Notes: generated by a model from the sequence alone, not told the origin. A stretch of DNA of 64,000 nt from Vulcanimicrobiota bacterium (GCA_003168375.1 PMSI01000003.1:186001-250000), one strand, 5' to 3'. Counted from the first letter of the stretch, positions 1 to 64,000 are shown. Numbers and translations are program-made.

Positions 1-195
1 GCCGGGACGCAGCAGGCCGGCGACTCCACCCTGATCGGCGACATCGTCGACGACTTCGCGCTCTACATGCGCGCGAAGGAAGCCGCCGACGCGATCGTGG
101 CGAGCGATCCCGAGTTGAGCGATCCCGAGCACCGTCCGCTGCTGACGCTCCTCGACGAGAACGCCTCCGCGCGCGCGATGCTGGTCACCGCGTGA
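1..195 (+). CDS. recG: ATP-dependent DNA helicase RecG, C-terminal fragment
   Basis: Only the last 64 codons are present; the reading frame is open from the left edge to the TGA at 193-195. The tail resembles the C-terminus of RecG, the helicase that remodels stalled forks and Holliday junctions: a GTQQ-G turn, a helix containing ALYMRAKEAA, and a DPELSDPEH-like segment. The gene order recG-(HAD)-rsmD-coaD supports the call because recG commonly precedes rsmD and coaD. Its stop overlaps the GTG of the next gene by four bases, which suggests cotranscription. No helicase motif lies in the window, so the call rests on the tail and the neighbours. Confidence 0.7.
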   Translation, partial: AGTQQAGDSTLIGDIVDDFALYMRAKEAADAIVASDPELSDPEHRPLLTLLDENASARAMLVTA

Positions 196-878
196 TTGGG
201 ATCGGGTTCGATTTCGATCATACGCTCGGCGTCGACAACGGCCTCGAACGGCAGGCGCTGTGCGCCTACGCGGAGGAACTCGGCCGTCCGCTCGATCCTG
301 GGGATGCCGCCTGGCGCACGCGGCTCGAGGCGCTGCTGGCGGACTTTCGGGCGGACGCGACGACGATGGACGAGATGATGCGCCGTTTCGCGGAGGCGCT
401 CGGCGCCCGCGATGTGAGCGCCGAACGCTGGCGCGATATCTGCTACGCGCTCGTCGATACGCTGGTGTCCCCGGTCGATGGTGCGCGCGAGACGCTCGCC
501 GCACTGCGCGCGCGGGGCGTGCCGGCGGCGATCCTCACCAACGGCTGGACGCCGCTGCAGCAGAAGAAGATCGCGCGCGCGCTCGGCGACGACGGCCTCG
601 CGCTGCGCGTGCTGGTGAGCGACGTGCTGCACGTGGTGAAACCGGCGCGGGCGGCGTTCGACGCGCTGGTCGACGCGCTTGGTGTGCCGCGCGAGCGCGC
701 CTGGTACGTCGGCGACAACACCCGCGGCGACGTCGGCGGCGCGCTCGCAGCAGGGCTGCGCGCGGTGTGGTTCGACTGGGAAGGGCAGAGTTATCCACAG
801 GACCTGCCCCCGCCGACCCTGCGAATCGGCACCTTGCGGGAGCTGGAGACGCTGATCGAGAACAGCATCGCTCCATAA
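192..878 (+). CDS. HAD-superfamily hydrolase (phosphatase)
   Basis: A 228-residue haloacid-dehalogenase-like hydrolase, probably a cytosolic phosphatase of unknown substrate. Motif I is DFDHT near residues 6-10 (nucleophile and acid/base Asp), motif II is LTNGW near 117, motif III is the Lys in VVKP near 148, and motif IV is GDNTRGD near 172. A helical cap lies between motifs I and II. The GTG start overlaps the preceding TGA (GTGA), and rsmD starts six bases after the stop, so the gene sits inside the recG-coaD run. The fold is clear; the substrate cannot be read from the sequence. Confidence 0.88.
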   Translation: MIGIGFDFDHTLGVDNGLERQALCAYAEELGRPLDPGDAAWRTRLEALLADFRADATTMDEMMRRFAEALGARDVSAERWRDICYALVDTLVSPVDGARETLAALRARGVPAAILTNGWTPLQQKKIARALGDDGLALRVLVSDVLHVVKPARAAFDALVDALGVPRERAWYVGDNTRGDVGGALAAGLRAVWFDWEGQSYPQDLPPPTLRIGTLRELETLIENSIAP

Positions 879-883
879 CTCTT

Positions 884-1444
884 ATGGGAACGCTGACCAT
901 CACCGGCGGCACGCTGCGCAGCCGGCGTGTTCCGTCGCCGCCCGGACGGGCGGTTCGACCGACACCCGCTCGCGTGAAGGAAGCGCTGTTCTCGATTCTC
1001 GGCTCACGCGTCGACGACGCCCGTGTCCTGGACCTGTTCGCGGGCAGCGGGGCGCTGGGATTCGAGTCGCTCTCGCGCGGAGCGGCCCACGTCACGTTCG
1101 TCGAAAAACACCGCCCGACCGCGGACGCGCTCCGCGCGGCGGCGCGTGATCTCGGCCTCGCCGAGCACGTCGAGGTGATCGCGGCGCCGGCCGAGCGAGC
1201 CGTCAGCGCCGTGCGCGGCCGCTACGACCTCGTCTTCGCCGACCCGCCGTACGCTCACCCATATCCGGGCGCCGCCTTGGGCACGCTGCGCGCGCGGCGC
1301 GCGATCGACGCCGCGACGACCGTCGTTTACGAACACTCGGCGCGCGACCCCGCGCCCGCCGATCCCTCCATGCAACTCGAGCGCAGCGAACGCTACGGCG
1401 AAGTGACGCTCGAGTTCATGCGCCCCGCCGAGGAGGCCGCATGA
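884..1444 (+). CDS. rsmD: 16S rRNA (guanine(966)-N(2))-methyltransferase
   Basis: A 186-residue SAM-dependent methyltransferase that modifies G966 of 16S rRNA during 30S assembly. It shows the RsmD N-terminus (GGTLRSRR, then RPT..RVKEALFSIL), the SAM-binding loop LDLFAGSGALG near residue 47, and the catalytic FADPPY motif near residue 114. ATG 884 is chosen because everything upstream in this frame overlaps the HAD gene and lacks similarity. The stop overlaps the coaD start (ATGA). The length is normal for the family. Confidence 0.93.
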   Translation: MGTLTITGGTLRSRRVPSPPGRAVRPTPARVKEALFSILGSRVDDARVLDLFAGSGALGFESLSRGAAHVTFVEKHRPTADALRAAARDLGLAEHVEVIAAPAERAVSAVRGRYDLVFADPPYAHPYPGAALGTLRARRAIDAATTVVYEHSARDPAPADPSMQLERSERYGEVTLEFMRPAEEAA

Positions 1445-1953
1445 ACGGCCGACCGGGCCAAATCCACGCGGCGGTCTATCCCGGCTCGTTCGACCCGATG
1501 ACGCGCGGTCACCTCGACGTGATCGAGCGCGCCGCTGCGGTGTTCGACAAGGTTACGGTGGCCGTGGTCGTCAACCCGCAGAAGAGCGCACCGCTGTTCA
1601 CGCTCGACGAGCGGGAACGGATGATCTGCGAGGCGGTTGCGCATCTGGAGAACGTGAACGTCACGCATTTTCAGGGCTTGCTGGCCGACTTCGTCAAGCG
1701 CGAGAGCGCGACCGTCATCGTGAAGGGGCTTCGAGTCGTGTCGGACTTCGAGAGCGAGATGTCGACCGCGCTGATGAACCGCTCGCTCTCCGGCGTCGAT
1801 ACCGTGTTCCTGCCGAGTGATCCGCGCTGGTCGTTTGTGAGCTCGACGCTCGTCAAAGAAGTCTACAACCTCGGCGCCGACGTGTCCGAGTACGTTCCGC
1901 TCGCCGTCCTGCACGTGATGCAGTCGAAACGCCCCGCACCCCGCCCCGCCTAG
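1441..1953 (+). CDS. coaD: Phosphopantetheine adenylyltransferase
   Basis: A 170-residue enzyme transferring AMP from ATP to 4'-phosphopantetheine, the penultimate step of coenzyme A synthesis. It has the nucleotidyltransferase start YPGSFDP, the TRGH version of the T/HxGH motif near residue 20, and the SSTLVKE motif near residue 135 (ISSTxVR in the family). Rsmd-coaD adjacency with a 4-bp overlap is a widespread arrangement. Length and motifs are complete. Confidence 0.96.
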   Translation: MNGRPGQIHAAVYPGSFDPMTRGHLDVIERAAAVFDKVTVAVVVNPQKSAPLFTLDERERMICEAVAHLENVNVTHFQGLLADFVKRESATVIVKGLRVVSDFESEMSTALMNRSLSGVDTVFLPSDPRWSFVSSTLVKEVYNLGADVSEYVPLAVLHVMQSKRPAPRPA

Positions 1954-1963
1954 GAGGTAGCGC

Positions 1964-2518
1964 ATGTCCGTCTATCGCGTGATCGACAAGCTCGAAGCAT
2001 CCGTGAAGCAAGGCACGGTTCTTCCGCTGGGATACCGCATCGTCAGCGAAGAGAGGCTGCTCGAGCTGATCGAGAAGCTGCGTTCCTCGTTGCCCGAAGA
2101 GGTCGGGCGCGCGCGAACGATCGCGAAGAACGGCGACCGTTTGATTCGCGAGGCGCAGGAGAAGGCGCAGGCGATCGTGGTCGAGGCTTCGACCCAGCAG
2201 TCGCAGCTGCTCGACGACAACGATATGATTCGGCGCGCGCGAGCGACCGCCGAGATCGTGCTGCGCGAAGCCGAGCAGAAGGCCGCGCGCGTGCGCGAAG
2301 GCGCTGACGCCTACGCCGCCCAGGTGCTGACCGATCTGGACGGCCGCCTCTCCGGCGCGCTCGGCTCCGTGAAGAAGGGGATCGAGGCGCTCGCCGCCTC
2401 CAAGGCCGCGACCGTCGCGTCCGCGGCACCCGCGCTCGCTGACGCGGCCGCGAAGTCGAAGCGCGCCGCGTTCGACGCGCAGCACGACTCCGAGACCGCC
2501 GAACTCGAATCGGTGTAG
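1964..2518 (+). CDS. Coiled-coil protein of the coaD neighbourhood
   Basis: A 184-residue, mostly helical, charged protein preceded by an ideal ribosome site (AGGAGGT, 5-10 bases before ATG). Residues 1-50 are compact (GYRIVSEERLLELI). Residues 50-110 form Ala/Glu/Arg-rich helices of the type seen in DivIVA-like or ATP-synthase-b-like coiled coils, and the tail is Ala/Lys-rich. Similar short ATPase- or F0-subunit-b-like proteins follow coaD in other genomes, but no enzymatic motif is present. A structural or division-related role would be a guess. Confidence 0.7.
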   Translation: MSVYRVIDKLEASVKQGTVLPLGYRIVSEERLLELIEKLRSSLPEEVGRARTIAKNGDRLIREAQEKAQAIVVEASTQQSQLLDDNDMIRRARATAEIVLREAEQKAARVREGADAYAAQVLTDLDGRLSGALGSVKKGIEALAASKAATVASAAPALADAAAKSKRAAFDAQHDSETAELESV

Positions 2519-2570
2519 GCTATCGCCCCAGGAGCGGCGGGCTTGTAGCGCCGCTGACGGATCACCCGTG

Positions 2571-3713
2571 ATGCAGCGGATCGCGCTCGTGCCGATCCTC
2601 GCCCTCGCGCTGGTCTCGTGCGCGGCGCACGCGGAGAACGCGTACAGCGGCACCCTGCAGAAGCCCAGCGCCGCGGTCGGCAGCACCGTCGGCGGTCGTG
2701 TCGTGCAGGTGATGGTCAGCGACGGGGCTCCCGTGCGCGCCGGGGACGCGCTCCTGCGATTCGACGACGCGCAGCCGCGCAGCGCGCTGCTCTCCGCCAC
2801 CGCGCGGCTGGGCGAGACGCGTGCTGCGCTCGCCGACCTGCTCGCTGGTCCCCGGCCTGCCGATCTCGCTCGCGCTCAGGCGCTCGCGGAGCAGCAGCGC
2901 GCGCTGGCCGACCTCGCGCAGTCGACCGCGCCGTATCAGGCGTCGGTTCTGCGCGATCAGCTTCGCGGGGCGCTCTCGAACGTCGCCGAGGCGCGGTCTG
3001 CCGTCGTGCAGGCTCACGCGGACGCCGATCGGATGCGGCTCCTGTTTGCAACCGGCGACGTCTCGGCCCAGCAGCGCGACGCCGCGGTCGCGCGCGAACG
3101 GCAGACGAACGCCCAGCTCGCGAACAGGACCGCGGCCGCGCGCGCCGCGCAGACCCAGGTCTCGAACGCGCTGGCGGTCACGCTGCCGGAGAATGCCGCC
3201 TCGGCGCAAGCTGCCTATCGGGCCGCCGCGGAGCAGTATCGATCGCTGGCCGCCGGAGCCCGCCCCGATGAAGTCCGCGCTGCGCAGGCGGCGGTACGCG
3301 CCGCGCAAGCGGACGTCAGCGCCGCACGCGTGCGGCTGGACGAAGCCGTCGTTCGCGCCCCCGCCGACGGCGTCGTGACCGCGCTGGACCTGCATCCGGG
3401 CGACCTGGTCGCCCCCGGCGCGTCGATCGCGACGATCGATGAAGCCGGGAACCCGTATGCGCGCATCTTTGTCCCGCAAGCGAAGCTCGGCCGCGTAACG
3501 GTGGGGGCGCACCTCGCGGTCCGCTCGGATGCGATGCCGGCAGTTTCCTTCGACGGCGTCGTCGAGCAAGTCGACCCGCAAGCCCAGTTCACCCCGCAAA
3601 ACGTTCAAACGGCGAGCGACCGTGCGGTGCTGTCGTTCGGCGTCAAAGTGCGGGTTCACGATCTGCAGCGTCAACTCCATGCCGGAACGACCGTCGAAGT
3701 CGCCGTGCCGTGA
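2571..3713 (+). CDS. HlyD-family membrane fusion protein of an ABC exporter
   Basis: A 380-residue periplasmic adaptor. The N-terminus has a signal peptide ending in LVSC, a plausible lipobox with Cys near residue 17. A biotinyl-lipoyl half-domain follows (VGGRVVQVMVSDGAPVRAGD), then a long Ala/Arg/Gln helical hairpin, then the second lipoyl half (RAPADGVVTALDLHPGDLV) and a beta-barrel end. It overlaps the ATPase gene by four bases and would link inner-membrane permease to the envelope in a YbhG/F/R-type efflux system. ATG 2571 is preferred over GTG 2568 immediately upstream. Confidence 0.88.
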   Translation: MQRIALVPILALALVSCAAHAENAYSGTLQKPSAAVGSTVGGRVVQVMVSDGAPVRAGDALLRFDDAQPRSALLSATARLGETRAALADLLAGPRPADLARAQALAEQQRALADLAQSTAPYQASVLRDQLRGALSNVAEARSAVVQAHADADRMRLLFATGDVSAQQRDAAVARERQTNAQLANRTAAARAAQTQVSNALAVTLPENAASAQAAYRAAAEQYRSLAAGARPDEVRAAQAAVRAAQADVSAARVRLDEAVVRAPADGVVTALDLHPGDLVAPGASIATIDEAGNPYARIFVPQAKLGRVTVGAHLAVRSDAMPAVSFDGVVEQVDPQAQFTPQNVQTASDRAVLSFGVKVRVHDLQRQLHAGTTVEVAVP

Positions 3714-4645
3714 CCGGCGTCGCGATCGAGGCGCACGCGTTGACGAAGACGTACGGTAGCCGCACCGTCGTCCACGCGCTGAACCTCGAGGTATCGCGCG
3801 GCGAGATCTTCGGCTTCCTCGGGCCGAACGGCAGCGGGAAGTCGACCACGATCAAGATGCTCTGCGGCTTGGTCGAGCCGACGAGCGGCGAGGCCAGAAT
3901 CTGCGAACTCGACATCCGCAAAGACGGCGAAGCGGTGCGCCGGACGATCGGCTACATGTCGCAGTCGTTTTCGCTCTACTCCGACCTAACCGTCGAGGAA
4001 AACCTGGAATTCTACGGGCGCGCCTACGCGCTGAACCGCGTCCGCCGCTCGAAGCGCATCGACGAACTGATCGACTTCTCGAATCTCGCGCAATTCCGCC
4101 GCCAGCTGGCCGGCACGCTGTCGGGCGGCTGGAAGCAACGCCTCGCGCTGGCTGCGGCGCTGCTGCACGAGCCGCGGGTCCTCTTTCTGGATGAACCGAC
4201 GGCCGGGATCGATCCGGTCGCGCGCCGCGACCTCTGGGATCTGCTCTTCCGCCTGAGCGAAAGCGGTGTCGCGCTGTTCGTCACGACGCACTACATGGAC
4301 GAGGCCGAGCGATGCTCCCGCGTCGGTTACATCTACGACGGCGAGCTGATCGCGATCGGCAGCCGCGACGAGCTCAAGAAACAGGCCGGTGTTACGCCGC
4401 AGGGGACGGCGCGCTACAGTGTCGGCGGGCGCGACGCAATCGTGCTTCTGGGCATCGCGCGCGAACGGCCGTACGTGCGCGACGCGACGATCTTCGGGGA
4501 CCAGCTGCACGTCATCGTCACGAACGACGTCGCCGCTGATCGAATCGCCGCCGACTTCGGCGTCGCGGCCGCGAACGTCGAGCCGATCGAACCGAGTCTC
4601 GAGGACGTCTTCGTCGCATTGACCCGCGCGAGGCAGCACGCGTGA
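3710..4645 (+). CDS. ABC transporter ATP-binding protein (drug/efflux type)
   Basis: A 311-residue nucleotide-binding subunit. Walker A is GPNGSGKST near residue 41, the signature is LSGGWKQR (Trp replacing the usual Gln), Walker B is VLFLDEPTAGID, and the switch His is in VTTHYMDEAE. The C-terminal 80 residues are the extension common in the CcmA/YbhF export group. The GTG start overlaps the TGA of the HlyD gene, and the gene overlaps the permease by four bases, so the three subunits are translationally coupled. The substrate is unknown. Confidence 0.92.
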   Translation: MTGVAIEAHALTKTYGSRTVVHALNLEVSRGEIFGFLGPNGSGKSTTIKMLCGLVEPTSGEARICELDIRKDGEAVRRTIGYMSQSFSLYSDLTVEENLEFYGRAYALNRVRRSKRIDELIDFSNLAQFRRQLAGTLSGGWKQRLALAAALLHEPRVLFLDEPTAGIDPVARRDLWDLLFRLSESGVALFVTTHYMDEAERCSRVGYIYDGELIAIGSRDELKKQAGVTPQGTARYSVGGRDAIVLLGIARERPYVRDATIFGDQLHVIVTNDVAADRIAADFGVAAANVEPIEPSLEDVFVALTRARQHA

Positions 4646-5751
4646 ACCGTAATCCGTTCGATGTGCGCGGCTACGGCGCGGTCCTCTACAAAGAGCTCCG
4701 GCACGTCGTGCGCGACCGCGTTACGCTCGGCCTCGCGATTGCGCTGCCCATCATTCAGGTCACCATCTTCGGCTACGCGCTGAACACGAAAGTCGAGCAC
4801 ATCGCGACGGCCGTCCTGAACGAGGACCTTGGACCCGCATCCGTCGCGTTCATCGACGCGCTGCGCGCCTCGCGCACGTTCGAGGTGAACCGCCTGGTGG
4901 CCACGCGTGGCGCGCTCATGGAAGAGGTCGTCTCCGGGCGCGCACGCGTGGCGTTCGATATCCCGCCGAATTTTACGGCCGACGTTCGGGCCGGTCGAAG
5001 GGCACAGGTGCAGGCGCTCATCGACGGTTCGGACGCGTCGATCGCACAGCCGGCGTACGGCGCGGCGACCGCGGTCGGCGGCGCCTTTCTGGGCCGGTCC
5101 GTGCCGCAGATCGACGTACGGCCGAGGGTGCTGTTCAACCCCGGACTGCGTAGCGCGAACTTCTTCGTCCCAGGACTCATCGGGATCATCATGCAGCTGA
5201 TCACGATGTTCCTGACCGCGCTCTCGATCGTCGGCGAGCGGGAACGGGGTACGCTCGACCAAATCATGGTCACACCGATCGGTGCGCTCGGCCTGATGCT
5301 CGGGAAGATCACGCCCTACGCGATCATCGGCGTGATCGACATGCTTCTCGTCCTGGGCGCGATGCGCTGGATCTTCGACGTCCCGATCGCCGGCAGCCTC
5401 GCCTTGCTCATCACGTTGTCGCTCGGATTCTTGATGGCCGCGCTCGGCTTGGGATTGCTGGTTTCGAGCGCCGCGAAGACGCAGGTCCAGGCGCTGCTCG
5501 GCGTCCTCGCATTGACGCTGCCGTCGGTCCTGCTCTCGGGATTCTTCTTCGAGCGGTCGCTGATGCCGCCGGTGATGCAGTGGGTCGGCTATCTGATTCC
5601 GCTGACCTACTTCTTCGAGATCTTGCGCGGCATCATTTTGCGCGGTGCCGGACTCACCGACCTGGTGTCACCGGTCGTCGCGATGCTCGCGCTCGGTGCG
5701 TTCGTCCTCTTGGCCGCCAGCATCCGATTCACGCGCGGTAGCAGCGCGTAG
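4642..5751 (+). CDS. ABC-2 type transporter permease
   Basis: A 369-residue permease with one N-terminal membrane helix (near residues 28-48), a large periplasmic domain, and five to six C-terminal helices. The ERERGTLDQIMVTPI motif of the ABC-2/YhhJ-YbhR family follows the second helix. It starts at a GTG overlapping the ATPase stop and completes the three-gene exporter. No further gene follows on this strand; the next gene is convergent. Confidence 0.9.
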   Translation: MNRNPFDVRGYGAVLYKELRHVVRDRVTLGLAIALPIIQVTIFGYALNTKVEHIATAVLNEDLGPASVAFIDALRASRTFEVNRLVATRGALMEEVVSGRARVAFDIPPNFTADVRAGRRAQVQALIDGSDASIAQPAYGAATAVGGAFLGRSVPQIDVRPRVLFNPGLRSANFFVPGLIGIIMQLITMFLTALSIVGERERGTLDQIMVTPIGALGLMLGKITPYAIIGVIDMLLVLGAMRWIFDVPIAGSLALLITLSLGFLMAALGLGLLVSSAAKTQVQALLGVLALTLPSVLLSGFFFERSLMPPVMQWVGYLIPLTYFFEILRGIILRGAGLTDLVSPVVAMLALGAFVLLAASIRFTRGSSA

Positions 5752-5756
5752 AACGG

Positions 5757-6542
5757 TCAGCGCGGCGATGAGGTGGGGCGGCGCGCGATGATCTGCAGGA
5801 TTCGCCGGCGGACGAGGTCGTTGAACTTGCGCTGCGTCGCGCAGTCGCCGGCGACGGTCGTCTCGCGGAACTCCGGCAACGCCGAGCACGCGTCGAGCAG
5901 CATGTCCGAGCGCGAGAGGTCGGCGTTCCAATCGCCGATGTGCAGCGAGAACTCCGCCGGTGCCCGCATCGCGAGCAGGTAGGCCTCGTTCACGCTGCGG
6001 CGCGGCTCGCCGCAGTGGGCGTTCATTGCGAGCCCAGCGATCGCGGCGTTGTAGATCTCGCGACGCGTGAGCCGGTCGTCGGCGGCGGTTCTCAAGTACG
6101 TCAAGGTCCGCAGGCACGCGTCACCTTCCGGCCCGCCGACGAGCGGCCCGGCGTTGGGGGTCTGCGCGGGACTCGGCCGCGGCGTCGCCGAGGGCGGTCG
6201 GGGCGCGGGTGTCGGGCTCTTCGTCGGCGCTGGGGAGGCCGCCGGGCTCGGTGCCGGCGTCGGAGTCGGGGTCGGGTGGAAGACGCGGACCTCGACCGGG
6301 CGCAGCGGGGTGTAGGAGGCGCGTGGTGCCGGGGTGGTCGTCGGGGGCGGCGCGGGAGATGCCGTGGGGCGTGGAGCGGGGGACGCCGTCGGCGCGACCG
6401 TCGGGGTGCTCGTCGCTTGCGCGACGATCGTGCGGGGGACGCGCGGTTGCCCGCCGCGCAGCGCCGTGACGATCATGAAAGCCGACGCGACGACGAGCAG
6501 CATGCCGCTGACCATCGCGATCGTCCGGAGCGGGCCGTTCAC
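5757..6542 (-). CDS. Membrane-anchored protein with Pro/Thr/Ala-rich linker
   Basis: A 261-residue protein of unknown function. One N-terminal membrane helix (near residues 8-28) is followed by about 110 residues of low-complexity Pro/Thr/Ala/Ser sequence with repeated TPTPTPAPSP-like runs, then a compact C-terminal domain of about 110 residues with paired cysteines (DACLRTL, NAHCGEP, DACSAL, GDCATQ) that could be disulfide-bonded outside the cytoplasm. It begins at GTG 6542; the nearby ATG is out of frame. It converges on the ABC permease. Confidence 0.72.
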   Translation of the reverse strand: MNGPLRTIAMVSGMLLVVASAFMIVTALRGGQPRVPRTIVAQATSTPTVAPTASPAPRPTASPAPPPTTTPAPRASYTPLRPVEVRVFHPTPTPTPAPSPAASPAPTKSPTPAPRPPSATPRPSPAQTPNAGPLVGGPEGDACLRTLTYLRTAADDRLTRREIYNAAIAGLAMNAHCGEPRRSVNEAYLLAMRAPAEFSLHIGDWNADLSRSDMLLDACSALPEFRETTVAGDCATQRKFNDLVRRRILQIIARRPTSSPR

Positions 6543-6625
6543 ATTGTGGCCAGCCTTACCCGCGCGAGCGGCCCGTCCTCCATCCCTTTGGCGGAGAGCT
6601 CGCCCAGCCCGCGAACTCGTCGCGG

Positions 6626-8767
6626 ATGGCGGCGATTCGGGACGGCAAGCATTTCCGGGCGTGCAACCTCTGCGAGGCGATCTGCGGCCTCGAGATCACG
6701 GTCGAGAACGGCGCCATCACCGATCTGCGCGGAGACCCGGACGATCCGTTCTCGCGCGGTCACATCTGCCCCAAGGGAAACGCCCTGATCGACCTCCACG
6801 CCGATCCGGACCGGCTCAAGACGCCGCTGCGGCGCACCGGCGAGCACTGGGAGCCGATCGCGTGGGATGCGGCGTACGATCTCGTGGCCGGCCGCCTGAA
6901 GGACGTGATCGCCCGATACGGGGACGACGCCGTCGCGATCTACCTCGGGAACCCGAACGTCCACAACAGCGGCACCATGCTCAGCTCGGGCGGGTTCTTG
7001 CGCGCGCTGCGCACGCGAAACCGCTTCAGCGCGACCAGCGTCGACCAGCTCCCGCACCACCGGGCGGCGCTCGAGATGTTCGGCCACCCGCTGCTGATCA
7101 CGATCCCGGACGTCGACCGGACCGACTACTTTCTGATCATGGGCGCGAACCCGCTGGTCTCCAACGGCAGCATCATGACCGCGCCCGACATGCGCGGGCG
7201 GCTCAAAGCGATCCAGGCGCGCGGGGGTCGCGTGGTCGTGCTCGATCCGTGCCGTACCGAGACCGCCGCCGTCGCCGACGAGCACGCGTTCATCCGGCCG
7301 GGTGCCGACGCGCTGTTCCTGTTGGCCGCGATCGACGCGATCTTCGAAGCCGGCAGCGCGGACCTGGGGCGTCTTGCTGCGTTCACCGACGGCATGGACG
7401 ATCTGCGTGCCGCGGCGCGCAGATTTCCGGCGGAGCGCGTCGCCCAGCACACCGGGATCGCGGCGGAGACGATTCGTCGCATCGCCGGCGAGTTCGCGTC
7501 GGCCCGGCACGCGGTCGCGTACGGCCGCATCGGCCTCTCCACGCAGCCGTTCGGCGGGCTCTGCCAGTGGCTGGTGAACACGCTCAATGCGATCACCGGG
7601 AACCTCGACGAACCCGGCGGGATGATGTGGACGAAGCCGGCGTTCGACCTGCTGCAGCAAGCCGAGCGCGGCACGGCGTACGCCGGCCGGTGGACGTCGC
7701 GCGTCCGCGGTTTGGCCGAGTTCGACGGCGAGTTCCCGGTTGCGACGATGGCGGACGAGATGCTGACGCCCGGTGCGGGCCAAGTGCGCGCGCTCGTGAC
7801 CGTCGCCGGGAATCCGGTCCTCTCGACGCCGAACGGCGCGAAGCTCGACGGCGCGCTGGCGCAGCTCGATTTCATCGTCTGCATCGACCCCGCGATCAAC
7901 GAGACGACGCGTCACGCCGACGTGATCCTGCCGCCGGCGGTCGGCCTCGAGGTCGACCACTACGACGTGATCTTCCACCATTTCGGCGTGCGCAACACCG
8001 CGCGCTACAACGAGGCCGTCTTCGCGATCGATCCGGAGCAGCGGTACGACTGGCAGATCTTCGAAGCGCTGCGCGAGCGGTTCACCGGGAACACCGGTAA
8101 GAGTCCGACCGAGCGGCTCGAGCTGGGCTTGCGGTTCGGCCCGTATCGGACGAGCATCAACGAGCTGCGCGCCCATCCGCACGGCATCGACTTCGGCCCA
8201 CTCGAACCGTGCATGCCGGAGCGGTTGCTAACCGCCGACGGCCGCATCCAGCTCGCGCCGCCCGCATATCTGGGCGACCTCGCGCGGCTCGAGGCGGAGC
8301 TCGCGGTCCCGGCGCCGGATTTGGTCCTGATCGGGCGCCGGCAACTGCGCGGCAACAACTCGTGGATGCACAACGCGCCGCGGCTCATGCGCGGCCCCGA
8401 CCGCTGCACGCTCATGCTGAGCCCAAGCGACGCGCTCGCGCTCGGGATCGCGCACGGCGATATGGTCGAAGTCCGCTCCCGCGTCGGCACCGTCACCGTT
8501 CCCGCCGACGTCACCGCGGCGCTCATGCCCGGCGTCGTCAGTCTGCCGCACGGCTTCGGACACACCCGCGCGGGGACGTCGCAGTCGATCGCGGCCGATA
8601 AGCCGGGTGCGAGCTTCAACGATCTCGCCGACGAACTGCGGCTCGACGAGCTCACCGGCAACGCCGCCCTCAGCGGTATCCCGGTCGAGGTGCGGCTCGC
8701 AGTCTCCAACGGAGCACCGCACGCCGCCGCATCGACGAACGGCGCGCGCATCGCCGTCGATGCATAG
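6626..8767 (+). CDS. Molybdopterin (Mo-bisPGD) oxidoreductase with [4Fe-4S] cluster
   Basis: A 713-residue DMSO-reductase-superfamily catalytic subunit. Cys13, Cys16, Cys20 and Cys48 (CNLCEAIC ... HICPKG) match the N-terminal iron-sulfur site. The bis-MGD binding domains follow (MGANPLVSNG near 172, GNPVLSTPNG near 390), and the C-terminal molydopterin-dinucleotide domain starts near residue 565 (LIGRRQLRGNNSWMHN). The segment where the metal ligand is expected reads SATSVDQ, so the ligand is not an obvious Cys or SeCys. No Tat signal is seen, implying a cytoplasmic enzyme. Formate or nitrate substrates are possible but unproven. Cofactor genes moaA, moaD, moaE and moeB lie further downstream. 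Confidence 0.87.
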   Translation: MAAIRDGKHFRACNLCEAICGLEITVENGAITDLRGDPDDPFSRGHICPKGNALIDLHADPDRLKTPLRRTGEHWEPIAWDAAYDLVAGRLKDVIARYGDDAVAIYLGNPNVHNSGTMLSSGGFLRALRTRNRFSATSVDQLPHHRAALEMFGHPLLITIPDVDRTDYFLIMGANPLVSNGSIMTAPDMRGRLKAIQARGGRVVVLDPCRTETAAVADEHAFIRPGADALFLLAAIDAIFEAGSADLGRLAAFTDGMDDLRAAARRFPAERVAQHTGIAAETIRRIAGEFASARHAVAYGRIGLSTQPFGGLCQWLVNTLNAITGNLDEPGGMMWTKPAFDLLQQAERGTAYAGRWTSRVRGLAEFDGEFPVATMADEMLTPGAGQVRALVTVAGNPVLSTPNGAKLDGALAQLDFIVCIDPAINETTRHADVILPPAVGLEVDHYDVIFHHFGVRNTARYNEAVFAIDPEQRYDWQIFEALRERFTGNTGKSPTERLELGLRFGPYRTSINELRAHPHGIDFGPLEPCMPERLLTADGRIQLAPPAYLGDLARLEAELAVPAPDLVLIGRRQLRGNNSWMHNAPRLMRGPDRCTLMLSPSDALALGIAHGDMVEVRSRVGTVTVPADVTAALMPGVVSLPHGFGHTRAGTSQSIAADKPGASFNDLADELRLDELTGNAALSGIPVEVRLAVSNGAPHAAASTNGARIAVDA

Positions 8768-8791
8768 CGGGTTCGCCGGAATCGTGATGCC

Positions 8792-9238
8792 TTAGTTCGA
8801 GCACGCCAGCGAGGGGACCCCGGTGCGCGCGATCGTAGCGAGCTGGACGTGCCAGCTCAACACGAGCAGCAGCACCGCGAGCAGCGCGATCACGGGCGCG
8901 CCCAGGACGCGCCGCGCCGTTCCCTGCTGCAGCAGCGCGGCGGGCACGACGGCGAACGCGAACGCGGCGAGCCCGAACAGCAGTCCCGATTCGTACAAGC
9001 CGAGCGGCGCGGCGACGAGCGCGCGTACCGGTAGCGACAGCCAGTCGGCCGCGGTCTCAACGAGCGGCTGCACTGGGGTCAGTTCGCACCAATGGCGCAT
9101 GCCGGGGCTCTGGTCTTTCAGCAGCACCGCACGGATCGCGAGTCCGGCGCCGATCGACCAAGCCAGCGTGAGGACGGCGACGGAGCCCCACACGCGGCCC
9201 CAGACCAGTGCTCGCCACCGCAGCACGAACGAGTCCAT
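8792..9238 (-). CDS. Small multi-pass membrane protein, unknown
   Basis: A 148-residue hydrophobic protein with an N-terminal helix near 15-38, a periplasmic-like stretch carrying one Cys (HWCELTP), and two to three further helices near 70-140. It ends in SLACSN. No family is recognised. It is convergent with the molybdopterin enzyme and lies 53 bases downstream of the peptidase gene on the same strand, so it may be cotranscribed with it. Confidence 0.6.
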   Translation of the reverse strand: MDSFVLRWRALVWGRVWGSVAVLTLAWSIGAGLAIRAVLLKDQSPGMRHWCELTPVQPLVETAADWLSLPVRALVAAPLGLYESGLLFGLAAFAFAVVPAALLQQGTARRVLGAPVIALLAVLLLVLSWHVQLATIARTGVPSLACSN

Positions 9239-9291
9239 CGCTCGCTCCTACCGGCGAAACTCGGAGCGGGTTTCGCCGCCTCCCGAGAAAA

Positions 9292-11409
9292 TCAGAACGG
9301 CGTGAAGTTCAGGTTCTTCACGAGGAACGCGAAGCGGTCGGCGACGTCGTCGATGATCTTCTCGGTCGGCCGTCCCGCCCCGTGACCCGCCTTCGACTCG
9401 ACCCGCAGCAGCACCGGAGCGTCACCGCCCTGCGCGTGCTGGAGCGCAGCCGCGAACTTGAACGAATGGGCCGGGAAGACACGGTCGTCGTGGTCGGAGG
9501 TCATCACCATCGTCGGCGGATATTTCGTGCCGTCCTTGACGTTGTGGTACGGCGAGTACGCGATCAGATACTTGAACTGGTCGGCCGAGGCGTCGGCGGA
9601 TCCGTAGTCGGTCACCCACGCTTTGCCGACGGTGAACTTTTGAAAGCGCAGCATGTCGAGCACGCCGACCTCGGGGATCGCCGCGCCGAACAGGTCGGGC
9701 CGCTGGGTGATCGCCGCACCGACCAGCAGCCCGCCGTTCGAACCGCCGTTTGCCGCCAGCTTCGGCGTCGACGTGATCTTCTTGTCGATCAGCATCTGCG
9801 CCGCCGCCAGGTAGTCGTCGAACACGTGCTGTTTGTTGGCGAGCCGGCCTGCATCGTGCCAGGCGTCACCGTACTCGCCGCCGCCGCGTAGGGTCGCGAC
9901 CGCGTACGCGCCGCCCATTTGCAGCCACATCGCGGTCGACGACGAGAACGAGGGCGTGAGTGAGATGTTGAACCCGCCGTAGCCGTAGAGAATTGTCGGC
10001 GTCGAGCCGTCGAGCGGCATGTTCGTGCGGTGCACCACGAACACGGGGACGCGCGTGCCGTCCTTCGAGGTCGCGAAGAGCTGCTCGGTGACGTACGGTG
10101 TCGCATCGAACGCGATCTTCGGCCGGATCGCGACCGTGCTCTTTCCGGTCACGGTGTCGAGCCGGTAGATCGTCGTGGGATAGGTGTACGACGTGAAGCC
10201 GTAGTACGCCATGCGGTCCTCGCGATGCCCGCCGGGATTCCCGCCGCTGCCGATCCCGGGCAGTTCGACCGTTCCGAGGCTTTGGCCGGCGAGAGAGTAC
10301 ACGCGCACGACCGAATGCGCATCGTGCAGGTACGAGACGTAGAAGCGGTCGCCGTGCATCGAAACGCCGTCCAACGTGTCGGCCGACTGCGGGACGATGT
10401 CGTGCAGCGTATGTGATGCGTCCTTGAGGTCGAGCAAGACCAGCCGGCTCCGCGGCGCGGCGAGGTTCGTCGTGAGATAGATCTTCGTGCCGTCGTCGCC
10501 GACCGGCGAGTACTGCACGTTCGGATCGAGCGGATAGAGTTGCTTGAACGCGGTCTCCGGCTCGGCGGCGCGCTTCCAGGAGAGACTGTTGCCGTTGCCC
10601 TTCGACGTGAAGAAGAGGTCGTACCGCTGGTCGTCGGTGCGCTCGACGCCGAGGAACTGATCGGGCGGCGCGGTGGTGATCAGCCGGTCCGCGGACTGCG
10701 GGGTACCGAGGCGGTGGAAGTACATCTTCTGGGCGCCGAGGGCGCTCAGCGTGGCGTTTCCGGCACCGGGCTTCGGCGGGTCGTATGCGTTGTAGTAGAA
10801 CCCGGTGTTCCCGGTCCACGACGCACCGGAGAATTTGCTCCATTGCAGCGTGTCCGGCAGGTCGCGGCCGGTGGCGACGTCCTTGACGTGCCAGGTCTGC
10901 CAGTCGGCGCCCGACGACTGCGTCGCGTACGCCACCAAGCTGCCGTCGTGCGTCAAGTGGAATCCGGCCAGCGCGACGGTTCCGTCGGCGGCGAGCGTGT
11001 TTGGATCGAGCAGGACGCGCGGCGTCCCGTGCTCGCCGCGCTGCACGTAGTACACGCTCTGATTCTGCAGCCCGGTATTGCGCGAGAAGAACCACCAGTT
11101 TCCTTGGTGGAACGGCGCGCCGACCTTTTCGTAGTTCAGCAGCTTGCGGTACGCGTCGCGAATCGCGCTGCGCTGCGGGATCGCGTCCAGATACGAACGC
11201 GTCAGATCGCCCTCCGCCTTCACCCAGGCGGTCGTCTGCGGCGAGTCCACGTCTTCCATCCAGCGGTACGGGTCAGGTACAGGCGTCCCGAAAAAACTGT
11301 CGGAGACGGCCCCGCGCGCCGCATCCGGATAGGCGAACGGCGCTGCGGCGGCGAGGGCGGGGGAGACGGCGATCAGCGCTGCTGCCAGCGCAAAAACAAA
11401 ACGACGCAT
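9292..11409 (-). CDS. Prolyl oligopeptidase (S9A family), secreted
   Basis: A 705-residue serine peptidase that cleaves short peptides after proline. The signal peptide (MRRFVFALAAAL...ALA) supports the ATG at 11409 although the frame stays open upstream. The N-terminal propeller begins with the family signature DPYRWMED. The catalytic domain carries GGSNGG (nucleophile Ser, near 548), DHDDRV (Asp near 637) and AGHGAG (His near 675). The divergent regulator-like gene starts 93 bases upstream. The length matches the family. Confidence 0.93.
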   Translation of the reverse strand: MRRFVFALAAALIAVSPALAAAAPFAYPDAARGAVSDSFFGTPVPDPYRWMEDVDSPQTTAWVKAEGDLTRSYLDAIPQRSAIRDAYRKLLNYEKVGAPFHQGNWWFFSRNTGLQNQSVYYVQRGEHGTPRVLLDPNTLAADGTVALAGFHLTHDGSLVAYATQSSGADWQTWHVKDVATGRDLPDTLQWSKFSGASWTGNTGFYYNAYDPPKPGAGNATLSALGAQKMYFHRLGTPQSADRLITTAPPDQFLGVERTDDQRYDLFFTSKGNGNSLSWKRAAEPETAFKQLYPLDPNVQYSPVGDDGTKIYLTTNLAAPRSRLVLLDLKDASHTLHDIVPQSADTLDGVSMHGDRFYVSYLHDAHSVVRVYSLAGQSLGTVELPGIGSGGNPGGHREDRMAYYGFTSYTYPTTIYRLDTVTGKSTVAIRPKIAFDATPYVTEQLFATSKDGTRVPVFVVHRTNMPLDGSTPTILYGYGGFNISLTPSFSSSTAMWLQMGGAYAVATLRGGGEYGDAWHDAGRLANKQHVFDDYLAAAQMLIDKKITSTPKLAANGGSNGGLLVGAAITQRPDLFGAAIPEVGVLDMLRFQKFTVGKAWVTDYGSADASADQFKYLIAYSPYHNVKDGTKYPPTMVMTSDHDDRVFPAHSFKFAAALQHAQGGDAPVLLRVESKAGHGAGRPTEKIIDDVADRFAFLVKNLNFTPF

Positions 11410-11502
11410 CAGGGCGCCCCTTCTACGAAGGAAACCGGAGCCGCCTGCCAAGCTTCTGCCAAACACGGAGGCGGTCGACGGCAGGATCGGCAACGGTGAC
11501 CC

Positions 11503-12792
11503 ATGGCAAGCTCCGTCCAGGTGCGCCGGCTCCTGCGCGGGATCCGCAGGCCGAACGAGCTGTATGCCGATTCGCTTGCGAACGAACTCGCGAGAGCGAT
11601 CGGCGCCGCGTCGCCGCGCGAGGCGGTGCTCACGCTCCTGGAGCGCGCGCTGCACGACTACGATCCGCGCTGCCGCCGGCTCGTCGAGCTGTGCGACATG
11701 CGGGGTGAACCCGGGAAGGTTGCCGCCGAGGAACTGCACCTCTCCGAGCGCAGCTTCTACCGGATGCGAGCGCTGGTGGTCGCGGCGCTGGAGCGGACGA
11801 TCGCCGAGCTTTGCCGCTCGACCCCGCGCCGCGCAGTCGACATCGATGCGGTGGGGTGGTACGCACGCGGTCAACGCCACCTCAGCCGCCGGACGCGATC
11901 GTCGCTCGACACTGCGCTCGCGTGCTTCGACGCCGCGCTCGCTCACGATCCACGCTTCGCCCGCGCATATGCCGGCATCGCATACGCGCGCTTGCTCGCC
12001 GCGGAGTACGCGATCGAAGACGAACGCACGGCATTTGCCGGCGCGAAGCTCGCGCTCGCCCGTGCGCGCGACCTCGATCCGGACTTAGCGGAGGTCTATG
12101 CGGCGGAAGGCGACCTGATGCTCTTCGCCCACCGCGACGCGGTACGCGCACGTTCGCTGTTCGAGGCTGCGATCGGGCGCGATACCCAGTGCGCGAGCGC
12201 GTACCAGAACGTAGCCTGGCTGGCCCTGCTCGAACGCCGTCCCGAGGTCGCGGCGGCAACCGCCGCGGACGGCCTCTTGCGCGAGCCGGCGTCGCTCGCG
12301 CTGCAAACGACGCTCGGCCTCGCGCTGTACGAAGCGGGACGCGGCGAGAGCGCTCAGGCGCACCTGCGATCGATCCTCGGTGCCGATCCGGACTACGTTC
12401 CGGCGCGCTTTCATCTCGCGGCGATCCTCGCCGAAACCGGCGCGCACTCCGAGGCGCTCGAGTTGTTCGAAGCGCTCATCGCGGAAGAGCCGCGCGCAAC
12501 CTACGTTGCAGCCGCCGCGTACGCGCGCGCTCGACTCGGAGACGCGAAGGGTGCGCTGGCTGCCCTCGCTGCGATCGAAGCGCGAGCGCCGCGCGAGCGC
12601 CCGCCGTACGTTTATCGCGCGATCGTGCTCGGCGGGCTCGGTCGTGAGGCGGGAGCGCTGCGCGAGCTGCGGGCTGCAGTGCGCGCGGAACAGCCGTGGC
12701 CGTGCACCGTGTGTCTCAATCCGTTCCTGCGGTCGCTGCGCGGCGTCGGCGACTACGACAGCCTGTTCGAAATCGTGACCGTTTCGGCCTGA
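11503..12792 (+). CDS. HTH-like/TPR-repeat protein, possible regulator
   Basis: A 429-residue soluble protein. Residues 1-110 are helical and include a helix-turn-helix-like stretch (AAEELHLSERSFYRMRALV). Residues 120-400 are tetratricopeptide-like helix pairs (ALACFDAALAHDPRFARAYAG, LEAAIGRDTQCASAYQNVAW). It resembles one-component regulators that pair DNA binding with TPR sensing and is divergent from the secreted peptidase, which could be its target. Both the DNA-binding role and the target are inference. Confidence 0.72.
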   Translation: MASSVQVRRLLRGIRRPNELYADSLANELARAIGAASPREAVLTLLERALHDYDPRCRRLVELCDMRGEPGKVAAEELHLSERSFYRMRALVVAALERTIAELCRSTPRRAVDIDAVGWYARGQRHLSRRTRSSLDTALACFDAALAHDPRFARAYAGIAYARLLAAEYAIEDERTAFAGAKLALARARDLDPDLAEVYAAEGDLMLFAHRDAVRARSLFEAAIGRDTQCASAYQNVAWLALLERRPEVAAATAADGLLREPASLALQTTLGLALYEAGRGESAQAHLRSILGADPDYVPARFHLAAILAETGAHSEALELFEALIAEEPRATYVAAAAYARARLGDAKGALAALAAIEARAPRERPPYVYRAIVLGGLGREAGALRELRAAVRAEQPWPCTVCLNPFLRSLRGVGDYDSLFEIVTVSA

Positions 12793-12874
12793 TGCCGGCG
12801 CCGTACGCGCCAGGGATAGCCGCTACCGGTGACGCCAGGCATCGAGTCGCTCGCGGCGGAAGTCGCACCGCATC

Positions 12875-13327
12875 ATGGACGTTCAAAGGCTGGACCACGT
12901 CAACATCCTTACCGGAGACGTCGAGCGGACGACGGGGTTCCTCACCTCGGTCCTGGGACTGGAAGACGGGCCTCGGCCGGACTTCGGTTCGCCGGGTCAT
13001 TGGCTCTATCGCAACGGCACGGCCATCGTGCACGTCAGCGATGCGCGCAAGAAGGAAGTAACGCACGCGGTCGACGGATCGCGGGGCGATGACTCGAAGG
13101 GCGGTGCCAGGGGCATCGTCGATCACGTCGCCTTCCGCTGCAGCGGTTATCGCGCCACGATGGAGCGCCTGCGCTCGCTCGGCGTCCCCGTCCACGAGGC
13201 GACGATACCCGGCGCCGGCGACCGGCAAGTTTTCGTCGACGGTCCCGACGACGTGTCGTTCGAGCTGATCTTCTCGGCGGCAGACGTCGCCGCGTCGGTG
13301 CCGACGGCGGATCTCGAAGTCCGCTAG
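12875..13327 (+). CDS. VOC-superfamily (glyoxalase/dioxygenase-like) protein
   Basis: A 150-residue vicinal-oxygen-chelate protein with two beta-alpha-beta-beta-beta units. Candidate metal ligands are His8 (LDHVNIL), the His in IVDHVAFR near residue 88, and the Glu in VSFELIF near 135. The substrate is unknown: glyoxalase, fosfomycin-resistance and extradiol dioxygenase enzymes share the fold. Its TAG stop shares the palindrome CTAG with the stop of the convergent TonB-receptor gene. Confidence 0.85.
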   Translation: MDVQRLDHVNILTGDVERTTGFLTSVLGLEDGPRPDFGSPGHWLYRNGTAIVHVSDARKKEVTHAVDGSRGDDSKGGARGIVDHVAFRCSGYRATMERLRSLGVPVHEATIPGAGDRQVFVDGPDDVSFELIFSAADVAASVPTADLEVR

Positions 13328-15612
13328 CGGATCGTCAGGATCAAACGAAGCGCGGCAGGCTCGAGCACGAGCGCGTCGCGCGGGGCGGGTGCGGCGCCCG
13401 GCAGCGGGTACGGCGTACCGAGTCCGAGCCGCGTGAAGCGGCCGCTGACGGCATTGGTGAGGTTCGTGCCGGCGAGGGTCAGATCGAGGTGGCGCCACGT
13501 TTTGCCGAGCGCCGCGTCGAGCGTCGCGAAGCGGCCTTGCGCGAGCTCGTTGTTCGCGCTCTTCGCGCTCAAGTTTGCGGCGCCGTGCATCCCGGCGTGC
13601 GCGTAGCGCAGACCGAGCGAGAACGCCTGGATCGGGATGCCGGCGAACTGCTGCCCGACGACGAGATCCGATCCCGAGGTCGGATTCGCGGCGACGACAT
13701 CCGGAAGCGACGTCGGGTACGCGGCGTTCACGCCGTACTCGGCGGTGGCGAACCACGGGCCGAAGCGGTGCGCCACCCGCAGCGACCCACCCTGATAGAC
13801 GACGCTCCCGACGTTGATCGGAAAGGATTGCGCGACGACCGTGCTGACGCCGTTCGGGCAGGTCGTGCCGAGTGGATAGAAGTTCTCGATCGGGTCACGC
13901 AAGTTCGTCCGGTACAGGGTCGCGTCGACGGTCGTCCGTCCGAATCGCTTGCCGTAGCCGAGCTCGTACTCGGTGGCGTGCTCGGCGCGCTCCTTCGGGT
14001 TACCGTTTGCGCCGACGCAGTTCGCGTCCGGCGTCAAGTCCGCGACCGGCAAGGTGTAGAGCTCGGCGAGCAGCGGCGCGCGGAATCCGGTGCCGGCGGC
14101 GAAGCGGAGCGTCCCGCCGCCGGCGTCCTCGTAGGCGATTCCGATCCGGCCGTCGATGCTCGATCCGAAGCTCGACCAGTGCGACGATTCGACGCTCGCG
14201 CCGATGCGCACCCGCGGCCCGACGTCTCCGCTCGCGCGCAGCCACGCCTGCGTTGCGTGCTCACGCTGCGTTGTGACGAATTGATCCGGAGACGTCAGTA
14301 CCTCCGAGCGCGTTTGCGTGCCCAGCGCGAAGCTCGCCGTGCCGACGTTGCGCGTCCACTCCGCCTTGGTCGTCGCGAGCCGATCGGTCAACGAGAGATC
14401 ATACGGTGAGAACGCACCCGCGTCCGGCAGCATCCGGGTGACGGCCGTCGCGTTGCTGGAGAGGCCGCTGCTGATCGCGAGCGTCCCCGCGCCGAGCGGC
14501 AGCGTCAGGCTGCCCAGCGTCGCGCGGATGCTCAGCGCCGACGTCTCGGGTCCGCTTCCCACGAACGCAGCGCCCGGCGCATCGTTCGCGGGATCGGCGG
14601 GCGCGGTCTGCGCGGCGCCTTCGTCGCGTCTGCCGTCGACGGTCAACGTGCGCAGCCGCAGCGTCGAACGCGGCGAGAAGTCGTAGCTCAGGTTGACGAG
14701 CCCGGTGGCGAGCGCCGTCGACGAACCGACGCGCGTCGCGACGTTGGTCGTGCCGCCGTTGCCGTCGGGGACCTGCAGCGTCACCGGATAGTCGTGCACG
14801 TAACCGCCGGCATGCGCGCTGCCGAGCCCGAGCGCATACCCGAACCGCGAGACGCGACCCGTCGCGTTGAGCTCGACGGACGACGCGCCGAACGAGCCGG
14901 CCGACAGCCGCAGCGCCCGCTGCGGCGTCGCCGTCGGACGAAGCGACACGAGGTTGATCTCACCGCCGATCGTATCGGCGCCGCCGCGGTCCTCCGGTCC
15001 GAGACCTTCGCTGACGTCGACTGCGGAGAGCACCAAGCTCGGGAACGACGCGAGATCGAGATCGCCGGTGTTCGCGTTGTTGAGCGGCTGACCGTCGAGC
15101 GATATCCGCGTCTCCGACGGATCGGGACCGCGCAGCGAGACGACCGTCGTCGCGCTCGCCGTTCCGGAGTCCGGACGGGTCAGCGTGACCGAGGGTATCC
15201 CGGCCAGCGCCTCGATCACGCGATCGTACCCCAGCGCGTCCAGCTCCGCGCGCGAGATCTCGCGCGACGGTACCGTCGTGTGCGGTACCGCCAGACGTCC
15301 GTCGACGCTGACCCGTCCGATCTCGCGCAGCCGGCCCGCTCCGATCGGTTCGAGCGCGACGTCGATTCGCTCACCTTCGTGCACGACGACGTCGGTCACG
15401 GCTACTGCGTAGCCCGGTGAGACGATTGTGATCCGGTACGCGCCGGCCGGCACGGTCACGCTGAACCGACCGTTTGCATCGCTGTCGGCGGTGGCGCGTG
15501 ACGGTCCCGCAAACTGCACGTGGGCGCGGAGCGGCGCCCCATCCGCCGAGTGGACGGTGCCGGAGATCCCGCAGCACGCGACGGCGGCAGCGAGGATAAT
15601 CGGGACGGGCAT
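13324..15612 (-). CDS. TonB-dependent outer-membrane receptor
   Basis: A 762-residue outer-membrane gated channel. A signal peptide (MPVPIILAAAVACC) precedes a carboxypeptidase-regulatory-like beta domain (GISGTVHSADGAPL, residues 16-95). Then come the plug (VIEALAGIPSVTL, RISLDGQPLNN) and a 22-strand-type barrel ending with a short aromatic-poor tail (ALRLILTIR). The pattern suits transport of a siderophore, cobalamin or glycan; none can be assigned. It is evidence for a diderm envelope. ATG 15612 is the only start compatible with the signal peptide. Confidence 0.9.
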   Translation of the reverse strand: MPVPIILAAAVACCGISGTVHSADGAPLRAHVQFAGPSRATADSDANGRFSVTVPAGAYRITIVSPGYAVAVTDVVVHEGERIDVALEPIGAGRLREIGRVSVDGRLAVPHTTVPSREISRAELDALGYDRVIEALAGIPSVTLTRPDSGTASATTVVSLRGPDPSETRISLDGQPLNNANTGDLDLASFPSLVLSAVDVSEGLGPEDRGGADTIGGEINLVSLRPTATPQRALRLSAGSFGASSVELNATGRVSRFGYALGLGSAHAGGYVHDYPVTLQVPDGNGGTTNVATRVGSSTALATGLVNLSYDFSPRSTLRLRTLTVDGRRDEGAAQTAPADPANDAPGAAFVGSGPETSALSIRATLGSLTLPLGAGTLAISSGLSSNATAVTRMLPDAGAFSPYDLSLTDRLATTKAEWTRNVGTASFALGTQTRSEVLTSPDQFVTTQREHATQAWLRASGDVGPRVRIGASVESSHWSSFGSSIDGRIGIAYEDAGGGTLRFAAGTGFRAPLLAELYTLPVADLTPDANCVGANGNPKERAEHATEYELGYGKRFGRTTVDATLYRTNLRDPIENFYPLGTTCPNGVSTVVAQSFPINVGSVVYQGGSLRVAHRFGPWFATAEYGVNAAYPTSLPDVVAANPTSGSDLVVGQQFAGIPIQAFSLGLRYAHAGMHGAANLSAKSANNELAQGRFATLDAALGKTWRHLDLTLAGTNLTNAVSGRFTRLGLGTPYPLPGAAPAPRDALVLEPAALRLILTIR

Positions 15613-15785
15613 GGGTTTACTCTTCGCGTCTACCGACGATTCGCCCCGGTGCGTGGACGGACTTTGGTCCTAATCGTCCGTTATTCTGCGCATTCCGATC
15701 ATGACAGCGTCGCAGGCGCACCGCGTTGCGCTTTATGGGTGTCGAAACTCCTCTGCGGCGATCCCCGACTCCACCTGGTAGAGTC

Positions 15786-16382
15786 TCACGGCGACATTCT
15801 TCCGCGAAGTGTTTCAGGGATGAACGGAATCCGCCCGGGAGATAACCTCGTTGACGATACGGAGCTCGTGCGCAGTATCGTTTCCGGGATAATTACCAAG
15901 TTCCGACCGTGAGGTCTATCGGCGGCCGACGGCGCGATGATAGCTTCGAATCGCTCGCTCCGTGCGGCTTCACCGATCCGCTGCGTGAAAGGAAAGCGGC
16001 GGGAATTCTGTTCTCGTAGCCACGGTCCGTGAAGGTCGCTCAACGACACGCCAAGCGTGGCGCGAATGCTAGGGTCACACAGATTCAGGACCTGACTCAA
16101 GTCAACTTTCACCGTGAGCATAGCACGACCCGCGATCGCACGGACGATACCGTGAACGTCCGCTATCGCGCCGACTTCGAGAAGCGCGGTTTTCTTCCGG
16201 CGCGAGACGTAGTATGCCTCGAACGTGTTCTTACGGTTGTACCGGCCGCCGCGTTGCGTCGAGCCATAACCGGACAGCGGAGATCCTGCATGAACGAGCA
16301 GGATGGAACGATAGAATCTGCCGGCAAGCGCGACGCGCCGAACGCCGGCAAGCCGCGTCCGAAAGCCGCGAACCGTCGTCAG
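15786..16382 (-). CDS. RES-domain NAD+-degrading toxin starting at CTG
   Basis: A 198-residue reading frame matching the RES toxin family (NAD+ phosphorylase/glycohydrolase, toxins of Xre/MbcA-RES modules). The four residues known to matter in the family are all present: Arg47 in GGRYN, Tyr57 in EAYYVS, Glu69 in TALLEVG and Ser152 in IIAPSA. The C-terminal block FTQRIGEAAR also fits. The first ATG in frame (16121) would delete the first three of these. No ATG, GTG or TTG exists between that point and the in-frame stop at 16398-16400. The only reasonable start is CTG at 16382, which overlaps the antitoxin's TGA as CTGA. Alternatively the start was lost and the gene is silent. Confidence 0.75.
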   Translation of the reverse strand: MTTVRGFRTRLAGVRRVALAGRFYRSILLVHAGSPLSGYGSTQRGGRYNRKNTFEAYYVSRRKKTALLEVGAIADVHGIVRAIAGRAMLTVKVDLSQVLNLCDPSIRATLGVSLSDLHGPWLREQNSRRFPFTQRIGEAARSERFEAIIAPSAADRPHGRNLVIIPETILRTSSVSSTRLSPGRIPFIPETLRGRMSP

Positions 16383-16753
16383 ATCGGTTGACCGCTCTCA
16401 AGGGCGTACGCCAGCGTTTCGACGGAAGCGAAATCGCCGTCTATCAGAAGGTCGAGGGGAGAGGCGTGATCGAGTTGAGGCCGCGGGCTCTTCAGCCAAA
16501 TTAACGTCGAGCGGCGCGAGCCCAAGAGCTCGTCCAGACGCGCCAGGAGGACGGCGATCTTGCGTCCGGGCTTTTGAAGTCGTTCCGATGCGGGGTTGCT
16601 GCGGAGCGCACGCTCCGTCAGGTGGGCTGTCTTTGCAACTCGTCCGAGCGATACGTCCAACGCTCGCGCCAGAGCGGGTCCTAGTACCCGCCCGCGCGCG
16701 TCGAACACCTCTTCTGCGGCCACTCTCTTAAGGGCGGCTCCCGAGACTCCCAT
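16379..16753 (-). CDS. Xre/MbcA/ParS-type antitoxin (DUF2384)
   Basis: A 124-residue antitoxin. The N-terminal half reads like the helical Xre-like DNA-binding region (RVLGPALARALDVSLGRVAKTAHLTERALR). The C-terminal half is the toxin-binding DUF2384 region (LLGSRRSTLIWLKSPRP, SPLDLLIDGDFASVE). ATG 16753 is chosen because GGAAG lies about ten bases upstream and homology begins just after it; the frame stays open to 16972. It would repress its own operon and neutralise the RES protein encoded immediately downstream with a 4-base overlap. Confidence 0.8.
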   Translation of the reverse strand: MGVSGAALKRVAAEEVFDARGRVLGPALARALDVSLGRVAKTAHLTERALRSNPASERLQKPGRKIAVLLARLDELLGSRRSTLIWLKSPRPQLDHASPLDLLIDGDFASVETLAYALESGQPI

Positions 16754-17030
16754 CGTGCCACAAAACTTCCAGATGCGTAGTAGTCTACCTTTCAAAAATA
16801 TGCTGTCTCGCAACTTCGCGACCATCGACATGTCCCGACTCGTGTCAGGAGCAGCGGCGCCGCGCCGATTAGGGAGAACGAGGCCCCATTCGAGACCGGG
16901 CGGCCGCCACGAAGAATCTTTACGTTTAATGTCGACGGCGCGGCGGAAAATCGCCCCTCTATCTAGCATCAATTGAGCTCGGCCGGTCCCCCGGCCAGGG
17001 GAACTGTCAGACCTGCGGGAGGGGTGCTGC

Positions 17031-17507
17031 GTGCCACGACCCTTGCTACGACCCCCTACGTCCGAGGGGCCGCTTACCCGAGTTCCGTCGACCGGACCGA
17101 CGAAGAGGACCCTAACGGGCGACGCGCTGACCGCGCGCTTGCGGGTGAAGCGGTCCGCCGCCTATATGACCGCCTTGATGAAGCTCGATGCAGGCGGACA
17201 CGGGATCAATCGGGAAACCGCGCGCGCGCTCGTCGACACCGTTCGCATCGAGTTCCCTGAGCTTACGATGGATCAGCTCCTGCTCGGGATCGTGGCGAAA
17301 TGCTACCTCGGCGAGCCGTTTGAGATCCACACGCTGGACATCGCCGGCTGCATCGTGACGCACTTCAAACGCGGCGAGCCGATGCCCGGCGGATTGGAGA
17401 AAGCCCGGGCGATCGGGGTCAACCCGTATTACGCGTTCGTCGAAGTCTATCCGACAAGCGTACGTGCCATCCGTGCCGATGGCGGCGTCACCGTGACGGA
17501 GATTTGA
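17031..17507 (+). CDS. Unknown protein, first gene of the AAA+ cluster
   Basis: A 158-residue protein starting at GTG with a good ribosome site (GGAGGGG, 6-8 bases upstream). The first 30 residues are Pro/Arg/Thr-rich and look disordered. Residues 40-100 are helical (RSAAYMTALMKLDAGG, ETARALVDTV, TMDQLLLGIVAKC). Residues 100-158 look alpha/beta (DIAGCIVTHFKRGEPMPGGLE, YYAFVEVYPTSVRAI). No family is recognised. It is the promoter-proximal gene of the six-gene run ending at 22009 and sits divergently from the toxin-antitoxin pair, 277 bases away, with nothing recognisable between them. Confidence 0.68.
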   Translation: MPRPLLRPPTSEGPLTRVPSTGPTKRTLTGDALTARLRVKRSAAYMTALMKLDAGGHGINRETARALVDTVRIEFPELTMDQLLLGIVAKCYLGEPFEIHTLDIAGCIVTHFKRGEPMPGGLEKARAIGVNPYYAFVEVYPTSVRAIRADGGVTVTEI

Positions 17508-17510
17508 TCC

Positions 17511-19217
17511 GTGCCAGACTTCGTAGCAGACGGTCTCCTTGCTGGGATCGCGTCGAGGCTCGCGACCGTGAGCTCGCAAATCAACTCGCTGTCCGCCGAT
17601 GTGCAGACGATCGAGCACGCCAGCGTGGCGCTCCAGATACAGCTGACCTCGTTGACCGCGGACTTCCACCAGTTCGTTCAGCACGACTCGGCGCACAAAG
17701 AGATCCAGATATCCGAAACGCGGATCGTGCGCGTGCGACAAGAGGTCGAGGCGACGTTTGGATTCTACGCCGAGATCCGGCGCCGCGCGACAGGCATCTT
17801 GCAGGCGTCCGATCTCGCGATCGTCCGTCAAGAGACGATGCGCAGCTCCACGGAGGAGGCGATGATCGGCGCGCCGGGGTACTGGCTCGCACCCGCGCTC
17901 GTCGCGCTGTCGGCGTGGATCGCCGATAAACGCGAGCTCGCCGAGAAGGCGCTGCTGGAGGCGATGCGGCGCGACGACTGCAAGACGTCCTTGCTAATGA
18001 CGCTCGTCTGCCGGCGTTTGGGGCGCCACGACGCGTCGCGCGCCTGGCTCGTGCGCTATTTCTCGCTGCAAGACCCGTTTGCGCTCGACCGCGATGTGAT
18101 AGTGCTCGTCGATGCGCTCGCAAGCGGCGTCTTCGGTGCGGCCAGCATCGCCAAGAGCCACGAAGCGATCGGCGCCTGGCTGCAGGAGATCGCCAATCGA
18201 GTCGGCGTGATCGAAGAGCAGCGCGCTCGTTGGAACGCTGCGCTCCACGGCATGAAGCCCTCGTCTCTGGCGAATCGTTACCCGTATCTCGAAAAATACA
18301 GCCCGAGCTGGCCCCACTTGCGCGATGGACTGCTCGGAGTCGGAATCAACGGGGTCTTCGGCGACAAGGTCAAGCAAATGTTCGGCGGCGAGATCGTCCT
18401 CTCGCCTAGACTCGTCGAGCGGGTCGACGGGCTGGTCGACAGCCTGGTGAAGAACTTCGACGATGCAGAGCTGCCGTTGCGCCGCCAAGAGCGACGCTTG
18501 CAGCTCGTGATCGACGCCGACGGCGACCGCGCGGCCGCCGACGCGCAGTTCGCGATCGAGACCCAGGCATTTCAAGAGCAGGCGAGCTTCATCTCCGTCC
18601 TCACCAACGCCGCGCTCGGTATCGGCGTTGGCGACCTCTCGCGTGCGACTCAGCGGCTTGCGTTCGCGATGTCGGTCCCGTGGATCGTCGAAGCCTACGA
18701 CGACGTCGTCGCCGACGTCCGCACGAAGCAGCCGGGGACGATCGATCTCAAGATCGAGACCTGGTCCGGCGTTACCACCGACGGCGGCAACGAAGCCGCA
18801 CTGTTAGAAGACCTCGAGAGCCACATCACCGCCGAGGAGTCCGCGCAATTCGCGAAGCTCAACGGCGTGGGCTTCTGGTGGTCGTCGATCGCAGCGGCTC
18901 TCTGCGTCATCTTGGCCGCCGTCGTGCATCCGTTCGCGGTCACGTGGCTGGTCTTCGCAGCGACCTTCGGGACGATCCAAGGAATCTCGTACTTGATGCG
19001 CATCAGCAAGACGAAGCGCCTCAAAACGCACTTCGCCTCGCGGCGCGAGGCGGGTGCGTCGATCGTCAAAGCGCTGTGTGCGGAGGTCGTCGATTTGCGC
19101 GAAGAGGTGACTCGCGAGGACGCACGCGCCGAAAGTGTTCGGACGAAGCTCGGGGAGATTCGTTCGGGCGAGCACGTCGGCGCCGCCGTCGAGCAAGGCC
19201 GGAGGATCGTGGCATGA
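17511..19217 (+). CDS. Large helical membrane-associated protein, unknown
   Basis: A 568-residue protein starting at GTG four bases after the previous stop. Residues 5-60 look like a coiled coil (ASRLATVSSQINSL). Residues 100-430 are a long helical domain with a possible repeat character. Two adjacent hydrophobic helices lie near residues 454-494, followed by a charged C-terminal coiled coil (EVVDLREEVTREDARAE). This topology, a big cytoplasmic helical domain with a C-terminal hairpin anchor, would place it at the membrane. No family is recognised. It overlaps the next gene by four bases. Confidence 0.72.
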   Translation: MPDFVADGLLAGIASRLATVSSQINSLSADVQTIEHASVALQIQLTSLTADFHQFVQHDSAHKEIQISETRIVRVRQEVEATFGFYAEIRRRATGILQASDLAIVRQETMRSSTEEAMIGAPGYWLAPALVALSAWIADKRELAEKALLEAMRRDDCKTSLLMTLVCRRLGRHDASRAWLVRYFSLQDPFALDRDVIVLVDALASGVFGAASIAKSHEAIGAWLQEIANRVGVIEEQRARWNAALHGMKPSSLANRYPYLEKYSPSWPHLRDGLLGVGINGVFGDKVKQMFGGEIVLSPRLVERVDGLVDSLVKNFDDAELPLRRQERRLQLVIDADGDRAAADAQFAIETQAFQEQASFISVLTNAALGIGVGDLSRATQRLAFAMSVPWIVEAYDDVVADVRTKQPGTIDLKIETWSGVTTDGGNEAALLEDLESHITAEESAQFAKLNGVGFWWSSIAAALCVILAAVVHPFAVTWLVFAATFGTIQGISYLMRISKTKRLKTHFASRREAGASIVKALCAEVVDLREEVTREDARAESVRTKLGEIRSGEHVGAAVEQGRRIVA

Positions 19218-19381
19218 GCGACGATTGGGGCGCCCCCTCACAGCCGCAGACCGCGGGCGGCGACGAGCACAAGCCGCCGGTGACTGATCCAGCGGCCGCG
19301 TGGGCCGCCCTCGCGGACTCTTTCCCGGGGTGGACGCTCGATCCGCCGCTCATGCTCGAGCCGCGCCGCCCGTCGGCGTGA
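19214..19381 (+). CDS. 55-residue small protein in the AAA+ cluster
   Basis: A short frame exactly bridging its neighbours: ATG overlaps the upstream TGA (ATGA) and its TGA overlaps the next ATG (TGATG). The product is Pro/Ala/Trp-rich (AAAWAALADSFPGWTLDPPL), with a probable disordered N-terminus and one amphipathic helix. The perfect stop/start coupling on both sides is the main evidence that it is translated. Function is unknown; it could be an adaptor peptide between the membrane protein and the ATPase. Confidence 0.6.
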   Translation: MSDDWGAPSQPQTAGGDEHKPPVTDPAAAWAALADSFPGWTLDPPLMLEPRRPSA

Positions 19382-19923
19382 TGACGACCCCGCCCTCGAC
19401 CTACGCCGAGTGGGTGGGGGTGATCCATGCGTTCGAGGGCGGCGGACAGGACGAGACCGTTGTCGAGCTCCTGCAATCGGCCCGCGTCGTGCTGTCGGCG
19501 GGGATGGGTGAGCGCTTCTACCGCCGCATCATCGATGTCTTCGCGCTACGCGTTCGGAGGATCTCGGCGTCCTTGCAAAAGCGGCTCAGCCGCGGCACGG
19601 ACGCCGTCGCGTTCGGCGCCGCGATCGTCAGCGCACGCAAGGAGCTCGCCGTGCTGGCGAGATTCGCCGTCGCGCCATGCTGGCCGCAGGATGCGGCCAA
19701 GATGATGCGCGACTCACTCGACGAGTTCACGCGCAAGACGTACGACGCGCTGGAAGAGTCGGCCCGCAAGCACGAATGGTTTGACCAAGGCGTGCAGCTT
19801 TCGCTGGTCCGCAGAACTCTGCTATCGGTTCCTTGGCCGCAGACGAGCTCGCCGTCCACGACGAGGGGTCTTGGGTCCGCTGCGGCGCCGCCGGTGGGCG
19901 TCAGCCGCCGGATCATCTTCTAG
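19381..19923 (+). CDS. Helical protein of the AAA+ cluster, unknown
   Basis: A 180-residue, predominantly alpha-helical protein (IIDVFALRVRRISASLQKRL, ARKELAVLARFAV, DSLDEFTRKTYDALEESARK) with a Pro/Ser/Thr-rich tail. No signal peptide, membrane helix or catalytic motif is seen. It starts at an ATG sharing its A with the previous stop and is followed 11 bases later by the AAA+ ATPase, so it may be a partner or substrate adaptor of the ATPase. Confidence 0.65.
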   Translation: MTTPPSTYAEWVGVIHAFEGGGQDETVVELLQSARVVLSAGMGERFYRRIIDVFALRVRRISASLQKRLSRGTDAVAFGAAIVSARKELAVLARFAVAPCWPQDAAKMMRDSLDEFTRKTYDALEESARKHEWFDQGVQLSLVRRTLLSVPWPQTSSPSTTRGLGSAAAPPVGVSRRIIF

Positions 19924-19934
19924 AGGATCGATTC

Positions 19935-21479
19935 GTGCCCGATGCCGCGACCACACGCTCCGTACTCGTCCGCTACTTCAAGGCGCGCATTCCGTTCATC
20001 TCGTTTCGAACTTCGGAGCGCGCTCGCGCTCTCGATGTCCTCAGGTCGGTCGCCTCGGAGATCAACGTGCCCGTCTACGTGCACACCCTCTCGAAGGGAC
20101 TGGTCGACATCGTCACCGACCGCAGCGTCTCGGAAGACCGTTCACTGATGGGCGCGCTCGACTTCGCTTCCGAGCAGATGAAGTCTCGTCAGAACATGTC
20201 GTTCGTGCTGACCGACGTCTCCGACATCGAGGACGACACTGCGGTCTCTCGTCAGATGGTTGACGTTGCGCTGCTCGCCAGCGAACGAAGCGGTTCGATC
20301 GTCGTCATTACGACGAAGCCGATCTGGCCTATGCTGCAGCGTCTTGGGATGAGCATCGAGCTCGACACTCCGACCGAGGACGAGATGCTCGGCATCGTCA
20401 AGGCGAACGTCGAGCCCTATCGCGGCCAAATCACGGTCGAATGGGGCGATCCTGAATTTCGCCAGGCCGCGTCGATCCTCGCGGGCATCTCGCAGATCGA
20501 GGCGGAGAACGTGCTTGCGACCCTGCTCGCAAAAGGCAATATCGCCACGACCGACATGGACGAGCTGGTCAAGGCCAAGGACCGGATCTTCTCAGACATC
20601 TCAGGTATCGAGCGGGTGCCAGTACGCGACCTCTCCGTTGGCGGTCTCGCCGGACTTCGAGCATGGCTGGAGCGTGAACGCCCGCTGATGACGGCGGACT
20701 TGCGCGAGCGCAATCTGCGCCCTCCACGTGGCGTACTCTTAGTGGGCGTACCCGGCTGCGGTAAATCGCTGAGCGCCAAGGCGATCGCCACTTCGTGGAA
20801 GCTTCCGCTGTTCCGGTTGGACCTAGCCAACATCTACGGCCAGTATTTGGGCCAGAGCGAAAGCCGGCTGAAGGACGCACTCGCGACGGCCGACCACGTC
20901 GCACCGTGCGTGCTGTGGATCGACGAGATCGAAAAGGGCTTGGCGGGCGCGGGCGGGACCGACTCCGGAACCAGCACGCGGATGGTCGGCCACTTCCTGT
21001 TTTGGTTGCAAGAGGCGCAATCACGCGTGTTTGTGGTCGCGACGGCGAACGACGTCTCGCAGCTCCCGCCCGAGCTTCTGCGGCGAGGCCGTTTCGACGA
21101 GATCTTTTTCGTGGATCTTCCGAGCGAGGACGAACGCCGCGAGATCATCTCGCTCTACGTGCACCGAAACCTCAAAGCGCCGATTGGCGAGACGCTGCTC
21201 GATCAGCTCGTGCAGCAATCGGACGGCTTTGCGGGCTCGGATCTCGAGGCCGGCGTCCGCGAAGTCGCCAAAGATGCGTTCCTCAAAGGCGACGACGTCG
21301 TGAACGACGAGCTCTTCCTGAGGTCGTTCCGCAACATCGTGCCGCTTACCAAGACGAACCCCGAGCGCATCGAAGCGATCCGCGCATGGGGCCGCGACCG
21401 TGCCGTTCCCGCGTCGGGGCGCGTCCTCTCTGCCGAACCAGCCGACGGCACCAGGCTCCGGCGCATTGTGCTCACATAG
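19935..21479 (+). CDS. Ycf46-like AAA+ ATPase
   Basis: A 514-residue ATPase. The N-terminal 240 residues form an inactive, P-loop-less alpha/beta domain of the type seen in Ycf46 ([25 protein letters not shown]). The AAA+ core follows: Walker A GVPGCGKS near 271, Walker [11 protein letters not shown] near 326, sensor-1 VATAND near 373, and arginine-finger region RRGRFDEIF, close to the FtsH/p97 class. A lid with SGSDLEA-like sequence ([13 protein letters not shown]) follows. GTG 19935 is preferred because GAGG precedes it and homology starts there, although the frame is open to 19833. It likely remodels a protein complex powered by ATP; the target is unknown. Confidence 0.85.
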
Positions 21480-21493
21480 GGGTATCGCTGCTC

Positions 21494-22009
21494 ATGGCCG
21501 CCGCTCGATTCTGTCCGACCTGTGGGTCTCCGCTCACCAACGGTGTGTGCATGACGTGTCCGGTGCCGATGTTCAATCCCGCACCGCCACCCAGTGCTGC
21601 ATCGACGACGCCGATCGCGTCGTACACGGCGGTTACGCAGCAGCCGGGTATGCAGTGGCCGTACCCGAGCGCACCGGCGTATGTTTCGGGTTCACAGTAT
21701 GTCGGCATGTGGAACTGGGGAGCGTTCCTGCTCTGTCCGTTTTGGCTGATGAACCATGGCCGGGTCGGCCGCGGCATTTTATACATGGCGCTGAGCTTCA
21801 TCCCTATCGTCAGCTTGGCGTCTTTGGGCATGGCGATCGCGTACGGTATCAAGGGAAACGAGGTTGCAACGACGAGCCGGCGATTCGTCGACGACACCCA
21901 ATTCGTCGCCGTTCAGAACGCGTGGCGCAATTGGGGATTCGGTTTCCTAATCGTCGCCGTCGTCATCGGCGTGCTCGGCGGTATCACGGAGGCCGTCTCC
22001 GGCCGCTAG
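21494..22009 (+). CDS. Zinc-ribbon membrane protein, last gene of AAA+ cluster
   Basis: A 171-residue protein. Cys7, Cys10, Cys19 and Cys22 (CPTCG ... CMTC) form a zinc ribbon. Residues 25-70 are Pro/Ser/Tyr-rich. Two or three hydrophobic segments follow: WNWGAFLLCPFWLM near 76, ILYMALSFIPIVSLA near 96, and FGFLIVAVVIGVLGG near 148. This is a common bacterial zinc-ribbon plus DUF2628-like membrane architecture of unknown function. It starts 14 bases after the ATPase stop and is probably in the same transcript. Confidence 0.72.
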   Translation: MAAARFCPTCGSPLTNGVCMTCPVPMFNPAPPPSAASTTPIASYTAVTQQPGMQWPYPSAPAYVSGSQYVGMWNWGAFLLCPFWLMNHGRVGRGILYMALSFIPIVSLASLGMAIAYGIKGNEVATTSRRFVDDTQFVAVQNAWRNWGFGFLIVAVVIGVLGGITEAVSGR

Positions 22010-22185
22010 TAGTCGTGGGGCTCTTAGCTGAGCGGCTTACACCTCACGCATCCGTTAGCTAGAGGATGAGACCTCCGAGGCCGGGCGTTCGGGGCGGCGG
22101 GCGCGGCTCCGTAAAGAAAGCTAGACTCGTCCGAGCGATGCAGGCAATCTGAAGTGACCTTCCGACGCTGGCAAGGCGCGCAAGA

Positions 22186-23133
22186 TCAAACTGGCGGCGC
22201 CTGCACTCCGTGGGCAAAGGCTTCGAGCCGCAGCCGGTCGATCGAGCGCACGCGCCCGCGGTCGAGCTCGACCGCCGCCGCATTCTTCAGGCGGATCAGC
22301 GCGCGCGCCGCCATGTCACGGACCGTTCCGGCCGCCGCCGCGATCTGCGCCTGTGAAAGGTTCTCCACGCCGGGCAAGCCCGTCGCCATGCCGATCGTCG
22401 CGGGCGCGTAGGACATCAAGAACTTCGCCACGCGCTGCAGCACGTGCGCGAACGCCAGATCCGCGATCGTGTCGATCGAGCGGCGTCGCGCTTGCGAGGA
22501 CGCGGCGAGAAATCCGAGTGCGAGCTCGCTGTCGTTGCGCACGGCATGGAGCACCGCCTCGGAGGGCACCAGCACGATCGTGCAGTCCGTCAGCGCCTCG
22601 GCCCGCGTGGTCGCCCCGCCGCCGTCGAACGTCCCCGACTCGTTGAGCGGGTCGTGGGTGAGGCGCTCGCCGAGCGCGTGCGTCTTGCCGTCGGGCGAGA
22701 GCAAGGTGTACACGACCTTGCCGCTGCGCACGAAACCGAGATACGGCCAGATCTCGCCTTCGTCGAAGATCGTCTCCCCGGTGCGGTACGAGCGTTCGGT
22801 CGCGACCACTGCGAGCTCGTTGATCGTGGTTTGCTTTGCGTTGCCGAACGGCGCGGTGTGCGAGAGGAAGGTCGCGGTGTCGGCGCGCTCGTCGATGCGC
22901 TCGAGCCGAATCGTCCAGCGGCTGCTGCCCAGGTTGCGCGCGTCCCACGAGAAGCGGCCGGCGCGATACTGCTGGAACTCGTTGCGCAGCGAGCGCGGAT
23001 CGGTCTCCTCGTTCAGCTCGAGGATACCGCCGACGGGCAGCTTGTCGAACGCGTCAAAAATCCGCGCGCTTCTATTCTGAGCGGGAAGGGTGCGGGCGTC
23101 GATCGACACAGCCGCCGCCCGGGTCGTTGGCAT
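22186..23133 (-). CDS. DUF2249 domain fused to Crp/Fnr-family regulator
   Basis: A 315-residue protein. Residues 8-78 are a DUF2249 domain (SIDARTLPAQNRSARIFDAF, GILELNEETDP). Residues 105-220 are a cyclic-nucleotide-binding-like sensor barrel (GETIFDEGEIWPYLGFV), and residues 225-305 are a Crp-type winged helix (LSQAQIAAAAGTVRDMAARAL). The Cys cluster of Fnr is absent. DUF2249 is commonly found with hemerythrin or redox proteins, so a redox or iron signal is plausible. It is divergent from the TlpA-like thioredoxin with 54 bases between starts, a possible target promoter. Confidence 0.83.
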   Translation of the reverse strand: MPTTRAAAVSIDARTLPAQNRSARIFDAFDKLPVGGILELNEETDPRSLRNEFQQYRAGRFSWDARNLGSSRWTIRLERIDERADTATFLSHTAPFGNAKQTTINELAVVATERSYRTGETIFDEGEIWPYLGFVRSGKVVYTLLSPDGKTHALGERLTHDPLNESGTFDGGGATTRAEALTDCTIVLVPSEAVLHAVRNDSELALGFLAASSQARRRSIDTIADLAFAHVLQRVAKFLMSYAPATIGMATGLPGVENLSQAQIAAAAGTVRDMAARALIRLKNAAAVELDRGRVRSIDRLRLEAFAHGVQAPPV

Positions 23134-23187
23134 CGGTCCTGGGATGCGGCGCAGGGGGCACTTTCCCTGCGGGCAGAAGCGGGTCTC

Positions 23188-23724
23188 GTGACTCGGCTCC
23201 GCCGCCTAGCCGCACGCGGACTCGACGTCCTCGCCGTCGTCGTCGTCCTCGCCGCGGTGCTGAAATTCTTCGTGCTGCCGCGGCTGCCGCACCACGACCT
23301 TGTCCAGGCCCCGCCGGTCGCCCTTGCGACGATCAGCGGCGGCCGGTTCGACCTCGCGCACAGCCGCGGCCGCTTGGTCTTCCTCGACTTCTGGGCCTCG
23401 TGGTGCGACCCGTGTCGCGCCTCGATACCGCTGGTGCAGCATTTTCGGCGGACGCACCCCGGGATCGACGTCGTCTCGGTCGATGTCGGCGAGCCGGCCG
23501 GCCTGGTCCGGCCGTTCGTCGCGCAGTTCAAGATGGACGACGTTGCGCTCGATCAGGACTCCACCGTCTCGCACGCGTTCGGCGTCTCGGGCTATCCGAC
23601 GCTGTTCGCGATCGACGCCTCGGGGCGCGTGCGCGCGCGCTGGATCGGCTTCGATCCGGAGATCGAACGGGAGATGGCGGAGGTCGCCGCGCGCTACGGC
23701 CCGGCGCGGAAAAACGGCGTCTAG
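23188..23724 (+). CDS. TlpA/ResA-like membrane-anchored thioredoxin
   Basis: A 178-residue thiol-disulfide oxidoreductase facing the periplasm. One N-terminal helix (VLAVVVVLAAVLKFFVL, residues 14-31) precedes a thioredoxin fold with the active site WCDPC near residue 72 and the cis-Pro in SGYPTLF. Such proteins reduce apocytochromes or maintain periplasmic thiols. GTG 23188 is chosen because it directly precedes the anchor; the open frame upstream overlaps the divergent regulator. Its stop shares CTAG with the convergent crotonase gene. Confidence 0.86.
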   Translation: MTRLRRLAARGLDVLAVVVVLAAVLKFFVLPRLPHHDLVQAPPVALATISGGRFDLAHSRGRLVFLDFWASWCDPCRASIPLVQHFRRTHPGIDVVSVDVGEPAGLVRPFVAQFKMDDVALDQDSTVSHAFGVSGYPTLFAIDASGRVRARWIGFDPEIEREMAEVAARYGPARKNGV

Positions 23725-24500
23725 CGGCCGGTGAAGTTTGCCTTGCGCTTGTCCAAGAACGCGCGCGAGCCTTCGGCGAAGTCTGCGGTCGTCACGACCT
23801 GACCGAAGAGCAACGCTTCGAGCGCGAGACCATCCTCCAGCGTCATCGATGCGCCGTCGACGATCGCGCGCTTCGTCGCGGTGATCGCGAGCGGCGCTTT
23901 GGCGGCGATCAGCTCCGCGATCCGCTGCGCTTCGGGGAGGAGCCCGTCGAGCGGCACGACCTTCTGCACGAGGCCGACTCGCAGCGCCTCCTGGGCGTCC
24001 AGCATCTCGCCGGTGAGGCAGAGGTACATCGCGGTCCCCTCCCCGAGCAGGCGCGCCGCGCGCTGCGTGCCGCCGTACCCCGGCAGCAGGCCGAGGTTCA
24101 CCTCGGGCTGGCCGAACTTCGCGTTCTCGCTCGCGACGCGGATGTCGCACGCCATCGCGAGCTCGCAGCCGCCGCCGAGTGCGAACCCGTTGACGGCAGC
24201 GATCACCGGGACGCGCAGCCGCTCGATCGTCCGCGTGAGCGCCTGCCCCTTGCGCGCCTGTGCCTCGCCGGCGTGCGCGCCCGGCAGCGCGTTGAGCTCG
24301 CCGATATCGGCGCCGGCCGCGAACGCCTTCTGCCCGGCCCCGGTGACGATCACCGCGCGCAGGCTCGGGTCGGCGCCGAGCTGCGCGAAGGTCTCGCCGA
24401 GCTCGTCCAGCATCCGCAGGTTAAGAGCATTTAAGACGTTCGGCCGGTTCAGCGTGACGGTCGCCACGGGCCCGTTGCGCTCGACCAGAATGGTGTCCAT
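23721..24500 (-). CDS. Enoyl-CoA hydratase/isomerase (crotonase family)
   Basis: A 259-residue crotonase. The oxyanion-hole segments are AFAAGADIGEL near residue 60 and GFALGGGCELA near 103, and the family signature QPEVNLGLLPGYGGTQR begins near 127. Both conserved acidic positions are compatible with hydratase activity in fatty-acid beta-oxidation, although the family includes isomerases and hydrolases. It is alone on this strand, convergent with the thioredoxin and divergent from phoU. Confidence 0.92.
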   Translation of the reverse strand: MDTILVERNGPVATVTLNRPNVLNALNLRMLDELGETFAQLGADPSLRAVIVTGAGQKAFAAGADIGELNALPGAHAGEAQARKGQALTRTIERLRVPVIAAVNGFALGGGCELAMACDIRVASENAKFGQPEVNLGLLPGYGGTQRAARLLGEGTAMYLCLTGEMLDAQEALRVGLVQKVVPLDGLLPEAQRIAELIAAKAPLAITATKRAIVDGASMTLEDGLALEALLFGQVVTTADFAEGSRAFLDKRKANFTGR

Positions 24501-24543
24501 CGCGGCTTCGCGTACGGCGGGGTTCTCTTACGGCCCTCCCCCT

Positions 24544-24551
24544 GCTATAGT
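24544..24551 (+). promoter_or_regulatory. Extended -10 promoter candidate for phoU
   Basis: The sequence TGCTATAGT (24543-24551) matches an extended -10 element (TGn followed by TATAGT). Initiation about seven bases downstream would place the RNA start at about 24558-24560, on or next to the phoU ATG at 24560, giving a leaderless or almost leaderless message. No good -35 is seen. The GGAG at 24553-24556 is too close to the ATG to be a well-placed ribosome site. Confidence 0.4.
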
Positions 24552-24559
24552 GGGAGGCC

Positions 24560-25189
24560 ATGCGTACCGCCTACCACCAGGCGCTTGAGAACACGCGCCT
24601 CGACGTCGTCCGGCTGGGCGCGCTCGCCTCCGACGCCATTCGCTCGGCGATGCAAGCGCTCGAGCGGCGCGACGTCGTGCTCGCCGGCCGCGTGGTCGCG
24701 GGTGACGACGAGATCGACGACACGCGCCGCCGCGTCGAAAAAGCCTGCATCGAGCTGATCTGGAAGCAGCAGCCGGTCGCGGGCGAGCTGCGCGCGATCG
24801 CCGGGATGCTCCAGATCGTGACCGACCTCGAGCGGATCGGCGACTATGCCGTCGACATCGCGAAGAACGCGATCAAACTGGCCGACGTCGCCGTGCGTCC
24901 GGCAAGCGTCGAGGTCGGGCGGATCGCCAACCTCGCGTACGAGATGCTGCAGGACGTGATGCGCGCCTATCGCGAGGGCGATGCGGCGCTGGCCGACGAC
25001 GTGATCGAGCGCGACGACGAGGTGGACATCCTCTACCGCAACGGCATCGAGGCGCTCCAGGCGGAGATGCAGCGTGATCCGGGTACGGTACCTGCGGGTA
25101 CCCTGTTGCTCTTCGTCGTCTCGATCATCGAGCGCGTCGGTGACCGGGCCCAGAACATCGCCTGGCACACCAAGGATATCTACTCATGA
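24560..25189 (+). CDS. phoU: PhoU-family phosphate signalling protein
   Basis: A 209-residue all-helical protein with two PhoU three-helix repeats. The conserved metal-binding patterns are visible (DDEIDDTRRRVEKACIEL in repeat 1, ERDDEVDILYRNGIE in repeat 2, and RIGDYAVDIAKNA / RVGDRAQNIAW). PhoU links the Pst transporter to the PhoR kinase and represses the regulon when phosphate is sufficient. No pst or pho genes flank it here, which is unusual. It overlaps the downstream secreted protein by four bases. Confidence 0.9.
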   Translation: MRTAYHQALENTRLDVVRLGALASDAIRSAMQALERRDVVLAGRVVAGDDEIDDTRRRVEKACIELIWKQQPVAGELRAIAGMLQIVTDLERIGDYAVDIAKNAIKLADVAVRPASVEVGRIANLAYEMLQDVMRAYREGDAALADDVIERDDEVDILYRNGIEALQAEMQRDPGTVPAGTLLLFVVSIIERVGDRAQNIAWHTKDIYS

Positions 25190-25626
25190 AGAGACTCGCT
25201 GCCGCCCTCGCCCTCGCCGCCACGCTGCTCGCCGCAGCCGCTCCGCCCGCCCTGGCGGCGGACCACGACGTGAAGCTGACGCTCGACGGCCGCCCGGTCG
25301 ACCGCGCCGGCGGTGTCGCGGTCGCGCGCAACGGCGTCGTCTACGCGGACATCGTCCCGCTGGTGAAGTCGTTCAACGGCCTCTTGACCTTCCAGGGCAA
25401 TGCCGTCGTCGTCTCGATCGGCAACTCCGTCGGGACGTTCACCGTCGGAAGCCGCACGGCGAAGATCGATCAGGGGTCGGTGACGATGCGCGGGCCGGTA
25501 TTCAAACGCAACGGCGACATCTATGTGCCGCTCGACGCGTTCATCACGCGTCTCGCGAAGGCGAAGCTGGCTGTGAACCCCGCCCAGACGCAAGCCGACA
25601 TCACCGTCAACGCCAACCCGAGTTGA
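25186..25626 (+). CDS. Secreted copper-amine-oxidase N-domain-like protein
   Basis: A 146-residue exported protein. The signal peptide (MKRLAAALALAATLLAAAA...ALAA) is followed by one copy of the copper amine oxidase N-terminal-like domain (GVVYADIVPLVKSFNG, GDIYVPLDAFITRLA). This domain is used by many bacteria as a cell-surface or periplasmic binding module and has no oxidase activity by itself. Its ATG overlaps the phoU TGA, so the two are coupled. Confidence 0.8.
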   Translation: MKRLAAALALAATLLAAAAPPALAADHDVKLTLDGRPVDRAGGVAVARNGVVYADIVPLVKSFNGLLTFQGNAVVVSIGNSVGTFTVGSRTAKIDQGSVTMRGPVFKRNGDIYVPLDAFITRLAKAKLAVNPAQTQADITVNANPS

Positions 25627-25663
25627 TCCGGGCCCCCATCGACCAACTCAGCTCTGACCGCGG

Positions 25664-25681
25664 GTCAGGATGACAGCGCCG
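25664..25681 (+). repeat. Direct repeat copy 1 (18 bp) at aminotransferase start
   Basis: The 18-mer GTCAGGATGACAGCGCCG includes the aminotransferase ATG at 25670. A second copy with one mismatch lies at 26800-26817 around the stop of the same gene. The first copy also supplies the AGG before the ATG. Confidence 0.6.
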
Positions 25682-26809
25682 CTGGCGCGCGAGGCGTTCG
25701 CCCTCGCACCGGGGCTCGTGTACGTCAACCATGCGGCGGTCGGCCTGCTGCCCGTCGCGACGCGCGACGCGCTGCACGCGATGATCGACGACCACGCCGC
25801 ACGCGGCGTCCTCGGCACCGCGTCGCGCGAGTTCTCACTGCCGGCGTACCGGCAGCGCATCGCGGAGTTCGTCGGCGGCCGCGGCGAGGAGATCGCGCTG
25901 TTGCGCAACACCGGCGACGGGGCGACGATCCTCGCGCAGGGACTCGAGCTCGGCCCGGGCGACGAGGTGATCACCGGCGCGAACGAGTTCGGCGCGAACG
26001 CGTATCCGTGGCTCGTGCTCCGCGAGCGCGGCGTAACCGTGACGCTGATCGACGCGCCGCGCGAGCGCATGACGCCCGACGTCCTGCGGCGCACGATCTC
26101 CGCGCGCACCAAGATCGTCGCCGTGTCGTGGGTGACGTTCGACGACGGGTACCGCCACGATCTCGCCGCGCTCGCCGAGGTCGCGCACGCACACGGCGCG
26201 CTGCTCGCGGTCGACGCGATCCAGGGTTTGGGCGCGTTCCCGCTCGACGTGAACGCGACCGGCGTCGACGCACTCTACGCCGGCGGCGCGAAGTGGCTGA
26301 TGGCGCTGCAGGGCGTGAGCTTCTTGTGGTTGCGTGCGAACCTGCTCGACCGCGTCGCGCTGCGCATGCCGGGCTGGCGCTCCGCGCTCGACATGTGGGA
26401 TTTCCTCGACTACACACAGCCGCCGGCCCCCGACGCCTCGCGATACGAGGGCGGGACCCCGAACATCCTCGGCGCGCTCTCGCTGGCGAGCTCGATCGAC
26501 GTGCTCGGCGCCGCCGGTGTCGAACGGATCGGCGAGCACATCCTGGCGCTCACCGATCGCCTCGCCGCCGGCCTGGAGTCGCGCGGATGGACGATCGTGG
26601 GCGATCGCTCGCGCGACGACGTGAAATCCGGGATCGTCACGTTCCGCCGCGACGGGGTCGACGCGATCGCGCTCGGCAAACGCCTCGGACAGGCGAAGAT
26701 CGTCACCACCTACCGCGCCGGAGGCGTGCGCGTCGCACCTCACGGCCACAACACCGCGGCCGAGATCGACGCCATCCTCGACGCCCTTCCCCCGTTGTCG
26801 TCAGGGTGA
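25670..26809 (+). CDS. Class V aminotransferase (cysteine-desulfurase/kynureninase-like fold)
   Basis: A 379-residue PLP enzyme. It shows the N-terminal YVNHAAVG motif, the substrate-binding NTGDGATILAQGL region near 83, the PLP-contacting Asp in VDAIQGLGAFPLD near 180, and the Schiff-base Lys in GGAKWLMALQG near 208. The family includes cysteine desulfurases, epimerases of the isopenicillin-N type and related lyases; no adjacent gene narrows it. The start codon lies in an 18-bp direct repeat whose second copy contains the stop. Confidence 0.86.
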   Translation: MTAPLAREAFALAPGLVYVNHAAVGLLPVATRDALHAMIDDHAARGVLGTASREFSLPAYRQRIAEFVGGRGEEIALLRNTGDGATILAQGLELGPGDEVITGANEFGANAYPWLVLRERGVTVTLIDAPRERMTPDVLRRTISARTKIVAVSWVTFDDGYRHDLAALAEVAHAHGALLAVDAIQGLGAFPLDVNATGVDALYAGGAKWLMALQGVSFLWLRANLLDRVALRMPGWRSALDMWDFLDYTQPPAPDASRYEGGTPNILGALSLASSIDVLGAAGVERIGEHILALTDRLAAGLESRGWTIVGDRSRDDVKSGIVTFRRDGVDAIALGKRLGQAKIVTTYRAGGVRVAPHGHNTAAEIDAILDALPPLSSG

Positions 26810-26817
26810 CAGCGCCG
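26800..26817 (+). repeat. Direct repeat copy 2 (18 bp) at aminotransferase stop
   Basis: The 18-mer GTCAGGGTGACAGCGCCG matches 25664-25681 at 17 of 18 positions and contains the aminotransferase TGA (26807-26809). Repeats exactly at both gene boundaries could mark insertion of the gene between duplicated sites or be remnants of a dispersed element. Confidence 0.6.
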
Positions 26818-26818
26818 G

Positions 26819-27532
26819 CTATTTCCCCGCTGGGGCGGAGAAGATCCCCGCGAACAGGTTGATCACCATGCCCACGATCACCGAGTTGTAGGCGAACGAG
26901 ATGATCGAGTGCGTGATGATCTCGCGCCGCACGCGCGTCTCGGTCACTTGCGGGTCGGAGACCGCGAACGAGGTCCCGATACAGAAGGCGAAGTAGGCGA
27001 AGTCCCAGTCCGAGGGCTGCTCGGTGCCGGGGAAGTTGATCCCGCCGCACTGCGAGCCGTCGCCGTCGTCATCGTACCAGTAGAGGTGCGCGTAGCGGAA
27101 CGTGTAGATCGTGTGCACCAGGAACCAGCCGACGCTGACCGCCAGGATGCCGAGGGAATACGCTTCCCACTTCTCGATCTCGCTGTGCACGAGCGGGCCG
27201 TGGCCGATGATCGCCACCGCGGCGACGAGACCGACGACGACGACGAACAGCACGATCGGCAGGATCAAGTTGCGCCCCGGGTCGTCGGCGGCGGCACGAT
27301 CCCGAGTCAGCTCCGGGTCGGAATGAACGGCACCCAGCCAAAAGAACCCCAGGAGCGTCAGGATGCCCCCGTCGTAGGCGGCGACGAAGCGCGTCGCGCC
27401 GTGCAGCCAGGTGGGGACGACGGTGTAGATCACCAGCGCAACGAGCGCCGACGAGCCGAACGCGACGAGGCGATGCCGGTTGCGCCGCGCCGCCGCCGTC
27501 CGGCGCCGATTGGGCGCCGCGTTGGCGCTCAG
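26819..27532 (-). CDS. DUF1345 membrane protein with probable CTG start
   Basis: A 237-residue integral membrane protein of the DUF1345 family (function unknown). It has the hallmark sequence DWDFAYFAFCIGTSFAVSD and the following helix ITHSIISFAYNSVIV, with five to six membrane helices. The family's first helix (RHRLVAFGSSALVALVIY) lies upstream of the first canonical start, GTG 27433, which falls inside that helix and has no ribosome site. The frame reaches back to a CTG at 27532 that overlaps the preceding gene's TGA (CTGA), without any ATG, GTG or TTG. CTG initiation with translational coupling is therefore the best explanation. Confidence 0.75.
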   Translation of the reverse strand: MSANAAPNRRRTAAARRNRHRLVAFGSSALVALVIYTVVPTWLHGATRFVAAYDGGILTLLGFFWLGAVHSDPELTRDRAAADDPGRNLILPIVLFVVVVGLVAAVAIIGHGPLVHSEIEKWEAYSLGILAVSVGWFLVHTIYTFRYAHLYWYDDDGDGSQCGGINFPGTEQPSDWDFAYFAFCIGTSFAVSDPQVTETRVRREIITHSIISFAYNSVIVGMVINLFAGIFSAPAGK

Positions 27533-28959
27533 AAGCCGTCGTCCGCGACGCGACAGGAAGCCATGATCGCGTCGCTCATCCCGTGGATCAATCGCTTGTC
27601 CGCCGGCGCGACGGTCGCTAGGATCCCGCCGAGCCGCGTTTCATCGCCGACCACGAAGTAGTACGGACAGAGCCTCACGCGTCCGTCCATCTCTTTGATC
27701 TCGCCCGACTCGCCCAGAAACGGGACGCGCACGCGCTTCCCTTTGTGGAAGCGCTGCAGGATGTACGGGGTCGTGTTGAACGACGCTTTCGCCTCGCTCA
27801 GCGCCTCGCGCCACCCCTCTTTGGTGAGGTCGTTCGCGACCTTGACGCCCTTCGATCCCCAGGCCAGCTCGCTGAACCCGGACGGTTTCACGACGAAGTC
27901 GCGTTCGCTCTTGCCGAGATCGGCGAGCTGCATCCAGTCGTGCACCGGCGCGCCGTTCGCGGTGAGATCCGCGATCACGCCTTGCCACGGGAGCGGACGC
28001 GGGTCGACGATCCAGGTGCGCGGGAATATCCCCAGCAGCCGTTCGTCCACCTGAGGCCCGAGCTCGGCCCGCCAGTACGCGCGCAAACTCGGATGGTGGA
28101 AGAGCGCAAAGCTCGACTTCTCCTCGAAATGCGCCTTGGGAGGCGGGGTGATGCGAACGCGGTTGTGGCGCGCCGCGTACAGGATCAGCTCCTGTTTGGA
28201 GATATTGAGCAGATCGAACAGCTCGAAGTTCCGGTAGAGCACGTCGATCTTCGTTTCGCGGCCGTCTTCGCGGCGAACGAACAATGCTTCCTCGGTGAAG
28301 ACGACGTCTTGCGGCCAACAGACGACCACCTCGGCACCGAACGCGTTGACCCGGCCGGCGAGCCAGCTCAGCTCGGCCCGGTAGGCGGCGGACTCCTGGC
28401 TGACGACGAGCGCGACCGTGGGGTGCTCGTTCGACGCCAGTGCGCGGACCATCTCGGCGAAGCGCTCGGCGATCCCGTCGGCGCCGCCGACGCTGTCGCT
28501 GCCGATCTCGCAGTACGTGTGCGCGAGCGCGTTCGTGAACCCCATCCCGCCGGGGACGCTATCCAGTTCGCTCGCGACGTACCCGTCGTCGGTGAGGATC
28601 AGGTCGGGACGGATGACGCGCGGGATATCTTGCTTGAAGCGGTTCTGGCGGGCCAGCTTGACGATCTGCTCGGGTTTGCCGCGATCGAGCTCTTCGGCGA
28701 TGTACGCCGGAGCGGTGCCCCGCGCGCTGCGCAGGTAGAGGGCGTTGAGCGCCCGGTAGAAGGCGAGCAGGTCGTTCCCTAGCGACTCGATCGCCGCGAC
28801 GGTCTTCGGGGCGAGGGGAAAGGGCTCGGGAGAGACCCGCCAGGGGACGTTGCCTTCGGCGCCGTCGGCGACGCGAAAGAGGCCGGGAGGAAGATGGTCG
28901 GTGACGTACCGGGCTCGCCCGACTGCGTCGAGCTCCGGGGCCACGCTCGTACAGGACAT
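27529..28959 (-). CDS. Unknown soluble protein, possibly ATP-grasp-like
   Basis: A 476-residue cytosolic protein. ATG 28959 is preferred over GTG 28974 because GAGG is spaced seven bases before it. The C-terminal half has features that could belong to an ATP-grasp ligase-like fold (DFVVKPSGFSELAWGSKGVKV, PYILQRFHKGKRVRVPFLG, RLCPYYFVVGD). The middle has a Rossmann-like stretch (PTVALVVSQESAAYRAEL). I do not recognise the family, and the ATP-grasp suggestion is weak. It overlaps the DUF1345 gene by four bases, so the pair is coupled. Confidence 0.65.
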   Translation of the reverse strand: MSCTSVAPELDAVGRARYVTDHLPPGLFRVADGAEGNVPWRVSPEPFPLAPKTVAAIESLGNDLLAFYRALNALYLRSARGTAPAYIAEELDRGKPEQIVKLARQNRFKQDIPRVIRPDLILTDDGYVASELDSVPGGMGFTNALAHTYCEIGSDSVGGADGIAERFAEMVRALASNEHPTVALVVSQESAAYRAELSWLAGRVNAFGAEVVVCWPQDVVFTEEALFVRREDGRETKIDVLYRNFELFDLLNISKQELILYAARHNRVRITPPPKAHFEEKSSFALFHHPSLRAYWRAELGPQVDERLLGIFPRTWIVDPRPLPWQGVIADLTANGAPVHDWMQLADLGKSERDFVVKPSGFSELAWGSKGVKVANDLTKEGWREALSEAKASFNTTPYILQRFHKGKRVRVPFLGESGEIKEMDGRVRLCPYYFVVGDETRLGGILATVAPADKRLIHGMSDAIMASCRVADDGF

Positions 28960-29035
28960 CAGCTGCCTCGACACCGCATTTCGCTGCCCTAGAACCCCTG
29001 GGCGGCCACGCGGTTGCGTGACCGGCGGCCCCTTG

Positions 29036-29410
29036 CTACTTGAGCGGAACGGCGCCCGGCAGCAAGAGCGCGTGCTCGATAATGACCGCGGCGTCGCGAT
29101 ACGCGAGCGTCATGTGGAGCGTGTACTGCAAGCCGAGCGGGGCCAGCGAGACGTCGTGGACGGCGCGCGAGGCGGCCGCGCCGGGCAGCACTTCGATCGA
29201 GGTGGTCTCGTCGAACGAGGCCTTGGCGTTCTTGAACGTCTCGGTCACCGCGACGGTCTTGCCGCCGTCGGGCGCGCCGCCGCACACCGTCACCGAGACC
29301 GGTTGCCCGGCCACCGGGAACACCTCCCGCGAGCACCGCGAAGCGGGCTGCGGGAGCGCGGGGGCGATGCTCGCGACGAACAGCGCGAGGACCGCTACGA
29401 AGGTGCGCAT
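29036..29410 (-). CDS. Small secreted protein, unknown
   Basis: A 124-residue exported protein with a signal peptide (MRTFVAVLALFVASIAPALP) and a beta-rich mature domain carrying two cysteines (SRCSREVF, VTVCGG) that could pair. No family is recognised. It lies 76 bases downstream of the 476-residue gene's start on the opposite side of a short spacer and divergent from the Cof-type phosphatase. Confidence 0.6.
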   Translation of the reverse strand: MRTFVAVLALFVASIAPALPQPASRCSREVFPVAGQPVSVTVCGGAPDGGKTVAVTETFKNAKASFDETTSIEVLPGAAASRAVHDVSLAPLGLQYTLHMTLAYRDAAVIIEHALLLPGAVPLK

Positions 29411-29463
29411 GTTCGTTCAACGTATTCCACGAGGCCGCCGTTACGCATTTCTGGAACGAGACC

Positions 29464-30291
29464 ATGCCCTCCAAACCGAGCTCACCACCGATCGACCTCA
29501 TCGCCCTCGACCTCGACGGAACGCTCCTTGCGCCCGACGAGACGATCAGCGTACGAAACCGGACAGCGATCAAAGAGGCCTTGAACGGCGGGATTCGCGT
29601 CGTGCTGGTGACCGGACGCGGGGTCGACACGCCGATCCGGGTCTCGAAAGAGCTCGGGCTGAACTTGCCCGTGATCTGCTGCCACGGGGCGCTGACCAAG
29701 GATTTTGGGGCGAACAAGACGCTGGAGAGCATCCCGGTTCCCTTGCCGTATGCGAAGCGGATGGTCGAGTTCGCCGAGCGCGAGGGATTGGCGGTCGCGA
29801 TCTACCTCGAAGAACGGTTCTACCGGCTCCAAGGGTCCGAGGTCTTCATGGAGGACATGCGCGGGCCGGGCTGGCACGAAGCGCCCTCGCTCGCCGAGAT
29901 CCTGACCGAAGCGCCGACGTTCATCCGGTTCCTGGGTGAAGAGTCGGTGCGCCGCATGCAGCGCGAGTTCGGCGATCTGCCGCTGAGCTTCCGGTACGAG
30001 ACCTGGCGGGACTTCGTCGAGTGCGCGGTGCTGAACCGCGACGCGAGCAAGAAGAACGCGCTCGCGCGGCTGTGCGCGGACTTCGGGATCCCGGCGGAAC
30101 GCGTCCTCGCGATCGGCGATTCGCGCAACGATGTTCCCATGCTGCGCTGGGCCGGGATCGGCGTCGCCATGGGCAACGCGCTCCCCGAGGTGCGCGAGTC
30201 GGTCCGCCACGTCACCGCGCCGAACGATCGGGACGGCGTCGCCCTCGCGATCGAACGGTTCGTCTTCGCACCGGCCAGGAAGTCCGCTTGA
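29464..30291 (+). CDS. Cof-type HAD-IIB phosphatase
   Basis: A 275-residue sugar-phosphate or nucleotide phosphatase of the Cof subfamily. Motif I is ALDLDGTLL near residue 14, motif II is LVTGRG, motif III Lys lies in DASKKNALARL near 195, and motif IV is AIGDSRNDVPML near 218. The type-IIB cap sits between motifs II and III. It is the first gene of a long same-strand run; the substrate is unknown. Confidence 0.9.
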   Translation: MPSKPSSPPIDLIALDLDGTLLAPDETISVRNRTAIKEALNGGIRVVLVTGRGVDTPIRVSKELGLNLPVICCHGALTKDFGANKTLESIPVPLPYAKRMVEFAEREGLAVAIYLEERFYRLQGSEVFMEDMRGPGWHEAPSLAEILTEAPTFIRFLGEESVRRMQREFGDLPLSFRYETWRDFVECAVLNRDASKKNALARLCADFGIPAERVLAIGDSRNDVPMLRWAGIGVAMGNALPEVRESVRHVTAPNDRDGVALAIERFVFAPARKSA

Positions 30292-30292
30292 T

Positions 30293-30550
30293 ATGCAGCC
30301 CGCGGCGCCGAGCCCCGAGTACGAGAACGAGCTTCGCACCGTGCTCGCCCAGCGTGATTGGTCGGCGCTGCGCGAGTTCACCCGCAAGCAGAACCAGATC
30401 CCGGACGACGTGTACGAGCAGGATCGCCACTTCTGGGAGGTGCTGTTGCACAAACTGACCTGCAACCGCATCGATCTCCTCGGCTTGCATGACGACTCGC
30501 GCGCCTGGCTGAAGGAGCATGGATACACGACCGATCTGGGAGCCACGTAA
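30293..30550 (+). CDS. 85-residue acidic protein, unknown
   Basis: A short helical protein (ELRTVLAQRDWSALREFT, FWEVLLHKLTCNR) with no recognised family. ATG 30293 lies one base after the preceding TGA, and the next gene starts within six bases of its stop, so it is embedded in the moaD-moaE operon. Its place suggests a housekeeping or cofactor-related role without proof. Confidence 0.6.
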   Translation: MQPAAPSPEYENELRTVLAQRDWSALREFTRKQNQIPDDVYEQDRHFWEVLLHKLTCNRIDLLGLHDDSRAWLKEHGYTTDLGAT

Positions 30551-30555
30551 CGGTG

Positions 30556-30798
30556 ATGGTGCGCGTTCTGGCGTTCGCGCGGCTGCGCGAGCTGCTCGGG
30601 TTCGGCGAGAGGCACGTCGGCGTCGCGGACGGCACGACGGCCGATGCGATGTGGTCGCGTCTCGCGCAGGACGCGCCGCAGCTTGCCGCGCTGCGCGCCT
30701 CGACGCGGTTCGCGCGCAACGGAGCGCTGGTGGACGGAGCGGCGGTGTTGCACGAGGGCGACGAGCTCGCGCTGCTGCCGCCGGTGGGCGGCGGATGA
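30556..30798 (+). CDS. moaD: Molybdopterin synthase sulfur carrier MoaD
   Basis: An 80-residue ubiquitin-fold protein that carries the thiocarboxylate used to convert precursor Z to molybdopterin. It begins VRVLAFARLRELLG and ends in the required Gly-Gly (LALLPPVGGG). ATG 30556 is preferred over the adjoining GTG 30553. Its stop overlaps the moaE ATG. Confidence 0.92.
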   Translation: MVRVLAFARLRELLGFGERHVGVADGTTADAMWSRLAQDAPQLAALRASTRFARNGALVDGAAVLHEGDELALLPPVGGG

Positions 30799-31217
30799 TC
30801 GGGTTGTCGGCGCAGCCGCTCGATCCCGAAGCCCTGGTGCGCGCCGTGAAGACCGAGGCGCACGGTGCGGTGGTGACCTTTTTGGGCACGACGCGGGCCA
30901 CGTCGCCGGGCGATCCGCGCCCCGTCGCCGCGCTCGAGTACGAAGCGTACGAGACGATGGCGGTCGCCGAGATGGAGACGATAGCCCGCGAGGTGCAGGA
31001 TCGCTTCGGTCCGCTTGGCATCGCCATGCTCCACCGTACCGGCCGCGTCGCGCTCGGCGAACCGTCGGTCGCCGTCGTCGTCGCGGCCCCGCACCGCGGC
31101 GCCGCGTTCGATGCCTGCCGCTACGCGATCGACGCGCTCAAGTCGCGCGTCGCCGTATGGAAGCGCGAGATCTACCGCGACGGCGACGCGGCCTGGATCG
31201 CGAACACCGCGCCGTGA
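30795..31217 (+). CDS. moaE: Molybdopterin synthase catalytic subunit MoaE
   Basis: A 140-residue large subunit of molybdopterin synthase. It shows the family blocks GAVVTFLGTTR, LEYEAYETMA, HRTGRVALGE, and the active-site Lys region DALKSRVAVWKREIY. It is coupled to moaD by ATGA and to the following hydrolase by GTGA. Confidence 0.94.
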   Translation: MIGLSAQPLDPEALVRAVKTEAHGAVVTFLGTTRATSPGDPRPVAALEYEAYETMAVAEMETIAREVQDRFGPLGIAMLHRTGRVALGEPSVAVVVAAPHRGAAFDACRYAIDALKSRVAVWKREIYRDGDAAWIANTAP

Positions 31218-31984
31218 ACGTCATCCTGCACCGCGTCCCGTGTGACAACGAGGGGATTGCCGTACTCGAGTACGAGGCGCGGCGCGCGCGTGACGTGACG
31301 CTGATCGCCGCCCACGGGTATTCGAGCTCGAAGCAAAACCTGGACGGTCTCTGCGCGTTCTTGGCGAGCCACGGCTGCTCGGTGTACTCGCTCGACTTTC
31401 CGGGTCACAAGCTCGGCGCGAGCGGCGGCCGTTTGCGTGACGTCGAGAGCCTCTTCGGCGCGATGGATGCCGCCGTGCGCTTCGCGCGCGAACGCGGCGC
31501 GCGGATGGTCTACGCGATGGGGCACAGCATGGGCGCGGCGGCCGCGCTGTGCGTCGCCGGCCGCGATCCCGCGATCGCGGGTGCGATCTCGATCGCGACG
31601 GGATACGGGCGCCCCACCGTGCTCGACACGCTCGCCGCGCGCGGCGTCGTCGATTTGCGCTCCTCCTACGTCGACGGGCTGACGCTGCAAGAGGCCGCGG
31701 AACAATGGCAGCCGCACCTCGAGGCCGCGCTGCCGCAGCTGGCGGGGCGCCCGGTGCTCTTCGTCGCCGCCGAACGGGATGCGATGATCGCACGCTCGTC
31801 GGTGGAAGCGCTCTACGAGCGCGCCGCCGAGCCGAAGACCTTCGTCACCGTCCCGAGCGACCACACCTTCGCAGCCGACAACAGCCGCTCAGCGGTGCTC
31901 CAATGGCTCAACGCGCTTCACCCGCGCCGCGCCGGCGGCGCCGAACCCGCGCCGCCGACACCGTTGGTCGACGCGCCGCTATGA
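31214..31984 (+). CDS. Alpha/beta hydrolase
   Basis: A 256-residue serine hydrolase. HGYSSSKQNL forms the oxyanion region, GHSMGAAAAL near residue 111 the nucleophile elbow (Ser in GHSMG), Asp in AERDAMI near 193 and His in PSDHTFA near 220 complete the triad. It is probably cytosolic. GTG 31214 overlaps the moaE TGA, and its stop overlaps the moeB ATG, placing an esterase-like enzyme inside the molybdopterin run. The substrate is unknown. Confidence 0.85.
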   Translation: MNVILHRVPCDNEGIAVLEYEARRARDVTLIAAHGYSSSKQNLDGLCAFLASHGCSVYSLDFPGHKLGASGGRLRDVESLFGAMDAAVRFARERGARMVYAMGHSMGAAAALCVAGRDPAIAGAISIATGYGRPTVLDTLAARGVVDLRSSYVDGLTLQEAAEQWQPHLEAALPQLAGRPVLFVAAERDAMIARSSVEALYERAAEPKTFVTVPSDHTFAADNSRSAVLQWLNALHPRRAGGAEPAPPTPLVDAPL

Positions 31985-33093
31985 TGGCGGGACGGCGCGA
32001 TCTGCGCCGCTACAGCCGGCATCTGCTTATCCCCGAAGTCGGCCTGGCCGGACAGGAGAAGCTGGCGCGTGCGCGCGTGCTCGTGATCGGCGCCGGCGGG
32101 CTTGGCTCGCCCGTCCTCGCCTACCTCGCGGCGGCCGGCGTCGGGCGGATCGTGATCGTCGACGACGACACCGTCGACGAGACGAACCTGCAGCGCCAGA
32201 TCTTGTACGACACCGCCGACGTCGGCAAGCCGAAAGCGCACCGCGCCGCCGAACGGCTGCGCGCGTTGAACCCGCAGATCGCGATCGACGCGCTCGCGAC
32301 GCGCTTCGACGCGGCGAACGCCCGCGAGCTGGTCCGGCTGGTCGACGTCGTGGTCGACGGCAGCGACACGTTCTCGACGCGCTATCTCGTCAACGACGCC
32401 TGCGTGCTCGAAGGCAAACCCGACGTGCACGGCTCGATCTTCCGGTTCGACGGACAAGTCTCGATCTTCGGCGCTCCAGGCGGTCCGTGTTACCGCTGCC
32501 TCTACCCCGAGGCGCCGCCCGAGCATCTCGTCCCCTCGTGCAGCGAGGGCGGAGTCCTCGGTGTGCTGGCGGGGATCGTCGGTTCGTTCCAGGCCGCCGA
32601 AGCGATCAAGCTCCTGCTCGAGATCGGGACGCCGCTGATCGGCCGCCTGCTGCTGATCGATGCGCTCGACGCGCGCGTGCGCGAAGTGCGGATCGCGCGT
32701 GATCCGGCCTGTCCACTGTGCGGCGATGCGCCCTCGATCACCGGCGTCGGCAGCGTTCCCGAGCGCGCGACGCCGCCGGCCACGGTCCCCGACCTCGATC
32801 TCGACGCGCTCGACACCGTGCTCGAGGCGGGCGGCGTGCTGCTCGACGTGCGCGAACCGCACGAGCGCGCTCTGGGTGAGGTCCCCGGCGCCCTCGCGAT
32901 CCCGGTCACCGTGCTCGAGGCACGAATGCACGAGCTCGACACCGCGAAAACCTACGTCGTCGCCTGTCGGGTCGGCAGCAAATCGCGCTGGGCCGCCGAG
33001 CGCCTCAAGGAGGCGGGCTTCGGCAGGGTCTATCACCTGCGCGATGGTCTCCTCGCCCTGGCCGCCCGCGACGCGACGTTCGATCTGTTCTAA
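31981..33093 (+). CDS. moeB: MoeB/ThiF adenylyltransferase with C-terminal rhodanese domain
   Basis: A 370-residue two-domain enzyme. Residues 1-245 are an E1-like adenylyltransferase: GAGGLGSPVLAYLAAAG nucleotide loop near 37, DDTVDETNLQRQ near 60, and zinc cysteines in CYRC and CPLCG. Residues 270-370 are a rhodanese with the active-site loop ACRVGSKS (Cys near 323). The fusion activates and sulfurates MoaD (and perhaps other carriers), as in MoeZ/MOCS3. It sits two genes downstream of moaE. Confidence 0.92.
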   Translation: MMAGRRDLRRYSRHLLIPEVGLAGQEKLARARVLVIGAGGLGSPVLAYLAAAGVGRIVIVDDDTVDETNLQRQILYDTADVGKPKAHRAAERLRALNPQIAIDALATRFDAANARELVRLVDVVVDGSDTFSTRYLVNDACVLEGKPDVHGSIFRFDGQVSIFGAPGGPCYRCLYPEAPPEHLVPSCSEGGVLGVLAGIVGSFQAAEAIKLLLEIGTPLIGRLLLIDALDARVREVRIARDPACPLCGDAPSITGVGSVPERATPPATVPDLDLDALDTVLEAGGVLLDVREPHERALGEVPGALAIPVTVLEARMHELDTAKTYVVACRVGSKSRWAAERLKEAGFGRVYHLRDGLLALAARDATFDLF

Positions 33094-34255
33094 AGCGCTC
33101 GGCTTCGCGCTCGCACTCCTCGCGAGCCTCGCGTGGTTCGCGCCGTTGCCGGCGGCGGCGGACGACGGCGCGTTGCTCGAAGCCGGACGCACAGCCGGCC
33201 GAGGCCTGTTGCTGCTGCGCGATCCGAAGGTCTGCTCGATCGCGCTCCTACGCGATCGCTGCCGGGCCGACGCCGACGTGTTCCTGGCGGGCAAGACCGA
33301 CGCGGACTTCAAGGATATTCCGAAGATCGGACCGCACCCGGCCTCGGGGCTGCGCGCCTTCGTCGCCAACGGCGACCGCGACGGGTTCGATAGCGCGCTG
33401 GGCTGGTTCAACACCCGCCAGAGCACAGCGGAGATGTGGACGGCCGACGCGCGAGGCGCGGCGCTGTACGACGCCGGTATCGAAGACGTCTTGCTCCCGG
33501 CGGCGCACGGCGTCGACGTCATGGAGCTGCTCGGCTCGGGATCCCTGATGGACCTGTTCGGTCACGCGGCGAGGATTCCGCGCGGCACGCTGCCGGTCGA
33601 GATCCCGCAAGCGCGTTCAGATGCGGGTTCACCGGTCGCGGGCGCGATAGCGCTCCCCAGCGGAGCGATGAAAATCGCCCATGGCTTGGTCGCTGCAATC
33701 GATGTCGCGATGCCGCCACCGCCGCTGGTCGCGGTGACGTTCGCCGACGGCGTTGCGGGCGACGCCGCGCTCGGCGTGGCGAGTTCGACCGTCGCGGAGC
33801 TCATCGACTCTCCGTCATGGCTTTTCCAGGCTGACGCCCAGCTTTTCGTCGAGGCGTATACGTCTCGTCTGGCCGTCATCGCGCCGAGCCGCGCGGCGCA
33901 GATCGCCGACTTTCGCGCTGCTCTGCGCGGCACGCCGGGATTTTCGCACGACGCGGCAATCGGCAAGTACAACGCGCTGATCGGCGATGTGATGCAAAGT
34001 GCGCAGCCGCGGGCGAAGCCGTTGATGCTTGGCGCATTCGCGGCGCAGCTCACGTATAACGCTGTGATCCTGCGCGACCGCGGCGTCGCCACGGGTATGG
34101 CGACGGTCATCTCGCAGCAGAGCGCCTTGGACCAGAGCGTCGCCGGGTGGCATGAGGCGCGCCTCGCGGCAAATGCTCCGGGAGCGGACTGGGCAGCGCA
34201 ATACCAGCTCGGCCTGCGGCTCGTCGATCTGATCCAGAAAGCAAATCGTCCGTGA
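33044..34255 (+). CDS. Secreted protein of unknown function
   Basis: A 403-residue exported protein with an extended signal peptide (ALGFALALLASLAWFAPLPAAA). ATG 33044 lies 50 bases inside moeB and is the only canonical start before the signal sequence. The mature part has two cysteines near the start (KVCSIALLRDRC) and a long Ala-rich helical remainder (AELIDSPSWLFQADAQLFVEAY). No family is recognised. It overlaps rmlC by four bases. Confidence 0.65.
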   Translation: MVSSPWPPATRRSICSKALGFALALLASLAWFAPLPAAADDGALLEAGRTAGRGLLLLRDPKVCSIALLRDRCRADADVFLAGKTDADFKDIPKIGPHPASGLRAFVANGDRDGFDSALGWFNTRQSTAEMWTADARGAALYDAGIEDVLLPAAHGVDVMELLGSGSLMDLFGHAARIPRGTLPVEIPQARSDAGSPVAGAIALPSGAMKIAHGLVAAIDVAMPPPPLVAVTFADGVAGDAALGVASSTVAELIDSPSWLFQADAQLFVEAYTSRLAVIAPSRAAQIADFRAALRGTPGFSHDAAIGKYNALIGDVMQSAQPRAKPLMLGAFAAQLTYNAVILRDRGVATGMATVISQQSALDQSVAGWHEARLAANAPGADWAAQYQLGLRLVDLIQKANRP

Positions 34256-34779
34256 TCCAGGTGATTCCGACGAAGTTCGCCGAGGCGCGCGTCTTCGTTC
34301 CGGACGTGTTCGCGGACGACCGGGGGTTTTTCAAAGAGACCTGGTCCGATCCCAAGTACGCCGAGGTCGGCCTCGACAGCCGGTTCGCGCAGGACTCGTG
34401 TTCGTCGTCGAAGCGAAACGTGATTCGAGGGCTGCACTACGATTTTCGCATGGCGAAGCTCGTGCAGTGCCTGCGCGGCCGGGTGTGGGACGTCATCGTC
34501 GACCTGCGGCGCGAGTCGCCGACGTACTTGCAGTGGCAAGGGTTCGAGCTGACCGATCGCAACCACCGCCAGCTGTTCGTGCCGGCCGGCTTCGGGCACG
34601 GGTTCCTGGCGCTCGACGACGACGTCATCGTCCACTACAAGAACAGCGTGCCGTACGATCAAGCGCGCGAAGGCGCGGTGAGCTGGCGCAATCCGCGCAT
34701 CGGCGTCGAGTGGCCGCTCGCCGGCGAGCCGCACCTCTCCGCGAAGGACGCCGCCGTGCCGGAGGATTTCTTGCCGTGA
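34252..34779 (+). CDS. rmlC: dTDP-4-dehydrorhamnose 3,5-epimerase
   Basis: A 175-residue cupin of dTDP-L-rhamnose synthesis. The catalytic His lies in RGLHYDFR near residue 61, followed by KLVQCLRGRVWDVIVDLRR and the FGHGFLALDD block. Length and motif order are normal. The start is a GTG overlapping the preceding TGA. The rmlA, rmlB and rmlD partners are not in the window. Confidence 0.93.
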   Translation: MIQVIPTKFAEARVFVPDVFADDRGFFKETWSDPKYAEVGLDSRFAQDSCSSSKRNVIRGLHYDFRMAKLVQCLRGRVWDVIVDLRRESPTYLQWQGFELTDRNHRQLFVPAGFGHGFLALDDDVIVHYKNSVPYDQAREGAVSWRNPRIGVEWPLAGEPHLSAKDAAVPEDFLP

Positions 34780-35642
34780 TCGTGCGCCCGTTCGGCTCGC
34801 AGCGCCCCTACGGCTCGGACGGCCCCGACGTTCCGATCATCGGTCAGGGGACCTGGAACATCCCGGTCCGCGGCGCCGCCGCCGACGAGGCGAAACGCGC
34901 GCTGCGGCGCGGCATCGAGCTGGACATGGTCCACTTGGACACCGCGGAGATGTACGGCGACGGCGCCGCAGAGCGTCTGCTCGGCGAGGCGATTCGCGGT
35001 CTCCCGCGCGAGCAGCTCTTCATCGTCTCCAAAGTACTGCCGTCGAACGCGACCTACGACGGAACGATCCGCGCCTGCGAAGCCTCGCTCAAGCGGATGC
35101 AGCTCGACTATCTCGACTGCTACTTGCTGCACTGGCGGGGAAGCGTGCCGCTGGCCGAGACGATGGGAGCGCTCGAGAAGCTCGTCGCCGACGGGAAAAT
35201 CCGCGCGCTCGGCGTGAGCAACTTCGACGTCGCCGATCTCAAAGAAGCCCGTGCCGCGCTTCAGCGCGCGCCGATCTCGTGCAACCAAGTGCTCTATCAT
35301 CTCGGCGAACGGACGATCGAGGACCACGAGCTGGAGTTTTGCCGCACGGTCGGGATCGCGATCGTCGGCTACACGCCGTTCGGCCGCGGCGACTGGACGG
35401 ACCAGCCCGGCGCGCGCACGATCGACGAGATCGCGCAGAAGCACGGCGCGACACCGCGTCAGGTCGTCCTCGCGTTCCTCACCCGCGACCCGATCACGTT
35501 CGTCATCCCGAAGGCCTCGAAGCTCGCCCACGTTGAGGACAACGCCGGCGCGGCCGACTTCCGCCTCGACGACGCCGACATCGAAGCGATCGATCTCGCG
35601 TTTCCCGTGAGGCGGCGCCGTGGAGGCCTCCCAACTCTCTAG
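34776..35642 (+). CDS. Aldo/keto reductase
   Basis: A 288-residue NADPH-dependent oxidoreductase with a TIM-barrel. The catalytic tetrad is visible: Asp in DTAEMYG, Tyr in the same motif, Lys in IVSKVL, His in LLHWRG. The nucleotide-binding end is FVIPKASK. GTG 34776 overlaps the rmlC stop. Its 3' end overlaps queG by 23 bases. The substrate is unknown. Confidence 0.92.
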   Translation: MIVRPFGSQRPYGSDGPDVPIIGQGTWNIPVRGAAADEAKRALRRGIELDMVHLDTAEMYGDGAAERLLGEAIRGLPREQLFIVSKVLPSNATYDGTIRACEASLKRMQLDYLDCYLLHWRGSVPLAETMGALEKLVADGKIRALGVSNFDVADLKEARAALQRAPISCNQVLYHLGERTIEDHELEFCRTVGIAIVGYTPFGRGDWTDQPGARTIDEIAQKHGATPRQVVLAFLTRDPITFVIPKASKLAHVEDNAGAADFRLDDADIEAIDLAFPVRRRRGGLPTL

Positions 35643-36771
35643 CGCCGTCAAGGCGCTCGCGGCCGAGTGCGGCGCGCATGTTGTGCGCATCGCCTCCGCG
35701 CGCGCCGACTTGCCGACCCTCGAGCGGATGCGAGCGGCGCTCGCGCGCGGCGATCTCGCGACGTGGTCGTATGACGACGCCTACGCGAGCGCCGCGAGCG
35801 ATCCGCAGACGCTGCTGCCGGGCGCGCGCAGCGTCGTTTGCATCGCCGTCGCGTACGCGACGGCGGTTCCGCGCGAGCGCCGTGGGCGCGGGCGCGTCTC
35901 CGCGTACGCCTGGTCGCGCGACTATCACCGCCGGATGCAAGCGCTGCTGCGCGAAATCGCGGCACGTATCGACGCGTTGGCCGGGGAGCCTGCGACGCGC
36001 GTTGCGTGCGACACGGCGCCCATCGCCGAGCGCGCGTTCGCGGCGCGCGCCGGACTCGGATGGATCGGAAAGCACACCAGCTTGATCGTCCACGGTCTCG
36101 GCTCGGCGGTGTTCCTGGGCGAGATCGCGACGACGCTCGAGCTCGAGCCCGATCCGCCGCTGCGCACCTCGTGCGGAGCGTGCCGCGCCTGCGTCGACGT
36201 CTGCCCGACCGGCGCGCTGCGCGGCGACCGCACGATGGACGCGACGCGCTGCATCAGCGACCTGACCCAGCGCCGGGACGCGATTCCGCCGGCGCTGCGC
36301 CCGCTGGTCGGGACCTGGGTCTGGGGCTGCGATCTGTGCAACGACGCCTGTCCGCCGAGCCGCGCGGCCGGCCGCACCGGAGATCCGGCCTTCGCTCCGC
36401 TCGCGGAGGAGACGGCGGAACCCGACCTCCAGGCCCTCCTCCGCCTGCGCGGCCGCGCGTTCGCGCGGGTCCGCGAGACGGCGATGGGCTGGCGCGGTGC
36501 CACCGTGCTGCGCCGCAACGCGGCCGTGGCGCTGGGCAACGGCCTCGATCGCGCCGACGTGCCGGCGCTCGCCGAGGCGCTCGGCGGCGATTCGAGCCCG
36601 CTCGTACGGGGACACGCCGCCTGGGCGCTCGGACGGATCGGCTCGCCGCAGGCATACGCTGCGCTGCGCGGCGCGGCCGCGCAAGAGCCCGATCGCACGG
36701 TGGCGAGCGAGATCGCGCTCGCGCTGGAACCCGGCGCCCTCGATGCGGCGTTGTGCGTGCAAAGGACTTGA
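35620..36771 (+). CDS. queG: Epoxyqueuosine reductase
   Basis: A 383-residue cobalamin-dependent enzyme of the last step of queuosine synthesis in tRNA. The catalytic Asp region CDTAPIAERAFA and GLGWIGKHT are present. The two [4Fe-4S] motifs follow (CGACRACVDVCPTGAL and CDLCNDACPP). The C-terminal 100 residues are HEAT-like repeats (RRNAAVALGNG, VRGHAAWALGRIGS), typical of QueG. The start is GTG 35620. Confidence 0.94.
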   Translation: MEASQLSSAVKALAAECGAHVVRIASARADLPTLERMRAALARGDLATWSYDDAYASAASDPQTLLPGARSVVCIAVAYATAVPRERRGRGRVSAYAWSRDYHRRMQALLREIAARIDALAGEPATRVACDTAPIAERAFAARAGLGWIGKHTSLIVHGLGSAVFLGEIATTLELEPDPPLRTSCGACRACVDVCPTGALRGDRTMDATRCISDLTQRRDAIPPALRPLVGTWVWGCDLCNDACPPSRAAGRTGDPAFAPLAEETAEPDLQALLRLRGRAFARVRETAMGWRGATVLRRNAAVALGNGLDRADVPALAEALGGDSSPLVRGHAAWALGRIGSPQAYAALRGAAAQEPDRTVASEIALALEPGALDAALCVQRT

Positions 36772-37409
36772 TGATGATTCGTCGTTCGTTTGCATTGCTC
36801 GCCGCCGTCGCGTCCGTCGCGGTCGCGGCGCCGTCGCTCCCAGCCTGGGCCCAGGATGACCTGTACGCGCGCATGCAGCGCGTCAACACCGGGCTGAACT
36901 CCTATCAGTCCGACGTCAGCGTGCACGTCGAGATGCATACGATCCCGTTCCTCAACCAGACCTTCGAGGGGAAGGCGTACTACAAGAAGCCCGACAAGGC
37001 GGCGGTCCAGTTCAACACCGTCCCGGTGCTCGCGGGCCTGCTGAAGAAGGTCGTCGGGCAGATGGAGACGCCGTCGGACTGGCCCAAGCTGTACGAGGTG
37101 ACGAAGACCGCGGACGACGGGTCGGTCGCAGCGTTCAAGCTCGTGCGCAAGAAGAACGGCCGCATCGACCATGTCGACGTGAAAGTCGACGACAAGACCG
37201 CGACCGTCAGCGAGATGACCTACTTCTACAAGGAGGACGGCGGGACGGTCCGGTTCGTGAACCAGTACGACCAGATCTCCGGTAACTTCGTCTTGAAGGC
37301 ACAGACCGGCAAGGTGGACATCCCTCACTACAACGCCGATCTCAACACGACGTTCGCGAACTACAAGCTCAACGTCCCGGTCGACGACAAGGTCTTCCAG
37401 GACAGCTGA
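36771..37409 (+). CDS. LolA-like secreted lipoprotein-carrier protein
   Basis: A 212-residue exported protein. A signal peptide (MIRRSFALLAAVASVAVAAP) precedes a beta-rich domain resembling the LolA/LolB or outer-membrane lipoprotein-sorting fold (LYARMQRVNTGLNSYQSDV, EMTYFYKEDGGTVRFVNQ). ATG 36771 follows GGAC at good spacing and shares its A with the queG stop. A role in moving lipids or lipoproteins across the periplasm is inferred from the fold only. Confidence 0.72.
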   Translation: MMIRRSFALLAAVASVAVAAPSLPAWAQDDLYARMQRVNTGLNSYQSDVSVHVEMHTIPFLNQTFEGKAYYKKPDKAAVQFNTVPVLAGLLKKVVGQMETPSDWPKLYEVTKTADDGSVAAFKLVRKKNGRIDHVDVKVDDKTATVSEMTYFYKEDGGTVRFVNQYDQISGNFVLKAQTGKVDIPHYNADLNTTFANYKLNVPVDDKVFQDS

Positions 37410-37433
37410 CCCGCCCGGCGGAAGAAGCGCGGC

Positions 37434-38447
37434 GTGATCGATCTCATCGAGACCGTGGCGGAGCCGCTGGTCGACGCCTTCCGGCGGCCGATCACGTACC
37501 TGCGCGTCTCGGTGACCGACCGCTGCAACCTGCGCTGCGTCTACTGCATGCCGGAAGCCGGGCTGCCGTGGATCGCGAAGCCCGACATCCTGACCTTCGA
37601 GGAGATCACGGCGATCGTCGGCGCCGCCGCGAGCATCGGCGTGCGCAGCATCCGCTTGACCGGCGGCGAGCCGCTGATCCGCCGCGATCTCGAGCGGCTG
37701 GTCGCGATGATCGCGGCCGTCCCCGGCATCGACGACATCGCGCTCTCGACGAACGGGCTGCTGCTCGAAGCGCAGGCACCGGCTCTGGCCGCCGCCGGGC
37801 TGCGGCGCGTGAACGTCTCGCTCGACACGCTGCACGCGGACCGCTTCACCGCGATCGCGCGCCGGCCTGGACTCGACCGCGTCCTGGCGGGGATCGACGC
37901 CGCGGTCGCCCATGGGCTCACGCCGGTGAAGATCAACTGCGTGGTGATGCGCGGCGCGAACGACGATGAGATCGAGGCGTTCGCCGCGCTGACGCGCGAG
38001 CGCGCCGTGCACATCCGCTTCATCGAAGTGATGCCCGTCGTCGAGAACGTCGAGATGCAGCGCGACGCGTGGGTCTCATCCGACGAGGTCCTGGCGCGCA
38101 TGAACGTGCTCGGCGAGCTACGCCCGGTTCCGAACCCGCACGGAAACGGTCCGGCGCGGACTTTCGCGTATGACGGGGCACCCGGCACGGTCGGCGTGAT
38201 ATCGCCGCTCGCCCACGACTACTGCGAGACCTGCAACCGCGTGCGCCTCTCTGCCGACGGCCACCTCAAGCTGTGCCTGTTCGGCGACAACCACATCGAC
38301 CTGCGCACGCCGCTGCGCACCGGCGGCGGCGAGGAGGCGATCGTCGAGATCCTGCGCGCCTCGATGCACGTCAAGCCCGAGCGCCATTTCCTCGACCTCG
38401 GCCAAACCGCATCCGCCATGCGAGCCTTCAGCGAAATCGGCGGCTAA
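37434..38447 (+). CDS. moaA: GTP 3',8-cyclase MoaA
   Basis: A 337-residue radical-SAM enzyme starting molybdopterin synthesis from GTP. The N-terminal cluster motif CNLRCVYC follows RVSVTDR, with LTGGEPLIRR near 76. The C-terminal second cluster lies in CETCNRVRLSADGHLKLC, and the protein ends in GG as the family requires. It starts at GTG with GGAAG upstream. moaC is not nearby. Confidence 0.95.
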   Translation: MIDLIETVAEPLVDAFRRPITYLRVSVTDRCNLRCVYCMPEAGLPWIAKPDILTFEEITAIVGAAASIGVRSIRLTGGEPLIRRDLERLVAMIAAVPGIDDIALSTNGLLLEAQAPALAAAGLRRVNVSLDTLHADRFTAIARRPGLDRVLAGIDAAVAHGLTPVKINCVVMRGANDDEIEAFAALTRERAVHIRFIEVMPVVENVEMQRDAWVSSDEVLARMNVLGELRPVPNPHGNGPARTFAYDGAPGTVGVISPLAHDYCETCNRVRLSADGHLKLCLFGDNHIDLRTPLRTGGGEEAIVEILRASMHVKPERHFLDLGQTASAMRAFSEIGG

Positions 38448-38480
38448 CCTCCGCGGCCAGCCACCATCGTGACTACGCCG

Positions 38481-38969
38481 CTACTCGATGGATTTGCGGA
38501 AGAACGCCAGCATCCGGCCCTGTTCGGGCATGATGCGGAACTCTTCGAAGCCCCATGACTTCGCTTGCGCGATCCCGCGGTTGTCACCCATGTGTACCAG
38601 GAACGTCAGCGTCTTGATCGCGCGCTTGCGCGCGATGTTCTGCACGTCGGTGATCAGCTGCGTCGCGACGCCGTGCGGGGCGTCGCCGCGCGTGCGCAGC
38701 GCCTCGACCATCGCGACGTCGACGCCGTTCGCCGCTTCTGAATCGGCATAGCCCGGCGGAAAGCGGAAGACGAGCTGGACGATGCCGAGCAGACCCGACG
38801 CATCCTCCGCGACGAGCACGAGGCGCCGCCCGGCCTGCTGCTCCGCGAGCCATTTTTGCACGCGCGCGAGCCACGGTTCGCCGGTGGGCGTAGGGCCGGC
38901 GACGACGCCGTCGGCGACAAGCCGGTCGGCGTCTCGCGGTAACGCGTAACGGATGAAGACCCGGCTCAC
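38481..38969 (-). CDS. GNAT-family N-acetyltransferase
   Basis: A 162-residue acetyltransferase. The beta-strand entry VFIRYALPRDADRL and the acetyl-CoA region (VDVAMVEALRTRGDAPHGVATQLI, then KTLTFLVHMGDNRGIAQAKSWGFEE) fit the GNAT fold. The GTG at 38969 is chosen because homology begins there; a longer frame runs to 39062 into the divergent cytochrome gene. No strong ribosome site is seen. The substrate is unknown. Confidence 0.78.
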   Translation of the reverse strand: MSRVFIRYALPRDADRLVADGVVAGPTPTGEPWLARVQKWLAEQQAGRRLVLVAEDASGLLGIVQLVFRFPPGYADSEAANGVDVAMVEALRTRGDAPHGVATQLITDVQNIARKRAIKTLTFLVHMGDNRGIAQAKSWGFEEFRIMPEQGRMLAFFRKSIE

Positions 38970-39060
38970 GCCGTTCGTGTACGGACAGAGAAGATGGAAC
39001 TCCCGTCGCGAATGAAGGAAACGTCGACTGGGTACCGTCCCAGCGCCCGAGAGGAGTTCC

Positions 39061-39474
39061 ATGCATTCGAAGCCGTTCGCGTTCCTGGCCGCAGGAGCGA
39101 TCGCCGCGCTGATCGCGACCGGATGTGCGAAAGGGAGCGATCAGTCGACGACCAGCACGACCACGACGACCGGCAGCGCAGCCCCCGCCGCGGCGTCGAC
39201 GACCTCGGCCTCTTCGGTCACCGCGACGAGCGGCGGGCAGGGCGATGCGGCGCACGGAAAGGCGATCTTTTCGGCGAACTGTGCCGGCTGCCACGGCGCG
39301 AACGGCGTGGGCGGCGGCATCGGACCGACGCTGAAGAACGAGAAGAGTCGCAAGAACCTCGTCCAGGCGATCGTGTGGATCAAGAACCCGCAGCCGCCGA
39401 TGCCGAAGCTCTATCCGGCCACGCTGAACGAGCAAGACGTCAACGACGTCGCCGCCTACGTCCAGACCCTCTAG
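39061..39474 (+). CDS. Cytochrome c lipoprotein
   Basis: A 137-residue lipid-anchored electron carrier. The lipobox IATGC places the anchor Cys near residue 21, followed by a Thr/Ser-rich linker of about 35 residues and a class I cytochrome c domain with heme motif CAGCH. The axial Met is probably in QPPMPKL near residue 117. AGAGGAG precedes the ATG. It may feed electrons to a terminal oxidase or an oxidoreductase outside the window. Confidence 0.88.
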   Translation: MHSKPFAFLAAGAIAALIATGCAKGSDQSTTSTTTTTGSAAPAAASTTSASSVTATSGGQGDAAHGKAIFSANCAGCHGANGVGGGIGPTLKNEKSRKNLVQAIVWIKNPQPPMPKLYPATLNEQDVNDVAAYVQTL

Positions 39475-39534
39475 CGCTCCGGAGCGGCCGCCGCACAAAG
39501 GTAGTTGAGCGCGCTCCCAGGGAAACGCGCTCAG

Positions 39535-40968
39535 ATGGCCCGGGCGGTTTTCGCTTTTTCGAGGGATCTTCGCCTGAGCGATCATGCCGGGCTCGCCGCG
39601 GCGGCACGCCATGGCGACGTCGTTGCGGTGCACGTCGTCGACCCGGTCTCGGCGACGCGCTTGCGCCGTTCCCCGCGGCGGGCGGCATACTACTGCGCCG
39701 CCGTCGCGTCGCTCGACGCGGCGCTGCGCGAGCGCGGCAGCCGGCTGATCGTGCGGCGCGGAAACCCCGGCCCAGTGCTCCGGGCGCTGGCCCGCGCGGT
39801 CGGGGCCGGGGTGATCGGCTGGAGCTGCGGCTACGACGCGAAGAGCCTGCGCCGCGACCGCGACCTCCAGTCGGCTCTGGAAGAAGCTGGTTTACGGGCA
39901 CTGCCCGTGCACGACGCTCCGGCGGTACCGCCGGAGGACTCCGCCGCCGGCCACCGCGGGGGCGACGGCTACCGCGCCTTCGTGCCGTACCACGCGCTGT
40001 GGCGAACGCTGCTCCCGCCGGGCGATGCCGGGAGCGCCACGTTCGCGCCGGTCGAGATCGCGAGCGAACCGCTCCCGATCCCGGAGGAGTTCGGCTCGCA
40101 GCTGGCCCCCGACGAACCGGTGGGCGAGACGGCCGCGCGGGCGAAGCTGACGGCGTTTCTCGCCGGGCCCGCGCTGCAGTACGGGGTGGCGCGCAACGTC
40201 CCGGCGGCGGGTGAGACGTCGCGGCTCGCCGCGGCGCTTTCGTTCGGGACGATCGCCGCGCGGGAGGTCGTTCGCGCGACCTGTTACCGCAACACCGACC
40301 CGTTCTTGCTGGTCGAGGAGCGGACGTCGCTCAAGCTCTACCTGCGCTCGTTGGCGCAGCGCGATTTCTTTCTGCAGCTGGCGTGGTACAACGAATCGCT
40401 GGCGGAGGAGCCGCTCCAGTCGAAGATGCGCGGCTTCGGGTTCGCGCGGACGCACCAGCATCTCGACGCGTGGCGCAGCGGGCGCACGGGGTACCCGCTG
40501 ATCGATGCCGGGATCCGCGAGCTGCGCGCGACCGGCTGGATGCACCCACGCGTGCGTGCGATCGCCGCGTCGTTCCTCTGCTTCGACCTCGGCATCGACT
40601 GGCGCGTCGGCCGCGACGAATGGGATCACTACCTGACCGAAGACGAGCCCGCCCTCGCCGCCGGCAACTGGCAGTGGGTCGCCGGGGTCGGCGCCGACCT
40701 GGCGGCCTACCCGCGGATCTACAACCCGCTGAAGCAGGCGCGCCGGTTCGACCCCGCCGCGGCGTACGTGCGGCGCTGGCTGCCCGAGCTCGCCGCCCTC
40801 CCGGACGCCGCGATCCTCGACCCGGTCCTCGGGCGCCGCCAGCGCCAGATGCAGCTGCCGCTCTTCGGCGGGCTCTCCTATCCGGAGCCCGTCGTCGACC
40901 ACGAAACCGTCGCCCGGGCGTTCCTCGAGCGATACGCCCGCGAGGTCCGTGCCGCCGCACCCTCCTAG
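39535..40968 (+). CDS. phr: Deoxyribodipyrimidine photolyase (cryptochrome/photolyase family)
   Basis: A 477-residue FAD enzyme that reverses UV-induced pyrimidine dimers using blue light. The N-terminal alpha/beta antenna domain opens with FSRDLRLSDH. The C-terminal FAD domain has TGYPLIDAGIRELRATGWMHPR and WQWVAGVGADLAAYPRIYNP. Length and order fit class I CPD photolyases; a cryptochrome role cannot be excluded. ATG 39535 follows GGGAAA. Confidence 0.92.
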   Translation: MARAVFAFSRDLRLSDHAGLAAAARHGDVVAVHVVDPVSATRLRRSPRRAAYYCAAVASLDAALRERGSRLIVRRGNPGPVLRALARAVGAGVIGWSCGYDAKSLRRDRDLQSALEEAGLRALPVHDAPAVPPEDSAAGHRGGDGYRAFVPYHALWRTLLPPGDAGSATFAPVEIASEPLPIPEEFGSQLAPDEPVGETAARAKLTAFLAGPALQYGVARNVPAAGETSRLAAALSFGTIAAREVVRATCYRNTDPFLLVEERTSLKLYLRSLAQRDFFLQLAWYNESLAEEPLQSKMRGFGFARTHQHLDAWRSGRTGYPLIDAGIRELRATGWMHPRVRAIAASFLCFDLGIDWRVGRDEWDHYLTEDEPALAAGNWQWVAGVGADLAAYPRIYNPLKQARRFDPAAAYVRRWLPELAALPDAAILDPVLGRRQRQMQLPLFGGLSYPEPVVDHETVARAFLERYAREVRAAAPS

Positions 40969-40993
40969 AGAATTCCGAGGCCGACGGGTCGCG

Positions 40994-42454
40994 ATGATCG
41001 AAAAACTGCTCATGAGCGATCAGCCCATCGCGTCCCACGACAGCGGCACCCCGGAGAACCTCCTCAAATTCATGATGACGGGCTGGGCGACGCCGCCCGG
41101 CACGCCGGCGAGCCCGGTCGAGGGAGCCGAGCGCTTCGCCGCCCGCCGCGACGCGCTCTCGCGCGCATTCCCGGGGGAGACGATCATCGTGCCGACCGGC
41201 TACGAAAAAGTGCGGGCGAACGACACCGCATATCGCTTCCGGCCCGGGACCGAATTCTATTATCTGACCGGCAACATCGAGCCGGGCAACGTCCTGGTGT
41301 TCGTCGCCGACGGCGAGCGGCACGCGGCGACGCTCTATTGCGAACCCAACCCGGGCAAGACCGACAAGACGTTCTTCACGGACCGGATGAAGGGTGAGCT
41401 CTGGGTCGGGCCGCGGCTCGGGCTCCCGCAGACCGCGCAACGGTACGGCGTCCCGACCAAACCGCTCGGCGCGCTCGCCGACGACCTCACCGCGCTCGGG
41501 CGCGGTCCGTTTCGCGCGCTGCGCAGCACCGATCCGCTCCTCGACGCGACGCTCCCGGCGCAGGCCGACCGCGACGCCGAGCTCGCAACTGCGCTCTCGG
41601 AGATGCGCCTGATCAAGGACGAGCTCGAGGTTCGCGAGCTGCGCCGCGCCGTCGAGGCGACGCACCACGCGTTCGACGACGTGGTGCGCGCGCTCCCAGC
41701 CGCCGAGACCGAGCGTACCGTGGAAGGCGTGTTCAACCTGCGCGCACGGGTCGATGGCAACGACACGGGCTACAACACGATCGCCGCGAGCGGTCCGAAC
41801 GCGTGCACGCTGCACTGGACGCGCAACGATCGGCGCATCGGCGAGAACGAGCTGCTGCTGCTCGACGCGGGCGTCGAAGCGGAGACGCTCTACACGGCGG
41901 ACATCACGCGCACGCTGCCGATCTCCGGCCGCTTCACACCGGAGCAGCGCGCGATCTACGAGCTCGTCTACGCGGCGCAGGAGGCCGCGCTCGCGAAGTG
42001 CGCGCCCGGAAACGATTTCCTCGATCCGAACCGCGCTGCGATGGCGGTACTGGCGCACGGCCTCGAGCGGCTCGGGATCCTGGGTTCGGCCGAAGAAGCA
42101 CTGCGCGACGAGAATCTGTTCTACAAGCGCTACTCGCTGCACAACGTCAGCCACATGCTCGGCCTGGACGTGCACGACTGCGCGGCGGCGCGCGCCGAGA
42201 CGTACAAATTCGGCACGCTCGCGGCGGGGATGGTGCTGACCGTCGAGCCGGGACTCTATTTCCAGCTCGACGATCTCACCGTGCCGGCCCGCTACCGCGG
42301 GATCGGGGTTCGCATCGAAGACGACGTGCTGATCACGCAGACCGGCGTCGACAACCTCTCCGCCGCGATCCCGCGCGAGCCCGACGCCGTCGAAGCATGG
42401 GTCAGCTCTGCCCTTGAGGCGCGGCCGGCAGGCGTGCATCGACCCAGTCGCTGA
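40994..42454 (+). CDS. pepP: Xaa-Pro aminopeptidase (aminopeptidase P)
   Basis: A 486-residue metallopeptidase removing N-terminal residues before proline. The N-terminal AMP_N domain (AARRDALSRAFPGETIIVP) precedes the pita-bread domain. Dinuclear metal ligands are visible: Asp in LLLDAGVE, Asp in TADITRT, His in VSHMLGLDVHD, Glu in TVEPGLYF and Glu in VRIEDDVLI. ATG 40994 is chosen over upstream alternatives that overlap the photolyase end. Its 3' end overlaps the convergent gene by 53 bases. Confidence 0.93.
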   Translation: MIEKLLMSDQPIASHDSGTPENLLKFMMTGWATPPGTPASPVEGAERFAARRDALSRAFPGETIIVPTGYEKVRANDTAYRFRPGTEFYYLTGNIEPGNVLVFVADGERHAATLYCEPNPGKTDKTFFTDRMKGELWVGPRLGLPQTAQRYGVPTKPLGALADDLTALGRGPFRALRSTDPLLDATLPAQADRDAELATALSEMRLIKDELEVRELRRAVEATHHAFDDVVRALPAAETERTVEGVFNLRARVDGNDTGYNTIAASGPNACTLHWTRNDRRIGENELLLLDAGVEAETLYTADITRTLPISGRFTPEQRAIYELVYAAQEAALAKCAPGNDFLDPNRAAMAVLAHGLERLGILGSAEEALRDENLFYKRYSLHNVSHMLGLDVHDCAAARAETYKFGTLAAGMVLTVEPGLYFQLDDLTVPARYRGIGVRIEDDVLITQTGVDNLSAAIPREPDAVEAWVSSALEARPAGVHRPSR

Positions 42455-43049
42455 CGATCGGGACGTCGACGTCTTCACCCTGCCAGACCTTCACCGCGTA
42501 GACGATGCTCGCCACGATCCAGATCGGGAAGATAAACGTCAGCAGCGGCCAAAGGCTGAAGCCGAGGATCGGGATCGCGGCAGCGGACGTCAGGAACGCG
42601 GTGAACCCGGCCATGCCGAGATTGAACCCGAGGGCCTGCCAGGCTTGGCGCTTCACGAGGCGCGACGACTTGCCGTCGAGCAGCGCGATCATCGCCAGCG
42701 GCCAGCAGGCGGGGAGATAGCTCAGCGCCAGGACGGCGCGCGTCTCCGGCCGCACGGCGAGCGCGGCGACGCGCCGAACCCTGGGCGGAGCCGCCGGCCC
42801 CGGGGCCGGTTCCGGCTGGGGATGCGGCGCCTCGGAATACGATGCCTGGTGCGGCTGCTCGGAGTAGGATCCGTACGATGGCCCCACGCCGCCGTTGATC
42901 ATGTTGGTCTGGCGCGCCGCGTCGATCCGCGCCGCCATGACGCAACTGGGGCAGTCGCCGTTCTCATTGCGGCAGCTCGCGCACAGCGGCTTTTTGCAGC
43001 CTCGGCACGGAGCGATGGACGGAACGGCGTTGTGAAAGAAACAATCCAT
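42402..43049 (-). CDS. Zinc-finger membrane protein, DUF4870-like
   Basis: A 215-residue protein. The N-terminus is a cysteine-rich zinc module (Cys3, His6, Cys15, Cys18, Cys23, Cys26, Cys33, Cys36). A Pro/Ser/His linker follows, then three hydrophobic segments (YLPACWPLAMIALLD, FNLGMAGFTAFLTSAAAIPIL, FSLWPLLTFIFPIWIV) with the RQAWQALGFN motif of small DUF4870-like membrane proteins. ATG 43049 is chosen because the zinc module begins there. Function is unknown. Confidence 0.75.
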   Translation of the reverse strand: MDCFFHNAVPSIAPCRGCKKPLCASCRNENGDCPSCVMAARIDAARQTNMINGGVGPSYGSYSEQPHQASYSEAPHPQPEPAPGPAAPPRVRRVAALAVRPETRAVLALSYLPACWPLAMIALLDGKSSRLVKRQAWQALGFNLGMAGFTAFLTSAAAIPILGFSLWPLLTFIFPIWIVASIVYAVKVWQGEDVDVPIVSDWVDARLPAAPQGQS

Positions 43050-43122
43050 TGATTTGTATGACCACCTCGCGGTTGGTGAACTCGCACCCAAGGTACTGTG
43101 GAGCCGCGGCGAAGGTTTCGTG

Positions 43123-44850
43123 GTGAACCCGACCCTCCGGCGGCTGCTCCGCGAAGGCCGCCCCTACTTTCCCCGGCTCGCCGGCGGGACCGCGCTCGGG
43201 GTACTGGCCGGCGTCGCACCGCTGACGATCATCAAGGTGACCGGACTGCTCCAGTCCGACGTGCTGATCAAGCAGCCGCACTGGGATATCCTCGTACTGA
43301 TCATCGCGCTGATCGTCGGGTCGCAGATCGTCGGAAATCTCGCCTCCTACGGACAGGCCTACATCACGGCGTTCGCCGGGCAGCAGATGGTAGCCGACTT
43401 CCGTGCGCGGATGTTCGACCGGGTCGCACGCATGCCGCTGCGCGAGTTCGACCGCTGGAGGCCGGGCGAACTGCAGTCGCGCATGACCGCCGACCTCGGT
43501 TTGATGACCGACGCGCTGTCGATCTCGCTCCCCCAGTTCGTGCAGACCGTCGTAACCTTCATCGGCTCGCTGGCCTGGATGATCACGCTCGACTGGCTGC
43601 TCGCCGTCGTGCTCTTCATCGCCGCGCCGATCGTGGCGTGGGTCGTGAACAAGTTCAACCGCTTGATCGTCGCAGGGACGAAGCGCTCGCAAGAGAGGAT
43701 CGCCGACCTGTCGTCAAACCTGATGGAGGTTCTGGCGAACCAGCGCATCGTGAAAGCGTTTCGGCGCGAGGATTTCGAGCGCGACCGATTCGCCGCCGCC
43801 AATCAGCGCTACGTCAGCGCGTACATGAAGGTCACGCAGTTCAATCAGACCCAGGCGCCCGTGCTGGCGTTCATCGTGATGCTCGCCATCTGCGCGGTCG
43901 TAGCGGTGACGACCCGCGAGGTCGCCGCCGGGCGGATGAGCCCGTCACAGGCGTGGGAGTTCTGGGCCGCAACGGGACTGCTGATCAATCCGATGAACCG
44001 TTTTTCGATCTTTTTCTCGGATTTCGCGCGGGCGTTCGTCGGGACGCAGCGCGTTTTCCAAATTCTCGATCTCCCGATCGAGCCCAACGATCCGCCGGAC
44101 GCCGTCCCGCTTCGCGCGGTGGTCGGTGACATCCGGTTCGAAAACGTCACGTTCGCCTACGACGACGACCGCGCGGTGCTGTCGAACTTCACGGCCGAGA
44201 TGCTGCACGGCGAGGTCGTCGCGCTCGTCGGACCGTCCGGCGCGGGCAAGAGCACGATCGTCAACCTCGTCCCGCGCTTCTACGAGCCGCAGAGCGGGCG
44301 TATTACCGTCGACGGCATCGACATCGCGAACGTGCGGCTCGGCGACTTGCGGAACGCGATCGCGATCGTGCCGCAGGAGACGCAGCTCTTCAACGGCACG
44401 ATCGCGGACAACATCCGCTACGGCCGCCTGACCGCGAGCGACGACGAGATCGTCGTCGCCGCGAAGGAAGCGAATGCCGACGAGTTCGTCCGGCGGCTGC
44501 CCGACGGCTACGACACGATCGTCGGCGAACGCGGGATACGGCTCTCCGGCGGCCAGCGCCAGCGCCTGGCGATCGCGCGCGCGATCCTGCGCGATCCGCG
44601 CATCCTGATCCTCGACGAAGCGACCAGCGCGCTCGACTCGCACTCCGAGGCGCTGATCGAAGATGCTCTCGACCGGCTCCTCCCGGGGCGGACGACGCTG
44701 ATCATCGCGCACCGTCTCTCAACGATCCGCCGCGCCACCAAGATCCTCTATATCGAAGGCGGGCGCATTCGGGAGACGGGCACGCACGACGACCTGATCG
44801 CCGCAGGCGGCCCGTACGCCGATTTACACGCGGCGCAGTTCGCGAGGTAA
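43123..44850 (+). CDS. ABC exporter (MsbA-like transmembrane ATPase)
   Basis: A 575-residue half-transporter with a six-helix membrane domain (residues 1-310) fused to an ATPase domain. Walker A is GPSGAGKST near 383, the signature is LSGGQRQR near 485, Walker B is ILILDEATSALD, and the switch His is in IIAHRLSTI. It likely homodimerises to export lipid, peptide or drug. GTG 43123 is preferred: GAAGG precedes it and the first membrane helix follows. The frame stays open to a TTG at 43054. Confidence 0.92.
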   Translation: MNPTLRRLLREGRPYFPRLAGGTALGVLAGVAPLTIIKVTGLLQSDVLIKQPHWDILVLIIALIVGSQIVGNLASYGQAYITAFAGQQMVADFRARMFDRVARMPLREFDRWRPGELQSRMTADLGLMTDALSISLPQFVQTVVTFIGSLAWMITLDWLLAVVLFIAAPIVAWVVNKFNRLIVAGTKRSQERIADLSSNLMEVLANQRIVKAFRREDFERDRFAAANQRYVSAYMKVTQFNQTQAPVLAFIVMLAICAVVAVTTREVAAGRMSPSQAWEFWAATGLLINPMNRFSIFFSDFARAFVGTQRVFQILDLPIEPNDPPDAVPLRAVVGDIRFENVTFAYDDDRAVLSNFTAEMLHGEVVALVGPSGAGKSTIVNLVPRFYEPQSGRITVDGIDIANVRLGDLRNAIAIVPQETQLFNGTIADNIRYGRLTASDDEIVVAAKEANADEFVRRLPDGYDTIVGERGIRLSGGQRQRLAIARAILRDPRILILDEATSALDSHSEALIEDALDRLLPGRTTLIIAHRLSTIRRATKILYIEGGRIRETGTHDDLIAAGGPYADLHAAQFAR

Positions 44851-44860
44851 GTAAACCTCG

Positions 44861-46642
44861 ATGCCTGGCGGTGGAGCGAGAATCAGTAGGGTAACGTTTC
44901 GAAACTATAAGGTCTTTCGCGACTACTCAATAGACCTGCGACCGATGAATATTCTGGTCGGCCCGAACAACGCTGGGAAGTCGACGGTTCTCCAGTCATT
45001 TCGTGTGCTAGAGGCGACATTGCGGCGTGCACGTCTACGAGCGCCTGAGCCTGTTGATTCTCCAAACGGTGACGCATTCGGTTATTATTTCAGTGACCAG
45101 AATCTCCCGATGTCACTGGAAAATATTCATGCGGATCTTTCAGACGAAGATACGACTGTCTCATTCTTGTTATCAAACGGAAATACCGTGCAATTGTATT
45201 TCCCAGTAGACGGGGGTTGTGCGCTAATACCGCTGGCTACGGCCGTCGCGATCCGTTCCCCGGCGGCCTTCAAAGCAGAGTTTCCGATATCTATAGTCAC
45301 AGTGCCGACGCTGGGCCAAGTGGAACATCGCGAACAACTTGTCAAGCCGACGACGGTACAACGGAACGTGGAAACCCACCTCGCTCCGCGTCACTTTCGC
45401 AACTATTGGTACTACAAGTGCTGGGATCATGATGGGTCCTTTGACGAATTCAGTGCACTTGTTTCGAAGACCTGGCCTGGTGTCGAGATCCGCCAGCCGA
45501 CGTTAACTGGAATTAGCCCGGAATTGTCGATGCATGTCTTAGAGCGCCGAATGACCCGCGAACTTTATTGGGCCGGCTCCGGCTTCCAGGTCTGGTGTCA
45601 ACTCTTGACACACGTGGGTCGCTCAGATGATGCGTCCATTTTCATCATTGATGAACCCGACATTTACTTGCATGCAGATTTGCAGCGCCAGCTGCTCTCG
45701 ATGCTGCGGATGGTAAGCGCGGATGTTCTCCTAGCCACGCATTCATCGGAGATCATCGGCGAGGCCGACCCGACCGAGATCGTTTTGATCGATAAGAAGC
45801 TTGACACGGGTGCGCGCCTCCATAGCGTAGCGGGAGTGCAGGACGTGCTGGACGGCATTGGTTCTGTTCAAAACATTACGCTTACTAGCTTAGCGCGAAA
45901 CAAGACCATCCTATTTGTCGAAGGCGACAAGGACTACTCAATCCTCCGGGCGTTCGCTAAGCGACTAGACTTCGCGGAGATCGCTTCGGGAACAGCCTTG
46001 ACCCACGTCCGGTCTGGCGGCCTTTCGTCGTGGCGTCGAATAAGAGACCTCGGTTGGAGCCTACAGCAAGCACTTACAAAAGGGCTTGCAATTGGGACAG
46101 TATATGATCGTGACTACTTCGCCGCAGAGGAAATCGCAAGCATCCTTGGAGAGCTGCGCTCTCATATTGACTATGCCCATATTCATAGTCGAAAGGAGAT
46201 AGAGAACTATCTGCTGGTTCCTGCCGTGCTGCAGCGGGCTGTGGCCGTGGCCGTCACTGAGCGCGAACGGCGGTCCCGGACACTAAAGGAGGTGCCGTCG
46301 ATTCCTACGTTACTCGAGGACATTACCGCTTCGATGAAGACCTCGGTTAAGGCGCAGTACCACGGTCGGCGGGCGGATTACCTGGGGAGATCGAAGGTAG
46401 ATTCGTCGACAATCTTTCTAGAAACCGATGCGTGGTTTGAAGCCCGGTGGCAGGCGCTAAACACGCGAATGGAGATTGTTCCTGGCAAAGAAGTCCTCGC
46501 GCGGCTACGAGAGAGTTTGCAGACGACGCATGGCCTGACCTTGACGGACTATGATATCGTGGCAGCTTTTGAGCCATCTGAAATACCGCCGGACCTCTCA
46601 TCACTGCTGAGCGAGCTTGACTCGTTTCGGAAGCGTCGTTGA
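44861..46642 (+). CDS. OLD-family ATP-dependent nuclease (AAA + TOPRIM)
   Basis: A 593-residue protein. The N-terminal ABC-type ATPase has Walker A GPNNAGKS near residue 34, Walker B IFIIDEPDIYLHA near 262 and the H-loop ATHSSEIIGEA near 292. The C-terminal TOPRIM domain has the Glu in ILFVEGDKD near 349 and the DRD in VYDRDYF near 416. OLD-type nucleases act in phage defence or DNA processing. No UvrD-like partner (GajB) is adjacent, so it is a single-gene system or an orphan. Codon use and base composition are visibly more AT-rich than the neighbours, which suggests horizontal transfer. Confidence 0.85.
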   Translation: MPGGGARISRVTFRNYKVFRDYSIDLRPMNILVGPNNAGKSTVLQSFRVLEATLRRARLRAPEPVDSPNGDAFGYYFSDQNLPMSLENIHADLSDEDTTVSFLLSNGNTVQLYFPVDGGCALIPLATAVAIRSPAAFKAEFPISIVTVPTLGQVEHREQLVKPTTVQRNVETHLAPRHFRNYWYYKCWDHDGSFDEFSALVSKTWPGVEIRQPTLTGISPELSMHVLERRMTRELYWAGSGFQVWCQLLTHVGRSDDASIFIIDEPDIYLHADLQRQLLSMLRMVSADVLLATHSSEIIGEADPTEIVLIDKKLDTGARLHSVAGVQDVLDGIGSVQNITLTSLARNKTILFVEGDKDYSILRAFAKRLDFAEIASGTALTHVRSGGLSSWRRIRDLGWSLQQALTKGLAIGTVYDRDYFAAEEIASILGELRSHIDYAHIHSRKEIENYLLVPAVLQRAVAVAVTERERRSRTLKEVPSIPTLLEDITASMKTSVKAQYHGRRADYLGRSKVDSSTIFLETDAWFEARWQALNTRMEIVPGKEVLARLRESLQTTHGLTLTDYDIVAAFEPSEIPPDLSSLLSELDSFRKRR

Positions 46643-47018
46643 GACGGACACACGGATTGGGCGAAACCGGCTGAAGTGTCGATAAAGCCTTGGCCATTAA
46701 AACCGTCGCGTCTACGACGTCAAGGCGCAGGCGGGTACGACGAGGCTCAGCCGTTTGGGCGGTTCATTAGGCCGCGCCAGTGCGCGGAAAACGGCGTGTT
46801 AATAGCGGCTGGATTCAAGGGCGTGCGCGGTACGGACGGGGCTGCGACGGCCGCGGGGTTGTACTCTGAGTTTGCGTCGCGGGCCGATCCGACGTTTGCG
46901 CGCTCGGCGTCTGCGGCGCGCGCAGCGGGGCCGGATTGTCGCCGAGCCGTTCGGCAACCACGGCGGCATCCCGTGACGATTCGATAGGATCCCGCGCCAG
47001 CACCGCAGCGCTGTCGGG
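46643..47018. other. Intergenic stretch without a recognisable gene
   Basis: About 375 bases lie between the OLD-type nuclease and the convergent hydrolase. The first 150 bases share the lower GC of the nuclease gene; the rest returns to the chromosomal average. Only short overlapping open frames without ribosome sites or family resemblance are present. I see no RNA gene, terminator or inverted repeat. Confidence 0.5.
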
Positions 47019-47876
47019 TTACGTCGTGCCTGCCGTGGACGGTTCGGGTTCCGTCGCAACCGTAGCGACGGGGTTGAGTGCCCAATCGAGTGCGTAGTCC
47101 GCGACGGCTTCCCAACCCTCGACGGCTCCGGTGAAGTGCGGGCGGCCCGGGAACTCCTTGAACGCGCTGATCCCCGGCGATTGGCTGATGAGGTGGAAGT
47201 TCGAGCGCGTGTAGCCCGCGGTGACGATGTGATCCTCGCCCCCCGCGATCAGCAGGATCGGAGGACGGCTGCTCTTGACGTCGACCTTCGCCGCCGAATG
47301 CGGAACGAAGTTCTCGAACGCACCTTCGAAGAGCACGCGGTTTGCGCAGGGAACCGCGTAGCGGTCGTACAGGGCCTTCGATTCGTCCTCGGAGAGCGTG
47401 TTGGCGAACGCGAAGTGGAACTGCTCCGGGGTGAGCATCGTCGCGTTCCCGATGTTGAACGGGTTGGCGAGCACCGGAGCGCCGGCTTTAAGCGTGGAAA
47501 GCGGAAGGTTGAGCACGCCGACGGGAGCGCCCGGATCGACGCCGACGGCGGCGGAACCCAGCCCCCGGTACGCCAACAGCTGCGCGAACAGACCGCCGAA
47601 CGAGTGGCCCATGATGATCGGCGGCGCATCGAGCGCGCGAATCACGCCGTCGAGATAGTCGAGGACCGTCTTGATGTCCAGGTTCTTGAGTGGCGTCGGA
47701 TCGGCGCGCAACGATTCGACGCTGCCCTCGAGCCCCGGCCACGGCTGCGCGATCACCTTGAAACCGCGCGCCGCGTAGCGGTCGACCCACTTCTCCCAAC
47801 TCGACCATGTAAGGAACAGACCGTGGATGAGAACGATCGTGCGTGTGCCGTTCGAGGCCGGCGAATCGACGGGCAT
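47019..47876 (-). CDS. Alpha/beta hydrolase
   Basis: A 285-residue serine hydrolase with LIHGLFLTWSSW oxyanion region, nucleophile elbow GHSFGGLFAQ near residue 101 (Ser in GHSFG), Asp in AGGEDHIV near 223 and His in GRPHFTG near 252. ATG 47876 has GGAGG nine bases upstream; the frame is open to 48089 without similarity. The substrate is unknown, possibly an ester or lipid. Confidence 0.88.
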   Translation of the reverse strand: MPVDSPASNGTRTIVLIHGLFLTWSSWEKWVDRYAARGFKVIAQPWPGLEGSVESLRADPTPLKNLDIKTVLDYLDGVIRALDAPPIIMGHSFGGLFAQLLAYRGLGSAAVGVDPGAPVGVLNLPLSTLKAGAPVLANPFNIGNATMLTPEQFHFAFANTLSEDESKALYDRYAVPCANRVLFEGAFENFVPHSAAKVDVKSSRPPILLIAGGEDHIVTAGYTRSNFHLISQSPGISAFKEFPGRPHFTGAVEGWEAVADYALDWALNPVATVATEPEPSTAGTT

Positions 47877-47975
47877 AGGATCCTCCAACTGACGACGGGT
47901 CGTCAGCGTATCACGGTGCTCCGTGCGCGCCAAGCGTGAGGACGGCGACCATCTTAGGGCTTCTACGCCGGTAAA

Positions 47976-48014
47976 GAAAAAAAGAGCTCCGCGCAAAACG
48001 CGGAGCTCTTTTTT
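47976..48014 (-). terminator. Rho-independent terminator, near-palindromic
   Basis: A perfect 10-bp stem (GAGCTCCGCG 47984-47993 with CGCGGAGCTC 47999-48008) encloses the loop CAAAA. It is extended by A/T pairs: a purine A-run lies to the left and TTTTTT to the right. It can therefore act in both directions. On the minus strand it would end transcripts of the membrane-protein gene at 48143 and shield the hydrolase gene. Confidence 0.85.
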
Positions 48015-48142
48015 CTTATTGGCCGCTTGGGCGGGGTGCCGGCGGAGGGGATGGAGGATCCGGCGGGCGGGATGGACGCCAGCCCTCATGGAGGAGGCTG
48101 CTTGTTGGTGGAGTGGGCGGGCGATCGAACGTTGGCTGGGGC

Positions 48143-48913
48143 TTATCGGGCATTTGGGGTCTCCTCACACGAGGCTTTCCAGGCGAGGCCGGCATGGAAC
48201 GCCCCTGTTTGTCCCCTACATATTACCATGTGTCGGGCGGGGACGCTATTTACGTAGAGTAGGAAATGCATGAGGATGGCCAATGCGGCCAGTGCAAGGC
48301 AGGCTTGCGCTGCCGTCCATGCCACAGGATCGTACCGTCTCAGCAGGGCCAGTTCAAGCACACTCTTTCCGTAATCCTCAGCGAGGCTCAGCGCAATGTG
48401 GAATCTCGACTTCGGCGAGATTGCGAGGGCCGGGGATACATAGTCGCTGACGCTTGGATGCGGGCGAAGTTTCGGCCGAACCACGTATAGGCAGAAAATT
48501 AGAGCACCGAATGCGGACGCAATCGCAAGATATAGAAACGGGCCGGGCATCAAACGCGCCTTCTCACCCTGCGTGCTACCAAAGACGGTTAGCAGACCCG
48601 CTCCACCGGCCAGCAGCCCGAGAAGTCGCGTCGCTTTGCCCTCGATCCGACCGTTGCTTTCGACCCAACCATCGTATGTTCGCTTCGATTCGTCGAGTAA
48701 AAAAAGCGCGGTGTCGGGATCCTCGTCAGGAAGCGCGGGATAAAGCGTCCAAAGCTTCCTTGCTGCGCTTTCGCGCTGCGCTGGGGACGGCGTTTCCGTT
48801 GGCAGTACTTCCCGGCGTTGCCTATTTAGAACGAGACAGACAACTACCAGAAGGCCGATGCCGAGGAGGGCTGCAACGACCGCCCAGACATCAACGGCAA
48901 TGATCCACTGCAT
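48143..48913 (-). CDS. Multi-pass membrane protein of atypical composition
   Basis: A 256-residue protein with an N-terminal helix (VVAALLGIGLLVVVCLVL), a charged cytosolic stretch (DEDPDTALFLLDESKRTYDGWV), two closely spaced helices (TRLLGLLAGGAGLLTVFG, FLYLAIASAFGALIFCLYVV) and a fourth near residue 215. A helix-hairpin after an acidic helical region is reminiscent of SLATT-type membrane effectors, but the match is weak. ATG 48913 is chosen; GTG 48928 is possible. Base composition differs from the neighbours, and it lies near the OLD-type nuclease. Confidence 0.62.
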   Translation of the reverse strand: MQWIIAVDVWAVVAALLGIGLLVVVCLVLNRQRREVLPTETPSPAQRESAARKLWTLYPALPDEDPDTALFLLDESKRTYDGWVESNGRIEGKATRLLGLLAGGAGLLTVFGSTQGEKARLMPGPFLYLAIASAFGALIFCLYVVRPKLRPHPSVSDYVSPALAISPKSRFHIALSLAEDYGKSVLELALLRRYDPVAWTAAQACLALAALAILMHFLLYVNSVPARHMVICRGQTGAFHAGLAWKASCEETPNAR

Positions 48914-49068
48914 ACACTTATTCAACACCCTTGACGTGGTTGGCCACTATTGGCATACGATCACCCGTTAATAAGATATTCGATCATTGTGCCAACTGCA
49001 TGGCAGAGTCGCTAGCTAGTTCGCCTTCGAACGTAGCTGAGTCGTCGCGCGTGAAGTGCTTCCAGGGC

Positions 49069-49596
49069 TTACGGCTTGCCGTTGATCATCAGGTGCGCGT
49101 AGGGCGTGCCGGCGTACATGATCCACGTGCCGGTGTCCTTCGGCGTCGTCGGGAGGCCGCTGTCCTTCGGGACCGGCCACATCACCATCCAGTGCGGCGG
49201 CTCCTTGATCGGCGTACCCTTCGTCGCGAACGGATCGGTGGCGCTCCAGTCGGTGCCGCCGGCGAGCATGTAGGCGATGCCGGGCTTCGTGTTCGTCGGC
49301 TTCGCCTTGTGGGCGGCCCAGTCGGCGCCCCATTGCATCGTGGCTGCGTCGGCGCACATGGCATCGTCGCCAACGACGCCCGGATGGCCTGGTATGCACG
49401 TCCAGCCGTTGGTGCCCTTGCGCAGCACGGTCATCTTGCCTTTGTCGTCCATGTCGGCGACGGTAGCATGCGCGGTGATCGACGGCGGCCCAGCGGAGAG
49501 CGCGCGGGCGATCTTCTGAGCAGGTGCCTCAGCGGGTGCGGCGGCGGTCATCGCGAGCAGCGCCGTGCCGGCGAGGGTCAAGCGAAAAGCGAACAT
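49069..49596 (-). CDS. Secreted protein, unknown
   Basis: A 175-residue exported protein. The signal peptide (MFAFRLTLAGTALLAMTAAA) and GGGAGG before ATG 49596 fix the start. The mature part has repeated small segments (GWTCIPGHPGV, MCADAATMQW, PPHWMVMWPV, TWIMYAGTPYAHLMI) with Trp, Met and two Cys. No family is recognised with confidence. It is divergent from flgB, and the shared spacer carries the flgB promoter. Confidence 0.65.
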   Translation of the reverse strand: MFAFRLTLAGTALLAMTAAAPAEAPAQKIARALSAGPPSITAHATVADMDDKGKMTVLRKGTNGWTCIPGHPGVVGDDAMCADAATMQWGADWAAHKAKPTNTKPGIAYMLAGGTDWSATDPFATKGTPIKEPPHWMVMWPVPKDSGLPTTPKDTGTWIMYAGTPYAHLMINGKP

Positions 49597-49700
49597 CGGA
49601 CCTCCCATGGAAAGCAGTCGCGTCACCCCGCAGAACGAGCGTTCGCGCCGGGAAAGCTTGCTCCCGCCACAGAGGCGAGCCGCGTCGGGCGCTCGCGACC

Positions 49701-49729
49701 CTAAGGTCGGGGCGCCCGCTTGCCGATGG
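49701..49729 (+). promoter_or_regulatory. Sigma-28-type promoter for flgB operon
   Basis: CTAAGGTC at 49701-49708 (-35 type) and GCCGATGG at 49722-49729 (-10 type) have starts 21 bases apart, the same geometry as the other three flagellar promoters in this window. The -10 contains an in-frame ATG (49726), so that codon is unlikely to be the flgB start. Initiation near 49735-49737 would place the message start at the ATG at 49738. Confidence 0.65.
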
Positions 49730-49737
49730 CCCATGTG

Positions 49738-50157
49738 ATGGGCGATATCTCATTCGGCCAGACCGTCGGCATGCTCAAGAACGCGATGGACGGCGCCGGA
49801 ACCGCGCACGGCGTCATCGCGAACAACGTCGCGAACGTCAACACGCCCAACTTTCGGCGCTCCGACGTCTCCTTCAAAGAGGCGCTGGCGGCGACCGAAG
49901 CGACCCAGGCTGATCCCGACGAGCTCGCCCTGACGACCGCGTCGGACCGGCATTTCGACGTCGGCGGCGCGCAGGCTCCCGAGCCGTTCTCGGTGAGCAC
50001 GACGGTCGACACCGGGACGCAGATGCGGGTCGACGGCTCGAACGTCGACGTCGATCAGGAGATGGCGAAGCTCTCGCTCAACTCCTCGTACGCGCAGTCG
50101 ATGGGCCAGCTGCTGCAAAACCAGTACTCGCGCCTGCGCCAGGCGATCCAGAGCTGA
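49738..50157 (+). CDS. flgB: Flagellar basal-body rod protein FlgB
   Basis: A 139-residue proximal rod protein, exported by the flagellar type III apparatus. The rod motif NNVANVNTPNFRR lies near residue 25, and the C-terminal helix (EMAKLSLNSSYAQSMGQLLQ) near 105 packs in the rod. ATG 49738 is preferred over ATG 49726, which falls inside the predicted promoter -10. flgC starts five bases after its stop. Confidence 0.92.
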   Translation: MGDISFGQTVGMLKNAMDGAGTAHGVIANNVANVNTPNFRRSDVSFKEALAATEATQADPDELALTTASDRHFDVGGAQAPEPFSVSTTVDTGTQMRVDGSNVDVDQEMAKLSLNSSYAQSMGQLLQNQYSRLRQAIQS

Positions 50158-50162
50158 GGACT

Positions 50163-50609
50163 ATGGGCTTTTACACGTCGATCGAGGTCAGCGCGACCGG
50201 CCTGTCGGCCGAACGGCTCGCCATGGATACCATCGCGAACAACATCGCGAACGTCAACACGACGCGCACCGCCGAGGGCGGGCCGTTCAAACGCCAGCTG
50301 GTCGTGTACGCGCAGAAGAACGAGCCGACGGCGGGTTCCTCGGGTTCCACCGACGCGAACGACCCGGCCCGGTCGAGCGCCGGCGTCGAAGTCGTCGGCG
50401 TCGTCAACGACCAGGCTCCCGACCGGCTCATCTACGATCCGAGCCATCCCGACGCGGACGCAAACGGCTACGTCCATATGCCGAACGTCGACGTGGTGAA
50501 GGAGATGGTCGACATGATGGCCGCCTCCCGCGCCTACGAGGCGAACGTGACCGCGATCCAGGAAGCGCGCGCGATGGGCACGGCGACGCTCGGACTGCTC
50601 AAAGCCTGA
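50163..50609 (+). CDS. flgC: Flagellar basal-body rod protein FlgC
   Basis: A 148-residue proximal rod protein. It has the N-terminal ASGLSAER-like segment (SATGLSAERLAMDTI), the rod motif NNIANVNTTRT, and the C-terminal VDVVKEMVDMMAASRAYEANV helix of FlgC. It overlaps fliE by one base. Confidence 0.94.
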   Translation: MGFYTSIEVSATGLSAERLAMDTIANNIANVNTTRTAEGGPFKRQLVVYAQKNEPTAGSSGSTDANDPARSSAGVEVVGVVNDQAPDRLIYDPSHPDADANGYVHMPNVDVVKEMVDMMAASRAYEANVTAIQEARAMGTATLGLLKA

Positions 50610-50974
50610 TGGACTACGGCAGCGCGATCTCCAAGGTGATCCCCGGGACGTTCGTCCCCGACATCGGCGCCGCCACCAGCCTCGACGAACGTCCGAACGT
50701 GGGCCCGATCCCCGGGGGCGCCGGCCCTTCGACAAGCTCAGGACAGGCCGAGGGCCCCTCGTTCAAGGACACCGTCAAGTGGATGCTGGCCGACGTGAAC
50801 GACAAGATCAACACCTCGGACCAGGCGACCCGCGATCTCGCCAACGGCAAGACCAACGACCTGCAGAAGGTCGTCACCTCGGTCGAAGAGGCGAACCTCG
50901 CGCTGAACTTCACGATGGCGATGCGCTCGAAGCTGCTCGAGGCGTACCAAGAGATCGCGAGGATGCAGGTATAG
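50609..50974 (+). CDS. fliE: Flagellar hook-basal body protein FliE with in-frame insertion
   Basis: A 121-residue protein joining MS ring and rod. The C-terminal half has the conserved FliE helices (FKDTVKWMLADVNDKI and VEEANLALNFTMAMRSKLLEAYQEI). The N-terminal half is longer than usual (family about 100 residues). The excess coincides with a REP-like repeat at 50724-50757 translated as GPSTSSGQAEGP, apparently a tolerated insertion in a flexible region. Confidence 0.9.
   Translation: MDYGSAISKVIPGTFVPDIGAATSLDERPNVGPIPGGAGPSTSSGQAEGPSFKDTVKWMLADVNDKINTSDQATRDLANGKTNDLQKVVTSVEEANLALNFTMAMRSKLLEAYQEIARMQV
50724..50757. repeat. REP-like palindromic element inside fliE
   Basis: The stretch has complementary ends (GGCCCTTCGACAAGC ... 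GGCCGAGGGCC) and contains CCTTCGACAAGCTCAGGAC, a sequence type widely dispersed in intergenic spaces of many bacterial genomes. Its length is compatible with in-frame insertion of a Gly/Ser/Pro-rich linker. Confidence 0.65.
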
Positions 50975-51006
50975 TTCGCGGCGCTTCGCGCGCGAACTTG
51001 CGGCAC

Positions 51007-51027
51007 GACCCGCGTACGACGCGGGTC
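51007..51027 (+). other. Strong hairpin between fliE and the kinase
   Basis: GACCCGCG (51007-51014) and CGCGGGTC (51020-51027) form a perfect 8-bp stem around TACGA. A second, weaker inverted repeat (TTCGCG ... CGCGAA) precedes it. No T-run follows, so it may attenuate or stabilise the flgB-flgC-fliE RNA rather than act as a standard terminator. Confidence 0.5.
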
Positions 51028-51072
51028 AGCCTCACAGGGTAGTACCGGAGCTCGCGGGTAAAAGGCGAGCCG

Positions 51073-51948
51073 ATGGGGACCGATGCGTTGCTCGGCGGGC
51101 GGTATCGGCTCGACCACGTGGCCGGGCACGGCGGCGCCGCGACGGTGTTCGCCGCCTACGACACGGTGCTCGACCGCACCGTGGCGATCAAGATGCTGGC
51201 GCATCGGCGTGACGAGACCGGCGTGCTCCACGAGCGCTTCGAACGCGAGGCGCGGGCCGAGGCGCGGATCACCCATCCCAACGTGGTCTCCGTTCACGAC
51301 ATCGGAGAGACCGAGGACGGGCGACCGTACATCGTCATGGACTACGTCGACGGCCGGTCACTCCAAGAGATCATCGCCGCAGACGGGCCGGTGAGTTCGG
51401 AGCGCGTCGCGATCGTGGGCACGGGGATCGCGCGCGCGCTCGCCGCGGCGCATGCGCTGGGGATCGTCCACCGCGACGTGAAGCCGGCCAACGTCATCAT
51501 CGACTTACAAGGGATCCCGCACCTGATGGACTTCGGGCTGGCGCGCGAGCTCTTCGACGCGGACCCCGGCCTGACGGCGCCCGGCGTGCTCGTCGGCACG
51601 GCGTACTACGTCGCGCCCGAACAGGCGCGCTACGGAACCGCGAGCCCGGGCTCCGACCTCTACGCGCTCGGCGCCGTGCTGTACCACGCCCTGGCCGGCG
51701 AGCCGCCGTTCGTCGGCGAAGGCGCGCTCGACGTCGCCTTGCGCCGCTTCGAAGAAGACCCCGAGGAACTGCGCGCGCGCGTTCCCGCCGCCGACCCGGA
51801 CCTGACCGCGACGATCCACGCGCTGCTGGCGCGCGACCCGGTCGAACGGCCGTGGGATGCGGCGGCAGTCGCGGTGCGGCTGGGCGACATTGCTGCGCGG
51901 CTGCGCGCGACGCGCACCGCCGGCGAGACGCAGGCGCCGCTCGGCTAA
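51073..51948 (+). CDS. Soluble Ser/Thr protein kinase inside the flagellar locus
   Basis: A 291-residue Hanks-type kinase. The glycine-rich loop is VAGHGGAATVF, the Lys is in VAIKML, the catalytic loop is HRDVKPAN near residue 133, DFG lies in LMDFGLA near 154, and the APE motif is VAPEQARYG near 180. There is no membrane helix or PASTA domain, so it is cytosolic. It lies between fliE and flgF, and its TAA stop forms part of the flgF promoter. A role in phosphorylating flagellar or regulatory proteins is inferred from position only. Confidence 0.9.
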   Translation: MGTDALLGGRYRLDHVAGHGGAATVFAAYDTVLDRTVAIKMLAHRRDETGVLHERFEREARAEARITHPNVVSVHDIGETEDGRPYIVMDYVDGRSLQEIIAADGPVSSERVAIVGTGIARALAAAHALGIVHRDVKPANVIIDLQGIPHLMDFGLARELFDADPGLTAPGVLVGTAYYVAPEQARYGTASPGSDLYALGAVLYHALAGEPPFVGEGALDVALRRFEEDPEELRARVPAADPDLTATIHALLARDPVERPWDAAAVAVRLGDIAARLRATRTAGETQAPLG

Positions 51949-51973
51949 AGTCCCGCAGCCCGCCCGCCGATCT
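51945..51973 (+). promoter_or_regulatory. Sigma-28-type promoter for flgF operon
   Basis: CTAAAGTC (51945-51952) and GCCGATCT (51966-51973) are the closest match in the window to the FliA consensus TAAAGT ... GCCGATAA. The TAA of the -35 is also the stop codon of the upstream kinase. The leader to flgF is about 100 bases. Confidence 0.8.
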
Positions 51974-52040
51974 ACCATGGGAAGCGGCCGGACAACCCTC
52001 GCACGGTTGGGGTCGCTGCGGGTCCTGATCGATTGACGGA

Positions 52041-52079
52041 TCCGCGTTTCCAAGAATACGTGCGGAGGGTTTTTTACTT
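52041..52079 (+). promoter_or_regulatory. flgF: Putative flgF leader structure with Shine-Dalgarno
   Basis: TCCGC (52041-52045) can pair with GCGGA (52062-52066) with a 16-base loop, followed by TTTTT. The 3' arm runs into the GGAGGG (52064-52069) that lies nine bases before the TTG start at 52079. The weak stem could modulate ribosome access or cause pausing. It is not a confident riboswitch. Confidence 0.35.
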
Positions 52080-52870
52080 TGGTCCGTGGCATGTACACGG
52101 CGGCGTCCGGAGCGCTCGTCGCACAGTCGGCGGTCGACACGATCGCGAACAACCTCGCGAACGTCAACACGACCGGCTTCAAACGTGCCGTGCTCCAAGT
52201 GCAGGCACAGCCGAAGACCGATCTTTATCGGTTCCAGACGGATCCCGGCAACAACGGAAACGCGCGCACCGCGGGCGTCCCCGTCCAGGTCGCGATCGGC
52301 GCGCTGGGCAGCGGCGCGCAGATTTACGACACCCCGGCGGACTTTGCGCAAGGTGCGATCGCGGCGACCGGCAACGATCTCGACGTCGCGCTCTCCGGCC
52401 CCGGCTTCTTCGCCATCCGCGCCGGGAACAACGCCGTGCGCTACACGCGCGACGGCGAGTTCGTACGCGACCAGAACGGTCAGCTGACCGCGCAGAACGG
52501 TGACCGCGTCCTGAACGCCGCCGGCAATCCCATCGTGCTGCCGACCAGCGGCAAGATCGAGATCGGGCGCGATGGGACGATCAGCGTCGCCGGTCAGACC
52601 TATGACAAGCTGGGCGTCGTCGAGTTCACCAATCCGGTGAACCTGCGCCCCGAGGGCTCGAGCCGGTTCGTCGACGCCGGCGCGGGCGCGCGCACCGCTA
52701 CGAATACGACGGCGCTGCAAGGCTCGCTCGAGAAAAGCAACGCCGACGTCGTGCGTTCGATGGTCGATCTTATCGCCAACGAGCGCTGGTTCGACGCCAA
52801 TCAAAAATCGATCCAAACTCAAGACGACGCGGTCGCGCTGGCGGTGCAGACCGTCGGCCGGACCTCGTAG
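52079..52870 (+). CDS. flgF: Flagellar basal-body rod protein FlgF (TTG start)
   Basis: A 263-residue rod protein. The start is TTG 52079, preceded by GGAGGG at nine bases; it gives VRGMYTAASGA, aligned with the neighbour FlgG's MRALYTAATGM, whereas the ATG at 52091 would cut into this conserved N-terminus. The rod motif NNLANVNTTGF and the C-terminal SMVDLIANERWFDANQKSIQT are present. A central domain near 80-200 is typical of FlgF/FlgG. Confidence 0.92.
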   Translation: MVRGMYTAASGALVAQSAVDTIANNLANVNTTGFKRAVLQVQAQPKTDLYRFQTDPGNNGNARTAGVPVQVAIGALGSGAQIYDTPADFAQGAIAATGNDLDVALSGPGFFAIRAGNNAVRYTRDGEFVRDQNGQLTAQNGDRVLNAAGNPIVLPTSGKIEIGRDGTISVAGQTYDKLGVVEFTNPVNLRPEGSSRFVDAGAGARTATNTTALQGSLEKSNADVVRSMVDLIANERWFDANQKSIQTQDDAVALAVQTVGRTS

Positions 52871-52884
52871 GAGCGACCACCACC

Positions 52885-53670
52885 ATGATGAGAGCGCTGT
52901 ACACCGCTGCGACGGGGATGATCGCCCAGCAGTACAACATCGACACGATCAGCAACAACTTGGCGAACGTGAACACGACCGGCTTCCGGAAGAACGAAGC
53001 GCGGTTCCAGGATCTGATCTATCAGAACCTGCGCGCGCCCGGCACGCCGGTCGGTCCGTCGGTGGTCCCGGTCGGCCAGGACGTCGGTCTCGGCGTGAAG
53101 GTCGGGGCGTCGGAGAAGACGTTCACGCAAGGCACGCTGCAGCAGACGTCCAACCCGCTCGACATCGCGATCGAGGGCGACGGCTTCTTCCAGGTCACGC
53201 TGCCGGACGGCACCGCGGCGTACACGCGCGACGGCTCGTTCAAGCGCGACGCGAACGGTTCCATCGTCACCGCCGACGGCTACTTCCTGAACCCGCAAAT
53301 CACCATACCCGCGAACGCGAACGCGGTGCAGGTCGGCGCCGACGGAACGGTTACCGCGCAGATTCCCGGCCAGCAACAGCCGCAGCAGCTGGGGCAGATC
53401 AACCTCGTGCGCTTCACCAACGTCGCCGGTCTCGCGCCGAAGGGCCAGAACCTCTTCACGCAGACCGGCGCGTCCGGTGCGCCGACGCTCTCGCAGCCCG
53501 GTCTCAACGGCACGGGGACGCTGCAAGGCGGTTACCTCGAGGCGAGCAACGTCTCGGTGGTCGAGGAGATCGTGAACATGATCACCGCGCAGCGCGCGTA
53601 CGAAGCGAACTCGAAGGCGATCACGACCGCCGACGAGATGCTGCAGACCGCGGTCCAGACGAAGCGCTGA
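52885..53670 (+). CDS. flgG: Flagellar distal rod protein FlgG
   Basis: A 261-residue distal rod protein. It begins MMRALYTAATGMIAQQYNID, carries SNNLANVNTTGFRKN, a central FlgG-specific hook-like insert (GDGFFQVTLPDGTAAYTRDG), and ends with EEIVNMITAQRAYEANSKAI. AGGAG precedes the ATG. It is followed immediately by flgA. Confidence 0.94.
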   Translation: MMRALYTAATGMIAQQYNIDTISNNLANVNTTGFRKNEARFQDLIYQNLRAPGTPVGPSVVPVGQDVGLGVKVGASEKTFTQGTLQQTSNPLDIAIEGDGFFQVTLPDGTAAYTRDGSFKRDANGSIVTADGYFLNPQITIPANANAVQVGADGTVTAQIPGQQQPQQLGQINLVRFTNVAGLAPKGQNLFTQTGASGAPTLSQPGLNGTGTLQGGYLEASNVSVVEEIVNMITAQRAYEANSKAITTADEMLQTAVQTKR

Positions 53671-54413
53671 TGCGCATGCGCCGCGTGTCCCTGTTTGCGG
53701 CCGCGACGGTCTGTGCGCTTTGCGCACAGCTTGGTGTTCCCGTGGCCGCGAATGCGGACGCGGGAACGCAGCAAACTCATCAAGTCATCGCGGGCTCGCG
53801 CGTGGCGGCGGTCGCCGACAAGATCGCGCACGGGCTCGTCAACGGACTCGACCGCTCGATCGCGGCCGCGTATCAGGTCGCCGACCAGGCCTTGCCGGCC
53901 GGAGAGGTGCAGATCGCGCCGGCCGGCGCGCCGTTCGTCTCGCCGACGTACGTCGGCGTTCCGGTCGCGATCCGAATCGACGGCAAGCTCGCGCGCACCG
54001 TGGTCGCCGGCTATCGCGTCACCTCCTACGTGCGCACGGCGGTCGCCGCTCGCGACCTCGCGCCCGGCGCCGTGCTGACCGATACCGACCTTGCGATCGC
54101 GCGGGTCGCAGCGAACGGCCGCCCCGCGGTCGGCGTCGAGATTCTCGTCGGGCGCAGGCTCAGTAGCGCGACGGCGAAAGGCGCGGCGCTCTACGTCGAG
54201 CAGACCATTCCGGACACGGTCGTCAAGGCGGGCCAGGCCGCGATCCTCGTGATCCACGACGGCGTCGTCTCGCTGATGGCCGATGTCGTCGCACGCACCG
54301 GCGGCGCGATCGGCGACACGGTGACGGTCGTCAACCCGCAGACGCAAAAAGCGATCGCCGCGATCGTCACCGGTCCGAACCGCGTCGAGCTGACGCTGCC
54401 AGGAGCACAATAA
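53670..54413 (+). CDS. flgA: Flagellar basal-body P-ring assembly chaperone FlgA
   Basis: A 247-residue periplasmic protein with a signal peptide and a C-terminal SAF domain (AARDLAPGAVLTDTDLAIAR, IGDTVTVVNPQTQKAIAAIV). FlgA assists FlgI polymerisation into the P ring. Its ATG shares its A with the flgG TGA, and its TAA overlaps the flgH ATG. Confidence 0.92.
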   Translation: MRMRRVSLFAAATVCALCAQLGVPVAANADAGTQQTHQVIAGSRVAAVADKIAHGLVNGLDRSIAAAYQVADQALPAGEVQIAPAGAPFVSPTYVGVPVAIRIDGKLARTVVAGYRVTSYVRTAVAARDLAPGAVLTDTDLAIARVAANGRPAVGVEILVGRRLSSATAKGAALYVEQTIPDTVVKAGQAAILVIHDGVVSLMADVVARTGGAIGDTVTVVNPQTQKAIAAIVTGPNRVELTLPGAQ

Positions 54414-55009
54414 TGCGAGAGCCGGCTATCATCATCGCGCTGATCGCGGCGCTCGCCGTGCCCGCCGCCGCCGACACGCTCTACCAGGCGGCACCTCCGC
54501 CGGCCGCACCGGGCCATCCGCTGCGCCTCGGACCCGACCATCGGGCCCAGCAGGTCGGCGATCTGGTGCAAGTCATCTTCAACTTTTCCGTCACCAGCGC
54601 GAGCCAGAACGCGTCGAACGTGAACAACTCGTATCAAGCGGGCGGCGGAGCCGGGAGCGGGATCTTCAACCTGCCGCTGGTCCGGCTCACCTCGAACGTC
54701 GGCGCCACGCGCCAGTCCTCGCAGAACCGCTCGGACGTCGGCTCGAACTCGTTCGTGACGTCGATGGAAGCGCAGGTCACCGACGTCCTGCCGTCCGGCG
54801 CGCTGCGCATCGCCGGCGATCAAGCGCTGATCGTCGACGGGCAGAAGCAGACCCTGCACGTCACCGGGCTCATCCGTCCGGAGGACATCGACAACACCGA
54901 CACCGTCCTCTCGACGCGCGTGGCCGACGTGCACGCGACGTTCGACGGCAAGTACACGGATGCGCGCCACCCGGGCATCCTCTCCAAGATCGTCCACTGG
55001 CTGTTCTGA
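54413..55009 (+). CDS. flgH: Flagellar L-ring protein FlgH lacking a lipobox
   Basis: A 198-residue outer-membrane ring protein. The core matches FlgH (RAQQVGDLVQVIFNFSVTSASQ, QVTDVLPSGALRIAGDQALIV, GLIRPEDIDNTDTVLST, RVADVHATFDG). The signal peptide (IIIALIAALAVPAAADTLY) has no Cys, whereas most FlgH proteins are lipoproteins with an L-x-G-C box. The length is slightly short. Confidence 0.93.
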   Translation: MREPAIIIALIAALAVPAAADTLYQAAPPPAAPGHPLRLGPDHRAQQVGDLVQVIFNFSVTSASQNASNVNNSYQAGGGAGSGIFNLPLVRLTSNVGATRQSSQNRSDVGSNSFVTSMEAQVTDVLPSGALRIAGDQALIVDGQKQTLHVTGLIRPEDIDNTDTVLSTRVADVHATFDGKYTDARHPGILSKIVHWLF

Positions 55010-56164
55010 GTGCGAAAGACGATGAGCGACGCAATGATCAAGAAGAACCTCGCCGCGGTCCTGGTCGCCGTGGTGCTCGTGGGCGGTCTCTGCGCGGCGC
55101 CCGCTCCGGCGCAGCCGGTGCGGTTGAAGGACGTCGCTCGCGTGCAAGGCGTGACCGTCAACCAGCTGGTCGGGTACGGTATCGTGATCGGTCTGAACCA
55201 GACCGGCGACTCGACGTCCGCCGCCTTCACCTCGAAGACGATCCAGAACATCCTCCAGTCGTTCGGGCTGTCGACCAATTCGCAGGATGTCCGCACGCGC
55301 GACGTCGCCGCCGTGATCGTCACGGCGAACCTGCCGCCGTTCGCACACTCGGGCGACAACGCGGACGTGACCGTGTCGGCGATCGGCGACGCCACGAGCC
55401 TGCAAGGCGGGACGTTGGTGATGACCGAGATGCGCGCGGCGAACAACCTCGTCTACGCGACGGCGCAGGGTGCCGTCTCGGTCGGCGGTTTCACCGCGAG
55501 CACGGACTTCGCCGGCCCGAACAGCATTTCCAAAAACCACGTCACCGCCGGTCGCGTTCCGCAGGGCGCCGTCATCGCGCGCGACATGATCACGAACATC
55601 CAGTCGGATCAAGCCGGCTTCTCGTACGTGCTGACCTCCCCGGACTACAGGACGGCGGCGCGGCTCGCGTCGGCGCTCAACACGCGCTTCGGCGGCGGCA
55701 CGGCGCGCGCGCTCGATGCCGAGACCGTGCGCGTGAACCTTCCGCCGCGCTACGTGGGCGACCCGGTGAACTTCCTCGCCGATGCCGGCGACGTGTCGCT
55801 GCAGGCCGACCAAGTCGCCAAGGTCGTCGTCAACGAGCGCACGGGCACCGTCGTCATGGGCGGCGACATCACGCTCGCGTCGTGCGCGATTGCGCACGGC
55901 AACCTCTCGATCACGATCTCGACGACGAACGTCGTCGTCCCGGCGGCGCCGTTCACGCGCGGCCCGCAGCCCCCGCTGCAGTCGAACACCCAGATCTCGG
56001 CTTCCGAGGGCAACAAGAAGCTGGTCTACATCTCCGGCGCCGCGACGCTCGCGCAGGTCGTCCGCGCGCTCAACACGATCGGCGTCTCCCCGCGCGACCT
56101 CATCGCGATCATCCAGGCGCTGCGCCAGTCCGGCTCGCTGCAGGCCGACGTGGAGATCATTTAG
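55010..56164 (+). CDS. flgI: Flagellar P-ring protein FlgI
   Basis: A 384-residue P-ring subunit. After a signal peptide comes RLKDVARVQGVTVNQLVGYGIVIGLNQTGD, the FlgI hallmark. AHSGDNADVTVSAIGDATSLQGG and INERTGTVVMGGDITL-like blocks follow, and the C-terminus ends as DLIAIIQALRQSGSLQADVEII. GTG 55010 directly follows the flgH stop; ATG 55022 and ATG 55034 are alternatives and the latter best fits the signal peptide (MIKKNLAAVL). Confidence 0.93.
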   Translation: MRKTMSDAMIKKNLAAVLVAVVLVGGLCAAPAPAQPVRLKDVARVQGVTVNQLVGYGIVIGLNQTGDSTSAAFTSKTIQNILQSFGLSTNSQDVRTRDVAAVIVTANLPPFAHSGDNADVTVSAIGDATSLQGGTLVMTEMRAANNLVYATAQGAVSVGGFTASTDFAGPNSISKNHVTAGRVPQGAVIARDMITNIQSDQAGFSYVLTSPDYRTAARLASALNTRFGGGTARALDAETVRVNLPPRYVGDPVNFLADAGDVSLQADQVAKVVVNERTGTVVMGGDITLASCAIAHGNLSITISTTNVVVPAAPFTRGPQPPLQSNTQISASEGNKKLVYISGAATLAQVVRALNTIGVSPRDLIAIIQALRQSGSLQADVEII

Positions 56165-56502
56165 TGGATTCGCCGGGCAAGATCGGCGCCGCGCAGCCGC
56201 TGACCGCCGAGCAGCAGCAGGCGCTCGCGAAGCTGCACCAAGCGGCGCAGCAGATGGAGTCGCTCTTCGTCGACATGCTCTTCAAGGAGATGCGCAAGAG
56301 CGCGCCGCCGGTCTCATTGACCGGGAAGACGTCCGGCGCCGAGCAGACGTTCGGCGAGATGCTGGACACCAAACGCGCCGAGGAACTCTCCAAGACCGGC
56401 TCGCTCGGGATCGGAAAGATCGTCGAGCAACAGCTTCGCGCCTCCGTGCTCGGTGAGGCCGGCGGCCCCGCACCCGCTCCGTCAAAGGACGGCAAACCGT
56501 GA
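56164..56502 (+). CDS. flgJ: Rod-binding protein FlgJ, muramidase-less form
   Basis: A 112-residue protein matching only the N-terminal rod-capping domain of FlgJ (MESLFVDMLFKEMRKS, GAEQTFGEMLDTKRAEELSKT, GIGKIVEQQL). The peptidoglycan-hydrolase domain of enterobacterial FlgJ is absent, as in many bacteria, so another enzyme must open the wall. GTG 56164 overlaps the flgI stop. Confidence 0.88.
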   Translation: MDSPGKIGAAQPLTAEQQQALAKLHQAAQQMESLFVDMLFKEMRKSAPPVSLTGKTSGAEQTFGEMLDTKRAEELSKTGSLGIGKIVEQQLRASVLGEAGGPAPAPSKDGKP

Positions 56503-56522
56503 GCGCCCTCCGCGCATTGGGC

Positions 56523-56551
56523 CTAAAGTCCCAATGCCGAGCCGACGATAC
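56523..56551 (+). promoter_or_regulatory. Sigma-28-type promoter for flgM-flgN-flgK-flgL
   Basis: CTAAAGTC (56523-56530) is followed by GACGATAC at 56544-56551, with the 21-base offset used by the other flagellar promoters. It lies 21 bases after the flgJ stop and about 40 bases before the flgM ATG. Confidence 0.7.
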
Positions 56552-56592
56552 GCCTTCTAGCAAGGAAGCGTGCGAAAGAGGCGTCACCACCC

Positions 56593-56886
56593 ATGATTAT
56601 CTCCCGGGCCGAGATCGCGTCCGCGGTCTCCGCCTACAAGACGGTGAAACGGAAGTCATCCGTCGCCTCCGTGGCGATCGACACCACAGACTCGTTCGAG
56701 CGGTCGGCGGCGGCCGCATCGCTCGCGAGCGTACTGACGTCGGCGTCGGCGGAACCGTTTTACCGCAACGATCTGGTCGAGCATCTGCGGCGGCAGATCT
56801 CGGAAGACCGCTACTTCGTGCCGTCCGAGCAGATCGTCGAAAAGCTGCTGGGACGCCTGATCGTCGAGTTCGCCACCGCGGCCTGA
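56593..56886 (+). CDS. flgM: Anti-sigma-28 factor FlgM
   Basis: A 97-residue protein whose C-terminal helices match the sigma-28-binding region of FlgM (YRNDLVEHLRRQISEDRYFV, EQIVEKLLGRLI). The N-terminal half is low-complexity and could be unfolded, as in FlgM, which is exported through the finished hook to release FliA. Placement after a sigma-28 promoter and before flgN/flgK fits the family. Sequence divergence makes the call slightly less certain than its neighbours. Confidence 0.8.
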   Translation: MIISRAEIASAVSAYKTVKRKSSVASVAIDTTDSFERSAAAASLASVLTSASAEPFYRNDLVEHLRRQISEDRYFVPSEQIVEKLLGRLIVEFATAA

Positions 56887-57034
56887 AGGGGACTCACGGT
56901 CGCAGAACCGGCGATGATGTTTCGCGCGCCCTCGGGGAATCGCGCCGTGCCGCAATCGTGAGCGCGCGTGCGCCGGGGGGACCCGCGCCGCAGAGCGGCG
57001 TGGGGGGCACGGAGCTAGGCGGAGTGCCTTTCAA

Positions 57035-57511
57035 ATGAGCGAGTGGGAGCGTTTTGCCGAGCTGCTCGCCGACGAGAACCGCCTGCTGGGCGAGTTGGGT
57101 GGAGCAGCGCTCGGGCTTACCGATGCGCTGGTCGTGAACGATCCGGATGCGATCGATCGGGCGGAGCGCCGTGTCGAAGCGCACCGCGTGCTGCACGGCA
57201 CGGCCTACGCGCAGCGCGTGGCGATGCAGCAGCGCGGCTTCGGAAAGCTCACCCTCGCGCAGGTCTGCGCGTACGCACCGCCGGCGCTACGCCGTTCGAT
57301 GCACGCGACGGTACACGAGCTCGGCACCCACGGTATCGCGCTCAGGCTCACCGTCTCGAACAATAAGTCGCTGATCCTGGCCGGGATGGACCGGCTCGCG
57401 CGCACCGTTGCGGTGCTGCAGCGCGCCGGGACCGAACAGACCGGGACCTACCGCCGCCGCGGCGTCGTCCCGCCTCCCGACGGGAGCGTCATCGTGAGCC
57501 GCCGCGCATGA
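57035..57511 (+). CDS. flgN: Flagellar export chaperone FlgN
   Basis: A 158-residue helical protein with the coiled FlgN fold (WERFAELLADENRLLGEL, IALRLTVSNNKSLILAGMDRLARTV). FlgN keeps FlgK and FlgL unfolded for export. It lies directly before flgK, overlapping it by four bases, and after flgM. The family is fast-evolving, so position contributes to the call. Confidence 0.82.
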   Translation: MSEWERFAELLADENRLLGELGGAALGLTDALVVNDPDAIDRAERRVEAHRVLHGTAYAQRVAMQQRGFGKLTLAQVCAYAPPALRRSMHATVHELGTHGIALRLTVSNNKSLILAGMDRLARTVAVLQRAGTEQTGTYRRRGVVPPPDGSVIVSRRA

Positions 57512-59643
57512 GCTTCTTCGGGCTGAACCTGATCGGGAGCGCGATCGACGCGTTCCAGCAAGCCGCGAACACGACGTCGAACAACATCGCGAACGTCAAC
57601 ACGCCGGGAGCGTCGCGTCAGGTCGTGAACCTGACCGAAGCGTCGCCGATCGTTGGATCGCCCGGCTACTCCACCTGGACCGGGCCCGGCACCAAGGGCG
57701 ACGGCGTCCTGGTCAGTTCGATCACGCGCATCCATCAGGACTCGTACGACGGGCTCTTCCGCGGCGCGTCGTCGGCGCAGAGCTATTTCAACGTCGAACA
57801 GCAGCAGCTCTCGGCGATCCAGTCGTCGTTCGGCGAGCCGACGAACGGGGTCAATCAAGCATTCACCGACCTCCAGACCGCGATCTCGCAGCTAGCCTCG
57901 AACCCGACCGGCACCTCGGAGCGCCAGGGCGTCATCACCGCCTCGCAGGCGTTCGTCACGGCACTCAACCGCGTCGGCGGCGCGATCCAGAACGCCCAGG
58001 CGACGGTGATCCAACAGGCGACGACGATCGTGAACCAGGCCAACACGCTCATCGACAAGATCGCCGGGCTCAACGCGCAGATCCGCGCCTCCAATGCGGT
58101 CGGCGACAACCCGAACACCTACCAGGACCAGCGCGACCAGTACGTCGATCAGCTCTCCCAACTGCTCTCGACGCAGACCTCCGTGCAGGCCAACGGTTCG
58201 ACGCTGGTCACGGTCGGCGGTCGCGCGCTGGTGAACGACACGCAAGCGTACCACCTGGCCGCGCCCGTCGTCGGCACCGACGCTTCCGGCAACCCGACGC
58301 TCGTCATCGGGTTCCAGGGCGATCCGAATCCGTCGAACCCCACGCCGGTCCAGCTCGGCAGCGGCCAGCTCGGCGGCTACGCCGACGTCTACAACACGAA
58401 GCTCACGCCGTACGCGCGCAAGCTGGACGCCTTCGCGAACGCGACGGCGACCGAGATCGGCCGGATCACGACGGCCGGCTACGATGCGAACGGTAGCCCG
58501 GGAATCGCGCTCCTGCAGGCGGCGGTCCCGACGCAGGCGATCGGGGCGAACAACATCCAGGTCGGGATCACCGATCCCGCCCAATTCCCCGTCGCGCTAG
58601 CCTCGACCGCGGCCGGCGCCCTGACGGTCGGGATGAACGCGGCGAACACCATCGTGGACACGGCGGCGACCCTGCAGCTCAACACGATGTTCGCGCACCC
58701 GGCCGCGGTCGGTGGTCCGGGTACCGGGACCTTGACGGTGACGGTCGACGGTGTCGCGCAAACGTTCAACTACGGTTTCGGCGCCGGCGGGAACGCAACG
58801 ACGGTCGATGCGTTCGTCACCAACTTCAACGCCGGGCAACTCGGGGTTACCGCGAGCTTCGATAGCGTCTCGCAGAAGATCGTCTTCGCGCGCGATCCGA
58901 ACAACACGGGGGCGGCGCACCGGGCGCTGCAAGGTGCCAACCCCACGACGCCGTCGTTCACGATCACCGATTCCAACCCGCCCGCCGGCGGCACGGACGG
59001 GACGCCGAGCACCTCGATCCTCGAGATCCTCGGTGCGAGCGCGATCTCCGGCGTGCAGCAGGACAGTGCGAACGCGTTCGGCGCCGGCGACAACGGTACG
59101 GCCAACGCGCTGCTGAAGCTCTTCGCGAAGAGCGTCGGCGTGCCGGCGCTGCAGACGACCTCGCCGACCGCGATTGCGGCGCCCGGTTCGGTGACCGTCG
59201 CACCGCCGGCAGGCAACCCGGCTGCGTTCGCGCAGATCGACGTCGGGCAGGTGCTGACGATCGACGCCGGTACGCCGAACCAGGAAAACGTCGTCGTCAC
59301 CGCCGTGAACCGCGCGACCGGCGCGATCACCTTCACCGCCGCCCAGGCGCACGCGGCGAATTTCGCGATCGCCAGCGCCGCCGCGACGACGCTGGGTGCG
59401 TACTACGGCGGCCTGATCGGCCAGCTCGGCCTCGACGTGCAGACGGCGACCACCGGGAACACCGCCCAGACGACGCTCGCCGCGAACATCGACCAAGTGC
59501 GCCAGGGGATCGACGGGATCAACCTCGACGAAGAGACGCAGAACCTGATCAAGTACCAGAACTCGTACGCCGCGGCGGCGAAGACGATGAGCGTCCTCGA
59601 CCAGCTTCTGACGACCGCGCTCGGCCTGATCCCGGGAGGATAA
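57508..59643 (+). CDS. flgK: Flagellar hook-associated protein FlgK
   Basis: A 711-residue hook-filament junction protein. The N-terminal motif FQQAANTTSNNIANVNTPGA and the C-terminal SGINLDEE-type ending (IDGINLDEETQNLIKYQNSYAAAAKTM) are diagnostic. The middle is variable and Thr/Ala/Gly-rich, likely exposed domains. ATG 57508 overlaps the flgN TGA. It is longer than the enterobacterial protein (about 550 residues). Confidence 0.95.
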   Translation: MSFFGLNLIGSAIDAFQQAANTTSNNIANVNTPGASRQVVNLTEASPIVGSPGYSTWTGPGTKGDGVLVSSITRIHQDSYDGLFRGASSAQSYFNVEQQQLSAIQSSFGEPTNGVNQAFTDLQTAISQLASNPTGTSERQGVITASQAFVTALNRVGGAIQNAQATVIQQATTIVNQANTLIDKIAGLNAQIRASNAVGDNPNTYQDQRDQYVDQLSQLLSTQTSVQANGSTLVTVGGRALVNDTQAYHLAAPVVGTDASGNPTLVIGFQGDPNPSNPTPVQLGSGQLGGYADVYNTKLTPYARKLDAFANATATEIGRITTAGYDANGSPGIALLQAAVPTQAIGANNIQVGITDPAQFPVALASTAAGALTVGMNAANTIVDTAATLQLNTMFAHPAAVGGPGTGTLTVTVDGVAQTFNYGFGAGGNATTVDAFVTNFNAGQLGVTASFDSVSQKIVFARDPNNTGAAHRALQGANPTTPSFTITDSNPPAGGTDGTPSTSILEILGASAISGVQQDSANAFGAGDNGTANALLKLFAKSVGVPALQTTSPTAIAAPGSVTVAPPAGNPAAFAQIDVGQVLTIDAGTPNQENVVVTAVNRATGAITFTAAQAHAANFAIASAAATTLGAYYGGLIGQLGLDVQTATTGNTAQTTLAANIDQVRQGIDGINLDEETQNLIKYQNSYAAAAKTMSVLDQLLTTALGLIPGG

Positions 59644-59646
59644 TGC

Positions 59647-60993
59647 ATGCGCATAGCAACGTCGAGTATCTACGCACAGCAAACCGCCGCGATCGACGAC
59701 CAGCAGGCGCTCTATGCGCACGTCAGTCAGCAGCTCTCCAGCGGGAAGCAGCTCGCCACTCCGAGCGACGATCCGGCGCGCATCGCGCAGGACCTCAGCC
59801 TGCACACCGCGATCGACGAGACCAACCAGCAGTCGACGAACGTGCAGAGCGCCGTCTCGAAGCTGACCACGACCGACAGTGCGCTGAGCAGCCTCACCTC
59901 GGTGCTGCAGAGCGCGCGTCAGCTGGCGGTCCAGGGCTCGACCGATACGCTGACGGCGCAGCAGCGCACCGATCTCGGCAACCAGATCGACCAGCTGCTG
60001 CAGCAGGCGATTGCGGTCGGCAACACGTCGTACGCCGGGGCCTACGTCTTCGCGGGCACTACCAAGACGGCGAACCCGCCCGTGCAGCAGCAGGGCAACC
60101 CGGTCTCCGCGGTGAGCTTCCTCGGCAACGAGCAAGCGCAAGGGCAGCTCGTCTACAACGGCCAGGAGTTCGCGCTCTCATCGACGTTCGGCGCGGTGTT
60201 CAACTACAAGTCCGCCGACGGTTCGCCGGACGTCTTCCAGACGCTGATCACGCTGCGCAACACGCTGGTCAATCAGACCGCGGTCGATCAGAGCTCGGCG
60301 GCGATCAACCGTGCGGGCGCGGTCGTGTACGGACCGCAGGGCGTCCCGGCCTCGCCGCCGCCGACGACGATCGCGACGCCGAACGTCTTTGCCGTTCCAC
60401 CGGTCGCCGACAGCACCGGCAACTTCTCGATCACGATCAACGGGTCGGTCAACGGCGTGCAGGGGATCGCGACGATCACCGTCCCGCCGGGCGCCGCGAT
60501 CGACGACGGCGTGGCGCCGCCCGGCGGGACCAGCCTCGTCGCGAAGATCAACGCGGTGACCGCGACGACCGGCGTGACTGCCTCGTTCAACACCAAGACG
60601 CAGCGTGTCGTCCTGACCGGGACGGGGACGTTCTACGTCAACGACGCGCCCTCGCCGGGCGCTGCGAACAGCGGCAATCTGACCAAGGTCCTGAACCTCG
60701 CGCCGCAGGCGGACTTCGTCCAGAACGCCTCCACGCAGCTCGGCGACATCGACCATGTGCTCAACGGCGTGCTGAGCGCCCGGTCGGTCGTCGGGGCGCG
60801 GATCCAAGCGCTCGGGACGATCCAGAATCAACTCCAGACGAACGTGACCGATAACAAGAGCACGGAGTCCTCGATCGAGGACATCGACGTTGCCGCGGCG
60901 GTGTCGAAGGTTTCCCTGACGCAGACGGCCCTCCAAGCCGCCTACTCCACCACCACCAAACTCGAGTCGAAGACGCTCTTCGACTATCTATAG
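59647..60993 (+). CDS. flgL: Flagellar hook-associated protein FlgL
   Basis: A 448-residue filament-junction protein. The N-terminus (RIATSSIYAQQTAAIDDQQ, LSSGKQLATPSDDPAR) and the C-terminus (EDIDVAAAVSKVSLTQTALQA) are flagellin-like and match FlgL. The middle is an expanded domain. It starts four bases after the flgK stop. Confidence 0.95.
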   Translation: MRIATSSIYAQQTAAIDDQQALYAHVSQQLSSGKQLATPSDDPARIAQDLSLHTAIDETNQQSTNVQSAVSKLTTTDSALSSLTSVLQSARQLAVQGSTDTLTAQQRTDLGNQIDQLLQQAIAVGNTSYAGAYVFAGTTKTANPPVQQQGNPVSAVSFLGNEQAQGQLVYNGQEFALSSTFGAVFNYKSADGSPDVFQTLITLRNTLVNQTAVDQSSAAINRAGAVVYGPQGVPASPPPTTIATPNVFAVPPVADSTGNFSITINGSVNGVQGIATITVPPGAAIDDGVAPPGGTSLVAKINAVTATTGVTASFNTKTQRVVLTGTGTFYVNDAPSPGAANSGNLTKVLNLAPQADFVQNASTQLGDIDHVLNGVLSARSVVGARIQALGTIQNQLQTNVTDNKSTESSIEDIDVAAAVSKVSLTQTALQAAYSTTTKLESKTLFDYL

Positions 60994-61005
60994 GCTGAGG
61001 TTGCA

Positions 61006-61497
61006 TTGACCGTGACGGAGACCACCGTGGACACCGCCGACCGAGAGATCATCCTCGACCTGCCCCGGTTCGGGACGTGCAGCTACCGCGATTCAGAAGT
61101 TCTGACGTTCCCCTGGGGCCTGCCCGGCTTCGGCAGCCTGCGGCACTTCATCGCGCTGAGCCTCGAGGGTCAGGAGAAGTTCGTCTGGCTTCAGAGCCTC
61201 GACGACCCGTCGGTCGCTTTGCCGACCGCCGACCCGTGGCAGATCTTCGGCGAGTACGCCCCACAGCTGCCGCCCTACGCGCTCAGCTCGCTCGAGCTCC
61301 GCAGCCCCGACGACTTTGCGACGCTGTGCGTCGTCGTGGTAACGCCGGGGGCCGTCGAGATGACGATGAACCTGCTGGCCCCGATCGTGGTCAACCTGCG
61401 CAGCCGGGTCGGCCGCCAGATCACCCTGGAGACCGGCGGATACTCGGTTCGCACGCCGATCCCGCGAAAGGCATCCGCCACCACGGCGGGAGCGTAG
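61006..61497 (+). CDS. fliW: Flagellar assembly factor FliW
   Basis: A 163-residue antagonist of CsrA and flagellin chaperone. Conserved blocks are LTFPWGLPGFGSLRHF, FVWLQSLDDPSVALPTADPW, LCVVVVTPGAVEMTMNLLAPIVVNLRSR and RQITLETGGYSVRTPI. TTG 61006 is five bases after GAGG; GTG 61012 is an alternative start. It is followed by csrA, as in many FliW-using bacteria. Confidence 0.94.
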   Translation: MTVTETTVDTADREIILDLPRFGTCSYRDSEVLTFPWGLPGFGSLRHFIALSLEGQEKFVWLQSLDDPSVALPTADPWQIFGEYAPQLPPYALSSLELRSPDDFATLCVVVVTPGAVEMTMNLLAPIVVNLRSRVGRQITLETGGYSVRTPIPRKASATTAGA

Positions 61498-61511
61498 AGC
61501 CGGAACCGGGA

Positions 61512-61546
61512 AAGGCGCCCTCCTTCAAAGCCAGGGAGGGCGTCTT
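61512..61546 (+). promoter_or_regulatory. 12-bp hairpin sequestering the csrA ribosome site
   Basis: AAGGCGCCCTCC (61512-61523) pairs with GGAGGGCGTCTT (61535-61546) with one G-U pair, enclosing an 11-base loop. The 3' arm includes the GGGAGGG of the csrA ribosome site (61534-61540). It ends three bases before the proposed CTG start. The lack of a T-run argues against an intrinsic terminator and favours translational control. Confidence 0.65.
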
Positions 61547-61548
61547 CG

Positions 61549-61830
61549 CTGCTAGTCCTCAGCCGTAAACTCAACCAAGCGATCATGATCGGCGACGACG
61601 TCCGTATCGTCGTCGTCGCGGTCGATCGCGACACGGTGAAGCTGGGGATCGAGGCGCCGCGTACGATCCCGGTGCACCGCTCCGAGGTCTACGAAGAGAT
61701 CCAGCGGACGAACCGTGCCGCCGCCGGCGAACCGGCCGCGCCGGCTGCCGAGGGGACGAAAGCCACCGCCGAAGGTGCGAAGGTCGCAGACCTCGGCAGC
61801 AAAGGGCGCCGACCCTCCGCAAAGAGCTAA
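61549..61830 (+). CDS. csrA: Carbon storage/translational regulator CsrA starting at CTG
   Basis: A 93-residue RNA-binding regulator. The frame reads [20 protein letters not shown] from CTG 61549, aligning with the family N-terminus MLVLSRK...IGDDV. The RNA-contacting core [21 protein letters not shown] follows near residue 32. GGGAGGG (61534-61540) lies eight bases before CTG. Starting at ATG 61585 would delete the first beta-strand, including the conserved RNA-binding residues, so CTG is the start. The last 40 residues are an Ala/Lys-rich extension. Its TAA is part of the flagellin promoter. Confidence 0.88.
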
Positions 61831-61855
61831 AGTCCGGCTCTCGTTCCACCGAACA
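61827..61855 (+). promoter_or_regulatory. Sigma-28-type promoter for flagellin
   Basis: CTAAAGTC (61827-61834) and ACCGAACA (61848-61855) have the same 21-base offset as the other flagellar promoters. The TAA within the -35 is the csrA stop codon. RNA would begin near 61862, just before the regulatory hairpin. Confidence 0.7.
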
Positions 61856-61865
61856 CAACGTCAAG

Positions 61866-61913
61866 GACGGGTCAGGAAGCACCCGTCTCAGACACACGTG
61901 TGATCATGGAGGA
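61866..61913 (+). promoter_or_regulatory. CsrA-binding-type flagellin leader
   Basis: GACGGGT (61866-61872) and ACCCGTC (61881-61887) form a perfect 7-bp stem presenting CAGGAAGC in the loop, with the GGA core of a CsrA site. A second GGA-containing site (GGAGGA, 61908-61913) is the ribosome site seven bases before the ATG. The two-site layout matches the CsrA-repressed hag leader of Bacillus. Confidence 0.75.
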
Positions 61914-61918
61914 AACAC

Positions 61919-63154
61919 ATGCCGGGCATTGGTGGGCTTTCCATCGCCAACAATCTGTTGGCGAACAGCGCGAGCCTCAATCTCAATCGTAACCAGGCAG
62001 CGCTCGGAACGGCCGTCACGCGGCTGTCGAGCGGTCTGCGTATCAACACGGCGGCCGACGACCCGTCCGGTCTCGCGATCGCCGAATCGCTGCAAGCGCA
62101 AGTCAACGGATTCGACCAGGGCGCGCGTAACGTCCAGGACGCGACGAACGCGGCACAGGTCGCCGAGGGCGCGCTCCAAACGACGACGGACATCCTGCAG
62201 CGCGTCCGCACCCTCGCAGTCGAGGGCGCGTCGGATATCACCTCGACCGACGACCGCAAGAACCTGCAGTCGGAAGTCCAGCAGCTCCTGCTGGAAGTCA
62301 ACCGCATCTCGCAGAACACGAACTTCAACGGTCAGAATCTGCTCGACGGCTCGCACGCGGGCTTCCAGCAGCAGATCGACGTCAACGCGACCATCACATC
62401 GAACTCCGACCTCGCGGCCGGCGGGACGCTGGTCAACTCGGCGCAGGTCTCGTTCGTAGCCAACGACGCGTCCGTTCAGGACGGCACGATCGAAGTCCAG
62501 GTCGCGCAACTGACCTCGACCACGCAGGGCCTCATCGTCTCGTTCTTCAGCAGCGCGGCGAACGCGGTCACGTCGCAGGTTGTCCTGCTCAGCGCCGGCG
62601 GCACGGCCGCCAACATCTCCGTCGACAACGTGACGATCGGCTTCGGCACGGTCGGCACCCTCGACGTCGGCGTCACCTCGTTCGTCAAGATCAGCCAGTA
62701 CGTCGCGGCCGCCTCGAACCCGAATGCTCCGGCGTTCAACTTCCAGTCGGGCGCCGCGGAAGGCGCGACGATCCAGGTCGGCTTCATCAACACGTCGACC
62801 AACTCGCTGCGCGTCGCCAACGTCAACCTGATCGGGCCGCAAGGCGCCGCCGGTTCGTTCGTCGCCGGCTCGCTCGCGTCGGAAGACTCGATCGGCCAGA
62901 TCGACAACGCCCTGCAGACGGTGCTCGCGCAGCGCTCGCAGCTCGGCGCGACGATCGTCCGGCTCCAGGAAGACCTGAACAACGACAACGTCGCCTCGGT
63001 GAACCTCACGGCGTCGGAGTCCGCGATCCGCGATCTCAACGTCGGGTCCGAGACCACCCAGTACACGAAGCTCCAGATCCTGGTGCAGGTCGGTACGTCG
63101 GTGCTCGCCCAGGCGAACCAGAACGCGCAGTCGGTCATCAGCCTCTTCCGATAA
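61919..63154 (+). CDS. fliC: Flagellin
   Basis: A 411-residue filament protein. The conserved N-terminal D0/D1 region (ANNLLANSASLNLNRNQAAL, RLSSGLRINTAADDPSGLAIAE) and C-terminal D1/D0 region (SEDSIGQIDNALQTVLAQRSQLGA, ILVQVGTSVLAQANQNAQSVI) frame a variable middle rich in Val/Thr/Asn, about residues 150-310. GGAGG precedes the ATG at seven bases. A terminator follows at 63183, so the gene is likely monocistronic. Confidence 0.97.
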   Translation: MPGIGGLSIANNLLANSASLNLNRNQAALGTAVTRLSSGLRINTAADDPSGLAIAESLQAQVNGFDQGARNVQDATNAAQVAEGALQTTTDILQRVRTLAVEGASDITSTDDRKNLQSEVQQLLLEVNRISQNTNFNGQNLLDGSHAGFQQQIDVNATITSNSDLAAGGTLVNSAQVSFVANDASVQDGTIEVQVAQLTSTTQGLIVSFFSSAANAVTSQVVLLSAGGTAANISVDNVTIGFGTVGTLDVGVTSFVKISQYVAAASNPNAPAFNFQSGAAEGATIQVGFINTSTNSLRVANVNLIGPQGAAGSFVAGSLASEDSIGQIDNALQTVLAQRSQLGATIVRLQEDLNNDNVASVNLTASESAIRDLNVGSETTQYTKLQILVQVGTSVLAQANQNAQSVISLFR

Positions 63155-63182
63155 GACCTCCCCGGTCTTCGGTAGGATGGGA

Positions 63183-63217
63183 AAGGCCTCGCTCAGGCGG
63201 GTCCTTTTCTCTTTTTT
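63183..63217 (+). terminator. Rho-independent terminator after flagellin
   Basis: AAGGCCTCGC (63183-63192) pairs with GCGGGTCCTT (63197-63206) around TCAG with one mismatch and one G-U pair, followed by TTCTCTTTTTT. A smaller hairpin (AAGACC ... GGTCTT) directly after the flagellin stop adds to the structure. Confidence 0.8.
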
Positions 63218-63256
63218 CCCCGGGCGCGTCCGATAGTTGTACCAAGAGGTGATATC

Positions 63257-64000
63257 GTGCCGCTAGAGATCGTCGACGAGTTTCGCGACAGCGCGTTCGC
63301 CCGGGCCCAAACCGGGTTGCTCTTCAACTTGCCGGCTCCGCCGGATTGCGAGCAGCTGCCGGCGGGCCTGAGCCTGTGCATGATCGTGAAAAACGAAGAG
63401 CGGTTCCTCGCGGCCTGTCTGGAGAGCGTCCGTGGCGTCGTCGACGAGATCATCGTCGTGGACACCGGATCGACCGACGGCACGGTGGAGATCGCGCGCT
63501 CCTTCGGCGCAAACGTCGTCTTCCGCGAGTGGCGCAACGACTTCAGCTGGGCGCGTAACGAGTCGCTCGCGCTCGCGACGCGGCGCTGGACGCTCGTTCT
63601 CGACGCCGACGAGGAGGTCACGCCGGACTCCCTCGCGCTGCTGCGCGCACTGCGCGATACGCCTGCCGGAGTGACCGGCGTCTACGTGCAGATCCAGAAC
63701 GACGTCGACGACGCCTCGGGGGCGGCCTCGACGATGACGCACGTCCTCCCGCGCCTGTTCCCGACGACCCCGCGGATCCGCTACCGCAACGTGATCCACG
63801 AGAGCGCGGTCCTCGACGACGAAGCGTACTTGCTGTCGGTCGTGTCGCCGATCGTCGTTCGCCACAAAGGCTACACGGCGGCGATCGTCGGCGAGCGCGG
63901 CAAGCACGAGCGAAACCGGCCGTTGCTCGAGCGGGCGATCCGTGAAGCGGCGGACGATGCGTTCTCGTGGTTCAACTTCGGCACGTCCGCCGTCGCGTCG
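63257..64000 (+). CDS. Family-2 glycosyltransferase, 5' part
   Basis: The first 248 codons run off the right edge without a stop. The N-terminal segment is followed by a GT2 core: SLCMIVKNEERFLAACLES near residue 37, DTGSTDGTVEIA near 72, and the metal-binding DADEE near 116, with a conserved VIHESAV. The final residues look like the start of a helical repeat (SWFNFGTSAVAS), as in GT2-TPR enzymes. AGAGGTGA precedes the GTG. Its place directly after flagellin suggests flagellin glycosylation, which is inference. Confidence 0.85.
   Translation, partial: MPLEIVDEFRDSAFARAQTGLLFNLPAPPDCEQLPAGLSLCMIVKNEERFLAACLESVRGVVDEIIVVDTGSTDGTVEIARSFGANVVFREWRNDFSWARNESLALATRRWTLVLDADEEVTPDSLALLRALRDTPAGVTGVYVQIQNDVDDASGAASTMTHVLPRLFPTTPRIRYRNVIHESAVLDDEAYLLSVVSPIVVRHKGYTAAIVGERGKHERNRPLLERAIREAADDAFSWFNFGTSAVAS

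Follow-up and report, generated by a model that had tools for sequence, protein, structure and literature searches.

A module of five genes, here termed g1 to g5, was identified at positions 17031–21479 (plus strand) of a 64,000-nucleotide stretch of DNA from a Vulcanimicrobiota bacterium (the window), and has a scattered distribution over nine or more bacterial phyla. It encodes an AAA+ ATPase (g5) and four partner proteins, and a short terminal tag of one pattern recurs on the ATPase and on three of its partners. A five-gene module of this breadth, with four families that lie outside Pfam, NCBIfam, PADLOC and, in practice, PHROGs, represents a sizeable annotation gap. What would otherwise be an "unknown operon" gains, from the shared tags and from the way in which g1 and the g5 tag disappear together, a concrete hypothesis open to simple experiments.

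Extent, distribution and genomic setting

A sequence-only reading of the window had described a tightly coupled six-gene cluster, and its coordinates and coupling match those found here. Six adjacent ORFs lie on the plus strand: g1 (17031–17507; 158 aa, with a GTG start and beginning MPRPLL), g2 (17511–19217; 568 aa, after a 3-nt gap), g3 (19214–19381; 55 aa, with an ATGA overlap with g2), g4 (19381–19923; 180 aa, with a TGATG overlap with g3), g5 (19935–21479; 514 aa, a classical-clade AAA+ ATPase, after an 11-nt gap) and g6 (21494–22009; 171 aa, a zinc-ribbon membrane protein, after a 14-nt gap). A scan of genome contigs harboring g5 yielded 80 loci, and clustering of all neighboring ORFs over these loci recovered g5 in 80, g4 in 78, g2 in 76 and g1, located beside g2–g5, in 64; the next commonest neighbor family was present in only 8, and no neighbor beyond g1–g5 is conserved across loci. 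The gene order over approximately 75 loci is g1-g2-g3-g4-g5 or, in most Clostridia-type loci, g2-g4-g5 followed by g1. The distance matrices of the families are correlated (r 0.86–0.92), a value reached by 0 of 500 permutations. The co-occurrence that the sequence-only reading put forward for checking is seen for g1–g5, which recur together elsewhere far beyond chance.

The same does not apply to g6, for which tblastn detected no relative at the other module loci, that of the sister species among them, and a profile search gave just sub-threshold matches to DZR and DUF2628. Since g6 has no relative at the other copies, the unit consists of five genes, g1–g5, and g6 is not a member; of the cluster proposed earlier, the co-conserved core (approximately 75 loci) stands and the sixth gene does not. 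It is very improbable that all six genes constitute one system, as that proposal had it, because a g6 relative is absent at every other module locus, even though the gap between g5 and g6 is just 14 nt and certain g3 proteins elsewhere do contain a zinc ribbon. Extra g2-like copies were observed in divergent modules, three in locus L113 (5918–13191) and two in L092 (4961–9475).

The g5 tree contains eight named phyla besides that of the window and is clustered by phylum, with some odd placements, among them the Streptococcus oralis copies, which are nested in Lachnospiraceae. In a sample of 199 genomes from one genus (centre G198, Flavobacterium locus L048), g1, g2 and g5 were present in exactly the same 3 genomes. 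In a second sample, of 198 genomes related to that of the window, g2 was found only in G000 and its genus mate G005 (2/198); 26 other genomes of this sample have generic AAA proteins related to g5, mostly at 31–38% identity, and g2 accompanies a g5 match in just two (G000 and G005) of the 28 genomes that have one. The module is therefore present in 1–2% of genomes in these two samples of approximately 200. The clustering by phylum, the sparse presence and the odd placements indicate an old module that few genomes have retained and that has undergone some transfer.

The proposal that the cluster occupies an accessory site is borne out by a close relative, G004, the nearest with both flanking genes on one contig: its flanking proteins are 92–98% identical to those of the window, and approximately 1.9 kb of other DNA (L135 7748–9674), the ORFs of which gave no Pfam family match, takes the place of window positions 15593–22184. 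This variable site adjoins a Crp-like regulator. The toxin–antitoxin pair reported as a neighbor is of the RES-Xre type (15786–16972, minus strand; RES PF08808, Xre/MbcA/ParS PF09722); both families are real, but the match of the RES ORF is confined to profile positions 86–141 of 157, and the toxin looks N-terminally incomplete. Module copies were also found on Komagataeibacter and Comamonas plasmids, and these copies, together with the module-less site in G004, identify the module as cargo of mobile elements; the satellite phage Javan368 was not counted. In Streptococcus oralis the module is situated downstream of rpsD, and this case at first resembled satellite-phage cargo (Javan368; L115, MK448457.1). 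A satellite-phage origin was rejected as a boundary artefact, because further strains also have the block immediately after rpsD; the Javan368 record probably includes chromosomal DNA downstream of rpsD (L115 8844–14257). In locus L139, three serine-recombinase-like ORFs adjoin the module on a contig predicted to be a provirus; as read from the sequences, MoxR-like ATPase and vWA-like ORFs are on one side and the serine-recombinase-like ORFs on the other (L139 1700–4042 and 16739–20234). The immediate neighbors of the module are mostly housekeeping genes, and near neighbors are no richer in PADLOC families than distant genes, at a loose threshold with which the far matches listed are mostly UvrD-type helicases. 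Of the suggested variable or defence island, the variable site was recovered, but no enrichment of defence genes near the module.

The ATPase and its partner proteins

By its sequence, g5 is the only module protein with a known family: it matches PF00004 at residues 267–394 (E 9e-31, 107 bits against a Pfam cut-off of 21.2). The segment from Walker A (GVPGCGKS) to Walker B (LWIDEIEKG), at 20745–20939 on the plus strand, is invariant or nearly so in a 29-sequence alignment, in which the sensor ATAND and the arginine finger are also intact. With Walker A, Walker B, sensor 1 and the arginine finger all present, g5 has the hallmarks of a classical AAA+ ATPase and, with every catalytic AAA+ motif kept, is predicted to be active. 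No Walker-type or Pfam AAA match was detected in its N-terminal half. The best sequence relatives in the PDB are unfoldases of the VAT/CDC48 type. Single-gene g5 relatives in other genomes align over nearly the full length, mostly at 31–38% identity, and the module orthologues form a tighter set (39–67% identity to the window g5). PHROG 8638, a phage protein family without known function that consists of full-length g5 relatives, matches residues 7–503 (E 1e-102). The resemblance of g5 to the Ycf46 type denotes full-length similarity to unnamed relatives and to PHROG 8638, the libraries searched containing no named Ycf46 model.

The partner proteins were assigned to nothing known, in agreement with what the sequence-only reading had supposed. 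Searches with g1–g4 gave nothing above the curated cut-offs of Pfam and NCBIfam, no families in PADLOC 2023 at E≤0.1 and, for the window proteins, no match in PHROGs; scanning 50–60 relatives of each of g1, g2 and g4 still gave no convincing family. The Streptococcus oralis g2 has two weak matches to PHROGs without function (E 0.0005 and 0.009).

The coiled-coil start and membrane hairpin proposed for g2 are supported by both its sequence and its AF2 model (mean pLDDT 86), in which a 96-residue N-terminal helix leads into a TPR-like helical region and a small beta hairpin, with the membrane hairpin next and a long helix at the C-terminus. The predicted membrane hairpin, at approximately residues 453–500 (18867–19010, plus strand), comprises two hydrophobic stretches, with modelled helices at 453–472 and from 476 onward. 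The best structural neighbors are TPR proteins (residues 83–208, Z of approximately 11, rmsd 4.1, 101 aligned residues), a likeness that helical repeats may owe merely to a shared arrangement. No Pfam TPR match was obtained for the window g2, and one g2 relative matched weakly (E 0.0016). A PDB sequence search with g2 gave only weak helical or coiled-coil matches, none of them convincing.

The g1 protein is predicted to consist of a disordered N-terminal tag and linker followed by a small alpha/beta domain, and its AF2 model (mean pLDDT 80) shows the same domain after a low-confidence start. R41, D53, C91, H100, H111, Y134 and E138 are invariant in an alignment of 50 relatives. Neither a PDB sequence search nor Foldseek returned a match at E≤0.001, and comparison by Foldseek and VIA-align gave no usable match to a fold, the best Z being just 2.6. 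The g4 protein appears helical as read from its sequence and has an N-terminal motif, [TY]YAEW, in a 60-sequence alignment; the PDB sequence search gave only weak helical or coiled-coil matches.

The g3 protein is small and proline-rich, and probably mostly disordered. Its C-terminal motif in the window is FPGWTLDPPLMLEPRRPSA (19322–19378, plus strand) and in the sister species FPVWDLLPKTTLLNRRKRRVE; the family consensus is [LF]PxW[DNS][LIV]xPPxxx[VI]RR, and the consensus end reads [LF]PxWDLxPPxxxVRR. Being short and variable, g3 was missed by mechanical searches, but 64 of 74 loci have an ORF with [PA]xW[DNSET][LIVP]xP in the interval from g2 to g4, compared with 6 of 7071 control windows. 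Some forms of g3 have an added N-terminal zinc ribbon, and L106 and L083 carry the g3 motif as a fusion at the g2 end.

Shared terminal tags and their linked loss

The pattern R-x-[IVLM]-[IVLMF] recurs at the C-terminus of g5, g4 and g2 and at the N-terminus of g1. In the window, the plus-strand tags are (M)PRPLL in g1 (17031–17048, where the end is written VPRPLL), GRRIVA in g2 (19197–19214; RxPhiPhi), SRRIIF in g4 (19903–19920) and LRRIVLT in g5 (21456–21476), and g3 has no N-terminal tag; the corresponding ends in the sister species are PRPIL, RERIAS, RRRILL and RRAVLT. A variable low-complexity linker adjoins each tag. The C-terminal tag was present in 68 of 82 g5 proteins (83%), 37 of 78 g4 proteins (47%) and 28 of 83 g2 proteins (34%), against 16 of 910 other ORFs of the same loci; the N-terminal tag of g1 was found in 28 of 65 proteins, or in 37 of 65 with the start re-chosen (43–57%), against 28 (46) of 910 other ORFs, which gives an overall background of 2–5%. 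The pattern was picked after these ends had been viewed, so the exact ratios are flattered, whereas the width of the gap is unaffected by that choice. As the foregoing counts take in related sequences, the set was also reduced to 33 clusters, defined by 75% g5 identity, in which the tag remained in g5 (23/33), g4 (12/33), g2 (10/32) and g1 (16/21). The g4 tag is missing from most Clostridia-type loci despite the presence of g1.

Loss of g1 and loss of the g5 tag go together. Among the 64 loci with enough flanking sequence, the g5 tag was present in 53 of 54 with g1 and in 0 of 10 without it; the sole g1-bearing exception has GRRVVV approximately 20 residues before the g5 end, and a sensitive search revealed no hidden g1 in the g1-less loci. 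L083, with a truncated g5 tail and no g1 beside g5, is likely a further case. Because the ten tagless loci represent one clade of small-genome Bacillota/Mycoplasmatota plus L113, with L083 a likely addition, they amount to two or three independent events, not ten.

Possible roles and relation to known systems

We infer that the five proteins form one complex, with the tags as docking signals and g1 as their reader, that remodels a membrane-proximal substrate; the account we favor, at an even chance of being right, is that of an AAA+ remodelling complex anchored in the membrane and organised by the terminal tags that its parts share. In such a complex, g2 would be a membrane-anchored helical scaffold, g5 the motor for unfolding a protein or pulling it apart, and g1, g3 and g4 small adaptors or targets. 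In most components, a flexible linker would join the folded part to a short terminal tag (R-x-hydrophobic-hydrophobic), and the tags would unite the parts by docking at one shared site, which g1 most likely provides or mediates, with the assembled complex acting on its membrane-proximal substrate under stress or attack. The co-conservation, the shared tags, the joint absence of g1 and the g5 tag, the g2–g3 fusions, the scaffold model of g2 and the AAA+ motifs of g5 were counted for this account. Against it were counted the non-independence of the sequences and of the tagless loci (one clade and L113, with L083 likely), the presence of the g2 tag in just a third of proteins, the absence of the g4 tag in most Clostridia-type loci and the lack of an N-terminal tag on the window g3.

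Whether such a machine would serve conflict or housekeeping is a separate matter, and a defence role and a role in stress or quality control are about equally likely. Tentatively, the module could act in conflict with phages or between elements, its AAA+ protein serving as the sensor and a membrane protein as the effector, as suggested by its patchy occurrence at an accessory site, its carriage on plasmids of Komagataeibacter and Comamonas, the copy beside serine recombinases in L139, the position of the Streptococcus oralis copy downstream of rpsD, a satellite integration site, and the likeness, at the superfamily level, of the g5 AAA domain to the defence ATPase IetA; the lack of PADLOC matches for g1–g4, mostly housekeeping immediate neighbors with no defence-gene excess over distant genes, and the lack of any recognised toxic or nuclease domain argue otherwise. 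Those same neighbors, and a g5 tree that by its phylum structure suggests an old module inherited by descent with many losses, would suit an alternative held with equal reserve, namely a sparsely kept physiological system for envelope stress or protein quality control that takes no part in conflict, but its presence in just 3 of 199 and 2 of 198 sampled genomes, the plasmid copies and the nesting of the Streptococcus oralis copies in Lachnospiraceae fit this less well.

A different meaning of the tags themselves was also considered. In sequence comparison with a published table (PMC9775585), they resemble the C-motif-2 and N-motif-2 recognised by E. coli ClpXP, examples of which are MuA RRKKAI and YbaQ RAKKVA, and DadA MRVVI and IscS MKLPI, respectively, although ClpX tags are loosely defined. 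The tags may thus be recognition signals for the host unfoldase ClpX(P), which would keep the proteins scarce or dismantle the complex, with g1 aiding delivery and the module acting when ClpXP is overloaded or blocked; we regard this as unlikely. If ClpX reads the tags, hosts of tagless modules might be without ClpX, and this prediction was put to the test: in the sampled hosts of the tagless g1-less clade, ClpX was found in 0 of 10, FtsH in 10 of 10 and ClpP in 3, while 22 of 24 sampled hosts of tagged modules have full-length ClpX, one a fragment and one none. The last (L061) has a tagged module but no ClpX match, and ClpP is missing too, so that its assembly may be incomplete; the L113 and L083 hosts possess ClpX despite the absence of g1 and of a normal g5 tag from their modules. 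As the ten ClpX-less hosts of tagless modules constitute one reduced-genome clade, and hence a single evolutionary event, the ClpX link rests on that clade, and the link between g1 and the tag rests on slightly more. Less probable still is a mobile AAA+ machine of a new kind whose ATPase and other subunits carry a ClpX-class tag, by which host ClpXP would hold it down until a block or overload of ClpXP sets it free, g1 being the adaptor that reads the tag; if the ClpX link is true, a mobile system would be wired to the host's main protein-disposal machine.

The module was also compared with known systems. Ycf46-like and other stand-alone classical AAA+ ATPases resemble g5 over nearly its whole length, but the module g5 travels with g1–g4 and mostly has a C-terminal tag. 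The CDC48/VAT/AFG2 unfoldases, its best PDB sequence relatives, share its AAA core but differ in that the N-terminal half of g5 lacks a Pfam AAA match, and the NCBIfam CDC48 model scores 112 bits against a cut-off of 803. The AAA domain of g5 (residues 254–483) is of the IetA type found in the IetAS anti-phage system, but it reaches only 70 of the 510 bits of the NCBIfam IteA cut-off, and the module has different partner genes, with neither a subtilisin-like (IetS) partner nor any protease. ESCRT-III/Vps4 and PspA-type remodelling systems are comparable only in how they work, by an AAA+ protein, a helical membrane protein and short partner tails; no PspA/Snf7 or MIT match was found in g1–g5 (g1–g4 at E≤1), and g2 is modelled as TPR-like with a membrane hairpin. 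ClpX substrates such as MuA bear basic-hydrophobic terminal tags (C-motif-2 or N-motif-2), as here (PMC9775585), but the module repeats one tag on several subunits of an operon, the AAA+ ATPase included. In the MoxR-vWA ternary conflict systems, small proteins bear conserved C-termini (PMC7159879), and their combination of an AAA+ core with a small, fast-varying protein ending in a conserved peptide is like that of the module, which nevertheless has no MoxR, vWA or peptidase gene and a g3 motif that is neither FxSxx nor RxD.

A literature search, the scope of which left out preprints and many journals, returned no AAA+ operon with these features, the Ycf46 papers being mostly plastid or cyanobacterial. 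The module appears to be new in its partner families and as a five-gene unit, because no known system has those families and g5 scores too low for each named AAA system against which it was measured; g5 itself is an ordinary classical AAA+ protein. The earlier suggestion of an undescribed, accessory and co-conserved system around a two-part AAA+ ATPase with a membrane and coiled-coil partner is in this respect upheld. In one Clostridia genome, a 1132-residue Clp-AAA/FtsH-peptidase (M41) fusion is encoded right after g1 (L060 6758–10156).
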